From positions 1 through 41,110 of the forward strand of contig DWYZ01000173.1 of assembly GCA_019118425.1 (NCBI GenBank): 41,110 bases of DNA, given 5' to 3'. Positions 1 to 41,110 of this stretch are shown here, one piece after another. Every line of letters starts with the position of its first letter. Within the stretch, counting starts at the first letter, position 1. The translations under genes were made by a program, and so were the position numbers. This DNA is from Candidatus Blautia faecavium. Lineage in GTDB: Bacteria > Bacillota > Clostridia > Lachnospirales > Lachnospiraceae. The notes beneath the pieces were generated by a model. That model made no database searches. It was not told where the DNA came from and was given only the letters and a program-made list of their open reading frames with translations.

Positions 1-106
1 CCTGGGGAAAGGCGATTCCCTCTTCTACCACTTCGTTCCATATTTCGATCATTTGTCCAATGTCGTCTTTTTTATATTCACGGATTATGATGTGATTGCC
101 GTTCAA
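1..106 (-). CDS. GNAT-family N-acetyltransferase, 5' end only
   Basis: Only the first 35 codons are in the window; the gene runs off the left edge. Reading starts at a TTG codon (104-106) with an AGGAGGG ribosome binding site (114-120) seven bases upstream. No in-frame ATG is better placed. The visible protein begins MNGNHIIIREYKKDDIGQM and continues IEIWNEVVEEGIAFPQ, which resembles the first strand and helix of GNAT acetyltransferases of the phosphinothricin/amino-acid acetyltransferase type. The acetyl-CoA binding motif lies outside the window, so the substrate cannot be judged. The family call rests on a short stretch. Confidence 0.6.
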   Translation of the reverse strand, partial: MNGNHIIIREYKKDDIGQMIEIWNEVVEEGIAFPQ

Positions 107-221
107 GTTTTTTCCCTCCTAGTTGTGATCCTGTAAAATAAAGCAATCAATTTATATTAACATATATTGCTGCAAAAAAATATAGGCAGTGTCCAAACTG
201 AGAGCCTGAGCACCATAAAAA

Positions 222-307
222 GTTACTGGTCACACGGTGAACAGTAACTGGTAATTTGGCATTTAAAGTTCGCTTCATTTTAGCCAAATTACCTGTTGAA
301 TCATGCT
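222..307 (+). repeat. 86-bp two-hairpin repeat, copy A
   Basis: This segment matches 22620-22705 in reverse complement at about 76 of 86 positions, without gaps. It can form two hairpins. The first has arms GTTACTG and CAGTAAC around an inner TCAC/GTGA pair. The second has arms GGTAATTTGGC and GCCAAATTACC. In the other copy the second stem reads GGCAATTTG and CAAATTGCC, so a T-A pair became C-G on both sides. It lies in the 390-bp gap before the sigma factor operon. It could be a REP/MITE-like element or a structured RNA. Confidence 0.8.
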
Positions 308-497
308 TTTGACCAGCAGTGTAAAGATTTCTACGATACAGCCGTGACCAAAGAAATAGATCTGTGTTAAAAGTTATATTAGTATAATGCGAAAAAATTT
401 AGTTTGACCGCACATTTCACCGGCATAAATCGTTATATAATATGAACACAAAAAAAGCGCTTATTCTGTGTATTTTGGGAAGAAGGGAGGAAACCGT

Positions 498-938
498 ATG
501 TCTGTGGATCTGGAGGAACATTATGACAAAATTTACCGGTACTGCTATATGCGTCTGCAGCATCCGCAGGCTGCGGAAGACGCGGCACAGGAGACTTTCC
601 TTCGTTTTCTGGAAAACTATTCTTACCGGGAGATGGGGAAAAAGCTGGCATATTTGTATACCATAGCCAGGAATCTTTGTATAGATCAATATAGAAAAAA
701 GCCGGAATATCCCTTAAAGGAGGATGGCAGGGACGGGGAGGAGGAGCGTGTTTTGGAGACTCTTGCCCTTAGACAGGCTCTTCTAAAGCTGGAAGAAGAG
801 GAGAGGGAGCTGATTTTTTTAAGATATGTAAATGAAGTGGCGGTAAATGATATCGGGAAGATTTTCGGAATTTCCAGGTTTTCCGTGCGCAGAAGGATAT
901 TGGGGATCTTAAAGAAGCTGCGGGAATTTATGGAGTGA
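498..938 (+). CDS. ECF-type RNA polymerase sigma factor
   Basis: A 146-residue sigma-70 family protein of the extracytoplasmic-function size class. The N-terminal part (about residues 5-60, with LEEHYDKIYRYCYMRL and AAEDAAQETFLRFLE) matches region 2, which binds the -10 element and core polymerase. The C-terminal part (about residues 90-145, with LLKLEEEERELIFLRYVNE and an HTH near ISRFSVRRR) matches region 4. The ATG at 498 is preferred over the in-frame one at 468 because GGGAGG lies 5-10 bases before it. The stop overlaps the possible GTG start of the next gene, so the four genes to 3571 appear to be one operon. It probably directs transcription of its own operon, but no clear ECF promoter was seen. 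Confidence 0.85.
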   Translation: MSVDLEEHYDKIYRYCYMRLQHPQAAEDAAQETFLRFLENYSYREMGKKLAYLYTIARNLCIDQYRKKPEYPLKEDGRDGEEERVLETLALRQALLKLEEEERELIFLRYVNEVAVNDIGKIFGISRFSVRRRILGILKKLREFME

Positions 939-946
939 TTGGGGGA

Positions 947-1666
947 ATGAATGTGAAGAAAAAAATAAAAGAAGAATTAAAAAGTATTTACGAAGCACCC
1001 AAACCCACAGGGAAGGAAGAGTTTCTGGCATCTCTGGAACAGCCCCAGACTACCTTAGGGGAGTTTTTGCTCCTGCAATGCAGATATATGCGTAAATGGA
1101 ATTTTATTTTAGCAGCGGCCATCTTCTTTTTTGCTGTATGGATGACGGAAAAAATGGACAGGGAGAGCCTTTGGAGCGTGTCGGCGGCAGTGCCGTTTCT
1201 GGCCATGTCTATGGTGACGGAGGGAGGACGTTCCTTAAGGTACGGGATGGATGAGCTGGAAATGGCAGCGCGGTTTTCTCTTAAAACCATTGTAACGGCA
1301 AAGATCGGGATATTGGGAATCAGCAACCTGCTTCTTTTAGGGGCAGTTTTTCCTCTGGCGTGTCTGAAAAAAGAAAATGTATTTTTATATACCGGGGTCT
1401 ATATCCTTATTCCCTATTTGCTCTCCGCCTTTTTAAACCTGTTTATCCTGCGCAGGAGTAAAAGAGAAGAAAGCTTTTATCTGTGTATTGGAATAACCGT
1501 TGTGTTAAGCGGGGTTTTTGTGATCTTTCAGGCTTTGCAGGTTTCTGTAGAAATCCTGGCGGAACAGGGAAAGTGGATCGTGCTCATGGGAATTTTTGCC
1601 TGGTTCGCGGGAAGGGAACTTTGGAAAATAGTGAATCAATCGGAGGAATATAAATGGAGCTTATAA
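947..1666 (+). CDS. six-helix membrane protein of the sigma-ABC operon, possible anti-sigma factor
   Basis: About 239 residues, no recognised enzyme motif. A charged, presumably cytoplasmic N-terminus of about 45 residues is followed by about six hydrophobic segments, the first around WNFILAAAIFFFAVW and the last around WIVLMGIFAWFAG. It lies between an ECF sigma factor and an ABC transporter, overlapping the ATPase gene by 13 bp. By position it could be the membrane anti-sigma factor or an extra transporter subunit; neither is shown by a motif. The start is uncertain: GTG 935, ATG 947 and GTG 953 are in frame. GTG 953 has the best spacing from GGGGG at 941-945, and ATG 947 is the conventional choice. 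Confidence 0.6.
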   Translation: MNVKKKIKEELKSIYEAPKPTGKEEFLASLEQPQTTLGEFLLLQCRYMRKWNFILAAAIFFFAVWMTEKMDRESLWSVSAAVPFLAMSMVTEGGRSLRYGMDELEMAARFSLKTIVTAKIGILGISNLLLLGAVFPLACLKKENVFLYTGVYILIPYLLSAFLNLFILRRSKREESFYLCIGITVVLSGVFVIFQALQVSVEILAEQGKWIVLMGIFAWFAGRELWKIVNQSEEYKWSL

Positions 1667-2373
1667 TTGACAGACTGACGAAACAGTATAAAAACAAAAT
1701 AGCAGTGGACCGGTTTTCCATGAAGCTTACTCCCGGGGTCTATGGACTCTTAGGGGCGAACGGGGCAGGGAAGACTACCTTGATGAGGATGCTGTGCGGT
1801 ATTTTAAAACCCACAGGAGGAACCGTGACCTTTGACGGAATGGATGTCTCCACAGAAGAATACAGAAGGATACTTGGGTATCTGCCTCAGGATTTCGGGT
1901 ATTATCCGAACTTTACCGGAAAAGATTTCGTTATGTACATGGCGATCCTTAAAGGAATGGATAAAAAGCAGGCGAAAAAAAGAAGCGAGGAACTGCTGCA
2001 TATCGTGGGCCTTGGGGAAATGAAGGATAAAAAAATAAAAACTTATTCCGGCGGTATGAAGCAGCGCCTTGGGATCGCCCAGGCTCTTTTAAACCGTCCG
2101 AAGCTTATTGTGCTGGATGAGCCTACGGCCGGGCTGGACCCGAAAGAAAGAGTGCGTTTCAGGGATCTGATCGCATCGCTTGGGGAAAAAAATATTGTGA
2201 TCCTTTCTACCCATATTGTTTCAGATGTGGAGCAGATCGCGGACAAGATCCTGCTCATGAAGGACGGACAGTTGATCTTTTGCGGCAAGAAGGAAGAGAT
2301 CCATGAAGGCTTAGAGGAATTCTATCTGGAACAGTTCCAGGAAGACGCAGAAAGGGGAGGAAGACATGAATAA
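1654..2373 (+). CDS. ABC transporter ATP-binding protein (exporter type)
   Basis: A 239-residue nucleotide-binding subunit. The Walker A motif GANGAGKTT lies near residue 35, the signature YSGGMKQRL near residue 130, Walker B with LIVLDEP near residue 150, and a switch histidine in LSTHIVSD. The ATG at 1654 follows GGAGG (1642-1646) and overlaps the preceding gene. The next gene, a permease, starts within its last codons, so the two subunits are translationally coupled. The sequence belongs to the drug/peptide exporter group (CcmA/BcrA-like). Control by the upstream sigma factor suggests a role in envelope stress or defence against antimicrobial peptides. The cargo is unknown. Confidence 0.92.
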   Translation: MELIIDRLTKQYKNKIAVDRFSMKLTPGVYGLLGANGAGKTTLMRMLCGILKPTGGTVTFDGMDVSTEEYRRILGYLPQDFGYYPNFTGKDFVMYMAILKGMDKKQAKKRSEELLHIVGLGEMKDKKIKTYSGGMKQRLGIAQALLNRPKLIVLDEPTAGLDPKERVRFRDLIASLGEKNIVILSTHIVSDVEQIADKILLMKDGQLIFCGKKEEIHEGLEEFYLEQFQEDAERGGRHE

Positions 2374-3571
2374 TTTCTGGTTAATGGTGACGTTTGAATA
2401 TAAAAAGCTGATGAAAAGAAAAATTACGTGGATCACTTTGGCGCTTCTTTTGGGTCTGATGGTGTTTTCGGCATGTACGCCCATTATAGGAGATTATTTC
2501 ATAAATGGAGAACGGGTGGATTCCAATTATAATATGCTGAAAACAGACATTGCCTATGCAAAAGAAATCTCCGGAAGGAAGATAGATGACGGCCTTTTAA
2601 GAGAAGCCGGGGAAGCTTATGCAAAGGTGCCTGATGTACCCTTATACATTGCCACAGAGGAGTACCAGGCATATGCAAGACCTTACAGTGAAATTTTTAA
2701 CTGGGTGAGAAGGGCAAGGCTTACTACCGGGACAGAAACCGTAAAAGACCTGCAGGATGTAACAGAAGACAGGCTTTACAAAGAAAGAGAAGAGGCAATG
2801 TTAAGACTATGGGAGGCAGATGGATTTTCTAAGGAGGAGATAAACTATTTAAAAGCCCAGGATGATAAGGTGGAAAAACCCATGGTATTTGCTTATAACG
2901 AAACCTATGACCAGGTTTCCAGCCTGATGTATACTTTGGGTATTATGCAGACTCTTTTGATCGCTGTTTGTATACCGGGAATATTCTCCGAAGAGCATGT
3001 AAAAAAGACCAGCCCATTGCTTTTAACTACAGCATATGGAAAAAGAAAGCTGTATCTGGCAAAGTTATTTACCGCAGTAACCTTTTCTCTGGGGACGAAT
3101 TTGCTCTTATGCGCTGCCATTATTCTGCCCAATTTGCTTATTTTCGGAGGAGAAGGGTTTTCGTCTCAGATACAGACATTAAATCCCCTTTTGCCATGGG
3201 ATCTTACGGCGGGTCAGGCAGTATTGATCCTCATAGGGATCACCCTGGCATCTTCTCTGCTTTTCTGCGGACTGGCCTGTGTCCTGGGAGAGAAATTTAG
3301 AAGCAGCATACCTGCCATGTCAGTGCTGGTAGGAATTCTTCTTGCCGGGATTCTGTTTAATATTCCGGATGAATATCCCCTTGCCGCGCAGATATGGGAC
3401 TGTCTTCCTGTTAATATGGCAGCCATATGGGGCGCTTTCAGTGAAAATCTGATTTCTCTTTTTGGCAGGTATTTTACTTCATGGCAGATAGTTCCGGTGA
3501 TTTATGTGTTCCTGGCTGTTCTGCTGGGAATCCTTGGAGGGAGGGTGTATACAAAGACAAATAAGAATTAA
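2366..3571 (+). CDS. ABC-2 type transporter permease
   Basis: A 401-residue membrane subunit. One helix (about residues 20-42, WITLALLLGLMVFSACTPI) is followed by a hydrophilic domain of about 130 residues, probably extracytoplasmic and containing many acidic and basic residues. A cluster of about five further helices lies between residues 180 and 395. This layout is typical of ABC-2 permeases of bacitracin/lantibiotic-type exporters. The gene starts 8 bp inside the ATPase gene with AGGAAG before the ATG, and is the last of the sigma factor operon. A hairpin follows the stop codon. No substrate can be inferred. Confidence 0.85.
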   Translation: MNNFWLMVTFEYKKLMKRKITWITLALLLGLMVFSACTPIIGDYFINGERVDSNYNMLKTDIAYAKEISGRKIDDGLLREAGEAYAKVPDVPLYIATEEYQAYARPYSEIFNWVRRARLTTGTETVKDLQDVTEDRLYKEREEAMLRLWEADGFSKEEINYLKAQDDKVEKPMVFAYNETYDQVSSLMYTLGIMQTLLIAVCIPGIFSEEHVKKTSPLLLTTAYGKRKLYLAKLFTAVTFSLGTNLLLCAAIILPNLLIFGGEGFSSQIQTLNPLLPWDLTAGQAVLILIGITLASSLLFCGLACVLGEKFRSSIPAMSVLVGILLAGILFNIPDEYPLAAQIWDCLPVNMAAIWGAFSENLISLFGRYFTSWQIVPVIYVFLAVLLGILGGRVYTKTNKN

Positions 3572-3577
3572 TGTTTG

Positions 3578-3600
3578 CAGCCCGACAGAGTATCGGGCTG
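3578..3600 (+). terminator. hairpin after the sigma-ABC operon
   Basis: The arms CAGCCCGA and TCGGGCTG form an 8-bp perfect stem with a 7-base loop, six bases after the permease stop. The following bases are not strongly T-rich, so termination may be weak. The LysR gene arrives from the other side, and this hairpin could serve both. Confidence 0.5.
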
Positions 3601-3649
3601 TTAGGGGCAAGCAGTGAAGCGCGCTTTTTATGCAGCAGGCCCTTTAAGT

Positions 3650-4558
3650 TCAGCGGAGGATTTTTCCGTCTTTAATGGCGTTCATCCATTTCAGCACATG
3701 TTTCTGGAAGAGAAGGATATCCGGGCTGATGTCGTGATCTTTTCTTGTGAGCATGTAAGTGGACCAGCGGTAGCAGCCGTCTGAAAAGGGGATTAAAACC
3801 ATGCTGTCATCCCCCATATCGTCAAAGACAAAATCTACCACAACGGATATACCCCGGTTTTTCTTTACCATTTTATGACACAGGCTGAAACCGCTTGTCT
3901 CGAAGACGATGTTTGGAGTGAATCCTGCTTCCTGACAGCGTTTTATAATGAGATGGTGGATATAAAATTCGCTGCTTTCCAGGTAAAGGGGTTCGTCTTT
4001 TAAATCCTGGATAGTCACAGAAGTACGTGTGCTTAAAGGATGCTGCTTGTTTACAAGAAGTTTTATTTCGAAGCTTTCCAGTAAAGTGGCATGAACATCG
4101 GAAAAGTCAGAAGGGCCAATGGTAAAAGCGACATTGCCCTCGTTTTTGCCAAAAAGGCGCTCTACCTGTTTGTCCGGGTATTCTCTGTAATGAAGGGTGA
4201 TTTCCGGGTGTTCCTTTTTAAAAGCAGAGATACATTCCGGAGTTACCAGGCGCAGGATGCCGTAAGCAGAAAGAAGATCGATTTCTCTGTTCTGGCGCTG
4301 ATTGATCTTCTGGATGTCTTTGTAAATGTCGTAGTAGGAATTCAGAATCTGCGGCAGATGTTCATAGAGGTATTTTCCGGTTTCCGTGAGTGTGATGCCG
4401 GAAGTAGTCCGGTTCAGCAGCTTTGTTTGGAACTCAAATTCCAGGTTTTTTATGGTTTTGCTTAATCCCTGGGGCGTGATGTAAAGATGCCGCGCCGCTT
4501 TTGTAATGCTGTGTTCCTGACAGGTTACATAGAAACATTCCAGATCTTTTATCGTCAT
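3650..4558 (-). CDS. LysR-family transcriptional regulator
   Basis: A 302-residue LysR-type protein. The winged HTH occupies about residues 1-60 (MTIKDLECFYVTCQEHSITK, then AARHLYITPQGLSKTIKNLE). A periplasmic-binding-like effector domain covers about residues 90-290. The ATG at 4558 follows GAGGG at a suitable distance. It is divergent from the ABC importer cluster beginning at 5050, the usual arrangement for a LysR protein controlling its neighbour, so it is the likely regulator of the transporter-phosphodiesterase operon. The co-inducer is unknown. Confidence 0.9.
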   Translation of the reverse strand: MTIKDLECFYVTCQEHSITKAARHLYITPQGLSKTIKNLEFEFQTKLLNRTTSGITLTETGKYLYEHLPQILNSYYDIYKDIQKINQRQNREIDLLSAYGILRLVTPECISAFKKEHPEITLHYREYPDKQVERLFGKNEGNVAFTIGPSDFSDVHATLLESFEIKLLVNKQHPLSTRTSVTIQDLKDEPLYLESSEFYIHHLIIKRCQEAGFTPNIVFETSGFSLCHKMVKKNRGISVVVDFVFDDMGDDSMVLIPFSDGCYRWSTYMLTRKDHDISPDILLFQKHVLKWMNAIKDGKILR

Positions 4559-4587
4559 AAGGATCCCTCTTTTGAAAAAAATAGTTG

Positions 4588-4723
4588 GCGGGCATCAGCC
4601 ATTTATTCCCGCGAGCAACGAGCCAAACGGACAGGCTTGCGTGTCCATTTGGCGACTGCCGCGAGGGTCAAATACCCCGTGGCTTGCTGCGGGGTGTTTG
4701 ACTGATGGGCAATGCCCGGGAAG
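4588..4723. repeat. REP-like palindromic element with two hairpins
   Basis: Two consecutive strong hairpins lie between the divergent LysR and importer genes. The first (4622-4653) pairs GCCAAA-C-GGACA with TGTCC-A-TTTGGC. The second (4667-4702) pairs GTCAAA-T-ACCCCG with CGGGGT-G-TTTGAC. Flanking pieces (GGGCATCAG near 4590, GCAATGCCC near 4710) are also partly complementary. The design, two G+C-rich stems with one mismatch at the same relative place, is that of a dispersed REP-type element. I believe similar elements are common in Lachnospiraceae but could not check. No second copy was seen in the window. Confidence 0.65.
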
Positions 4724-4749
4724 TGTGGTACGTTAATATCGAATTCACT

Positions 4750-4765
4750 TATTATTTAAATAATA
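4750..4765. promoter_or_regulatory. 16-bp perfect A+T palindrome
   Basis: TATTATTTAAATAATA is perfectly self-complementary. It lies in the LysR/importer intergenic region, just before a terminator hairpin and about 285 bp from the importer start. It could be a protein binding site, but A+T-rich palindromes of this size also arise by chance. Confidence 0.3.
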
Positions 4766-4767
4766 CC

Positions 4768-4809
4768 AAAAAAGGAGAACGTTGTCACCCGCGGCGTTCT
4801 CCTTTTTTT
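4768..4809 (+). terminator. intrinsic terminator between divergent genes
   Basis: The arms AAAAAAGGAGAACG and CGTTCTCCTTTTTTT form a 14-bp stem ending in a T run. It lies between two divergent genes, so it ends neither of them. It would stop a transcript coming from the LysR side, or an unrecognised short RNA starting in the REP-like element. About 240 bp remain to the importer start codon; they are A+T-rich and must hold its promoter, which I could not place with confidence. Confidence 0.8.
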
Positions 4810-5049
4810 AGTTGGTTTTATGACATAAGGATATTAGTAATGAGGTGGTATTTGTTAAAAAAACGTTGAAATAAAGTACAGAATATTTTACATATTGCAT
4901 ATTTACGCCAGAAAACTTTACCAAACTTTCATTTGAATTTTTCGAAAATACGATAGTTATAGGAATAAAAATTCTTTACAGTATCTTTTGTGATGAAAAA
5001 TAAGACAACAAAGAGTGCCATGTAAAATAGGCAGCTAAAGGAGGACAAA

Positions 5050-6393
5050 ATGAAGAAACGTTTAGCAAAAGTAACTGGCGTAGTTTTGGCAGCAGGGATC
5101 ATGGTATTGTCCCAAAGCGGAGCGTTTGCGACTACGGTTATGGCAGAAGACACAACAGAAGCAGCGGGAGGATATACGGGAGATCCTATTACCATTAACT
5201 TCTGGCACACACGTGGCTCAGGCTCTAATTATGAGGTGATCCAGCATGAAGTGGAAACCTTTAACGAGACGATCGGAAAAGAAAAAGGGATCACAGTAGA
5301 AGAGACTTACATTGGCGACTACAACCAGATGCTTTCCCAGACACAACTGGCCATTCAATCCGGCGATTCTCCTCAGGTGGTTGTTTCCGGAAATACCTTT
5401 GTAAATTATCTGCTGGAGGACGGCGTTCTCGCAGATATGGCACCGCTGGCAGAAGAGACAGGATGGGACCGTAATAATCTTCTTGATCCTTTTCAGGAAA
5501 TAAACGGAAATACAGACGGCACTCTTTATACGATTCCTTATATCCGTTCCACGCCGCTGTTTTACTATAATAAGACAATGGCAGACGCAAAAGGACTGAC
5601 AGAGCCCACAACAATACAGGAAATGGAAGAATTCTGTAAAGCTTTGTATGAGGAGGATTCTGTAGCTGGCCTTTGCATTGGAAATGACTTCGGTTATCTG
5701 CAGGCATGCCATCTCTATCAGCTTGGTTCTGCCTTTGTATCAGAAGATGGAACTTCCTGTCCGGCTTTAGAAGATGGGACAATGCTCCAGGTACTCAGTG
5801 ACTGGAGACGCTGGGTAGATGAAGGATGGTGCGAGCCTTTTGACGCTACAGATGCAGGTACCGTTATGACCGAAGAGTTTACGCAGCAGAAATTGGCATG
5901 TATGATCACCAGCTCCGGATCCCTGTCTCAGCTGATGGAAAATGCACAGAACGCAGGATTTGAATTAGGCGCGTGCCAGTATCCTACCTATGATGAAAAC
6001 AATCGTACAGCTATGATAGGCGGAGGAAATGTCTGCATTATATCTGAAGGAAACAGCGAGGATCAGATCATGGCTTCCTGGGAATTCGTACAGTTCTTAA
6101 TGAGCGATGAAGAAGTTACCTACAATACAGAAATGACAGGCTACGTACCAGTAACGAAATCTGTTGCCACCTATGCAGGAATGGAAGATTTCTGGAATGA
6201 AAATCCGCTGTATAAGGTAGCTTATGATCAGGTACAGACCGGACACTGCCAGGAACAGCCCTACAGTCCGCATCTTCAGGATCTGACACAGGCATGCTGG
6301 GATGCAGTTTCACTTCTGATTGCTGACCAGAGCATTGACGCGGAACAGGCTGTGGAACAGATTCAGACACAGAGCGAAAGCTTCTTTAGCTGA
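5050..6393 (+). CDS. ABC importer solute-binding protein (family 1)
   Basis: A 447-residue extracellular binding protein of the CUT1 sugar/glycerol-phosphate type. A signal peptide occupies about residues 1-27 (MKKRLAKVTGVVLAAGIMVL, then SQSGAFA). The mature part starts a typical fold with PITINFWHTRG near residue 45. The first cysteine comes far into the mature chain, so there is no lipobox. Most Gram-positive binding proteins are lipid-anchored, so this is odd. The ATG follows AAAGGAGG at 5037-5044. It is the first gene of the importer operon (SBP, ATPase, permease, permease). The ligand is not evident; the downstream phosphodiesterase and phosphatase suggest a phosphorylated compound. Confidence 0.88.
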   Translation: MKKRLAKVTGVVLAAGIMVLSQSGAFATTVMAEDTTEAAGGYTGDPITINFWHTRGSGSNYEVIQHEVETFNETIGKEKGITVEETYIGDYNQMLSQTQLAIQSGDSPQVVVSGNTFVNYLLEDGVLADMAPLAEETGWDRNNLLDPFQEINGNTDGTLYTIPYIRSTPLFYYNKTMADAKGLTEPTTIQEMEEFCKALYEEDSVAGLCIGNDFGYLQACHLYQLGSAFVSEDGTSCPALEDGTMLQVLSDWRRWVDEGWCEPFDATDAGTVMTEEFTQQKLACMITSSGSLSQLMENAQNAGFELGACQYPTYDENNRTAMIGGGNVCIISEGNSEDQIMASWEFVQFLMSDEEVTYNTEMTGYVPVTKSVATYAGMEDFWNENPLYKVAYDQVQTGHCQEQPYSPHLQDLTQACWDAVSLLIADQSIDAEQAVEQIQTQSESFFS

Positions 6394-6419
6394 TGTTGGA
6401 AGTAAAGGGATTGTAGAAT

Positions 6420-7472
6420 ATGGCAGAAATAAAATTAAATCATGTAACAAAGATTTTTAACCGGGTTAAGGTCATTGACGGCCTTGACCTGGTTATTCCA
6501 GACGGAAAGTTCACTGTTCTTGTGGGACCTTCCGGGTGCGGCAAGACTACGGTGCTGCGCATGATAGCCGGGATTGGGCCGGCAAGCTCAGGACAGGTGC
6601 TCATGGATGGAAAGGATATCACAGATCTGGCTCCGGGTAAGAGGGATATTGCCATGGTATTTCAGAATTATGCCATTTACCCTACGATGACAGTGCGGGA
6701 TAATATTGAATTCGGCCTGAAGAATAGAAAAGTACCGAAAGAAGAACGTGAGAAGAGGATCTCTCAGGTGACGAAGATGGTGGGCTTATGGGAAATGCTT
6801 GACCGTAAGCCCTCTACCCTTTCAGGAGGACAGCGCCAGAGGATCGCTCTGGCAAGGGCCATGGTTAAAAATCCAAAGGTTTTCCTGATGGACGAGCCTC
6901 TTTCTAATCTGGACGCGAAACTGCGGAATTCCATGCGTTCCGAACTGATCGAAATGCATAAAAAACTTCAGGCGACCTTCGTATATGTTACCCATGACCA
7001 GGTGGAAGCGATGGCCATGGCAGATCGGATTGTTTTATTAAATAAAGGCAGGATCATGCAGCAAGGTTCCCCCAGAGAACTTTATAATGATCCGGAAAAT
7101 ACGTTTACCGCTCAATTTATGGGAACTCCGCCTATGAACATACTGAGATACGGAGATATACAGTTAGGCTTCCGCCCCGAAAGGGTGGTTCTTACCCGGG
7201 AAAAACCGGCAGTCTGTGCCTATGCGCGAAAGGCCAGAACCATAACCTGCGAGATGCTGGGAAGTGAAACTGTATATAAGGTAGAAGCAGATGGAAGAGA
7301 ACTTATGGTGAAGACCAGAGACTATGAGTTTGACGCAGGCGAGGAGTGCTGGCTGTCTGTACCGGAGAATCACTTGTTGTTCTTTGATGAAAAGGGAGAC
7401 CGTATCCGGCCGAAAAATTTGGAAGAAAACACAAAATATATTAGAAAGATCCGAGGTGAGAATCATGGCTGA
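6420..7472 (+). CDS. ABC importer ATPase, UgpC/MsmK type
   Basis: A 350-residue ATPase of the CUT1 importer group. Walker A is GPSGCGKTT near residue 38, the signature LSGGQRQR near 135, Walker B VFLMDEPLSNLD near 158, and the switch histidine VTHDQVEAM near 192. A C-terminal regulatory domain of about 110 residues (from about residue 240) is the TOBE-like extension of MalK/UgpC proteins. The gene begins 27 bp after the binding protein stop and overlaps the first permease by 8 bp. In this family the ATPase sits on the inner membrane face and drives both permeases. Confidence 0.9.
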   Translation: MAEIKLNHVTKIFNRVKVIDGLDLVIPDGKFTVLVGPSGCGKTTVLRMIAGIGPASSGQVLMDGKDITDLAPGKRDIAMVFQNYAIYPTMTVRDNIEFGLKNRKVPKEEREKRISQVTKMVGLWEMLDRKPSTLSGGQRQRIALARAMVKNPKVFLMDEPLSNLDAKLRNSMRSELIEMHKKLQATFVYVTHDQVEAMAMADRIVLLNKGRIMQQGSPRELYNDPENTFTAQFMGTPPMNILRYGDIQLGFRPERVVLTREKPAVCAYARKARTITCEMLGSETVYKVEADGRELMVKTRDYEFDAGEECWLSVPENHLLFFDEKGDRIRPKNLEENTKYIRKIRGENHG

Positions 7473-8391
7473 ATATGAACGGGAAGAATTTGCCCGTATG
7501 CCGCTGAAGAAAAAACTGGGAAACTGGGCTGTGTCATGGGCTATGATCCTGCCGGCTATGATTTTTCTTGTAATCTTTACCATTTATCCAATGTTTAATA
7601 TTATCCGCCTGAGCCTGTTTCGGGGAAATGCCCTGAATCCTGTTAAGGAATTTGTAGGACTGGATAATTATAAGGAAATCTTTTTTATAAAAACAGATTT
7701 TCTTACTGCGTTAAAAAACACAGGGTATTATACCATTGTGACCCTGGTAGTGCTGATTACAGCGGCACTTTTATTTGCCTTATGGATGCAGAAGGACAGA
7801 AAGATCAATAATGTGGCCCAGGTTATGTTTTTTACCCCTCATTTGGTGGCGACGATTTCCTGCGCCTTCATCTGGACCTGGCTTTATAATAAAAATGATT
7901 ACGGCTTATTTAACACAATACTGGAATTTTTCAATCTTCCGGCCCAAAACTGGCTGAGTGATTCTGATCTTGCCATGAACGGAATCATTGTAATGAATGT
8001 ATGGAAATCTATAGGATACTATGCATTGATCATACTTGCATCGTTAAAGACGATTCCGGCGGAGATCAACGAAGCGGCAATGCTGGACCAGGCCAGAGGC
8101 ACCAGGAAATTCTTTAAGATTACCCTGCCTATGCTGTCGCCCCAGTTATTCTTTATTTTGATCACCATTACTACCGGTACATTTAAAGTGTTTGATTCCA
8201 TACGGATCATGACAAATGGAGGGCCGGGAGATACCACAAAGGTAATCAGCATGTATATTTATGATTATGCTTTCCAGAGGAATAATACATTGGGAATTGC
8301 GTCCGCGGCGGGTGTAGTCCTTATGGGAATCCTGATGATAGTTACGATTATATACTTTGTCTTCCTGGAAAAGAGAGTTCATTATCAGTAA
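7465..8391 (+). CDS. ABC importer permease 1 (MalF/UgpA type)
   Basis: A 308-residue inner-membrane permease with about six helices, the first near WAMILPAMIFLVIFTIYPMF. The binding-protein-dependent permease loop (EAA motif) reads EINEAAMLDQARGTRKFFKI near residue 205 and continues TLPMLSP; it docks on the ATPase. The ATG at 7465 is chosen because GAGGTGAG precedes it by five bases. An upstream in-frame ATG at 7324 lies well inside the ATPase gene and lacks a ribosome site. It pairs with the second permease to form the channel. Confidence 0.9.
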   Translation: MAEYEREEFARMPLKKKLGNWAVSWAMILPAMIFLVIFTIYPMFNIIRLSLFRGNALNPVKEFVGLDNYKEIFFIKTDFLTALKNTGYYTIVTLVVLITAALLFALWMQKDRKINNVAQVMFFTPHLVATISCAFIWTWLYNKNDYGLFNTILEFFNLPAQNWLSDSDLAMNGIIVMNVWKSIGYYALIILASLKTIPAEINEAAMLDQARGTRKFFKITLPMLSPQLFFILITITTGTFKVFDSIRIMTNGGPGDTTKVISMYIYDYAFQRNNTLGIASAAGVVLMGILMIVTIIYFVFLEKRVHYQ

Positions 8392-8428
8392 GAGGCACAG
8401 ACAGAGAAAGGAAGTACAGGATAAGCAG

Positions 8429-9271
8429 ATGATGAAAAGAAGACTGAAAAGATATCTTCCTCAGTTGCCGGGGGATATCCTTAAAATAATTGTGATGGTC
8501 ATTTTTGCCTTTCCCTTTTATTGGATGGTCATCACATCATTTAAACCATATTTTGAGACGATCCAGATTCCGCCTACACTTTGGCCCCATGACTTTACTC
8601 TGGACAATTTAAAAGAGATTTTTACCGGCGCCAATAATATTCTGCAGTATGCGTTTAATTCCATTGTGGTCACAGTGTCTGTAGTAGTGATCCAGGCCCT
8701 TGTTATGATCCCTGCCGCCTACGCTTTTGCCACAAGAGAATTTCCTTTAAAAAAGCTTATGTTCGGGATGGTTCTGATCGCTTTTATGATTCCTGAACAG
8801 ATTACTTATATCAGCGTATATCTTATGTTTTCCAAGGCGCAGATGATCGATTCTTTATGGCCGCAGATCCTTCCCTTTGGAGCCAATGCCTTTGGTATTT
8901 TTATGCTTAGGCAGAGCTTTAAACAAGTGAACGGAGAACTTTTTGAAGCCGCAAGGATGGATAATGCAGGGGAGTGGAAGATCATGATGAAGGTAGCCCT
9001 TCCCATATGCCGTCCCACATTGATCGCCACAATGATGCTGTCGGTGATCAGTATCTGGAATTCTTATTTCTGGCCTTTGGTCATGACAAATGATGATAAA
9101 TTCCGTCCCCTGACCCTTTATGTAGAAAAGCTGAAGCAGGATGTGGAACAGGGACTTCAGTGGAACATGATCATGGCGGGAAATATGATCCTGGTAGTGC
9201 CTATCATAATTATTTATTGTTTTGGCAGTAAGCAGATCATTAAAGCGTTTACCTACAATGGAGTGAAATAA
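8429..9271 (+). CDS. ABC importer permease 2 (MalG/UgpE type)
   Basis: A 280-residue permease with about six helices, beginning with IIVMVIFAFPFYWMVITSFK. The EAA loop is ELFEAARMDNAGEWKIMMKV with ALPICRP following. The start at ATG 8429 has AGGA a few bases upstream; ATG 8432 next to it is equivalent. The longer in-frame opening at 8357 lies inside permease 1. The stop is five bases before the phosphodiesterase start, so the enzyme gene belongs to the same transcript. Confidence 0.88.
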   Translation: MMKRRLKRYLPQLPGDILKIIVMVIFAFPFYWMVITSFKPYFETIQIPPTLWPHDFTLDNLKEIFTGANNILQYAFNSIVVTVSVVVIQALVMIPAAYAFATREFPLKKLMFGMVLIAFMIPEQITYISVYLMFSKAQMIDSLWPQILPFGANAFGIFMLRQSFKQVNGELFEAARMDNAGEWKIMMKVALPICRPTLIATMMLSVISIWNSYFWPLVMTNDDKFRPLTLYVEKLKQDVEQGLQWNMIMAGNMILVVPIIIIYCFGSKQIIKAFTYNGVK

Positions 9272-9276
9272 TACAT

Positions 9277-10575
9277 ATGAGCAGACATGTGATCGTAATA
9301 TCAGAAGATGCATTAGTTTACGAAGATACCAAGGTGTTAAAACAGCTGCCTGTCTTTAAATCCATCTGGAAACAGGCGGCAAGGGTAAAAAGAGTGAGGA
9401 GCATTTACCCTTCTGTAACTTATCCCTGCCATACCACTATGATGACGGGGTGTTATCCGGACCGGCACGGGATCATTAACAATGAGCTGAGCAATGTGAC
9501 AGAGCTGGCTTCTGACTGGAATTGGTTTTATGATAAGGTAAAGGTTCCTTCTTTATTTGATTTGGCAAAGAAAAACGGTCTTGTTACAGGAGCTGTTTTC
9601 TGGCCGGTAACTGGAAATTGTCCCTCTGTGGATTATCTGATCAATGAATATTGGCCCCAGAAGGAAGGGGAGACCACAGAAGAGTGTTTTGCCTTGTCCG
9701 GCAGCAGTCCTGAGGTAATCCGCTCCTGTATAGAGCCTAATGTGTGGATGCAGAAGCACCGGATTCATCCATACTGCGATGAATTTGTTTCCGCCTGTGC
9801 AGCCAGCATGCTTCGGAAATATAAACCAAATTTATTGATGATCCATACGGCGAATATTGACGGATACAGACATGAGTCCGGAGTATTCAGCCCCAAGGTA
9901 ACGCACGGGCTTCATGAGATTGATAACTGGCTTGGATGGATCATAAAAGCGGCGCAGGATGCAGGTATTTATGAGGATACGGACTTTTTTATCGTAAGCG
10001 ACCATGGACAGATTAATATTAACCGTGTGGTTTGCCCTAATGTGCTGTTTGCCAGGAGGGGGCTGATACAGGTGGATGAAAAGGGCCAGGTGCGGGATTA
10101 TACGGCGATGGTTAAGTCTTCCGGCGCCTCCGGACAGGTGTTTCTTAAAGATTCTTCCGATCAGAAGGCATATAATAAGACTTATGAACTTTTAAAAGAG
10201 ATGTGTGAAGAAGGGATTTATGGGATCAGCCGGGTTTATACGGCAGAAGAGGTGAAGGAAGAAGAGCATCTGGCTGGAGATTTTTCTTTTGTCATTGAGA
10301 CAGACGGCTATACCTCCTTCGGAGGAGACTGGAAGGGGCCTTTGGTGCGGGGATTTGATACTTCGGATTACCGGTTCGGTCATGCGACCCATGGACATCA
10401 TCCGGATAAAGGACCCTCCCCGACCATGATCGCTTTTGGTCCGTCTATAAAAAGCGGCGTGGTTATGGACAGGTGCAGCCTGGCGGACGAGGCGCCTACC
10501 TTTGCGGCAGCATTGGGACTAAAAATGGAAAATACAGACGGCAGGGTGCTGAAAGAAATATTTAAGACAGAATAG
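9277..10575 (+). CDS. phosphodiesterase/pyrophosphatase of the alkaline phosphatase superfamily
   Basis: A 432-residue protein of the nucleotide pyrophosphatase/phosphodiesterase group. The two-metal site can be read in order: an aspartate in VIVISEDA (about residue 10), the probable threonine nucleophile in SVTYPCHTT followed by MMTGCYPDRHGI, DGYRHESG, VSDHGQ, and HATHGHHPDKGPSP near residue 375. There is no signal peptide, so it should work inside the cell on imported material. Family members cleave nucleotide sugars, glycerophosphodiesters and some phosphonates; the sequence does not decide among these. Its position between an importer and a HAD phosphatase suggests a chain: import, diester cleavage, phosphate removal. 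Confidence 0.82.
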   Translation: MSRHVIVISEDALVYEDTKVLKQLPVFKSIWKQAARVKRVRSIYPSVTYPCHTTMMTGCYPDRHGIINNELSNVTELASDWNWFYDKVKVPSLFDLAKKNGLVTGAVFWPVTGNCPSVDYLINEYWPQKEGETTEECFALSGSSPEVIRSCIEPNVWMQKHRIHPYCDEFVSACAASMLRKYKPNLLMIHTANIDGYRHESGVFSPKVTHGLHEIDNWLGWIIKAAQDAGIYEDTDFFIVSDHGQININRVVCPNVLFARRGLIQVDEKGQVRDYTAMVKSSGASGQVFLKDSSDQKAYNKTYELLKEMCEEGIYGISRVYTAEEVKEEEHLAGDFSFVIETDGYTSFGGDWKGPLVRGFDTSDYRFGHATHGHHPDKGPSPTMIAFGPSIKSGVVMDRCSLADEAPTFAAALGLKMENTDGRVLKEIFKTE

Positions 10576-10583
10576 GAGAAGGC

Positions 10584-11231
10584 ATGAAAAAAGGTGTGAT
10601 TTTTGATCTTGACGGAACTTTATGGGATGCCTGCGAAGCCATTGCAGATTCCTGGAATGAATATCTTACGAAGGTGAGAACTGACCTAAAGGAGTTTCAC
10701 CTAAGTGTAAACGAAGGGGATGTAAGGCGTCTGTGCGGAAGGACAATGGATGTTTTCGGGGATGAACTGTTTCCACAGATTCCGGATGAAAAAGTGCGGA
10801 GAAAATTAGGAGAAGAATGCTGTGCCTATGAGGTGGAGTATCTGAAGCACTCCGGAGGAAGGATATATCCGGGAGTACAGGAGACTTTAGAAAGGCTGCG
10901 GGAGAAGTATTCCCTTTATATTGTCAGCAACTGCCAGGTGGGGTATATAAAGGATTTCCTCACCTGGAGCCATACGGAAGATTTGTTTGAGGATACGGAA
11001 GATTATGGCACCACCTTAAAGGCAAAGGATGAAAATATCCGGATGGTGATAGCACGCAATAAGATTGACCAGGCGGTATATGTAGGAGATACGGTCATGG
11101 ATCATAAAAGCGCGGCCAAGGCGGGAGTGCCTTTTATTCACTGCCGTTTTGGTTTCGGCAGGGTGGAAGGCGTCCCAGGAGTGGATACTTTTTTTCAACT
11201 GCCGGAAGTGATCGCATCTATATTAGAGTGA
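10584..11231 (+). CDS. HAD-family phosphatase
   Basis: A 215-residue haloacid-dehalogenase hydrolase. Motif I is FDLDGTLWD (nucleophile aspartate at residue 8, acid/base aspartate at 10), motif II is the serine of YIVSNC near residue 114, and motif IV is VYVGDTVMDHKSA near residue 170. A helical cap domain lies between motifs I and II, as in phosphoglycolate phosphatase or beta-phosphoglucomutase relatives. The gene starts nine bases after the phosphodiesterase stop with AGGAGAAGG before the ATG, and is the last gene of the importer operon. Expected role: dephosphorylation of the phosphodiesterase product. The substrate is inferred only from context. Confidence 0.85.
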   Translation: MKKGVIFDLDGTLWDACEAIADSWNEYLTKVRTDLKEFHLSVNEGDVRRLCGRTMDVFGDELFPQIPDEKVRRKLGEECCAYEVEYLKHSGGRIYPGVQETLERLREKYSLYIVSNCQVGYIKDFLTWSHTEDLFEDTEDYGTTLKAKDENIRMVIARNKIDQAVYVGDTVMDHKSAAKAGVPFIHCRFGFGRVEGVPGVDTFFQLPEVIASILE

Positions 11232-11269
11232 ATTCTGTTGGGATATGAAAGCAGAGGATTCAGGAAGAG

Positions 11270-11309
11270 GAACCGGTCTGAACTATAGTTCAGATACGGT
11301 TCTTTTTTT
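11270..11309 (+). terminator. terminator of the importer-phosphodiesterase operon
   Basis: GAACCG pairs with CGGTTC and the inner CTGAACTA with TAGTTCAG, followed by seven T residues. It lies 39 bases after the HAD stop. The remaining 170 bp before the next gene show no clear promoter or other element. Confidence 0.9.
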
Positions 11310-11479
11310 AGGTAGAATACCTCTTTTTTAAGGATTAAAAAAAATTTTGGGTTTATGCAATAAAATGGCCTTTTCAAGCATTATATAAGTGAAAGGAAAA
11401 TATTAGAAATCACAGCGGCTAAAAGAGCTGGCTGTGGTAGGAGCTGACAAGGCACTTTTTGATGAAAGGAGAAGGTTTT

Positions 11480-13315
11480 ATGAAGAAGAAAAAGTTAATG
11501 GGAATGGTGCTTGCAGGCGTTTTAGGTATGAGCATGAATTATCCTGTATTTGGTGCACAGATTCCAGAAGGCGCGGAACAGGAAATCCTGACGGAAGAGA
11601 CCGGCGGGGAGGTGGAAGTATATTCTGAAAGCTCCGGAAATGAAACGCTTAGTGGAACCGGAGAAGGGGAAACGGAGCCAGATGCCGGACTTACCCAGGA
11701 GGAAAATCAGGATAAGCCGGATGAAGAACCTCAGGAAGAGGCGCTGGCTTCTTTCGGAGATGGCACGAAGGAGCAGACAGAGTTGTTCTCGTCAGGCGAA
11801 GGAGGGACGGAAGAGACTTTCTCCTCAGGGGAAGATACAGAAAATGAAGGAACAGAAGGTCTGGAATATGAGTATATGGAGGAAACAGACAGCTATCGGG
11901 TAGTAAAAGGTGTGGATAAAGAACAAATAAAGATTCCCGGGACTTATCAGGGAAAGCCTGTGACGGAGATCGGGGAGGCTGCGTTTGCAGGATATACCAA
12001 TGTGGTGTCTGTAAGTGCATTTACGGGTTTGAAGATAGGCACTATCCGGGAACGGGCTTTTGAGAATTGTGCGAATTTGCGGAGTGTCGCTGTTGGGACT
12101 GGGGTGACTATAGAAAGCAATGCTTTTCGCGGGTGCCATAAGCTGGCGGATTTGTACGCGGAACAGAAAGAAGGGGCGACGATAGCCTATGATGCCTTTG
12201 ATCCGGATTCGAAGGTTCTGGTGTCCGGCATTGTTCCGCCAAGCGGCAGTGATTTCCCTTATCCATTTCTAAGTGTCAGCTGGGAAGATGGTCTGCTGTT
12301 TTATGAGGATGGAGCAACGCTGCTTGAGGGCAGTTATGAAGGCATGACGGCTGGCTCAGGAGACTGGGGAAGTCTCGATACGGCGATCATTGACTATTCT
12401 GGGGAAAAAGAAGTAGTAGATTTGACGGAGGACGGACTAAAGGGATGTTCGATAATCGGAAGAAAGGCATTTTATGGATGCAGTGAGATAAAAACAGTGA
12501 TCGTTTCAGATGCTACAAAGCTGATAGACATAAAAGCTTTTGCAGAATGTACAAATCTGGAAAAAATCTATATTCCTGCAGATGTGCAGGTGATAGCGGA
12601 GGACACATTTGATAATTGTCCTAATGTGGTTTTGTATGTGGAAGAAGGCTCTTACGCACAGGAATATGCCAGAGCACACAATTTGCCGTTTGTCAGTGAG
12701 GCTTTCGCACCGGAGATAAAGAAAGTAACGGTTTATAAAAATATGATCACAGTAGAATTCAGTCCTTTTAAAGGAGATGCCTATTACTGTGTTTTAGGTA
12801 CGGAAAATAAGAACGGCGTGCCTGTCCGTTCCGGAAAGAACGGAAGGATCGCCATCGGTCAGACTGGAAATAAGGTGGTATTCCGAAACGTAAACAAAGG
12901 AACTTATTATATCGGAGCAAGGGCATTGAGCGTTGCGGGAAATAAGAAAAATTACAGTGAATGGTCTGATGTAATACAGGCAACGGTAAAGGTGGACACA
13001 CCGGCACGTCCATCCATCCGTTCTGTGACACAATCGGGGAGAAATCTTCGCGTAACTGTGAATGTTCCTAAAGGGGCGGACGAATATTCTGTTGTACTCG
13101 CCAAGGGAACGAAAAAAAATGACAGTTCTACAGCAGCGGTGCCCGTACCGGCGAAGGAGGTCACGTCAGTATGGGATAAGGCTGATAACACGACAGTTGT
13201 ATTGAAGAAGGTTCAGCCGGGAAGTTATTATTTGGGAGTACGGGCGTATAAAAAGGATAATTATAGGAGAGTATATAGTCAATGGTCGCCTTTAAAGAAA
13301 ATTACAGTGAAATGA
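11480..13315 (+). CDS. secreted BspA-type leucine-rich repeat protein with Fn3-like C-terminus
   Basis: A 611-residue exported protein. A signal peptide (about residues 1-26) ends at a VFGA signal-peptidase-I site. Then comes a low-complexity, very acidic linker of about 100 residues rich in Glu, Gly, Ser and Thr. Residues about 125-230 and 310-400 carry LRR_5/BspA units (EIGEAAFAGYTNVVSV, IRERAFENCANL, IGRKAFYGCSEIKTV, IDIKAFAECTNLEKIYIP). The last 200 residues hold two beta-sandwich-like repeats, each ending YYIGARALS or YYLGVRAYK, then YSEWS or YSQWSP. No LPXTG anchor is seen. Such proteins are surface or secreted adhesin-like factors. The ATG at 11480 follows AAGGAGAAGG. Confidence 0.82.
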   Translation: MKKKKLMGMVLAGVLGMSMNYPVFGAQIPEGAEQEILTEETGGEVEVYSESSGNETLSGTGEGETEPDAGLTQEENQDKPDEEPQEEALASFGDGTKEQTELFSSGEGGTEETFSSGEDTENEGTEGLEYEYMEETDSYRVVKGVDKEQIKIPGTYQGKPVTEIGEAAFAGYTNVVSVSAFTGLKIGTIRERAFENCANLRSVAVGTGVTIESNAFRGCHKLADLYAEQKEGATIAYDAFDPDSKVLVSGIVPPSGSDFPYPFLSVSWEDGLLFYEDGATLLEGSYEGMTAGSGDWGSLDTAIIDYSGEKEVVDLTEDGLKGCSIIGRKAFYGCSEIKTVIVSDATKLIDIKAFAECTNLEKIYIPADVQVIAEDTFDNCPNVVLYVEEGSYAQEYARAHNLPFVSEAFAPEIKKVTVYKNMITVEFSPFKGDAYYCVLGTENKNGVPVRSGKNGRIAIGQTGNKVVFRNVNKGTYYIGARALSVAGNKKNYSEWSDVIQATVKVDTPARPSIRSVTQSGRNLRVTVNVPKGADEYSVVLAKGTKKNDSSTAAVPVPAKEVTSVWDKADNTTVVLKKVQPGSYYLGVRAYKKDNYRRVYSQWSPLKKITVK

Positions 13316-13358
13316 AATAAAACCAGCCCATAGAATAACCAGCAGAGCGTATATAAAA

Positions 13359-13405
13359 ACCAAAGAACCGGGAAGATTTCAAGAGGATATTCCCGGTTCT
13401 TTGGT
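13359..13405 (+). terminator. strong intrinsic terminator after the BspA-type gene
   Basis: The arms ACCAAAGAACCGGGAA and TTCCCGGTTCTTTGGT form a perfect 16-bp stem with a 15-base loop. It starts 44 bases after the stop codon. The T run that follows is short (CTTTAT). Between here and 13534 I see nothing else. Confidence 0.8.
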
Positions 13406-13578
13406 CTTTATGGGAAAGGATTATTCCTTAATAATTTTCTGATACAAAAATCCCGCCTCCAGCACTTTCACAGCATAAAAATCTGCTTTTTCATATAATA
13501 GAAATTCCCTTCGCGTTATGGCATCAATAAAAAGTTGACATACAGAAAACAACAGTTGATAGGTAAACGTCCCATATA

Positions 13579-13596
13579 TTGTTACAATTATAACAA
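13579..13596. promoter_or_regulatory. Rex-type operator before cooS-acsB
   Basis: TTGTTACAATTATAACAA is an 18-bp near-perfect inverted repeat. The established Rex consensus is TTGTTAANNNNTTAACAA; this site matches both TTGTTA and TAACAA arms exactly and differs at two inner positions. It lies 57 bp before the cooS start codon. A possible -10 hexamer, TATATT at 13575-13580, overlaps its left edge; TTGACA at 13535 is too far from it for a standard promoter, so the promoter is not settled. Rex represses when NADH is low, so repression would be relieved under reducing conditions. Confidence 0.65.
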
Positions 13597-13652
13597 GAGG
13601 AGATGTCTTAAAAAGACGCAGGTTAAGCTCTAAAAATGCGGAGGAAAAGAAT

Positions 13653-15545
13653 ATGAGTGAATTTCAGTTGACTTCAGTGGACGAATTTGAAGCTGCCACA
13701 GAGCGGCTTCTGGAAACGGGGAAGAAGGTAGGCGCGGATTCCTGGCAGATGCGTGTAAAAAACCAGACACCTCACTGTAAGTTTGGGGAAAAAGGAATCT
13801 GCTGCCGGATCTGTTCTATGGGACCCTGCCGTATTACCCCGAAAGCGCCAAGGGGAATCTGCGGGTGTGATGCCCATGGTATCGCAGGAAGAAATTTTTT
13901 AAGATTTACAGCAGGCGGAGCGGCTACTCATTCGGATCATGGAAGGGAAATCTGTCATACCCTAACACACGTAGCGCCGGATGGAAACTATAAGGTAAAA
14001 GATCCGGAAAAACTGCTGCGTATCGCAGAAGAATGGGGCGTGGAGACAGAAGGAAGAGATATTTACGATCTGGCTCATGAGATGGCTGAGCTTGCTCTTT
14101 TAGAGTATGGAAAGCCCCATGGCGTTCAGAGATGGCTGAAACGCGCGCCCGAACACACCCAGAAAATTTGGAGAGATGCGGAAATCGAACCAAGGGCAAT
14201 TGACCGTGAAGTGGCTACTGCCATGCATATGACCCATATGGGAAATTCCAGCAAAGCAGAGGCGCTTGTGCGCCAGTCCCTGCGTTCCGGTATGTCGGAC
14301 GGCTGGGGCGGCTCTATGGCGGGAACAGAGTTTTCTGATGTAATGTTCGGAACACCGAGACCTGTGGACACAGAGGCAAACCTTGGGGTTATGAAAGAAG
14401 ATGAAGTAAATATTATCGTACATGGCCATGATCCAAGTTTGTCTGAGATGATCTGTGATTACGCGGAAGACCCGGAGATGCTGGAACTGGCAAAATCCGT
14501 AGGAGCAAAAGGAATCAATGTTGCAGGCGTCTGCTGTACGTCAAACGAAGTTGCCATGCGAAGAGGTATCCCTATGGCAGGAAATTTCCTTCAGCAGGAA
14601 AATGTGGTTCTGACCGGAGCCTGTGAAGCCATTGTGGTAGACGTACAGTGTATTTTTCCTGCACTTGGACCATTAAGCAAATGTTTCCACACGAAATTTA
14701 TCACCACTTCTCCCATCGCGCAAATGCCGGATTCAGAATTTATCCGTTTCGATGCAGATAATGCAGGAGAAAATGCAAAAAATATCGTAAGAACAGCAGT
14801 AGAAAATTTTGTGAACCGTAAAAAAGAACTGGTACATATTCCACAGTTAAAGCAAAAAGCCACAGTGGGATACTCTGTGGAGGCGATTGTAAAAACATTG
14901 GACGGAGTGACCAACTCACAGGTAGACGTTACCGGCACGACAAAACCTTTGATCGAATGTATTACCTCAGGCGTCATCCGAGGGGCAGTTGCCATGGTTG
15001 GCTGCAATAACCCGCGTGTACGTCCGGACTCCGCGCACATTGAGCTCATGAAAAAGATGATCAAAAACGACATCATCGTGATCTTATCCGGCTGTTCCGC
15101 CCAGGCAGCGGCAAGGGCAGGCCTGATGGACAAAGAGGCAAAGAATTTATGCGGCGCAGGCTTAAAGAGGGTCTGTGAACTTGCAGATATCCCTCCTGTA
15201 CTTCATATGGGCTCCTGTGTGGATATCAGCCGTATGGTAGTGCTGGCTTCAAAGCTTTCCAAGGATTCGGGATTGAATATTTCCCAGCTTCCCATCGTAG
15301 GATGCGCGCCGGAATGGATGTCGGAAAAGGCAGTATCTATCGGCAACTACGTGGTAGCAACAGGAATCGATACTTTCCTGGGCGTAGAGCCTCAGGTGAC
15401 AGGTTCTGACCAGATGGTATGGTGGCTGACAGAAGGCATCCGTGACTGGGTGGAAGCTGCCTATACAGTGGAAACAGATATCGAGAAACTGGGAGACGCA
15501 ATGATCGCAAGAATCGAAGAAAAACGTGCGGCACTGGGAATTTAA
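13653..15545 (+). CDS. cooS: Ni-dependent CO dehydrogenase catalytic subunit
   Basis: A 630-residue monofunctional-type carbon monoxide dehydrogenase, which interconverts CO and CO2 using low-potential electrons. The N-terminal cysteines for the D- and B-clusters are all present: C42 and C50, then C51, C54, C59 and C70/C72 (ICCRICSMGPC and GICGCDAHG). C-cluster cysteine regions follow, including VAGVCCTSNE, GCNNPRVRPDSAH, LSGCSAQAAARAG and HMGSCVDISR. Length is as expected for the family. GGAGG precedes the ATG. The acsB gene follows 13 bp later, so in this strain the enzyme supplies CO to acetyl-CoA synthase and can be called the acsA partner. Maturation genes such as cooC are not in the window. 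Confidence 0.95.
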   Translation: MSEFQLTSVDEFEAATERLLETGKKVGADSWQMRVKNQTPHCKFGEKGICCRICSMGPCRITPKAPRGICGCDAHGIAGRNFLRFTAGGAATHSDHGREICHTLTHVAPDGNYKVKDPEKLLRIAEEWGVETEGRDIYDLAHEMAELALLEYGKPHGVQRWLKRAPEHTQKIWRDAEIEPRAIDREVATAMHMTHMGNSSKAEALVRQSLRSGMSDGWGGSMAGTEFSDVMFGTPRPVDTEANLGVMKEDEVNIIVHGHDPSLSEMICDYAEDPEMLELAKSVGAKGINVAGVCCTSNEVAMRRGIPMAGNFLQQENVVLTGACEAIVVDVQCIFPALGPLSKCFHTKFITTSPIAQMPDSEFIRFDADNAGENAKNIVRTAVENFVNRKKELVHIPQLKQKATVGYSVEAIVKTLDGVTNSQVDVTGTTKPLIECITSGVIRGAVAMVGCNNPRVRPDSAHIELMKKMIKNDIIVILSGCSAQAAARAGLMDKEAKNLCGAGLKRVCELADIPPVLHMGSCVDISRMVVLASKLSKDSGLNISQLPIVGCAPEWMSEKAVSIGNYVVATGIDTFLGVEPQVTGSDQMVWWLTEGIRDWVEAAYTVETDIEKLGDAMIARIEEKRAALGI

Positions 15546-15558
15546 GGAGGATACGGCT

Positions 15559-17688
15559 GTGACATTATTTGATAGAGTTTTTAGTGGAAATGACGCTGTT
15601 TACGGGCTGACACAGCAGGCTGTAGAAAATGCGGCAGGACAGTATGGAGAGGAGAAGGCGGTCAGCCTTCCGGATACTGCATATGGACTTCCTTGTTATT
15701 ATGCTGTGACAGGGACAAAAATAACAAATTTAAAAGAAATGAAAGAGGCGCTTCCGGTTATCGCCAGTTTAATGACAAGAGAACCCCGCTTAAACGATGC
15801 ATTTATGTCCGGAGTAGCTACGGCCCTTTGTGCGGAATTTTTAGAAGCATTAAAGTATGTGGATGGGGCACAGCCTTATGAACAGCCTCTGTATGGACAT
15901 CTGCCGGATGCAGCAATCCGTGAGCTTGGAGTGCCGCTGGTAACAGGGGACATTCCCGGTGTGGCTGTTTTGATTGGAAAAGCTCCTGAGACAGAGGATG
16001 CGGTGAATCTGGTCAAGTCTTATCAGGCCCAGGGAATTCTGGTGACTTTGGTGGGAGAGATTTGCGATCAGGTAGAACAGGCTGGAATGAATACCGGGGC
16101 AAATGTCCGTGTCATTCCTCTGGGAAAAGAGATCACTGCTGTGATCCATGCGGTCTCCGTAGCTTTAAGGGCCGCCCTGATCTTTGGAAATATTACGCCG
16201 GGAGACGCAGAAGGACTGATGAAGTATACTTTTGAACGTGTTCCTGCCTTTGTAAATGCTTTTGCTCCTCTTGATGATGTGACTGTCTCCTGCGGAGCCG
16301 GGGCTATTGCCTTAGGATTCCCGGTGATCACAAACGAAACGGAAAATATTTTCCGCGTTCCAAAAAGCCTGATCGTACAGGCGGATGTAAATAAGTTTAA
16401 CACTACCTCCCTTGAAGCGAGAAACATTAAAATAAAAATTACCAAGATCGATATTCCGGTTGCCTTTGCCTCTGCTTTTGAAGGGGAGATTATAAGACGT
16501 AAGGATATGCAGGTGGAGTTCGACGGTTCCCGTGTGGACTGTGCAGAGCTGGTGCAGACTGCGGATGCCTCTGAGATAGAGGATCATAAAATTACCATTA
16601 TAGGCCCGGATGTAGATGAAATGGAAGAGGGCAGCAAAAACAGTATTGCCTATGTGGTAAAAGTGGCTGGAAAGTCTATGCAGGCAGATTTTGAGCCAGT
16701 TATAGAGCGTAAATTCCATAACTATATTAACTGCATTGAGGGCGTGTACCATACAGGACAAAGAGATATGCAGCGTATCCGTATTGGAAAAGCGGCTTTT
16801 CAGGCGGGATTCCGTTTGAAACACATTGGAGAAGTTCTTTATGCTTCTGTGAAAAATGAGTTTGAGGCAGTTGTGGATAAATGTGAAGTGACTATTTATA
16901 CGGATCCGGCGGAATGTACCAGGATCCGCCATGAGGTAGCTGTTCCCACCTTTAACAAAAGGGATGACAGGCTGCGGACTTTGACGGATGAGGCTGTGGA
17001 TGTGTATTATAGCTGTATCTTATGTCAGGCATTTTCTCCAAGCCATGTATGTGTGGTTACACCGGAAAGACTGGGCCTTTGCGGGGCTGTCTCCTGGCTG
17101 GACGCTAAGGCGACCAACGAACTGGATCCAAATGGTCCCTGTCAGGTGATTACGAAAGAACGGATCCTGGATGAACGGATCGGAGAATACGAGGATGTAA
17201 ACGAGGCAGTTCGTAAGCTTTCCCAGGGAGCCCTGGAAGACGTCTCTTTATATTCCATTATGGAAAAGCCGATGACTTCCTGCGGATGCTTTGAGTGTAT
17301 CTGCGGCATTGAGCCTTTCTCTAACGGCGTATGTATTGCAAATAGAGAGTACGCAGGCATGACTCCTCTTGGAATGACCTTTCCGGAACTTGCTTCTATG
17401 ACAGGCGGCGGTGTGCAGACACCTGGATTTATGGGACATGGAAAACACTTTATTTCTTCTAAGAAATTTATGAAAGCAGAGGGCGGTGTACAGAGGATCG
17501 TGTGGATGCCTAAGGAGCTGAAGGATTTTGTGGCGGAGAGATTAAACGAGACGGCGAAGGAACTGTATGGAATCGAGAACTTTACCGACATGATCGGCGA
17601 CGAGACCATAGCGACAGATCCGGAGACCTTAGTTGCATTTCTCACAGAAAAAGGACATCCGGCATTGGGATTGGATCCTATGATGTAA
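15559..17688 (+). CDS. acsB: acetyl-CoA synthase (CODH/ACS subunit)
   Basis: A 709-residue protein that joins CO, a methyl group from the corrinoid protein and CoA to make acetyl-CoA. All A-cluster cysteines are visible: C486, C489, C498 and C508 for the 4Fe-4S cluster (CILCQAF, HVCVV, LGLCGAVSW) and C575-G-C577 for the distal nickel (SCGCFECICG). Their spacing (3, 9, 10 and then 67 residues) equals that of the Moorella enzyme. The full bacterial N-terminal domain is present, unlike archaeal forms. The start is GTG 15559, with AAGGAGG at 15544-15550; the longer in-frame opening at 15526 overlaps cooS and lacks a ribosome site. The genes for corrinoid protein and methyltransferase (acsC, acsD, acsE) do not follow. 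Confidence 0.95.
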   Translation: MTLFDRVFSGNDAVYGLTQQAVENAAGQYGEEKAVSLPDTAYGLPCYYAVTGTKITNLKEMKEALPVIASLMTREPRLNDAFMSGVATALCAEFLEALKYVDGAQPYEQPLYGHLPDAAIRELGVPLVTGDIPGVAVLIGKAPETEDAVNLVKSYQAQGILVTLVGEICDQVEQAGMNTGANVRVIPLGKEITAVIHAVSVALRAALIFGNITPGDAEGLMKYTFERVPAFVNAFAPLDDVTVSCGAGAIALGFPVITNETENIFRVPKSLIVQADVNKFNTTSLEARNIKIKITKIDIPVAFASAFEGEIIRRKDMQVEFDGSRVDCAELVQTADASEIEDHKITIIGPDVDEMEEGSKNSIAYVVKVAGKSMQADFEPVIERKFHNYINCIEGVYHTGQRDMQRIRIGKAAFQAGFRLKHIGEVLYASVKNEFEAVVDKCEVTIYTDPAECTRIRHEVAVPTFNKRDDRLRTLTDEAVDVYYSCILCQAFSPSHVCVVTPERLGLCGAVSWLDAKATNELDPNGPCQVITKERILDERIGEYEDVNEAVRKLSQGALEDVSLYSIMEKPMTSCGCFECICGIEPFSNGVCIANREYAGMTPLGMTFPELASMTGGGVQTPGFMGHGKHFISSKKFMKAEGGVQRIVWMPKELKDFVAERLNETAKELYGIENFTDMIGDETIATDPETLVAFLTEKGHPALGLDPMM

Positions 17689-17723
17689 ATACTAAAATAT
17701 ATGGTTGTCCGTTGCGAAACACA

Positions 17724-17768
17724 AAAAGGAGGCAAACCCCAGTATTTTCAATGGGTTATGCCTCCTTT
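17724..17768 (+). terminator. terminator of cooS-acsB
   Basis: AAAGGAGGCA pairs with TGCCTCCTTT, and inner AACCC with GGGTT, 35 bases after the acsB stop. It isolates cooS-acsB as a two-gene transcript. It is followed by TAT rather than a long T run. Confidence 0.8.
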
Positions 17769-17873
17769 ATGCTTATAAAAGCGTTTAAAAGCAGGATGCC
17801 TGCCAAGAGGAAAATGAACTGAATTGTCCATAAAAATTTTTTACTGTTCAAAACTGAAAAATAAAAATATTCC

Positions 17874-17902
17874 TTGCATTTCTTTTTAGAACGTGATATT
17901 CT
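17874..17902 (+). promoter_or_regulatory. sigma-70-type promoter for the Rpn-like gene
   Basis: TTGCAT (17874-17879) and TATTCT (17897-17902) are separated by 17 bp. A 7-bp inverted repeat, TTTAGAA and TTCTAAA (17885-17905), overlaps the -10. The surrounding 358-bp gap between acsB and the next gene holds only this and the terminator. Confidence 0.5.
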
Positions 17903-18047
17903 AAATCCACTATATCTCAAAGGCAGTCTTGCCATTTCTAATTTTTAAATCTGTGCTGATGCGCGGATGATTTCTTTCATGCCTTGGTTCCGGGGCAGAA
18001 TTTCCCGCTATAAATGCGAAAATCTTATTGACAGGAGGTCTATGTCT

Positions 18048-19130
18048 ATGAAAAATGCATCTTTAAAACAATATTTCCCCCTTATCCCTACCAGACAAGA
18101 ACTATTGGAGGAAATCCAGGCGAATCAGAAACAAAACGTCATATTCCAAGGCTGGGCGCCGGAAGCGCAGGAGGAATTCCTGGATTTCTGTACCGGAGTG
18201 AAAGGGGTAAAAACCCTCTATGACGGTATCTTTAAAGAAGTTATGAACCCTGAGACCACGCCGGAATATTTAAACGAGCTCCTCTCCCTTCTTCTTGGAA
18301 AAAAGGTAGAGATCATCGAAGTCCTTCCCAATGACAACAGCCGCATCGGCGACGAGTCATCTCTTCTTATCATGGATATTGTAGTCCGCCTGGAGGACGG
18401 CAGCATCGCTGATATTGAGATCCAGCGGCTGGGATACGCCTTTCCCGGCGAGCGCAGCGCCTGCTATGGGGCGGATCTTCTCCTGCGTCAGTACAAACGA
18501 GTAAGAGGCCAGAAGGAGAAAAAGAAATTTTCCTACCGGGATATAAAAAATGTATATATCATTGTATTTTTCGAAAAAAGCCCCCGGGAATTTTCCCAAT
18601 ATCCGGACCATTATATACACTTCTTTCAGCAAAAGTCTGATACGGGCCTTTCTCTTCCGCTTCTTCAGAAGTATTTCTTCATCCCCCTTGACATTTTCAA
18701 AGAAAGCCTGCACAATAAAGGTATTCAGAACAGACTGGACGGATGGCTGACCTTTTTGTCCAGCGAAGACCCGGAGGATATCTGTGCCTTATTAGACCGT
18801 TACCCTGATTTCCGGGATTTATACGAACACATTTACCAGATCTGCAGGAATATGGAGAACATTATGGGAATTTTTTCAGAAGAATTATTACAGATGGACA
18901 GGAATACCGTCCAGTATATGATCGATGAAATGCAGGAAACCATCGACCGGCAGAAGGAGGCTTTAGCGGAAAAGGATGAGGCTCTTGCGGAAAAAGAAAA
19001 TGCTTTAGTGGACGCCTTAGCTGAAAGAGACAAAGCTTTAGCCGAGAAAAATAATGCCTTAGCCGAAAAAGACAAGGAACTTTCCGAAATGAAAGCGCGG
19101 ATACGGGAATTAGAGGCTGGTAAAAAATAG
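18048..19130 (+). CDS. Rpn/PD-(D/E)XK nuclease family transposase-like protein
   Basis: About 360 residues, of the group annotated as PD-(D/E)XK nuclease family transposase (recombination-promoting nuclease, Rpn). The nuclease core is near residues 100-130: SSLLIMDIVVRLEDG and then IADIEIQR, giving the Asp and Glu-x-Gln/Lys-like metal site. A helical region follows, and the last 60 residues form a coiled coil of seven-residue units (ALAEKDE, ALAEKEN, ALAERDK, ALAEKNN, ALAEKDK). ATG 18048 lies nine bases from AGGAGG (18033-18038); ATG 18042, three bases from it, is less likely. The proteins are probably DNA-acting and mobile, but no terminal repeats were seen here. Confidence 0.8.
   Translation: MKNASLKQYFPLIPTRQELLEEIQANQKQNVIFQGWAPEAQEEFLDFCTGVKGVKTLYDGIFKEVMNPETTPEYLNELLSLLLGKKVEIIEVLPNDNSRIGDESSLLIMDIVVRLEDGSIADIEIQRLGYAFPGERSACYGADLLLRQYKRVRGQKEKKKFSYRDIKNVYIIVFFEKSPREFSQYPDHYIHFFQQKSDTGLSLPLLQKYFFIPLDIFKESLHNKGIQNRLDGWLTFLSSEDPEDICALLDRYPDFRDLYEHIYQICRNMENIMGIFSEELLQMDRNTVQYMIDEMQETIDRQKEALAEKDEALAEKENALVDALAERDKALAEKNNALAEKDKELSEMKARIRELEAGKK
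18960..19076 (+). repeat. 21-bp coding tandem repeat (heptad units)
   Basis: Five 21-bp units, with one four-codon interruption, encode ALAE(K/R)xx heptads in the C-terminus of the Rpn-like protein. Synonymous codons differ between units (GCTTTAGCGGAA, GCTCTTGCGGAA, GCCTTAGCTGAA), so the repeat is old or under protein-level selection. Unit number could vary among strains. Confidence 0.8.
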
Positions 19131-19289
19131 TGGGGAGTTTTGGGAAAAAGGACTGACGAAAACTATACGGATGTTGATGTCAGCAATATCGAAAATTTTA
19201 TGACTAAGATCAGAGCTTTTAAATAATAGCTCACGATATTGGATAAGTGACTTTAGTTATCATCAAACAGAAGGGTGGATATAAGCGAT

Positions 19290-20255
19290 ATGCATGCTAT
19301 GAAATACACAACAATTCCATATGTAGAAAAACAGGTATCCCGGATTTTTTACGGAACAGCGATGATGCCCTTTTTGGCCGGAGAGGATGGGAGTGAGCTA
19401 CTTGACGCAATCTATAAAACTGGTGTAAATGCATTTGATACGGCGAGAGGCTATATGGATGCGGAGGCTTCCCTGGGAAAATGGGTGGAAGAACGGGGGC
19501 TCCGGGAAAAAGTGGTGATTTTGTCCAAGTGCGCCCATCCGGATCAGGAAGGAAATAAAAGAGTGAGTGAGAAATGCATCCGCGAGGATTTTGCAGTCTC
19601 AAGCACAAAGCTGCGCACAGATTATATTGATATATATCTGCTCCACAGGGACGATCCGGATGTCCCGGCAGGACAGGTGGTGGAGATTATGAACGCTCTT
19701 CATGCGGAAGGAAAGATAGGAGCCTTCGGCGGTTCTAACTGGAGCTATGAAAGAATCGAAGAGGCGAATGAATATGCATATAAGCATGATATGGTTCCCT
19801 TTTCGGTATCCAGTCCTAATTTCGGCCTGGCGGATCAGATAGAAGACCCATGGGGCGGAGGGTGTGTCACGATCTCCGGGCCCTCTAATGAAGCTGCACG
19901 AAACTGGTATATCCATAACCATATGCCGGTCATCGCGTATTCCAGCCTGGGCAGAGGCCTGTTTTCCGGAAGGCTTAAAAGCCAGGAGGCTGACCGGGCG
20001 GCTGAGGTTCTGGATCCGGTGGCTATGAAGGGATATGGCTATCCGGAAAATTTTGAGCGGCTTAGGCGGTGTGAAGAGCTGGCACAGGAGAAGAACTGTA
20101 CGGTTTCCCAGATTGCTATGTCCTGGCTGTTTCATCAGGAGGTAAATACCTTTGCCGTAGTCAGTACGTCAAGCGCGGCCCGTATGCAGCAGAACATAGA
20201 CGCCATGTATATAGAGCTTTCCCAAAAAGAACTGCTTTATCTGGATCTGAGATAG
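19290..20255 (+). CDS. aldo/keto reductase
   Basis: A 321-residue NADPH-dependent oxidoreductase of the aldo/keto reductase superfamily. The catalytic tetrad is readable as D50, Y55, K80 and H119 (AFDTARGYMDA, VILSKCAHP, YLLHRDDP). The cofactor-binding end of the barrel is present near residues 215-300 (VIAYSSLGRGLFSG, VSQIAMSWL). An in-frame GTG at 19275 would add five residues. ATG 19290 is preferred because the GGTGG at 19274-19278 can serve as its ribosome site; neither start is strongly supported. It stands alone between the Rpn-like gene and the aldolase. Substrate unknown, though a role in aldehyde or sugar reduction fits the nearby sugar genes. Confidence 0.88.
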   Translation: MHAMKYTTIPYVEKQVSRIFYGTAMMPFLAGEDGSELLDAIYKTGVNAFDTARGYMDAEASLGKWVEERGLREKVVILSKCAHPDQEGNKRVSEKCIREDFAVSSTKLRTDYIDIYLLHRDDPDVPAGQVVEIMNALHAEGKIGAFGGSNWSYERIEEANEYAYKHDMVPFSVSSPNFGLADQIEDPWGGGCVTISGPSNEAARNWYIHNHMPVIAYSSLGRGLFSGRLKSQEADRAAEVLDPVAMKGYGYPENFERLRRCEELAQEKNCTVSQIAMSWLFHQEVNTFAVVSTSSAARMQQNIDAMYIELSQKELLYLDLR

Positions 20256-20302
20256 AAGACAAATGCAGCAGAAAAAGAGAATAAAAAGGCCGGGTACGGC
20301 AG

Positions 20303-20344
20303 AAAAAAGATCTGGGATCAGAAAATGGGTTCCGGATCTTTTTT
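20303..20344 (+). terminator. terminator after the aldo/keto reductase
   Basis: AAAAAAGATC pairs with GATCTTTTTT, with further weak pairing of GGGA and TTCC inside, ending in a T run. It lies 48 bases after the reductase stop. Confidence 0.75.
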
Positions 20345-20406
20345 ATGGAAAAACGGAGGAGAGAGACGGAAAAATTTAAAGTTTTTCGAACGTTTTTCTA
20401 TATTTA

Positions 20407-20435
20407 TTGCAATAAATTTTGTATATGATTATATT
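20407..20435 (+). promoter_or_regulatory. promoter of the class II aldolase gene
   Basis: TTGCAA (20407-20412) and TATATT (20430-20435) are separated by exactly 17 bp. The start of transcription is predicted near 20442, which would give a leader of about 195 bases. Confidence 0.6.
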
Positions 20436-20441
20436 AGAATG

Positions 20442-20636
20442 CTAAGTTTGGAATGAAAGGTTAGAATCAAATTTTCGGATTTACCAGGGTGATACAGCAA
20501 GTGAATCTTAAAGTTCCATTCACGAAGCCAGTTGCCTTTCGAATCGTAATGGACCGTAATCATGCTGTAAGTGCATGGCGTGTGTCCGGCGTATAACAGA
20601 ATATATTTATGAAAAGGGAAGAGGAGGAGAATAGAA
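20442..20636 (+). promoter_or_regulatory. long, possibly structured 5' leader of the aldolase gene
   Basis: No ORF of note lies in this stretch. Visible hairpins are GTGAAT/ATTCAC (20501-20523) and, nested, GGAC/GTCC (20551-20587) around CATGC/GCATG (20561-20577). The sequence is more G+C-rich than the promoter region. It resembles no riboswitch that I can name. The ribosome site GAGGAGG lies at the end. Confidence 0.4.
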
Positions 20637-21542
20637 ATGCTGGTAACGTTAAAAGAAGTATTGGACTTATGTGAGGCGAGGGAATGTGCGGTGGGTTCCT
20701 TCAATACTCCCAATCTGGAAGCTGTCATAGCGGTGATAAAGGCGGCGGAGGAATTAAACGTCCCTGTTATTATCCAGCATGCGCAGGTACATGAAGAGCT
20801 TATGCCTTTAAAGGTGATCGGCCCTATCATGCTGGAACAGGCAAAAAAGGCTAAGGTGCCTGTAGTGGCGCACATTGATCATGGGGAAACTCTTGACTAT
20901 ATTTATCAGGCGTTGGATATGGGCTTTACTTCTGTAATGTATGATGGTTCCACATTACCTTTCGCAGAAAACGCTGCCAATACAAAGCTGGCGGCAGCTA
21001 TGGCAAAAAGCAAAGGCGCTTCTGTGGAAGGAGAAATCGGATCTATGGGCCGCCGGGAAACAGGAGAAAAAACCAGTGCCGAGCCGGATCCGGATAAAAT
21101 TTATACAGATCCGGATGAGGCGAAGATTTTCGTGGAACAGACAGGGATTGACGCACTGGCCTGCTCCTTTGGGACTACACATGGGGTATATGTGACAGAG
21201 CCGAAATTAGACTTTACGGTGGTAGAAAATGTCCGCAGAAAATGTAAAATACCTGTTGTTATGCACGGGGGATCCGGCATCAGTGCCGAGGACTTTCAGA
21301 AGGCGATAAAAGCAGGAGTACGAAAGATAAATTATTACACATACATGGCAATGGCCGGGGGAAAAGCAGTTGCGGATCAGCTGTGCAGGAAGGGCACACC
21401 TATAGAAAAAGATGGCATTTCTTATTCTCTGGTGAGAACAGACGATGATAAACCAATCATGTATCACGATATTGTCTCCTGGGGAATAGAGGCCATGAAA
21501 GAGAACTGTAAAAAAGCCATGGAAATTTTTGATATGAGATAA
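20637..21542 (+). CDS. class II fructose-bisphosphate aldolase family protein
   Basis: A 301-residue metal-dependent aldolase of the FbaA/GatY/KbaY family, which cleaves ketose bisphosphates or related phosphoketoses into dihydroxyacetone phosphate and an aldehyde. The catalytic Asp81 and metal ligand His82 are in HIDHG. Further active-site residues are in VMYDGS, VEGEIGSMG, FGTTHGVY and MHGGSGIS. RKINYYTYM closes the barrel. The usual N-terminal AFN motif reads SFNTPN. It sits with a sugar kinase and an isomerase-like gene, so its substrate is probably a peripheral sugar phosphate rather than the glycolytic one. Its own promoter and terminator enclose it. Confidence 0.88.
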   Translation: MLVTLKEVLDLCEARECAVGSFNTPNLEAVIAVIKAAEELNVPVIIQHAQVHEELMPLKVIGPIMLEQAKKAKVPVVAHIDHGETLDYIYQALDMGFTSVMYDGSTLPFAENAANTKLAAAMAKSKGASVEGEIGSMGRRETGEKTSAEPDPDKIYTDPDEAKIFVEQTGIDALACSFGTTHGVYVTEPKLDFTVVENVRRKCKIPVVMHGGSGISAEDFQKAIKAGVRKINYYTYMAMAGGKAVADQLCRKGTPIEKDGISYSLVRTDDDKPIMYHDIVSWGIEAMKENCKKAMEIFDMR

Positions 21543-21551
21543 ATGAGAAGG

Positions 21552-21602
21552 TCTCCGCTAAGAGCCATACTTGAGAGAGTAAGGACTCTGGCGGAGATTT
21601 TA
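21552..21602 (+). terminator. terminator of the aldolase gene
   Basis: TCTCCGC pairs with GCGGAGA, continued by AGAG/CTCT after small bulges, and is followed by TTTTAT. It lies in the 62-bp gap between convergent genes and works in the rightward direction. Confidence 0.7.
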
Positions 21603-21604
21603 TG

Positions 21605-22462
21605 TTATTGGGGAAGAAAATCATTTCGTGCGCTCTGACGGTACTGCTTGGGAGGGACGCCTACGATCCGGCGGAATACGGTAATGAAATAATTGTAGTC
21701 GTTAAAACCGCATTCAGAGGCAATCTGGCTGATGTTCATATCGCTGTTTTCTCTGAGAAGCTTTTGTGCCTTGGCAATGCGCAGGTTTCGGATGTGTTCT
21801 GCGATTCCTACGCCGTAGCTTTGCTTGGATATCTCATAAAGAAAGGTTTTGCCTATTTTAAATTGCGCGCAGATAGAGCCGGCATCAATATTTTCTGTAA
21901 AATGTTTTGTAATATAGTCGTCAATGCGTACCGGAAGCTCTTCGTGCTTTAAGGTAGCCATACGATCCAGGCAAAGATAGGAAGCGACTGCCTGCATGAT
22001 ATGGGAAGCGGAAGAAATATAATTTTCCTGAATCAACGGAAGTTCCCGGCAGTGCTTCCTTAGGCTTTGAAAATCGATTTTATAAGACCCGCAGGCTTCC
22101 ATAATGTTTTTCCATCCCTCTTCATAGCTGCCATAAGAAAAAACATGTCCGAACAAGAGATAGCCAATGATAATATTTCCCATATAAAGAGGGGTGATGC
22201 TCTCCGTCAGTCCCGCGTGGCAGCGATAGGTATAGGGGGAATGGCGGTAGGAGGCTTTCCTGCAAGCTTCCTGGTCGCATTGCCTGCACTTTTCGTATGC
22301 CTCAGGGTCGGCTCTTACTGTCTGGCAGAAAAGACTGATCTCCTCCGGATAAGCGATCAGTTCCCGGAAGGTTTCATCGAAGACGGTGATGCGTATTTTA
22401 GTTAAAGTATAAAAATCCTTTAGAAGAGCATGCAGCTTAGAAAGATTAAAGCTTGAAATCAT
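21605..22462 (-). CDS. AraC-family regulator with PocR sensory domain
   Basis: A 285-residue regulator. The N-terminal two thirds (about residues 10-150) resemble the PocR ligand-binding domain, with a cysteine cluster C-x2-C-x4-C (EKCRQCDQEACRKASYR, then TYRCHAGL) and GYLLFGHV. Two HTH motifs of AraC type fill residues 190-280 (ICAQFKIGKTFLYEISKQ and ISQIASECGFNDYNYFITVF). The start is ATG 22462, with GGAGG eight bases before it; the opening at 22501 is longer but lacks a ribosome site. It is divergent from the kinase-isomerase genes and convergent with the aldolase, and is the likely activator of these sugar genes. Confidence 0.9.
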   Translation of the reverse strand: MISSFNLSKLHALLKDFYTLTKIRITVFDETFRELIAYPEEISLFCQTVRADPEAYEKCRQCDQEACRKASYRHSPYTYRCHAGLTESITPLYMGNIIIGYLLFGHVFSYGSYEEGWKNIMEACGSYKIDFQSLRKHCRELPLIQENYISSASHIMQAVASYLCLDRMATLKHEELPVRIDDYITKHFTENIDAGSICAQFKIGKTFLYEISKQSYGVGIAEHIRNLRIAKAQKLLRENSDMNISQIASECGFNDYNYFITVFRRIVGVPPKQYRQSARNDFLPQ

Positions 22463-22531
22463 GCGGGATACCTCCAAGCCTGTAAAGGCGAACAAATTCA
22501 AAGTAAAAAGTACGGAACCATATATAATTTC

Positions 22532-22560
22532 ATCTTACTCTTCTGCTAAACTATAGTCAA
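22532..22560 (-). promoter_or_regulatory. promoter of the PocR-AraC regulator
   Basis: On the minus strand TTGACT (22560-22555) and TAAGAT (22537-22532) are separated by 17 bp, about 70 bp upstream of the start codon. Confidence 0.55.
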
Positions 22561-22619
22561 GATGGGAACAAGGCAAGAACTATGAGGCATGTCATATCTG
22601 AACTGCGCACTTACAGGCC

Positions 22620-22705
22620 AGTATGATTCAACAGGCAATTTGACAAAAGCGAAGCGAACTTTAAATGCCAAATTGCCCGTTACTGATCACTGTGTGACCA
22701 GTAAC
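22620..22705 (-). repeat. 86-bp two-hairpin repeat, copy B
   Basis: Reverse complement of 222-307 at about 76 of 86 positions. Both hairpins are kept: GTTACTG/CAGTAAC with TCAC/GTGA inside, and the longer stem, in which GGCAATTTG pairs with CAAATTGCC. It ends 22 bp before the kinase start codon, so a transcript of the kinase operon starting upstream would carry it in its leader in antisense orientation. Confidence 0.8.
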
Positions 22706-22727
22706 CTATGGAGAAGGGAGGATTTTT

Positions 22728-24212
22728 ATGAAGATTGCGGGCTTAGACATTGGAACGACCGGGTGTAAGCTGACCGTTTTTGACGAGAAAGGCAGATACT
22801 TAGATACGGCATATAAAAATTATCCATCCAAACGTCAAAACAGCGGCCATGAAATTGATGCGGGGGCCATTATAAAAGGCGTTCTGGACGTAATGAAAGC
22901 AATGGGGGAGAAACATCCGGATATTGGCGGGATTGGCGTAACTAGTTTCGGTGAAACCTTTGTGCTGGCAGATGAAGGAGGGAATCCCCTACACATAGCG
23001 ATGCTTTATACTGATCCTCGGGGAAAGCAGGAATGCAAGGAATTGGTAGAAAAAATGGGAGAAAAGAATATTGCTTCTATCACCGGCCTTGCACCCCATG
23101 AAATGTACAGCATTTCTAAGATCATGTGGATGAAGAGAAACCGCCCTGAGATTTATCGTCAGGCAAAGCATATTTTCTTGATGCAGGATCTGGTGGTGTT
23201 TCACTTAACCGGTAAAGCACAGATGGATTATTCTCTTGCAACCAGAACGATGGGATTTGATATTACCACATTAGAATGGTGCAGAGAAATTTTCTCCTGT
23301 GCAGATATAGATGTAGGACTTATGTCAGAATTGGTTCCTACAGGAACTTTGGCCGGATGTCTGCGCCAGAAAATCGCTGAGATAACAGGCCTGTCTGTGA
23401 ATACCCAGATTGTATCCGTAAGTCATGATCAGGTAGCGGCGGCAGTGGGAGCAGGCGTTTTTGATGCGGGGAAAATGGTAGATGGAGCAGGTACAGTGGA
23501 ATGTATGATAGTCGTTTATGATAAACTTCCTGATCTGGAAGATATGTTCAAGGGAAAGTTTGCCGTTGTTCCTTATGTGATTCCCGGAAAATATTTGGCA
23601 TACGCTTTTTCTTATACCGGAGGCGCGCTTATCCAGTGGTGTGTGGAAACACTTGCTAAAAAAGAGCAGGAGACAGCCAAGGAGCTGGGGATTTCCGTAA
23701 ATGAATTTCTGGAAGAAGAATTTCAGGAACCTACGGGGCTTTTGGTGCTGCCTCATTTTGCGGGCGCGGCCACGCCATATATGGATACCGGCTCTAAGGG
23801 CGCCATTGTAGGTCTGACGGTAAACACCAGTATCCGGGAGATTTACCGTGCCTGTATGGAAGGCGTGGTCTATGAGATGCTTGTGAATATAGAATATCTC
23901 AAAAGCTCAAAGCCACAGTATAAAATGATCCACGCCACCGGAGGCGGGGCCAAGTCCCAGACTTGGATGCAGATGAAAGCAGATATGTTAAATGTGCCTA
24001 TCAAAGCGTTAAAAACCCCGGATGCAGGAACCGTAGGAAGCGCCATGCTCACAGGGATTGCTGTGGGATGCTTTAAAAACCTGGAAGAGGCGGCCGAATA
24101 TATGGTGGAGGAGAAGAAAATCTACTATCCGCGGAAAGAAATGCATGAAAAATATGAGAAAGTATATAAACGCTACCGCAGACTGTATGACGCTGTACGG
24201 CCGTTGGTATAA
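22728..24212 (+). CDS. FGGY-family carbohydrate kinase
   Basis: A 494-residue ATP-dependent sugar kinase of the xylulokinase/glycerol kinase fold. The N-terminal phosphate loop is GLDIGTTGCKLTVFD. The catalytic base is D234 in SVSHDQVAAAVGAG. The ATP-binding domain has HATGGGAKSQTWMQMKADML and DAGTVGSAMLTGI. Sequence alone does not tell which ketose or polyol is phosphorylated. GAAGGGAGG precedes the ATG. It is followed 16 bp later by an isomerase-like gene and preceded by the divergent AraC regulator, so it is probably the middle step of an isomerase-kinase-aldolase pathway. Confidence 0.9.
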   Translation: MKIAGLDIGTTGCKLTVFDEKGRYLDTAYKNYPSKRQNSGHEIDAGAIIKGVLDVMKAMGEKHPDIGGIGVTSFGETFVLADEGGNPLHIAMLYTDPRGKQECKELVEKMGEKNIASITGLAPHEMYSISKIMWMKRNRPEIYRQAKHIFLMQDLVVFHLTGKAQMDYSLATRTMGFDITTLEWCREIFSCADIDVGLMSELVPTGTLAGCLRQKIAEITGLSVNTQIVSVSHDQVAAAVGAGVFDAGKMVDGAGTVECMIVVYDKLPDLEDMFKGKFAVVPYVIPGKYLAYAFSYTGGALIQWCVETLAKKEQETAKELGISVNEFLEEEFQEPTGLLVLPHFAGAATPYMDTGSKGAIVGLTVNTSIREIYRACMEGVVYEMLVNIEYLKSSKPQYKMIHATGGGAKSQTWMQMKADMLNVPIKALKTPDAGTVGSAMLTGIAVGCFKNLEEAAEYMVEEKKIYYPRKEMHEKYEKVYKRYRRLYDAVRPLV

Positions 24213-24228
24213 AGGGAGGTAAACGATA

Positions 24229-25632
24229 ATGAAAAAAATGACATTCGCACTTTGCTTTTGCAACAGAGGATTTATGCCGGGAGAATTGATCTATGGTGCC
24301 AGGGAAGATATGATCCAGGCAGTAACAAATGCCGGATATGATTATATTGCCATGGATGCAGAGCTGACCAGATTCGGCGGTGTAGAGACAAGAGACGAAG
24401 GACTTCTCTATGCTAAATGGCTGAAAGAGCATGAGGGCCAATATGACGGTGTGATCTTCTCTATGCCGATCTTCGCGGACGAAAACGGAGCGATCACCGC
24501 GCTGCAGGATGCGGGCGTTCCCATTTTAATGCAGGCGTATCCGGATGAAATCGGAAAAATGGATTTTGCCCATAGGCGGGATGCTTTTTGCGGCAAGTTT
24601 TCCGTGACGGATGTATTCACACAGTATAAGGTGCCTTTTACTGTGATGAAGCCCCATGTAGTACATCCGCTTTCTCCTAAATTTGCACAGAATCTGAAAG
24701 ATTTTGCTGCTATATGCCGGGTAGTAAATGGAATGAGACGCTTTAATTTAGGATGCATTGGTGCCCGCACTACGGCGTTTAAGACTGTCCGGTTCGACGA
24801 ACTTGCCATGCAGAAGAAGGGAATTAATGTAGAGTCTTTTGACCTTTCAGAAGTATTCTTTAAAGTAGGACAAAAAGCAGATGATGATAAAGCGGTAATG
24901 GAAAAAATGGATCGTCTGAAAAATTATACAGACTTCTCCGGTGTTCCGGAAGATAAAACTTTAACGTTGGCTAAAATTTCTGTTGTAATAGATGAATATA
25001 TCGAAGAATATCATTTGGACGCGATTGCGCTGCGCTGCTGGAACGAAATGGAACAGATCCTTCGGGTATGTCCCTGCGTTCTTCTAAGTGAGCTGAATGA
25101 CAGAGGTATCGTGGCTTCCTGTGAAATAGATATGTGTTCTGCTGTTTCCATGCGCGCTATGAGTCTTGCAAGTGAACAGCCTGCTGCTGTTTTGGACTGG
25201 AATAACAATTACGGTGAAGAAGAAAATAAAGTAATTCTTTTCCACTGCGGACCGGTTGCACAGAGCTTAATGACGGCAAAAGGCACAGTTACGAACCATA
25301 AAATGTTTGATAAAACAGACCCCGGTTCCGGATGGGGATGCAATGAAGGAAGGATTAAGCCTTTTGATATGACAATGTCAAATTGTCAGACAGTGGACGG
25401 AAAGATCGTGATTTATGCCAGTGAGGCAAGATTTACCGATGATCCAATTGAAGAGGGCTTTTTTGGATGCGGCGGCGTAGCAGAAATTCCGGACATGGAA
25501 AATAAACTTATCAGACTGGCCAGAGGAGGCTTTAAACACCATACGGCCGTAGGTGTCGGCCATATGAAGGAGATTTTAAAAGAGGCGTTTACTACTTATC
25601 TGGGGTATGAGTGGGTGGACATTGACCGATAA
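24229..25632 (+). CDS. L-fucose/L-arabinose isomerase family protein
   Basis: A 467-residue protein of the fucose/arabinose isomerase fold, which converts aldoses to ketoses with a divalent metal. Family-like stretches are GVIFSMPIFADENGAITALQ near residue 80 (cofactor-side domain), LDAIALRCWNEME near residue 264, and the C-terminal GHMKEILKEAFTTYLGYEW. Members of this broad group are often of unknown substrate, and 467 residues is shorter than true L-fucose isomerase (about 590). GGGAGG precedes the ATG. With the kinase and aldolase it would complete a sugar pathway. No transporter is linked. Confidence 0.82.
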   Translation: MKKMTFALCFCNRGFMPGELIYGAREDMIQAVTNAGYDYIAMDAELTRFGGVETRDEGLLYAKWLKEHEGQYDGVIFSMPIFADENGAITALQDAGVPILMQAYPDEIGKMDFAHRRDAFCGKFSVTDVFTQYKVPFTVMKPHVVHPLSPKFAQNLKDFAAICRVVNGMRRFNLGCIGARTTAFKTVRFDELAMQKKGINVESFDLSEVFFKVGQKADDDKAVMEKMDRLKNYTDFSGVPEDKTLTLAKISVVIDEYIEEYHLDAIALRCWNEMEQILRVCPCVLLSELNDRGIVASCEIDMCSAVSMRAMSLASEQPAAVLDWNNNYGEEENKVILFHCGPVAQSLMTAKGTVTNHKMFDKTDPGSGWGCNEGRIKPFDMTMSNCQTVDGKIVIYASEARFTDDPIEEGFFGCGGVAEIPDMENKLIRLARGGFKHHTAVGVGHMKEILKEAFTTYLGYEWVDIDR

Positions 25633-25641
25633 AGACAATAG

Positions 25642-25694
25642 ATAAAGGAGCTGGTGAAAAGGCTGCATACCATCCTTTTCACCGGTTCCTTTAT
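25642..25694. terminator. bidirectional terminator between the isomerase and the convergent membrane protein gene
   Basis: ATAAAGGA-G-C-T-GGTGAAAAGG pairs with CCTTTTCACC-G-G-T-TCCTTTAT around an 8 to 10-base loop, a stem of about 20 bp with few mismatches. A and T runs on both sides fit termination in both directions. Confidence 0.85.
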
Positions 25695-25716
25695 TATGAG
25701 GATAAAAACCTCAAAT

Positions 25717-27069
25717 CTATTTCACAATAATTGCCTTAGGATAGATCTTCTCCATACGGCTGTCAGGGAAATGGTCGTCCAGAAAGACTTCCAGCTGGTT
25801 TCCAGGAGGCGTCTGGACCGTGTTTCTCTCCGAATACCGCATCAGGGCAAAGGCGGAGAGAAGCATGTTAAAGATCATAAAAATAAGCATTACCCAGGTA
25901 AGGATCTTTCCAATCTTCTTGGGGATTTTTTCAATAAGATCAGAAAGAAAGGGGTATAATACCTTTAACCATACAACAGCGGCGATTCCCCAGAAAAAGC
26001 AGAATAAAAGATTGATCCGTCCTCCCAGGTTAAAGGGAATATGTTTATAGGTCCAGAATACTGTGCCGAAGACGAGTTCAGAAAGCACGCTGCAGACATA
26101 CTCATAGGTTCCGCCTAAAAGAGTGCCGAAGACAAATATGTAACTGTCGCTGCGGTTTCGGTACTGATATAGGATAGCTGTTAAGAGAACACAGGCAAAT
26201 CCCCATACTACGCTGAAGGGCCCATATACCACGCTGCTGCGGCTCATAAGGTATCCCATGGTTATGTAGCAGAAGATGGTCTCTACGATATCTCCAATGA
26301 AAGAGCCTAGGAAAAACAGACAAGCCAGCTTATAAAAGGAGCAGCCTACCGCAAATACTCCTGCCTTTTCTTTCGCTTCTTCCACTTGCTGTTCGTGCTC
26401 CTGCCGCGCAGCCAGCAGCTTTTTCGCTTCCAGATTGGGATAGGCTCTTGTGAAATGTCTTAAGGTCCACCCGGCCAGTCCTTTGCCGAGGATATCGGAT
26501 GCTTTTTCCAGATTTTCAGATATATTCTCCAGAATTTCTATTTTATTCAGCCGATGCTGCAGGGTAAGGACGCTGGTAACAGTTGCCAGAAGATCCACGG
26601 CAAATACGGCGTATATTACGGTAATGATAATCTTTCCCAATGCGGAGGGAATCAGGGAGATTCCTTCACTTAAAAGGGGATTAAGAAAAAGAACGCAGAG
26701 AACCGCTCCAAGGCCGCACAGGATCATCAAAGGAAGGATCACGTAGCCTTCAAACTGGAACTTTTTCTTAGAAAAATCCCACCATTTATGATGAAAAATC
26801 CGTTCCAAAAGAAAACCGGTGGTGATACCCACGATAAAGGATAAAACCACACCTCCCAGGAAGAGGAAAAAGATTTCATTGTGCAGGTCAGAAAGAAAGA
26901 CGGCAAATAAAAGCCCTCCGAAACCATACGCCGGGCAGTAAGGCCCGAAAAGAAAGCCTATATCTACGAATTTTTTTGCCCGAAATGCGGCTACAATGGT
27001 GCTGAGCACCCATCCCAGAAAAGAATAAATAATAAAAACCCATGCCAGTTGATAAAACGAATATTCCAA
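25717..27069 (-). CDS. putative ABC transporter permease (CmpB-like), internally duplicated
   Basis: About 450 residues, rich in hydrophobic helices. It matches the group called putative ABC transporter permease (PF06541-like). Two similar blocks are present. The first (residues 10-140) has FLGWVLSTIVAAF then FLFGPYCPAYGFGGLLFAV. The second (residues 250-400) has FLGSFIGDIVETIF then SVVYGPFSVVWGFACVLL. A charged coiled section of about 100 residues joins them. The start is taken as TTG 27069, because AGGGGGGC lies just upstream and the ORF before it (to 27192) lacks one. No ATPase partner is nearby, and the function is unknown. Confidence 0.75.
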   Translation of the reverse strand: MEYSFYQLAWVFIIYSFLGWVLSTIVAAFRAKKFVDIGFLFGPYCPAYGFGGLLFAVFLSDLHNEIFFLFLGGVVLSFIVGITTGFLLERIFHHKWWDFSKKKFQFEGYVILPLMILCGLGAVLCVLFLNPLLSEGISLIPSALGKIIITVIYAVFAVDLLATVTSVLTLQHRLNKIEILENISENLEKASDILGKGLAGWTLRHFTRAYPNLEAKKLLAARQEHEQQVEEAKEKAGVFAVGCSFYKLACLFFLGSFIGDIVETIFCYITMGYLMSRSSVVYGPFSVVWGFACVLLTAILYQYRNRSDSYIFVFGTLLGGTYEYVCSVLSELVFGTVFWTYKHIPFNLGGRINLLFCFFWGIAAVVWLKVLYPFLSDLIEKIPKKIGKILTWVMLIFMIFNMLLSAFALMRYSERNTVQTPPGNQLEVFLDDHFPDSRMEKIYPKAIIVK

Positions 27070-27214
27070 TGTCTGCCCCCCTAATTTTATGATGCCATAT
27101 TTTAATATACCATAAATATGTCGATATGTGTAAAATATTCTATTAAATATAACGAAAAAACAAGAAAAATGGATGCAATACCTCACAGGCATAGAAATAC
27201 ATAGCAGACAAGTA

Positions 27215-27244
27215 TTTACAGTTTTTTGGCAAAGCTGTTATAAT
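27215..27244 (+). promoter_or_regulatory. promoter of the DUF362-Crp operon
   Basis: TTTACA (27215-27220) and a perfect TATAAT (27239-27244) are separated by 18 bp. Transcription would start near 27251, about 75 bases before the first gene. Confidence 0.7.
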
Positions 27245-27326
27245 ATTTGCAATCGGTCCGGTATTGTTGTTCCAATATCCTAAGATAAACCGAGCGAATA
27301 AGATCATAAAAGAGGAGGCAACGGTA

Positions 27327-28331
27327 ATGGGAAACAAAAAAATAGTACCAGGAACAGGCGGAGATCATTACATTCCTTATGAGGAACGAAGCGGGGAAGA
27401 GTCGATCGTATATTTTACCCGGGATCTTTCGGCAGAGGGACTTCGTAAAATTTATGAGCGCGTAAATAAAAACATGACAGGAATGATTGGCATCAAGCTT
27501 CATACCGGAGAAAAAGACGGCCCGAATATCATTCCCAGGCCCTGGGTGGAAAACCTGATCCAGAAGGATCTTCCAAATGCTGTGATCATCGAGACGAATT
27601 CATACTATGCAGGCGACCGGGACACTACGGAAAAGCACAGGGAAACTTTAAAAGTAAATGGATGGACCTTTGCGCCTGTGGATATCATGGACGAGGATGG
27701 AGCAGTTCCTTATCCGGTGAAAGACGGAAAATGGTTCACAGAAATGTACATGGGAAAAAATCTTTCTAATTATGACTCCCTTTTGGCTCTGACTCATTTT
27801 AAAGGACATAGCAAAGGCGGCTTCGGCGGCTCCAATAAAAATATCGGTATCGGCTGTGCTGACGGCAAGATTGGAAAAGCCATGATCCATACTACTCCCG
27901 GACAGGACGACCAGTGGGACATCAGCGATGAAGAATTTATGGAGAGAATGACAGAATCCACAAAGGCAGTAGTAGATCATTTTGGAAAAAATATCACATA
28001 TGTAAATGTAATGCGCAATATGTCTGTTTCCTGTGACTGCGAGGGCGTGCTGGCTTCCCCGGTAGTAACGCCTAACGTAGGCATCTGCGCGTCCTTAGAT
28101 ATCCTGGCGGCAGACCAGGCATGCATTGACATTGTATATGCCATGAAAGAAGAGGAGCATCATGACCTGGTAGAGCGGATCGAGTCCCGTCATGGCCTGC
28201 GCCAGCTTTCCTATATGAAAGAGCTGGGAATGGGAAATGACAGATATAAACTGATCGATATCGATAATGACGATCAGGAGATTCTTCCGGCAGATGCGGT
28301 GAAGGATCTGGTTCCGTTCGGACAAGAGTGA
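27327..28331 (+). CDS. DUF362 domain-containing protein
   Basis: A 334-residue protein of the DUF362 family. Typical features are IGIKLHTGEKDGPNIIPRPW near residue 50, VIIETNSYYAGDRDTTEKHR, and LALTHFKGHSKGGFGGSNKN near residue 155, with ADQACIDIVYAM near 270. Some DUF362 proteins carry a C-terminal ferredoxin domain; this one has no CxxCxxC cluster, so it is the short form. ATG 27327 is chosen over 27264 because GAGGAGG lies eight bases upstream. The Crp/Fnr gene begins three bases after the stop, so both share a transcript. The molecular function is not known. Confidence 0.8.
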   Translation: MGNKKIVPGTGGDHYIPYEERSGEESIVYFTRDLSAEGLRKIYERVNKNMTGMIGIKLHTGEKDGPNIIPRPWVENLIQKDLPNAVIIETNSYYAGDRDTTEKHRETLKVNGWTFAPVDIMDEDGAVPYPVKDGKWFTEMYMGKNLSNYDSLLALTHFKGHSKGGFGGSNKNIGIGCADGKIGKAMIHTTPGQDDQWDISDEEFMERMTESTKAVVDHFGKNITYVNVMRNMSVSCDCEGVLASPVVTPNVGICASLDILAADQACIDIVYAMKEEEHHDLVERIESRHGLRQLSYMKELGMGNDRYKLIDIDNDDQEILPADAVKDLVPFGQE

Positions 28332-28334
28332 TCT

Positions 28335-29042
28335 ATGGCAGATGCAGATCTGTTAAAAGGAATCGAATTTTTTAAGAATATTGACAGCCATACCCTGCAG
28401 GAACTTTCCTCCCATGGACGCGTACGCGAATATGACAAAGGAATGATCGTCTATCGCGCCAAAGAGCAGGTGAAATACATCTATTTTCAGCTGCAGGGAA
28501 AATCGATCCTGTATAATATGACTCACAGCGGCAGCAGAAAGATCATCTTTATCCTGGGGCGGGGAGAACTGTTAAACGACAACGTGTCAGGAGAGCAGAA
28601 AACCTCTCTTTTCTGCGAGACCATAGAAAAAAGCGCTATCCTGGAAATTCCTTTTTCTGTTTTTTTAAAACAGATGGAAAAGGATTTTAAGCTTACCAGC
28701 AAGGTGATCTCCAGCCAGGAAAGGAAGATCTGGCGTCTGGGACACCAACTAAAGAACACGATGGGCAGCATTTATCTGGAGAGGAAGCTGGCGGCGAAGC
28801 TGTGGAAGCTTTCCAGGGATTTCGGGATAAAAACAGAGCGGGGGACAGAGATAGACATTAGGATGTCTGTAACTTTTTTGGCGGATCTTTTAGGGGCGCC
28901 CAGGGAAACCACATCCCGTGTCTGCAAAACCCTTATGGAGCATGGACTGATCAATATGAATAGAAAACGGATCACCATTACAGACCCGGAAAGGATGTCT
29001 TACTTTTATAAAACAGGAATATATAAGGAATCTGAAGGTTAA
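28335..29042 (+). CDS. Crp/Fnr-family regulator with CRP-like recognition helix
   Basis: A 235-residue regulator. The cyclic-nucleotide-binding-type beta-barrel covers about residues 10-125 (GIEFFKNIDSHTLQEL, YIYFQLQGK, GRGELLNDN), a dimer helix follows, and the winged HTH covers residues 170-225 (MSVTFLADLLGAPRETTSRV, continuing CKTLMEHGLINM). The recognition helix has R190, E191 and R195 (RETTSR), as in E. coli CRP (RETVGR), where these residues read GTGA. No N-terminal FNR cysteine set is present. It overlaps no gene but follows DUF362 by 3 bp. It lies directly upstream of asrABC, and a GTGA-TCAC palindrome lies between them, so it is a good candidate regulator of sulfite reduction. Confidence 0.88.
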   Translation: MADADLLKGIEFFKNIDSHTLQELSSHGRVREYDKGMIVYRAKEQVKYIYFQLQGKSILYNMTHSGSRKIIFILGRGELLNDNVSGEQKTSLFCETIEKSAILEIPFSVFLKQMEKDFKLTSKVISSQERKIWRLGHQLKNTMGSIYLERKLAAKLWKLSRDFGIKTERGTEIDIRMSVTFLADLLGAPRETTSRVCKTLMEHGLINMNRKRITITDPERMSYFYKTGIYKESEG

Positions 29043-29067
29043 ATCAGCTAAAAATCCGTTATTTTAT

Positions 29068-29106
29068 CCGGATTTCGTGAGATACGTCACGGAATCCGGT
29101 TTTTTT
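29068..29106 (+). terminator. terminator after the Crp/Fnr gene, overlapping a possible operator
   Basis: CCGGATT-T-CGTGA pairs with TCACG-G-AATCCGG around a six-base loop, followed by seven T residues. It would end the DUF362-Crp transcript. The inner part is also a GTGA-N6-TCAC palindrome. Confidence 0.8.
29076..29091. promoter_or_regulatory. candidate Crp/Fnr-family operator before asrA
   Basis: CGTGA-GATACG-TCACG has the CRP-type arrangement GTGA-N6-TCAC. A -10 element TAAAAT lies at 29113-29118 without a fitting -35. It places +1 near 29125 and the palindrome centre at -41.5, the class II activator position. The site doubles as a terminator hairpin, so either role could be the main one. 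Confidence 0.5.
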
Positions 29107-29112
29107 ATTTGT

Positions 29113-29118
29113 TAAAAT
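29113..29118 (+). promoter_or_regulatory. -10 element of the asrABC operon
   Basis: TAAAAT, 38 bases before the asrA start codon. The -35 position (CGGAAT) is poor, which fits an activator-dependent promoter. Confidence 0.4.
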
Positions 29119-29155
29119 GTAGACAAAATAAAAAAGAAGAGGTGAAAAGTCGCTT

Positions 29156-30157
29156 ATGGGTTATCAATTATCAAAAGCACAGGCGGAGAACCTGTTTTCA
29201 GAGCTTTTAAAAAAATATGATATCCTGGCACCGGTGGTGAAAAAAGGAGAGGGTTGTTTTTCAGAGGTGGACGTCATCCGTTATGATAAGGTAAGCTCCC
29301 TGGACGAGATAGCCTGGGATCGCAAATCTGCCTACTCTTATAAAGAGACCTTGCTTCCGGTGAATGAAACTTTGTTTTATTTTACTGAGGATGAAACCAC
29401 AGTTCCGAAAGAATCGCCAAAAGAACAGATCGTTTTTCTGCGTTCCTGTGACCTATATGGAGTGAAACGTCTGGATGAGATTTATCTGAAAAATGGATTT
29501 GAAGATTTTTATTACAAAAGAAGACGGGAGCGCACGAAATTTATCCTTATGGGATGCCCGGATACCTGTGAATCCGGCTTTTGCGTCAGTATGGGGACAA
29601 ACAGGGCAGAAGATTATGACGGTTACATAAAAGGGGATAAAGGACAGGTCTATGTGGATTGTCCGTGGAAAGAGCTGGAGGAAAGGGTAAAAGTTCTCGG
29701 AGCTGTTTCTGCTGAAGTAAAGCCAGATTACCCAGCGGAAAATAAGGAGAAGGTCACTCTTCCGAAAAAACTTTCCAATGAGAGTTTTACTAAGGAGATA
29801 TGGAACGAGTACGGAGCAAGGTGCATCGGCTGCGGACGCTGTAACTTCGTCTGTCCTACCTGCACCTGTTTTACCATGCAGGACGTCAGCTATAAGGAAA
29901 ATGGAAAGGCCGGGGAGCGAAGAAGAGTGTGGGCCTCCTGTCAGGTAGACGGGTACACGGATATGGCCGGCGGCATTTCTTTTCGGAAAGCCCAGGGAGA
30001 ACGCTTCCGTTTTAAGGTGATGCACAAGATCTATGATTATGAAAAGCGCTTCGGCTATCCTATGTGCGTAGGCTGCGGACGCTGCGACGACGTTTGCCCG
30101 GAGTATATTTCCTATTCTAATTGTGTGAATCGTTTGGCAAAGGAGGAAGAGGCATGA
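29156..30157 (+). CDS. asrA: anaerobic sulfite reductase subunit A
   Basis: A 333-residue iron-sulfur subunit that passes electrons to the sulfite-reducing subunit. The N-terminal 200 residues match the AsrA/hydrogenase-B-like domain (VFLRSCDLYGVKRLDEIYL, FILMGCPDTCESGFCV). Two 4Fe-4S ferredoxin motifs follow: CIGCGRCNFVCPTCTC near residue 223 and CVGCGRCDDVCP near residue 305. GAGGTG lies before the ATG. The stop overlaps the asrB start by four bases (ATGA), so the genes are coupled. With asrB and asrC it reduces sulfite to sulfide in the cytoplasm. Confidence 0.95.
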   Translation: MGYQLSKAQAENLFSELLKKYDILAPVVKKGEGCFSEVDVIRYDKVSSLDEIAWDRKSAYSYKETLLPVNETLFYFTEDETTVPKESPKEQIVFLRSCDLYGVKRLDEIYLKNGFEDFYYKRRRERTKFILMGCPDTCESGFCVSMGTNRAEDYDGYIKGDKGQVYVDCPWKELEERVKVLGAVSAEVKPDYPAENKEKVTLPKKLSNESFTKEIWNEYGARCIGCGRCNFVCPTCTCFTMQDVSYKENGKAGERRRVWASCQVDGYTDMAGGISFRKAQGERFRFKVMHKIYDYEKRFGYPMCVGCGRCDDVCPEYISYSNCVNRLAKEEEA

Positions 30158-30945
30158 AAAACGAATATATTCCTCAGCTATCTCAGATCAAAGAAGTGAT
30201 CAAGCATACAGATCTGGAGTACACATTCCGCATGGTCTATGAAGGAGAAGCAAAGCCGGGACAGTTTTTCGAAATCTCTCTTCCGAAATATGGAGAAGCC
30301 CCTATTTCCATAAGCGGCATCGGAGAAGGAACCTTAGATTTCACTATCCGGAGAGTGGGAAAGGTTACCAATGAAATATTCGAGAATTATGCAGGGGACA
30401 GCCTCTTTATGAGAGGACCCTATGGGAATGGCTTTGATATAGAAAATTACAGGGGAAAAGAAATTGTGGTGATCGCCGGCGGGACGGGGATATCTCCGGT
30501 AAAAGGCGTGATAGATTATTTTGCCCGGCATATGCAGGAGTGTGCAGGCGTTGTTTTGATCGCGGGATTTAAGAGCCCGAAAGATGTTTTATTTAAAGAG
30601 GATTTTGCTTTTTGGAAGGATAAGCTTGAGGTCATATTGACAGTGGACAATGCCCCGGAAGGGTACGAAGGGAATATGGGAATGGTAACGAAATATATTC
30701 CCCAGATAAAGCTTAAAAATCCGAAAAACGCCGTCTTTATCTGCGTAGGCCCTCCTGTTATGATGAAATTCAGCGTTATGGAAATCCTGAAACTGGGCAT
30801 AGAAGAAGAGCAGATCTGGATATCCAATGAAAGAAAAATGTGCTGCGGACTGGGAAAATGCGGCCATTGCAGGATGGGAAGCACCTATATCTGCCTGGAC
30901 GGCCCGGTATTTAACTATAAGGAAGGAAAGAATCTGATCGATTAG
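30154..30945 (+). CDS. asrB: anaerobic sulfite reductase subunit B
   Basis: A 263-residue flavoprotein of the ferredoxin-NADP reductase fold that brings electrons from NAD(P)H. The FAD-binding barrel occupies residues 10-95 (GQFFEISLPKYGEAPISISG, FTIRRVGKVTNEIF). The nucleotide-binding domain has VVIAGGTGISPVKGVIDY near residue 112. A C-terminal cysteine cluster CCGLGKCGHCRMG ending in YICLDGPVF holds a 2Fe-2S centre as in PyrK/AsrB. ATG 30154 has AGGAGG upstream; the in-frame opening at 30121 lies inside asrA. The asrC gene follows 10 bp later. Confidence 0.95.
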   Translation: MKNEYIPQLSQIKEVIKHTDLEYTFRMVYEGEAKPGQFFEISLPKYGEAPISISGIGEGTLDFTIRRVGKVTNEIFENYAGDSLFMRGPYGNGFDIENYRGKEIVVIAGGTGISPVKGVIDYFARHMQECAGVVLIAGFKSPKDVLFKEDFAFWKDKLEVILTVDNAPEGYEGNMGMVTKYIPQIKLKNPKNAVFICVGPPVMMKFSVMEILKLGIEEEQIWISNERKMCCGLGKCGHCRMGSTYICLDGPVFNYKEGKNLID

Positions 30946-30955
30946 GGAGGCTGCC

Positions 30956-31939
30956 ATGGGAAAAGATTTTAATACAAAAAAATTGAAAAAAAATGCTTTC
31001 CGGGTGTCCAAGGAGCGGGGAATGGGAGCTTCCCGCATCCGTGTTCCTGGAGGCTATCTGAATGCGGAAATACTGGGCATGGTCCAGGAGATTTCCCAGA
31101 CATACGGAAACGGATATGTGCATCTGACTACCCGCCAGGGATTTGAAATCGAGGGTATCCGGCTGGAGGATATGGAGGAGATCAATAAAAAGCTCCAGCC
31201 CATTATTGAAATGCTGGAAATCAACCAGGAAGATCCTTATACCGGCTATCCGGCTTCAGGGACGAGAAACATAAGCGCCTGTATAGGAAACAATGTCTGT
31301 CCCTTTGCTAATTATAATACAGCGGAACTGGCCAGGCGCATCGAAAAAGAGATTTTTCCCAATGATCTCCACTTTAAGGTGGCCTGCACAGGATGTTCCA
31401 ACGACTGTGCGAAGGCAAGGATGCATGATTTCGGGATTATAGGCATGACCATGCCACAATATGACCCTGCACGCTGCGTAAGCTGCCAGGCATGTATAAA
31501 GGGATGCAAATCCTTATCCGTAGACGCTCTCCGCATGGAAAATTATAAGATCGTCCGGGATACGGAAAAGTGTATCGGCTGCGGGGTATGCATCACAAAA
31601 TGTCCCACACGGGCCCTGACCAGAAGCAGGAAAAAATATTACAAGCTTGCCATAATGGGGCGCACAGGAAAGAAAAATCCCCGTCTGGGAAAGGATTTTC
31701 TCGTATGGGCAGACGAGGAGAATATCATTAAGATCATCCTGAATACCTATAAATTTGTGAAGGAATATATCTCACCTGACGCGCCTGGAGGAAAGGAACA
31801 TATAGGATATATCATCGACCGGGTGGGCTTTGAGGAATATAAAAAGTGGGCTCTGGACGGTGTGGAGCTTATGCCGGAAACCGTGGTAAACGAGACGATA
31901 TACTGGGATGGGCTGCACTTTGACAATAAGGGGAAATAA
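30956..31939 (+). CDS. asrC: anaerobic sulfite reductase subunit C (siroheme)
   Basis: A 327-residue catalytic subunit. The siroheme-4Fe-4S ligands follow the sulfite reductase pattern C-x5-C and C-x3-C: C109 and C115 (ACIGNNVCPFA), C147 and C151 (TGCSNDCAKAR). Two ferredoxin-type clusters come next, CVSCQACIKGC and CIGCGVCITKC, between residues 178 and 222. The N-terminus has the ferredoxin-like sulfite reductase half-domain (YVHLTTRQGFEIEGI). GGGAGG precedes the ATG. The organism should therefore release sulfide from sulfite. This is the last gene of the operon. Confidence 0.95.
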   Translation: MGKDFNTKKLKKNAFRVSKERGMGASRIRVPGGYLNAEILGMVQEISQTYGNGYVHLTTRQGFEIEGIRLEDMEEINKKLQPIIEMLEINQEDPYTGYPASGTRNISACIGNNVCPFANYNTAELARRIEKEIFPNDLHFKVACTGCSNDCAKARMHDFGIIGMTMPQYDPARCVSCQACIKGCKSLSVDALRMENYKIVRDTEKCIGCGVCITKCPTRALTRSRKKYYKLAIMGRTGKKNPRLGKDFLVWADEENIIKIILNTYKFVKEYISPDAPGGKEHIGYIIDRVGFEEYKKWALDGVELMPETVVNETIYWDGLHFDNKGK

Positions 31940-31943
31940 GTAT

Positions 31944-31972
31944 TTGACTTCTTTTTTTATTCCTGTTAAACT
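31944..31972 (+). promoter_or_regulatory. promoter upstream of the MATE gene leader
   Basis: TTGACT (31944-31949) and TAAACT (31967-31972) are separated by 17 bp, directly after the asrC stop. Transcription would begin near 31979. Confidence 0.55.
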
Positions 31973-31978
31973 GTTTTT

Positions 31979-32175
31979 ATAGAAAAGACAAGACAGCTTG
32001 GCTGTTTGCTGAATAAAGGAAACTGCTGATCCATTGTCACCGGATGATCGGATCATTAAGGCATTCAAAGATTGACCGTAGGTACAGTATATAAATACTG
32101 TAAGGCTGATCGATGGATGCCTTTATTTGTATGTTTCATCAGGATTGCCGAAAATAGCAGGGGGAAAAGAGAAAA
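31979..32175 (+). promoter_or_regulatory. structured leader of the MATE gene with internal terminator
   Basis: A leader of nearly 200 bases. A small hairpin, ACAGC/GCTGT at 31993-32005, is followed by a long three-part hairpin at 32058-32123. Its base is AAGGCAT/ATGCCTT, its middle GATTGACC with GGCTGATC, and its tip ACAGTA/TACTGT. TTTATTTGT follows. This looks like an attenuator or riboswitch expression platform before a pump gene, or the end of a small RNA. I cannot match it to a named riboswitch. Confidence 0.45.
32058..32127 (+). terminator. terminator-like hairpin within the MATE leader
   Basis: The three-part stem described for the leader ends in TTTATTT. It lies 50 bases before the MATE start codon, so read-through would be needed for MATE expression from the 31944 promoter. 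Alternatively it is the end of the asrABC transcript. Confidence 0.5.
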
Positions 32176-33504
32176 ATGTACACAACAGGAAAAAAATTAC
32201 AGGAAGATCGTATTGCGCTTAGGCTTTTGCAGTTTAGTATTCCATTGATATTAAGCGGAATCCTCCAGCAGCTTTATAACTGGGTGGACGCCTTTGTGGT
32301 AGGGAATGTAGACGGAGAATTGGCTCTGGCAGCTGTGGGTTCCACGACTAGTGTCATAAACTTTTATATTCTTGCCATTACCGGGTTTACTACAGGACTG
32401 GCTATTTTATTCGCGCAGAAATTCGGAAGCGGGAGAATGGAAGAAATTCCCAGGATCCTTTCTACTTTTTCCGGGATCTTAGGGGGGATTTTTTTCATGC
32501 TGGCCTTGCTGGGATTTTATCTTACGCCGGAATTATTAAAGCTGATGAATACCACTGCGGATACGTTTGAACTGGCAAAGGATTATTTGCAGATCATTTT
32601 TGCCGGGGTTCCCTTTCTGGCAGTGTATAATGTGTATTCCGCCGCTCTTCGGGGGTTAGGAGACAGCCGGGCGCCGTTTCTGGCCATTTTGGTCTCCTCG
32701 GCGGTAAATATTGTGCTGGATATTTTGTTTGTGGCGGTTTTAGACTGGAATGTGACGGGAGCGGCTGCCGCTACTGTGATTTCTCAGATTGCCATGACGG
32801 TTTTTCTGATCGTATATGGAATAAAAAAATATCCTCTTCTCCGGTTTCGTCCAGGAAAAGATATGGTGGATGGGACAGCGTTTATCCAGGGAGTCCGGCT
32901 TGGTATTCCACCTATGGTACAGTCCTGTATCACTGCTTTTGGAAATCTGATCCTTCAGAATTTTATGAATGGGTTCGGCAGCCGGACAGTGGCGGCCATT
33001 ACTACTGCGTACAGGGTAGACACGATCGTCATCCTTCCGGTTGTGAATCTGGGATCGGGTATTTCCACTCTTGTGGCCCAAAGCTATGGAGCAGGGGAAA
33101 TGAAAAGAGGGAAAAGGATATTTGCTGTAGGAATGGGCATGATGGTTATAGTTTCTCTTTGTCTGACCTGCCTTGTGATACCGGCAGGAGGGCACCTGAT
33201 CGCCCTTTTTGGTGCCAGTGAAGATGTGGTAAGGATCGGGCAGGAGTTTTTCCGGGGGCTGGCAGTATTCTATTTTGTCTATGGGATCGCGAGCGCGTTT
33301 CGGGGATATCTGGAAGGCGTGGGGGATGTACTGTATTCCAGCGTTATCGGGATCGTGGCGTTATTGTCCCGTATTCTTATGTCCTATGCCTTTGTCGATC
33401 TGTGGGACAATCAGATCATTGCCTATGCAGAGGCTTTTTCCTGGGGAGTTATGCTGATGCTGTATTTGATCCGGTTTTTATGGAAGCAGAAGAAAATGGC
33501 GTAA
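32176..33504 (+). CDS. MATE-family efflux transporter
   Basis: A 442-residue multidrug and toxin extrusion-type antiporter with about 12 helices in two halves. The start of each half is recognisable: LRLLQFSIPLILSGILQQLY with NWVDAFVVGNVDG, and FIQGVRLGIPPMVQSCITAF in the middle. ALRGLGDSRAPF and FRGYLEGVGDVLYSSVIGI are typical loop motifs. Such pumps use a Na+ or H+ gradient to export cationic compounds. GGGGG lies before the ATG. It follows a long leader with a terminator-like hairpin, and a GNAT gene lies close downstream. Confidence 0.92.
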   Translation: MYTTGKKLQEDRIALRLLQFSIPLILSGILQQLYNWVDAFVVGNVDGELALAAVGSTTSVINFYILAITGFTTGLAILFAQKFGSGRMEEIPRILSTFSGILGGIFFMLALLGFYLTPELLKLMNTTADTFELAKDYLQIIFAGVPFLAVYNVYSAALRGLGDSRAPFLAILVSSAVNIVLDILFVAVLDWNVTGAAAATVISQIAMTVFLIVYGIKKYPLLRFRPGKDMVDGTAFIQGVRLGIPPMVQSCITAFGNLILQNFMNGFGSRTVAAITTAYRVDTIVILPVVNLGSGISTLVAQSYGAGEMKRGKRIFAVGMGMMVIVSLCLTCLVIPAGGHLIALFGASEDVVRIGQEFFRGLAVFYFVYGIASAFRGYLEGVGDVLYSSVIGIVALLSRILMSYAFVDLWDNQIIAYAEAFSWGVMLMLYLIRFLWKQKKMA

Positions 33505-33566
33505 ATAAAAAGGCTGAAATTTTTATCGAGGAAAATGGACAGAATTTAGAAAGGATAAGTGAAGCC

Positions 33567-34025
33567 ATGAAAATCCAAGAGATCAAGGAAAATAAAAAGT
33601 GTGTTCTTCCTCTTTTGCTGCTGGGGGATGAGCAGGAAAGCATGATCGACAGATATTTGGAGAGAGGGACTTTATATGCCCTGCTGGATGAGGAAGTAAA
33701 GGCAGTTTGTGTGGTCACAGATGAGGGCGGGGGAGTCCTGGAAATCAAAAATATAGTCGTAAGGCCGGACTGCCAGAGAAGAGGATACGGGAAGCTGCTG
33801 ATCCAGTTTATAAAAGAAAAATATAAAGGCAGCTTCCGATATCTCCAGGCAGGAACCGGAGAAAGCCCGCTGACGCTGCCTTTTTATGAGAAGTGCGGTT
33901 TCCACATATCCCATAGGGTTAAAAACTTTTTTGTGGATAATTACGATCATCCCATCTTTGAATGTGGAAAACAGCTTGTGGATATGGTTTATTTTAAAAT
34001 GGAGTTGCAGAAAAAACAGTTTTGA
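33567..34025 (+). CDS. GNAT-family N-acetyltransferase
   Basis: A 152-residue acetyltransferase. The acetyl-CoA binding motif is CQRRGYGKLLIQFI near residue 75, preceded by the strand LEIKNIVVRP and followed by FYEKCGFHISHRVKNFF. ATG 33567, with AAGGATAAG upstream, fits the expected N-terminus (MKIQEIKENKKCVLPLLLLG). The longer opening at 33402 lies inside the MATE gene. It starts 63 bp after the MATE stop and is probably cotranscribed. The acceptor substrate is unknown. Confidence 0.88.
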   Translation: MKIQEIKENKKCVLPLLLLGDEQESMIDRYLERGTLYALLDEEVKAVCVVTDEGGGVLEIKNIVVRPDCQRRGYGKLLIQFIKEKYKGSFRYLQAGTGESPLTLPFYEKCGFHISHRVKNFFVDNYDHPIFECGKQLVDMVYFKMELQKKQF

Positions 34026-34113
34026 TCCGGATGCTGTGTTTTATAATTTGTAGAATTCCATATTTATATAGGATGGATTGATGAATCAGCTATATGAAGG
34101 AATCATGGAGAGG

Positions 34114-34143
34114 GAGCAGACTGATTTTAGCTTGCTGCTCTTT
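34114..34143. terminator. weak hairpin between convergent GNAT and XRE genes
   Basis: GAGCAG and CTGCTC (34114-34119 and 34135-34140) pair around a 15-base loop, followed by TTTATT. It may end the MATE-GNAT transcript. Confidence 0.4.
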
Positions 34144-34567
34144 ATTCCTTCTCTTCTTTATTAAGATATAAAATAGCTGATAAAATCATCAGACCAAGAA
34201 GAATCCAGGGCAATGCTCCGTTCATAAAATCAATGAATGGATTCCCCTCAAATATTTCTCCAAGAATAATTAGAATAGTACCTATTACAATAGATATCCA
34301 TGCAAACCTTATGATCTGTTTCTCTGCCTTAACAGTCCTGACGTCTTTTTCTATTTTTTTCAACAATGTTTCATCTCCTTTCACCAATTCATCAAGGCTT
34401 AACTCATATAACTCGCTCATCTGAATAATACTTATAATATCGGGCAATGATTTTCCATTCTCCCAATTCGAGATGGTCTGCCTGGAAACTAAGAGTTTTT
34501 CTGCGACCTGTTCCTGCGTATATCCCGTTTGTATACGAGCGTTTTTAATCTTATCCGCTATTTTCAT
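34142..34567 (-). CDS. XRE-family regulator with two C-terminal membrane helices
   Basis: A 141-residue protein. An XRE helix-turn-helix occupies residues 5-60 (KIKNARIQTGYTQEQVAEKL and SRQTISNWENGKSLPDI). A short linker leads to two hydrophobic segments, FAWISIVIGTILIILG and ALPWILLGLMILSAILYL, so it is membrane-tethered. Start ATG 34567 has AGGAGG upstream; the opening at 34609 is longer but unsupported. The gene and its right flank are more A+T-rich than the surroundings. The flank carries a broken gene, which suggests an acquired patch. A perfect palindrome 80 bp upstream may be its operator. Confidence 0.85.
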   Translation of the reverse strand: MKIADKIKNARIQTGYTQEQVAEKLLVSRQTISNWENGKSLPDIISIIQMSELYELSLDELVKGDETLLKKIEKDVRTVKAEKQIIRFAWISIVIGTILIILGEIFEGNPFIDFMNGALPWILLGLMILSAILYLNKEEKE

Positions 34568-34637
34568 TGTGTGTCCTCCTTTATTTATAAGTTTACAAAA
34601 TTGCGGCATTTCTGTCTATCAAATGTCTTTTACAAAA

Positions 34638-35131
34638 GGAGAAATTCATGTAAAAGAAATTTTACATGGTATCAATGGGGCTTTAATGGATGAAATACTT
34701 AGGGCATAAGCGGTCAGGCCAGACGAGGAAGTAGAAAATGCGAAGCGATATGAAGATTCTATACTGGACTGTTGTCAGGTGGATCCAGAGGCATATATAA
34801 ATCAAGAATTGCTTAATGGCCATGTGAAAGCGGAAGCTTTGGATAGCTCCCATGAGGCCCATATGACAGCGCAGCTTATTACAGAATGTTTTGAAAAGTT
34901 AATACGGGAATACGTATTCTGGAGTGTAAAGTCCGTATAGATGCTTTGCAGAAAACAATGACGGTTTTGTATCGAAATTTGGAAGAATATAAAAAGCACC
35001 CATCGAGTAAGACATATCGTGCTCTGCGGGGAATGCTGGAACGGCGTCATAAATTCGCAGGCTTTACACGTACCTATGTCCGCCTGCATATACAAGATTA
35101 TCCGGAATTGGCCGAACTTGTTTCAATATAA
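34638..35131 (+). pseudogene. disrupted gene of unknown function (internal stop and frameshift)
   Basis: Read in one frame, 34638-34937 encodes about 100 residues with an internal TAA (34707-34709) after MDEILRA, and stays open afterwards (PDEEVENAKRYEDSILDCC, then VDPEAYINQELLNGHVKAEA and ITECFEKLIRE). It ends at TAG 34938-34940. Near 34900 the reading jumps to another frame. That frame runs to TAA 35129-35131 and encodes RILECKVRIDALQKTM and a hydrophilic C-terminus ending RRHKFAGFTRTYVRLHIQDY-PELAELVSI. No good start or ribosome site is seen for any segment. The parts look protein-like (charged helices), so I read it as a decayed gene of about 165 codons. No family was recognised. Confidence 0.5.
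34647..34668. promoter_or_regulatory. 22-bp perfect palindrome upstream of the XRE gene
   Basis: CATGTAAAA and TTTTACATG, nine-base arms around GAAA. The same TTTTACA core recurs at about 34628. It is about 80 bp before the XRE start (minus strand) and inside the broken gene's left end. It has the look of an operator, possibly for the XRE protein itself. Confidence 0.45.
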
Positions 35132-35186
35132 TTAGATATTTTGCCCAACGATACGAAAAAACTGTAACCAGAAAGGAGAAGAATTT

Positions 35187-35471
35187 ATGGAAAAAATTTA
35201 TGAATTTGAAGCCGTCATTGAGCCCGCTGCGGAAAGAGGCGGGGCTTATGTGAAGTTTCCTTATGATATCCGAGAAGAGTTCGGAAAGGGGCGGGTAAAA
35301 GTACATGCGTCCTTTGACGGAGTTCCTTATGAAGGAAGTATAGTCAATATGGGGATAAAAAATGGGGATGGTTCGGTTTGTTATATTATTGGAATTCGCA
35401 AGGATATACGGAAAAAAATTGGAAAACAGCCCGGGGATACAGTGACGGTAAAGATACAGGAACGATCCTGA
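35187..35471 (+). CDS. DUF1905 domain-containing protein
   Basis: A 94-residue protein matching the DUF1905 family, a small beta-barrel: MEKIYEFEAVIEP, GGAYVKFPYDIREEFGKGRV, VPYEGSIVNMG, IGIRKDIRKKIGKQPGDTV. The family's biochemical function is not known. GAAAGGAG precedes the ATG. It stands alone, with a terminator right after it and a broken gene before it. Its length and fold pattern are complete. Confidence 0.85.
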   Translation: MEKIYEFEAVIEPAAERGGAYVKFPYDIREEFGKGRVKVHASFDGVPYEGSIVNMGIKNGDGSVCYIIGIRKDIRKKIGKQPGDTVTVKIQERS

Positions 35472-35488
35472 CAAAGAAACATGTGTAA

Positions 35489-35514
35489 GAAAGGCTCCGG
35501 TTAGGGAGCCTTTT
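35489..35514. terminator. terminator between DUF1905 and the convergent reductase gene
   Basis: AAGGCTCC and GGAGCCTT form an 8-bp stem with a six-base loop, flanked by A and T runs, in a 55-bp gap between convergent genes. It can act for both. Confidence 0.8.
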
Positions 35515-35525
35515 AAGACCTTTTC

Positions 35526-37214
35526 TCAATCCATCCCGCATACAGACGCAGTCTCAGCCAATCGGCGGTCATGCATTACAGAACTGTAAAGACGGAAGCC
35601 GCCGGAGAAATTGAAGCACGTAAAACCATAGCCGGAGAGGATGCGGCAGGCGATGTAGCTGCGCAGCCCGCTCTGGCAGATTACATATACAGGCTTGTCC
35701 TTGGGGATTTCCTGGATATGTTCCCGAAGTTCATCTACAGGGATATTGAGAAATCCATCTATATGTCCCTGGGCATACTCGCCGGGGGTACGGGTGTCTA
35801 AAAGAGTAACGCTTCCGTCCAGGGGCAGGGAGTCCATGTCTTCTAAATGAAACTGTCTGAGGACTCCTTCGGAAAGATTGGAGATCATAAAGCCTGCCAT
35901 ATTTACCGGATCCTTAGCTGAGGAATAGGGAGGCGCGTAGGCAAGGTCCAGATCTTTCAATTCTGTTGCTTTTAATCCTGCATGAATGGAAGTGGCTAAT
36001 ACATCGATTCGTTTGTCCACGCCTTCATAGCCGATGATCTGCGCGCCGAGAAGGCGGTAAGTCTCTTTTTCAAACAAGATTTTCATAGTCATGAGTTTTC
36101 CGCCGGGATAATAGCCTGCATGGCTCATGGGAGAAAGAATTACCTTATCTGCATCAATACCGGATCTTTTTGCTGTTGCCTCATTAATGCCTGTAGAAGC
36201 TGCGGTAAGATCAAATATCTTGATCACGGAACTGCCCAGGGAGCCCTGGTAACGGCTGTCTCCTCCGCAGATATTGTCAGCGGCGATACGCCCCTGCTTG
36301 TTGGCCGGTCCGGCCAAAGAAATCATGGCGTCCTGGCCGGTAACGTAATGTTTTACCTGTACCGCATCTCCTACGGCATAAATATCCGGAATAGAAGTTT
36401 CCATCCGGTCATTGACCAGGATACTGTCTTTTATGCCAAGGGAAAGCCCGGCTGTTTTAGCAAGCTGTGTATCAGGAGTTACACCAATGGCCAGTATGAC
36501 CATGTCCCCGTGAAGGGGAGGCGCGTCTTTAAGCAGTACCTCTGCCTGCCCGTCCTTTTCCCCAAAGCCTTCCACTGTATGGCCCAGGAGAAGCTTGATC
36601 CCGTGCCTGCGCATTTCATTATGAATGAAAGAAGCCATGTCCGGATCAAAGGGATTCATCAGGTGCTTAGGACGCTGTACAATGGTGACCTCCACTCCCA
36701 GTTTCCGAAGGTTTTCCGCCAGTTCCAGGCTGATAAAGCCGCCGCCGGCAAGGATGACGGAACGAGGCTGATGGGTATTTATATATTCTTTGATATGAAA
36801 GGTGTCTTCTACTGTGCGCAGGGTAAATACCTGTCGGATTCCTATTCCTGGAAGCTTCGGCTGTGTGGGTCTGGCGCCGGGAGAAAGCAGAAGCTTATCA
36901 TAGGATTCCTCAAATATTTCACCGTTTTCCAGATTACATACGGAGACCGTCTTTTTATGGGGATGGATGGCGGTGACTTCGTGATGGACCTTCATATTGA
37001 CACGGAAGCGGGAATAGAAACTTTCCGGTGTCTGAAGAGTCAAAGCATCGGGATCTTTAATGATATCTCCAATATAATAAGGCAGGCCGCAGTTGGCATA
37101 AGAAATATAACCGGACCGTTCGAAAACAATAATCTCTGCTTTTTCATTCAGTCTGCGAATCCTTGCCGCCGCGGTGGCACCTCCGGCAACTCCGCCTACA
37201 ATTACAACTTTCAT
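35526..37214 (-). CDS. CoA-disulfide/persulfide reductase with C-terminal rhodanese domain
   Basis: A 562-residue FAD- and NAD(P)H-dependent flavoprotein fused to a rhodanese domain. The FAD motif is VIVGGVAGGATAAARIRRL, the single redox cysteine is C42 in SYANCGLPYYIG, the NAD motif is VILAGGGFISLELAENLRKL, and a second FAD motif ends IYAVGDAVQ. The rhodanese domain covers about residues 460-555, with active-site cysteine in YVICQSGLRSYIA. Proteins of this layout reduce CoA-disulfide and CoA- or thiol-persulfides. ATG 37214 follows AAAGGAGG; the opening to 37301 lies in the upstream gene. It is second in an operon with a rhodanese lipoprotein, 37 bp apart. Confidence 0.9.
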   Translation of the reverse strand: MKVVIVGGVAGGATAAARIRRLNEKAEIIVFERSGYISYANCGLPYYIGDIIKDPDALTLQTPESFYSRFRVNMKVHHEVTAIHPHKKTVSVCNLENGEIFEESYDKLLLSPGARPTQPKLPGIGIRQVFTLRTVEDTFHIKEYINTHQPRSVILAGGGFISLELAENLRKLGVEVTIVQRPKHLMNPFDPDMASFIHNEMRRHGIKLLLGHTVEGFGEKDGQAEVLLKDAPPLHGDMVILAIGVTPDTQLAKTAGLSLGIKDSILVNDRMETSIPDIYAVGDAVQVKHYVTGQDAMISLAGPANKQGRIAADNICGGDSRYQGSLGSSVIKIFDLTAASTGINEATAKRSGIDADKVILSPMSHAGYYPGGKLMTMKILFEKETYRLLGAQIIGYEGVDKRIDVLATSIHAGLKATELKDLDLAYAPPYSSAKDPVNMAGFMISNLSEGVLRQFHLEDMDSLPLDGSVTLLDTRTPGEYAQGHIDGFLNIPVDELREHIQEIPKDKPVYVICQSGLRSYIACRILSGYGFTCFNFSGGFRLYSSVMHDRRLAETASVCGMD

Positions 37215-37251
37215 ATCTTTGTGTTCCTCCTTTGTGTGTTTTATTTGCTGC

Positions 37252-37641
37252 TCATGAAAGACCCGAAACAGTCTCGCCGGGCCAATCATTGATGCCGCCA
37301 AATTCTTTCACATTGGTATAACCAAGGGCGGCAAGTTTTTCGGATGCCTGTTTGCTTCGGTTTCCGCTTCGGCAGTACACTAGGATGAGCTGTTCTTTAT
37401 CCGGCAGTTCTGGGATTTCATCTGTGCCAATGGTTTCATTGGGAATATTAACTGCGCCTGGAATATGACTTTCGCTGTATTCATCCTGGGTACGTACGTC
37501 TAATATGATAGAATCTTTTTCTTCTTCCATCAGGGTGATCGCTTCATCCATAGTGATCTGCTGGTAGCCGTTTGCTGCCTGCTGTGTACCGCAGCCGGAC
37601 AATATCAGGAATGACAGAAGAAAGGGAATCCATTTTTTCAT
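37252..37641 (-). CDS. rhodanese-like lipoprotein
   Basis: A 129-residue exported single-domain sulfurtransferase-like protein. The lipoprotein signal is MKKWIPFLLSFLILSGCGTQ, with lipobox cysteine 17. The rhodanese fold spans residues 30-125 with ILDVRTQDEY, HIPGAVNIPNE and the active-site loop VYCRSGNRS, which keeps the cysteine. Start ATG 37641 has GGAGG upstream. It should sit on the outer face of the membrane and could carry sulfane sulfur, while the downstream fusion protein works inside. The pair forms one operon, with a GTGA-type palindrome upstream. Confidence 0.88.
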   Translation of the reverse strand: MKKWIPFLLSFLILSGCGTQQAANGYQQITMDEAITLMEEEKDSIILDVRTQDEYSESHIPGAVNIPNETIGTDEIPELPDKEQLILVYCRSGNRSKQASEKLAALGYTNVKEFGGINDWPGETVSGLS

Positions 37642-37669
37642 GAGTATTTCCTCCAAATGTTATAAAAAA

Positions 37670-37713
37670 AGTATATCATATAGAGGAAGATGGTTCTGTG
37701 ATTCTGTCACAGA
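37670..37713 (-). promoter_or_regulatory. promoter of the rhodanese operon with candidate Crp/Fnr site
   Basis: On the minus strand a -10 element TATACT lies at 37675-37670, predicting +1 near 37663. Palindrome TCTGTGA-TTCTG-TCACAGA (37695-37713) is centred at 37704, or -41 from that start. It has TGTGA and TCACA arms, but with a 5-base spacer instead of the 6 of standard CRP sites. The -35 position is poor (CAGAAC), as in activator-dependent promoters. Confidence 0.45.
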
Positions 37714-37736
37714 GGCCTGGGAAGAGTTTGTTATGT

Positions 37737-37765
37737 TTGAAGTGAGTATTGGAAAATAGTATAAT
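37737..37765 (+). promoter_or_regulatory. promoter of the DUF5131-DUF4186 gene
   Basis: TTGAAG (37737-37742) and TATAAT (37760-37765) are separated by 17 bp, about 55 bp before the start codon. Confidence 0.65.
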
Positions 37766-37819
37766 GAAAATAAAATTTTATAGGAAAGATTTAGAAAACA
37801 TATAGGAAGGGTGAATAAG

Positions 37820-38911
37820 ATGGCTATATGGAATCCATGGCATGGCTGCCATAAAGTAAGCCCAGGCTGTGTAAACTGCTATGTCTACCGCCGGGACGTC
37901 CAGTTTGGAAAGGACAGCAGCGTGGTGACGAAAACCAATGATTTCTGCCTTCCCCTGAAAACAAACAGACAGGGAGAATATAAGCTGCAGGAAAAGGACA
38001 GCCCTGTCTATACTTGTATGACGTCTGATTTTTTTATTAAAGAGGCGGACGAATGGAGAACGGAAATCTGGAATATGATAAAAAAACGCCGGGATCTACA
38101 TTTTGTGATCATTACGAAAAGGATAGAACGTTTTATGGAATGTATACCCCAGGACTGGGGAAAAGGCTATGAAAATGTAACCCTTTGCTGTACTTGTGAA
38201 AACCAGGCCATGGCAGATCTGCGTCTGCCGGTCTTTCTTAAAGTTCCTGCCAGACATAAGGAGATCATTCACGAACCCATGCTGGAGGAAATCCACATTG
38301 AACAATATTTAGCCTTAGGTCAGATCGAACATGTGACCTGCGGGGGCGAGTCGGGAGAAAACGCAAGACTGATGGATTACAGCTGGGCGCTGTCATCCAG
38401 GGAACAATGCGCTGCGGCCGGCGTGCCTTTTTATTTTAAACAGACGGGAGCTCTCTTTCGCAAAGATGGAAAGCTTTATCGTATTTCCAGGAAAAATCAG
38501 ATGCTCCAGGCCAGAAAAGCGGGAATAGACTATAAGCCGAAGGATTCTGGGGAAAGTCTCTTTCAGAGGCTAGCAGGGTCGAAGTTCCGCAGCGGTTTTC
38601 ACTTAAAGGAAAGAGATAAGGCGTATATACAAGAAAAGGGGATAGAAGTGATCCGTCAGCATGCCCGGGATTTTATTGAAAAAAGGCTGTCCCCGGCAAG
38701 CATTCCTAATGATGGAAAGCAAACACCTATGAAGGGGCATCCGGTTTTTATCGCCCAGCATGCAACTGGAACCTGCTGCAGAGGATGCCTGAAAAAATGG
38801 CATGACATAAAGCCGGAAGGGGAACTTACGAAAGAACAGCAGGATTACGTAGTTTCTGTAATAATGGAATGGATCCGAAGAGAGATGGAAGAAAATCCAG
38901 AAAAAAAATAA
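37820..38911 (+). CDS. DUF5131 (phage Gp37/Gp68-like) protein with C-terminal DUF4186-like domain
   Basis: A 363-residue two-part protein. Residues 1-240 match the DUF5131/Gp37-Gp68 family, with a cysteine motif HGCHKVSPGCVNCYVYRRD at the N-terminus (spacing like a metal or radical-SAM-type site) and VTCGGESGENARLMDYSW near residue 175. Residues 255-355 resemble the DUF4186 family: FRSGFHLKERDKAYIQEKG, then HPVFIAQHATGTCCRGCLKK and KWHDIKPEGELT. Functions of both parts are not established. ATG 37820 is preferred over GTG 37811, since GGAAGGG lies at the right distance. It ends one base before a tRNA gene on the opposite strand. Confidence 0.75.
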   Translation: MAIWNPWHGCHKVSPGCVNCYVYRRDVQFGKDSSVVTKTNDFCLPLKTNRQGEYKLQEKDSPVYTCMTSDFFIKEADEWRTEIWNMIKKRRDLHFVIITKRIERFMECIPQDWGKGYENVTLCCTCENQAMADLRLPVFLKVPARHKEIIHEPMLEEIHIEQYLALGQIEHVTCGGESGENARLMDYSWALSSREQCAAAGVPFYFKQTGALFRKDGKLYRISRKNQMLQARKAGIDYKPKDSGESLFQRLAGSKFRSGFHLKERDKAYIQEKGIEVIRQHARDFIEKRLSPASIPNDGKQTPMKGHPVFIAQHATGTCCRGCLKKWHDIKPEGELTKEQQDYVVSVIMEWIRREMEENPEKK

Positions 38912-38912
38912 A

Positions 38913-38985
38913 TGGAGCATATGGGATTCGAACCCACGGCCTCCACAATGCGAATGTGGCGCGCTCCCAGCTGCGCTAATGCCCC
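38913..38985 (-). tRNA. tRNA-Ala (anticodon CGC)
   Basis: A 73-nt cloverleaf. The acceptor stem GGGGCAT pairs with ATGCTCC, including a G3-U70 pair, the identity element for alanyl-tRNA synthetase. D stem GCGC/GCGC; anticodon stem CCACA/TGTGG with loop TTCGCAT, anticodon CGC, reading GCG. T arm GTGGG-TTCGAAT-CCCAT. Discriminator A; no CCA is encoded. It follows the valine tRNA by six bases on the same strand. Confidence 0.93.
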
Positions 38986-38991
38986 CAAAAA

Positions 38992-39065
38992 TGGAAGCAA
39001 GGAGGCTCGAACTCCTGACCTTTCGCGTGTGAGGCGAACGCTCATCCCGGCTGAGCTATGCTTCC
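38992..39065 (-). tRNA. tRNA-Val (anticodon CAC)
   Basis: A 74-nt cloverleaf. Acceptor GGAAGCA/TGCTTCC, D stem GCTC/GAGC, anticodon stem TTCGC/GCGAA with loop CTCACAC, anticodon CAC, reading GTG. T arm AGGAG-TTCGAGC-CTCCT. Discriminator A; CCA is not encoded. First gene of the two-tRNA transcript. Confidence 0.93.
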
Positions 39066-39073
39066 ATACGATT

Positions 39074-39101
39074 ATTATAGCACTCTGAAGCTGGAATTCA
39101 A
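39074..39101 (-). promoter_or_regulatory. promoter of the tRNA-Val/tRNA-Ala pair
   Basis: On the minus strand TTGAAT (39101-39096) and a perfect TATAAT (39079-39074) are separated by 16 bp, just upstream of the tRNA-Val gene. Confidence 0.7.
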
Positions 39102-39213
39102 TAAGAAAATGTACCTGTCGTGTTAAAAAGTTTGTTTCCGGCCGCAAGTTGACCAGTGTACTGGTAACGTGGAAATCAATTTCTAACCAGACAGAATAGA
39201 CCAGATATTTTTA

Positions 39214-39242
39214 TTGACGAAAACATATGTTTGTTTTAAAAT
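39214..39242 (+). promoter_or_regulatory. promoter of the small XRE gene
   Basis: TTGACG (39214-39219) and TAAAAT (39237-39242) are separated by 17 bp. The leader to the start codon is about 85 bases. Confidence 0.7.
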
Positions 39243-39256
39243 GAAAGAACAAACAT
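39227..39256. promoter_or_regulatory. inverted repeat enclosing the -10 box of the XRE gene
   Basis: ATGTTTGTT (39227-39235) and AACAAACAT (39248-39256) are perfect nine-base arms with a 12-base spacer that contains the -10 element. Binding here would block the promoter, as expected for an autoregulated repressor. Confidence 0.55.
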
Positions 39257-39333
39257 TCGATGCTGGAAAGGGAAGAATGGACTTTCTATCACGAGGGTTA
39301 TACTAAGGATAAACAGAAAAAGGAGGGCGTATT

Positions 39334-39552
39334 ATGGGGGAAGAAAAAGAACTGTATGAAATCGGGGACAGGATCAAGAGGCTTCGCAGAAGCAGAGGGA
39401 TCAGCCAGATGTGTTTCGCGGAGGAAGTGGGCGTTTCGGAAAAGACCATTTCTAGAGTAGAGAATGGAACTACAGCTATTAACATTTTAATGCTCCTTAA
39501 AATGACGAAGGTACTTGATGTAAAACTGGAAGAGATCGTAGGGAGGCCTTAG
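39334..39552 (+). CDS. small XRE-family DNA-binding protein
   Basis: A 72-residue protein that is essentially one XRE helix-turn-helix domain (GDRIKRLRRSRGISQMCFAE, VGVSEKTISRVENGTTAINI, LMLLKMTKVLDVKLEEIV). AGGAGGG lies eight bases before the ATG. It has its own promoter, in which the -10 element lies inside a perfect inverted repeat, and a strong terminator follows. This suggests a self-contained autorepressed regulator. The next gene to the right is the DNRLRE/Rhs-like gene; whether it is a target cannot be told. Confidence 0.9.
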   Translation: MGEEKELYEIGDRIKRLRRSRGISQMCFAEEVGVSEKTISRVENGTTAINILMLLKMTKVLDVKLEEIVGRP

Positions 39553-39593
39553 AAAAATGAATATGCTTAGTGAAGAGCGGTAAGAAACAAAAA

Positions 39594-39631
39594 CGGAGAA
39601 ATTTCGTTCGAGAAATTTCTCCGCTTTTTTT
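39594..39631 (+). terminator. terminator after the small XRE gene
   Basis: CGGAGAAATTTC and GAAATTTCTCCG form a perfect 12-bp stem with a six-base loop, followed by CTTTTTTTATTT. Confidence 0.93.
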
Positions 39632-39794
39632 ATTTAATAATAGAAAAATCCATATCTTAAGACAAAATTGTCTATAAAACAGCCAGATATGCTATAGAAA
39701 ATAAAACACATGTTTGCTACTATAAAACCTGTAAAGGAGCTCCTTACAAATTGGTATTGCAGACCTCAAAATTTAAAAATGTAAAGATAACAAG

Positions 39795-39814
39795 TTTGGA
39801 AGCAAACTTCCAAA
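39795..39814 (+). promoter_or_regulatory. hairpin in the leader of the DNRLRE/Rhs-like gene
   Basis: TTTGGAAG and CTTCCAAA pair perfectly around CAAA, 43 bases before the start codon. The 300-bp gap from 39553 holds this and the terminator. A candidate promoter (TTGTCT near 39670) is too poor to call. Confidence 0.5.
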
Positions 39815-39856
39815 TCTATTATTATTGGCGCAGCCAGTGCGTCAGAAAGGGGAAAA

Positions 39857-41110
39857 ATGAACAGAAGAGAACTGACAGAGAAACGATCAGCAAACACAAA
39901 ATTTTTTGAAAACCAGGACCATTCCATTACCGCAGAAATCTATCTGGACAAGGTGCATTATCAGGATACAGACGGTTCCTGGAAAGAAATGGACGATACC
40001 CTTATGGAAGAAGAGGCGGCAGAGGACGCAGCAGAAATCCAAAGCCAAACAGAGGGTGCTGCCGGAAAGACGGAAAAGGATCTGGTGAACCATAAAGGCA
40101 GCCTGTCCATCCGTTTTAAAAAGCAGTCTAATCCACAGGGAACCATCACTATGGAAAAAGACGGCGCAGGCCTTACCTGGGGACTGGAAGGCTGCAATAA
40201 AGTAAAAAATGAACAGACAGAGGGAACCGTATCTTATGCAGGAATCCTGGATGATGTAGATCTAAGATGCATGGTGCGGGGAGAAAGGGTAAAGGAAGAC
40301 CTGATATTAAAGGGAAGGAAAGCGCCGGAAAGCTTTACTTACCTTTATAAGCTGAAAAAGCTTACCCCTTCTTTAGCGGGAAACAGGGTTTCTTTCCTGG
40401 ATGAACAGGGAGAAGAAGCATTTTCTGTGAGCGCTCCCTATATGAAGGACGCTGCCGGGGAACAGTCTGAGGCGATCAGGCTCACTCTTGAAGAAGATAA
40501 GAAAAAACAGGTTAAAGTAACCTTTACTCCGGATCCGGAATGGCTCGCCGCGCCAGAGCGCCAGTACCCGGTGGTGCTGGACCCGGTGACCACTACCTCT
40601 AAGAAAGCGGCGGACATTGAGGATGCCTATGTATCTTCTGTATATGAAGAAGATAACTTTTACAACAACATTTATTTGGAAATTCAGGGCGGAGATGAAA
40701 TTTACAGAAGCTTCCTGAAATTTGAGCTGCCGGAGATCAAAACGGGAGACATGATAGTAGGAGCAAGACTGGTACTGGTATCCCTGGCTGAGAACGGCGC
40801 TGAGCGTACCATCCAGGTACATAAGGTTTTACAGAGCTGGGAAGCGGATACGATAAACTGGTACAATAAACCGATTTATCAGGAAACAGTAGAAGATTCC
40901 TGCACCTATACAGGAGACCAGCAGAAATATATCACCTTAGATATTACCCGTCTGGTCAAGGACTGGTATCAGAATGGAAACAACAATGGACTGATGCTGA
41001 AGGATCCCTATGAATTGTCCGGTTACACGGAATTTCTTTCCGCGGACTGTTATGACGGTTTTCAGGATATGCGGCCAAGGATCGAGATTTCTTATGTAAA
41101 TTATGCAGGT
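39857..41110 (+). CDS. DNRLRE domain protein, probable N-terminus of an Rhs/YD-repeat-like protein (3' end outside window)
   Basis: The first 418 codons of a gene that runs off the right edge. GAAAGGGG precedes the ATG. There is no signal peptide; the start is charged (MNRRELTEKRSANTKFFENQ). Residues about 20-240 are beta-rich with charged stretches (GAGLTWGLEGCNKVKNEQTE). Residues about 250-410 match the DNRLRE domain: EDAYVSSVYEEDNFYNNIYL, YRSFLKFELPEIKTGDMIV, then DTINWYNKP, YITLDITRLVKDWYQNGNNN and GLMLKDP. In Lachnospiraceae such N-termini lead large RHS-repeat or polymorphic toxin-like proteins. The repeats and any toxin tip are beyond the window, so this is inference. Confidence 0.7.
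   Translation, partial: MNRRELTEKRSANTKFFENQDHSITAEIYLDKVHYQDTDGSWKEMDDTLMEEEAAEDAAEIQSQTEGAAGKTEKDLVNHKGSLSIRFKKQSNPQGTITMEKDGAGLTWGLEGCNKVKNEQTEGTVSYAGILDDVDLRCMVRGERVKEDLILKGRKAPESFTYLYKLKKLTPSLAGNRVSFLDEQGEEAFSVSAPYMKDAAGEQSEAIRLTLEEDKKKQVKVTFTPDPEWLAAPERQYPVVLDPVTTTSKKAADIEDAYVSSVYEEDNFYNNIYLEIQGGDEIYRSFLKFELPEIKTGDMIVGARLVLVSLAENGAERTIQVHKVLQSWEADTINWYNKPIYQETVEDSCTYTGDQQKYITLDITRLVKDWYQNGNNNGLMLKDPYELSGYTEFLSADCYDGFQDMRPRIEISYVNYAG

Follow-up and report, generated by a model that had tools for sequence, protein, structure and literature searches.

A gene for a Crp/Fnr-family regulator in Candidatus Blautia faecavium is followed by the genes of an anaerobic sulfite reductase, and the gap between them holds a palindrome resembling both an intrinsic terminator and the operator of a Crp-type activator. 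The locus raises the question whether one palindrome can have both roles, as the first-pass annotation had proposed, i.e. whether the site used to switch on asrABC is also the one that ends the regulator's own transcript. The DNA analyzed (hereafter the window) is a stretch of 41,110 nt of contig DWYZ01000173.1, from a genome of 3.5 Mb in 318 contigs. The following features are referred to throughout:

28335..29042, + strand: Crp/Fnr-family regulator gene (crp), 235 aa, recognition helix R190-E191-T-T-S194-R195 (ORF, Pfam, alignment, AlphaFold2 model)
29068..29109, + strand: predicted intrinsic terminator of crp, 13-pair stem 29068-29099, loop of 6, T-rich tail 29100-29109 (sequence, folding, same form in most relatives' gaps)
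29077..29090, + strand: predicted operator GTGA-GATACG-TCAC, centre 29083.5, within the terminator stem (pattern counts, comparison of relatives)
29090..29095, + strand: -35 position CGGAAT, a poor match, abutting the right half of the operator (sequence)
29113..29118, + strand: TAAAAT, predicted -10 of the asr promoter, at offsets 30-35 counted from the centre of the operator (sequence, comparison)
29125, + strand: predicted asrABC transcription start, an A preceded by C, which places the operator at -41.5 (A at offset 42, CA at 41-42 in relatives)
29156..30157, + strand: asrA, anaerobic sulfite reductase subunit A (TIGR02910, 479.5 bits, cut-off 323.15)
30154..30945, + strand: asrB, anaerobic sulfite reductase subunit B (TIGR02911, 430.8 bits, cut-off 288.6)
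30956..31939, + strand: asrC, sulfite reductase subunit C (TIGR02912, 518.6 bits, cut-off 324.1)

The regulator, its palindrome and its neighbors

All three subunits of AsrABC score above the NCBIfam equivalog cut-offs, and the genes follow crp in the order asrA, asrB, asrC after a gap of 113 nt. A DUF362 gene (27264-28331) stops 3 nt 5' of crp and may share a transcript with it; it has no tblastn match (E <= 1e-10) in the other 124 loci compared below, many of which extend at most 1500 nt upstream of the match. A MATE-family transporter gene lies 3' of asrC (32176-33504) and a pair of adjacent tRNA genes occupies the minus strand (38913-39065); the Rfam scan of the window at the gathering threshold revealed two tRNAs and nothing else.

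The regulator is a member of the Crp/Fnr superfamily, with above-threshold matches to PF00027 (cNMP_binding, 35.6 bits, cut-off 27.5) and PF13545 (HTH_Crp_2, 56.1 bits, cut-off 27), and it falls below the cut-offs of both the CRP equivalog NF008732 (35.2 bits vs 266) and the FNR model NF008365 (47.3 bits vs 228). FNR has four cysteine ligands for its 4Fe-4S cluster; the sequence studied here possesses just two cysteines, C94 and C197. The structure search (Foldseek) identified GlxR, CRP from M. tuberculosis and NtcA as the best matches (query TM 0.75-0.84 for the top ten), and in the AlphaFold2 model (pLDDT 92) residues 190-202 form a helix. The residues of the CRP-like recognition helix pointed out in the first-pass annotation, R190-E-T-T-S-R195, are present and conserved: R190, E191 and S194 are invariant in alignments of 32 and of 46 sequences, and in the former, which contains the regulator studied here, R195 is shared by at least 90%. 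A 2005 comparative study of HcpR (PMC1274295) reports a correlation between R180/E181 of the protein and G3/A6 of its binding site, and the GTGA half-site found here agrees with that correlation. The source genome contains two further places weakly similar to the regulator (E 8.6e-8 and 6.2e-4).

The palindrome CGTGA-GATACG-TCACG is found in the crp-asrA gap, as had been claimed, at 29076-29091, where it forms the inner part of the 13-pair terminator stem, which is perfect but for one G-T pair. The gap reads CCGGATTTCGTGA-GATACG-TCACGGAATCCGG-TTTTTTTATT, with TTTTTTTATT directly 3' of the stem. The calculated minimum free energy (MFE) of the hairpin RNA is -21.7 kcal/mol, vs -7.89 (sd 2.15) in 200 shuffles, and with a stable stem-loop and a U tract after crp the hairpin qualifies as a predicted intrinsic terminator. 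The bare GTGA-N6-TCAC pattern is not enriched in the 3.5-Mb source genome (30 places vs 22 for the reversed pattern); since it is not rare, the single window is insufficient, and it is the comparison of relatives that decides. The long form of the palindrome occurs in one copy each in 6 of the 64 genus genomes, always at crp-asr, hence it does not represent a repeat family, and this candidate was ruled out.

Conservation of the site, its promoter geometry and its linkage to the regulator

Homologs of the regulator were collected from 64 genomes of the genus, from 397 of the family and from contigs of GTDB, of which the best 80 of 288 stretches were taken. The comparison used 125 loci (L001, L004-L019, L048-L155), leaving out the weak matches from the source genome (L002, L003) and further weak matches or fragments (L020-L032); five family genomes to which no locus was assigned at first (G089, G112, G364, G374, G423) were examined later. 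Removal of short proteins and of those identical over residues 61-190 left 95 distinct regulators, 81 of them with asrA downstream on the same strand. The loci were selected by the protein and not by the site, they are biased to closer relatives, and many come from metagenome-assembled genomes.

GTGA-N6-TCAC is present in the crp-asrA gap or at most 250 nt upstream of crp in 75 of the 81 distinct loci. The same scan with the other 255 half-sites gave at best 13 (TTTT) and 12 (GATA) loci of 81, with a mean of 0.76, and GTGA...TCAC with spacers of 2-5 and 7-12 was found in 0 or 1 locus each. The motif is retained at 35-65% Crp identity. Three further loci (L085, L104, L127) have a one-mismatch site in the gap, with a -10 hexamer at the right offset (5, 4 and 5 of 6 matches, respectively), while L057, L062 and L140, which possess both crp and asrA, show no site even with one mismatch allowed. 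The position of the site varies with the length of the crp-asrA gap: 60 loci have it in the gap alone (gap of 64-1141 nt, median 121), 13 upstream of crp alone (11-90 nt, median 20) and 2 at both positions (80 nt). When little or no space separates crp from asrA, the site is thus found 5' of crp, which indicates that it tracks the promoter rather than the terminator. The left GTGA shares bases with the TGA that ends crp in 13 loci (L017, L018, L069, L070, L071, L073, L075, L077, L080, L114, L118, L122 and L123), so that the last bases of the regulator gene form part of the predicted operator. Three loci with gaps of 840-880 nt (L071-L073) have an ORF between the site and asrA, which in L071 matches NirC and FNT channel models below the cut-offs.

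The arrangement of the promoter elements was analyzed for 85 sites, 70 from the gap and 15 from upstream of crp. At offset 30, 62 sites have a hexamer with at least 5 of 6 matches to TATAAT, and 80 sites have one with 4 or more. Offset 35 comes second, with 18 and 42 sites at these two levels. Offset 30 is the sole best -10 between offsets 12 and 69 in 34 sites and joint best in 67. The match to TTGACA at offsets 7-12 amounts to at most 2 of 6 in 71 sites. An A occupies offset 42 in 76% of the 70 gap sites, and CA occupies offsets 41-42 in 39 of the 85. E. coli CRP carries out class II activation from a site centred at -41.5, and the crp-asr sites can be classified, from their sequences, as promoters of the class II Crp type. 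The first-pass annotation had predicted exactly this geometry in the window, and the coordinates bear it out: the distance from the centre at 29083.5 to A29125, with +1 seven bases past TAAAAT, is 41.5 bp, and the -35 hexamer, described as poor, is CGGAAT, with 2 of 6 matches to TTGACA. Ten positions of the 17-bp spacer (29096-29112) belong to the T-rich tail of the terminator.

A genome search for sites at -41 had also been suggested. It was run as the class II pattern ending in TANNNT and found 3 places in the source genome vs 1 for the control, and the candidate of a large regulon was set aside. The small number of places makes a dedicated local regulator likelier.

The association of the site with this particular regulator was assessed in the family, where AsrA scores over the cut-off in 78 of the 397 genomes, 34 with this Crp (E <= 1e-20) and 44 without. 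In 30 of the 34 an exact site precedes asrA, crp or the channel gene that lies between them. No site was found in two genomes with AsrA and this Crp (G211, G242), a third (G364) has it at a distance of 1244 nt from asrA, on the 5' side and followed by a correctly placed TATAAT, and a fourth, G423, has it after crp and ahead of another gene, with none at most 1500 nt from asrA. Among the 44 genomes without this Crp, a site occurs at most 400 nt from asrA in 1 (G266) and at most 1500 nt in 3, with three of the stretches being shorter than 1500 nt; in G266 the site precedes asrA, the -10 is weak (TACTGT) and there is a distant Crp alone (E 8.9e-7). The difference (30/4 vs 1/43) gives p = 3.8e-16 in Fisher's exact test, a value which ignores relatedness and for which the stretch before crp was counted too in the genomes with Crp. 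Other Crp-like proteins were detected by profile match in 39 of the 44 genomes without this Crp (best E 2.9e-18), so the site goes with this Crp and not with Crp/Fnr proteins in general. In two genomes (G225, locus L164, and G265, locus L169) crp lies on another contig, with none at most 1500 nt upstream of asrA, and asrA is still preceded by the site and by a correctly spaced TATAAT or TAATAT. In G374 (L253) crp and asrA are divergent, the site is located between them, and TAATAT is oriented toward asrA.

Fourteen distinct regulators have no asrA downstream. Eight of them (L095, L099, L100, L102, L130, L142, L146 and L147) are followed by a site; all eight sites pass the folding test described below when pairing of the core is not required, and have TAAAAT or TATAAT at offset 30. 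The downstream ORF resembles molybdopterin oxidoreductases in 7 of the 7 loci read; the eighth, L099, is placed by the tree next to L095 as almost a duplicate. NCBIfam scans of three of these ORFs (L100, L142, L147) gave matches to models of formate dehydrogenase and of nitrate reductase that score under the cut-off. In L254 crp and its site/terminator likewise precede a molybdopterin oxidoreductase-like ORF, and the distant relative in G423 has the same layout, with the downstream ORF judged by resemblance. The appearance of a molybdopterin oxidoreductase in place of asrA suggests that control is wider than sulfur metabolism alone and that the regulator may govern anaerobic oxidoreductases. 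The other six regulators have no site beside crp. L083 has just 51 nt of contig left 3' of the gene, and two more, L060 and L074, come from the genomes (G265 and G225, respectively) whose asrA has the site on another contig; the remaining three, L016, L053 and L126, have no such explanation and count against the linkage.

Two observations concern sites away from crp. In G008 (L242) a stretch of 42 nt, from the site to the -10, is identical to that before crp in G044 and precedes a GNAT-like ORF; the best crp match in G008 has an E-value of just 3.2e-4, and since no close crp match is found there, the stretch looks like a remnant, a scar of crp-asr loss. In G014 and G037 class II-like GTGA-N6-TCAC sites (L243, L248, L251, L252) precede similar ORFs with signal-like starts, which by sequence resemble nucleoside hydrolases; these sites probably serve a different Crp/Fnr protein.

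The terminator form among relatives and its evolution

A strict definition of the terminator, which asks for at least 8 stem pairs around a 6-base loop and for 5 or more T among 8 bases, fits 51 of the 70 gap sites vs 0 of the 15 sites upstream of crp. The folding test, which asks for an MFE <= -8, a paired core and the same T content, gave 60 of 70 vs 3 of 15, hence the terminator form is largely confined to the gap. The mean MFE is -16.6 for the gap sites, -12.2 when their left flanks are redealt among the loci, and -6.7 for the upstream sites. The right flank (rGAA) is similar in gap and upstream sites, and the left flank is complementary to it in the gap sites alone; position 10 of the stem is paired in 0 of the 15 upstream sites. 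At position 8 the gap sites have C-G in 38 cases, T-A in 24, T-G in 4 and C-A in 4, i.e. 66 of 70 are paired vs 53.2 expected if the two bases were independent. Pairing also exceeds the expectation at positions 11 (61 of 70 vs 48.2) and 13 (56 vs 37.8), and barely so at positions 9 (66 vs 65.1) and 12 (63 vs 59.6). In independent pairs taken from the tree, the right base follows the left on average in 2.4 of 4 pairs at position 8, 2.8 of 3 at position 11, 3.7 of 10 at position 13 and 1.0 of 10 at position 9, where the right base barely varies (1.0 of 10 pairs informative); the opposite change was seen 0.0 times on average, in too few pairs for significance.

The maximum-likelihood tree of the 95 regulators, rooted at the midpoint, groups 12 of the 13 upstream-only loci in one clade of 14 (100/100), alongside two loci devoid of a site. 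Sites in the gap are found on either side of the midpoint root. A deep clade of nine has the site at the crp stop codon in 7 loci, and 5 of its 8 loci with a site fail the core-free folding test. The distribution calls for a minimum of 2 changes of site position and of 5 changes of terminator presence among the gap sites. Roughly, since the bootstrap has not settled, the terminator form seems to be common and to have been gained or lost more than once.

Proposed mechanism, alternatives and relation to known systems

We consider it highly probable that the palindrome in the crp terminator is the class II operator through which this Crp acts on asrABC, termination and insulation included. According to this proposal, in the RNA made from crp the segment 29068-29109 would fold into the 13-pair hairpin with its U tract and end the crp message. 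In the DNA, the inner 14 bp, GTGA-N6-TCAC, would be bound by the dimer of the Crp/Fnr protein encoded just upstream. Bound at -41.5, beside the poor -35, the dimer would activate asrABC as CRP does at class II promoters, and the T-rich tail of the terminator would sit in the spacer between -35 and -10. Insulation is the likely benefit: crp could be transcribed with no read-through into asrABC, which would start only once the regulator is switched on, possibly by a sulfite- or other oxyanion-related signal. The only outside hint on the signal is a statement in PMC2940859 that sulfite may induce sulfite reductases, citing work on another Clostridium. The proposal of an activating site shared with the terminator originated as an interpretation in the first-pass annotation; this idea is now supported by the sequence comparison, namely by the conservation of the site, the promoter geometry, the linkage to Crp and the retention of the terminator. 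We regard as tentative, and rather doubtful, the further idea that the fusion is a selected device and more than a saving of space, in which activator binding and transcription through the shared bases would compete, the bound activator blocking residual crp read-through while starting asrABC and strong crp transcription clearing the operator, with several gains or losses and at least two kinds of target operon. The palindrome would then tie the output of the regulator gene to that of its target.

Three other explanations deserve consideration. The palindrome could be only the terminator of crp, with GTGA-N6-TCAC an accidental core of the stem or part of a terminator-linked repeat family; the 13-pair stem, perfect apart from its one G-T pair, and the lack of enrichment of the bare 14-mer (30 vs 22) would fit such a view. 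However, the sites upstream of crp share the motif and the -10 geometry and mostly have no terminator, the motif persists at 35-65% Crp identity and also at asrA genes with crp on another contig, and the long palindrome is confined to this locus in the 64 genus genomes. An accidental terminator sequence is ruled out by the half-site scan together with the upstream sites, and we find this explanation as a whole scarcely credible. Alternatively, the operator could be real and be used in another way, the neighboring regulator repressing asrABC or another Crp/Fnr protein binding there, for which the two weak Crp-like places in the source genome (E 8.6e-8 and 6.2e-4) provide candidates. This we judge unlikely, as the exact centre at -41.5 and the poor -35 constitute the class II activation geometry of E. 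coli CRP, and the site is found in 30 of 34 genomes with this Crp vs 1 of 44 without it, though 39 of the latter match the Crp profile.

Finally, asrABC could be expressed mainly by induced read-through from crp at a regulated terminator, the internal promoter being minor. The genes are indeed co-directional and separated by just 113 nt, and one clade, with gaps of 11-90 nt and the site upstream of crp, is operon-like. But relatives conserve the -10 and the +1 that follow the hairpin, and a transcript begun at that +1 would not contain the hairpin, which makes such a mechanism very unlikely. The reading we prefer remains that of an operator for activation of asrABC placed within the terminator of crp.

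The locus appears to provide a well-defined example, conserved and open to experiment, of a single palindrome that serves as an operator in DNA and as a terminator in RNA. The two-in-one element occurs in mostly gut bacteria, mainly Lachnospiraceae, and appears to be a compact form of control. Our analysis predicts that anaerobic sulfite reduction, a source of hydrogen sulfide, has a regulator of its own, and predicts where that regulator binds, and the relatives that possess the operator and no terminator are natural controls.

Searches of an open-access library yielded neither a Crp-type regulator of asrABC nor a proven fusion of operator and terminator, which is weak evidence of absence. 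According to PMC1274295, the HcpR proteins are similar in being FNR-like, in regulating redox enzymes in anaerobes and in having one branch with a CRP-like motif. They differ in that the motif of the HcpR2 branch, to which Clostridium belongs, is GTAACnnnnGTTAC and stands upstream of hcp, while the targets here are asrABC or a molybdopterin oxidoreductase; the main text of that paper does not contain the terms "asrabc", "asr" or "sulfite reductase". Palindromes combining a terminator with a transcription-factor site, with start sites on both sides, were proposed in 2010 in "Premature terminator analysis" (PMC2965389) as an untested hypothesis worth testing. That hypothesis concerns 5' leaders and self-regulation, whereas the palindrome described here is located at the 3' end of the regulator gene, is predicted to activate the next operon and is found in many lineages.

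A further close parallel is provided by the class II promoters of CRP and FNR, with which the crp-asr sites share the RE..SR helix of the regulator, the GTGA-N6-TCAC site, its centre at -41.5, the poor -35 and a -10 placed as expected. They differ from them in that the regulator falls below the CRP equivalog cut-off (35.2 vs 266 bits) and that the predicted operator forms part of the intrinsic terminator predicted for the very gene that encodes the activator. The parts, a class II Crp-type promoter and an intrinsic terminator, are of known kinds; their conserved fusion is a new variation on these.
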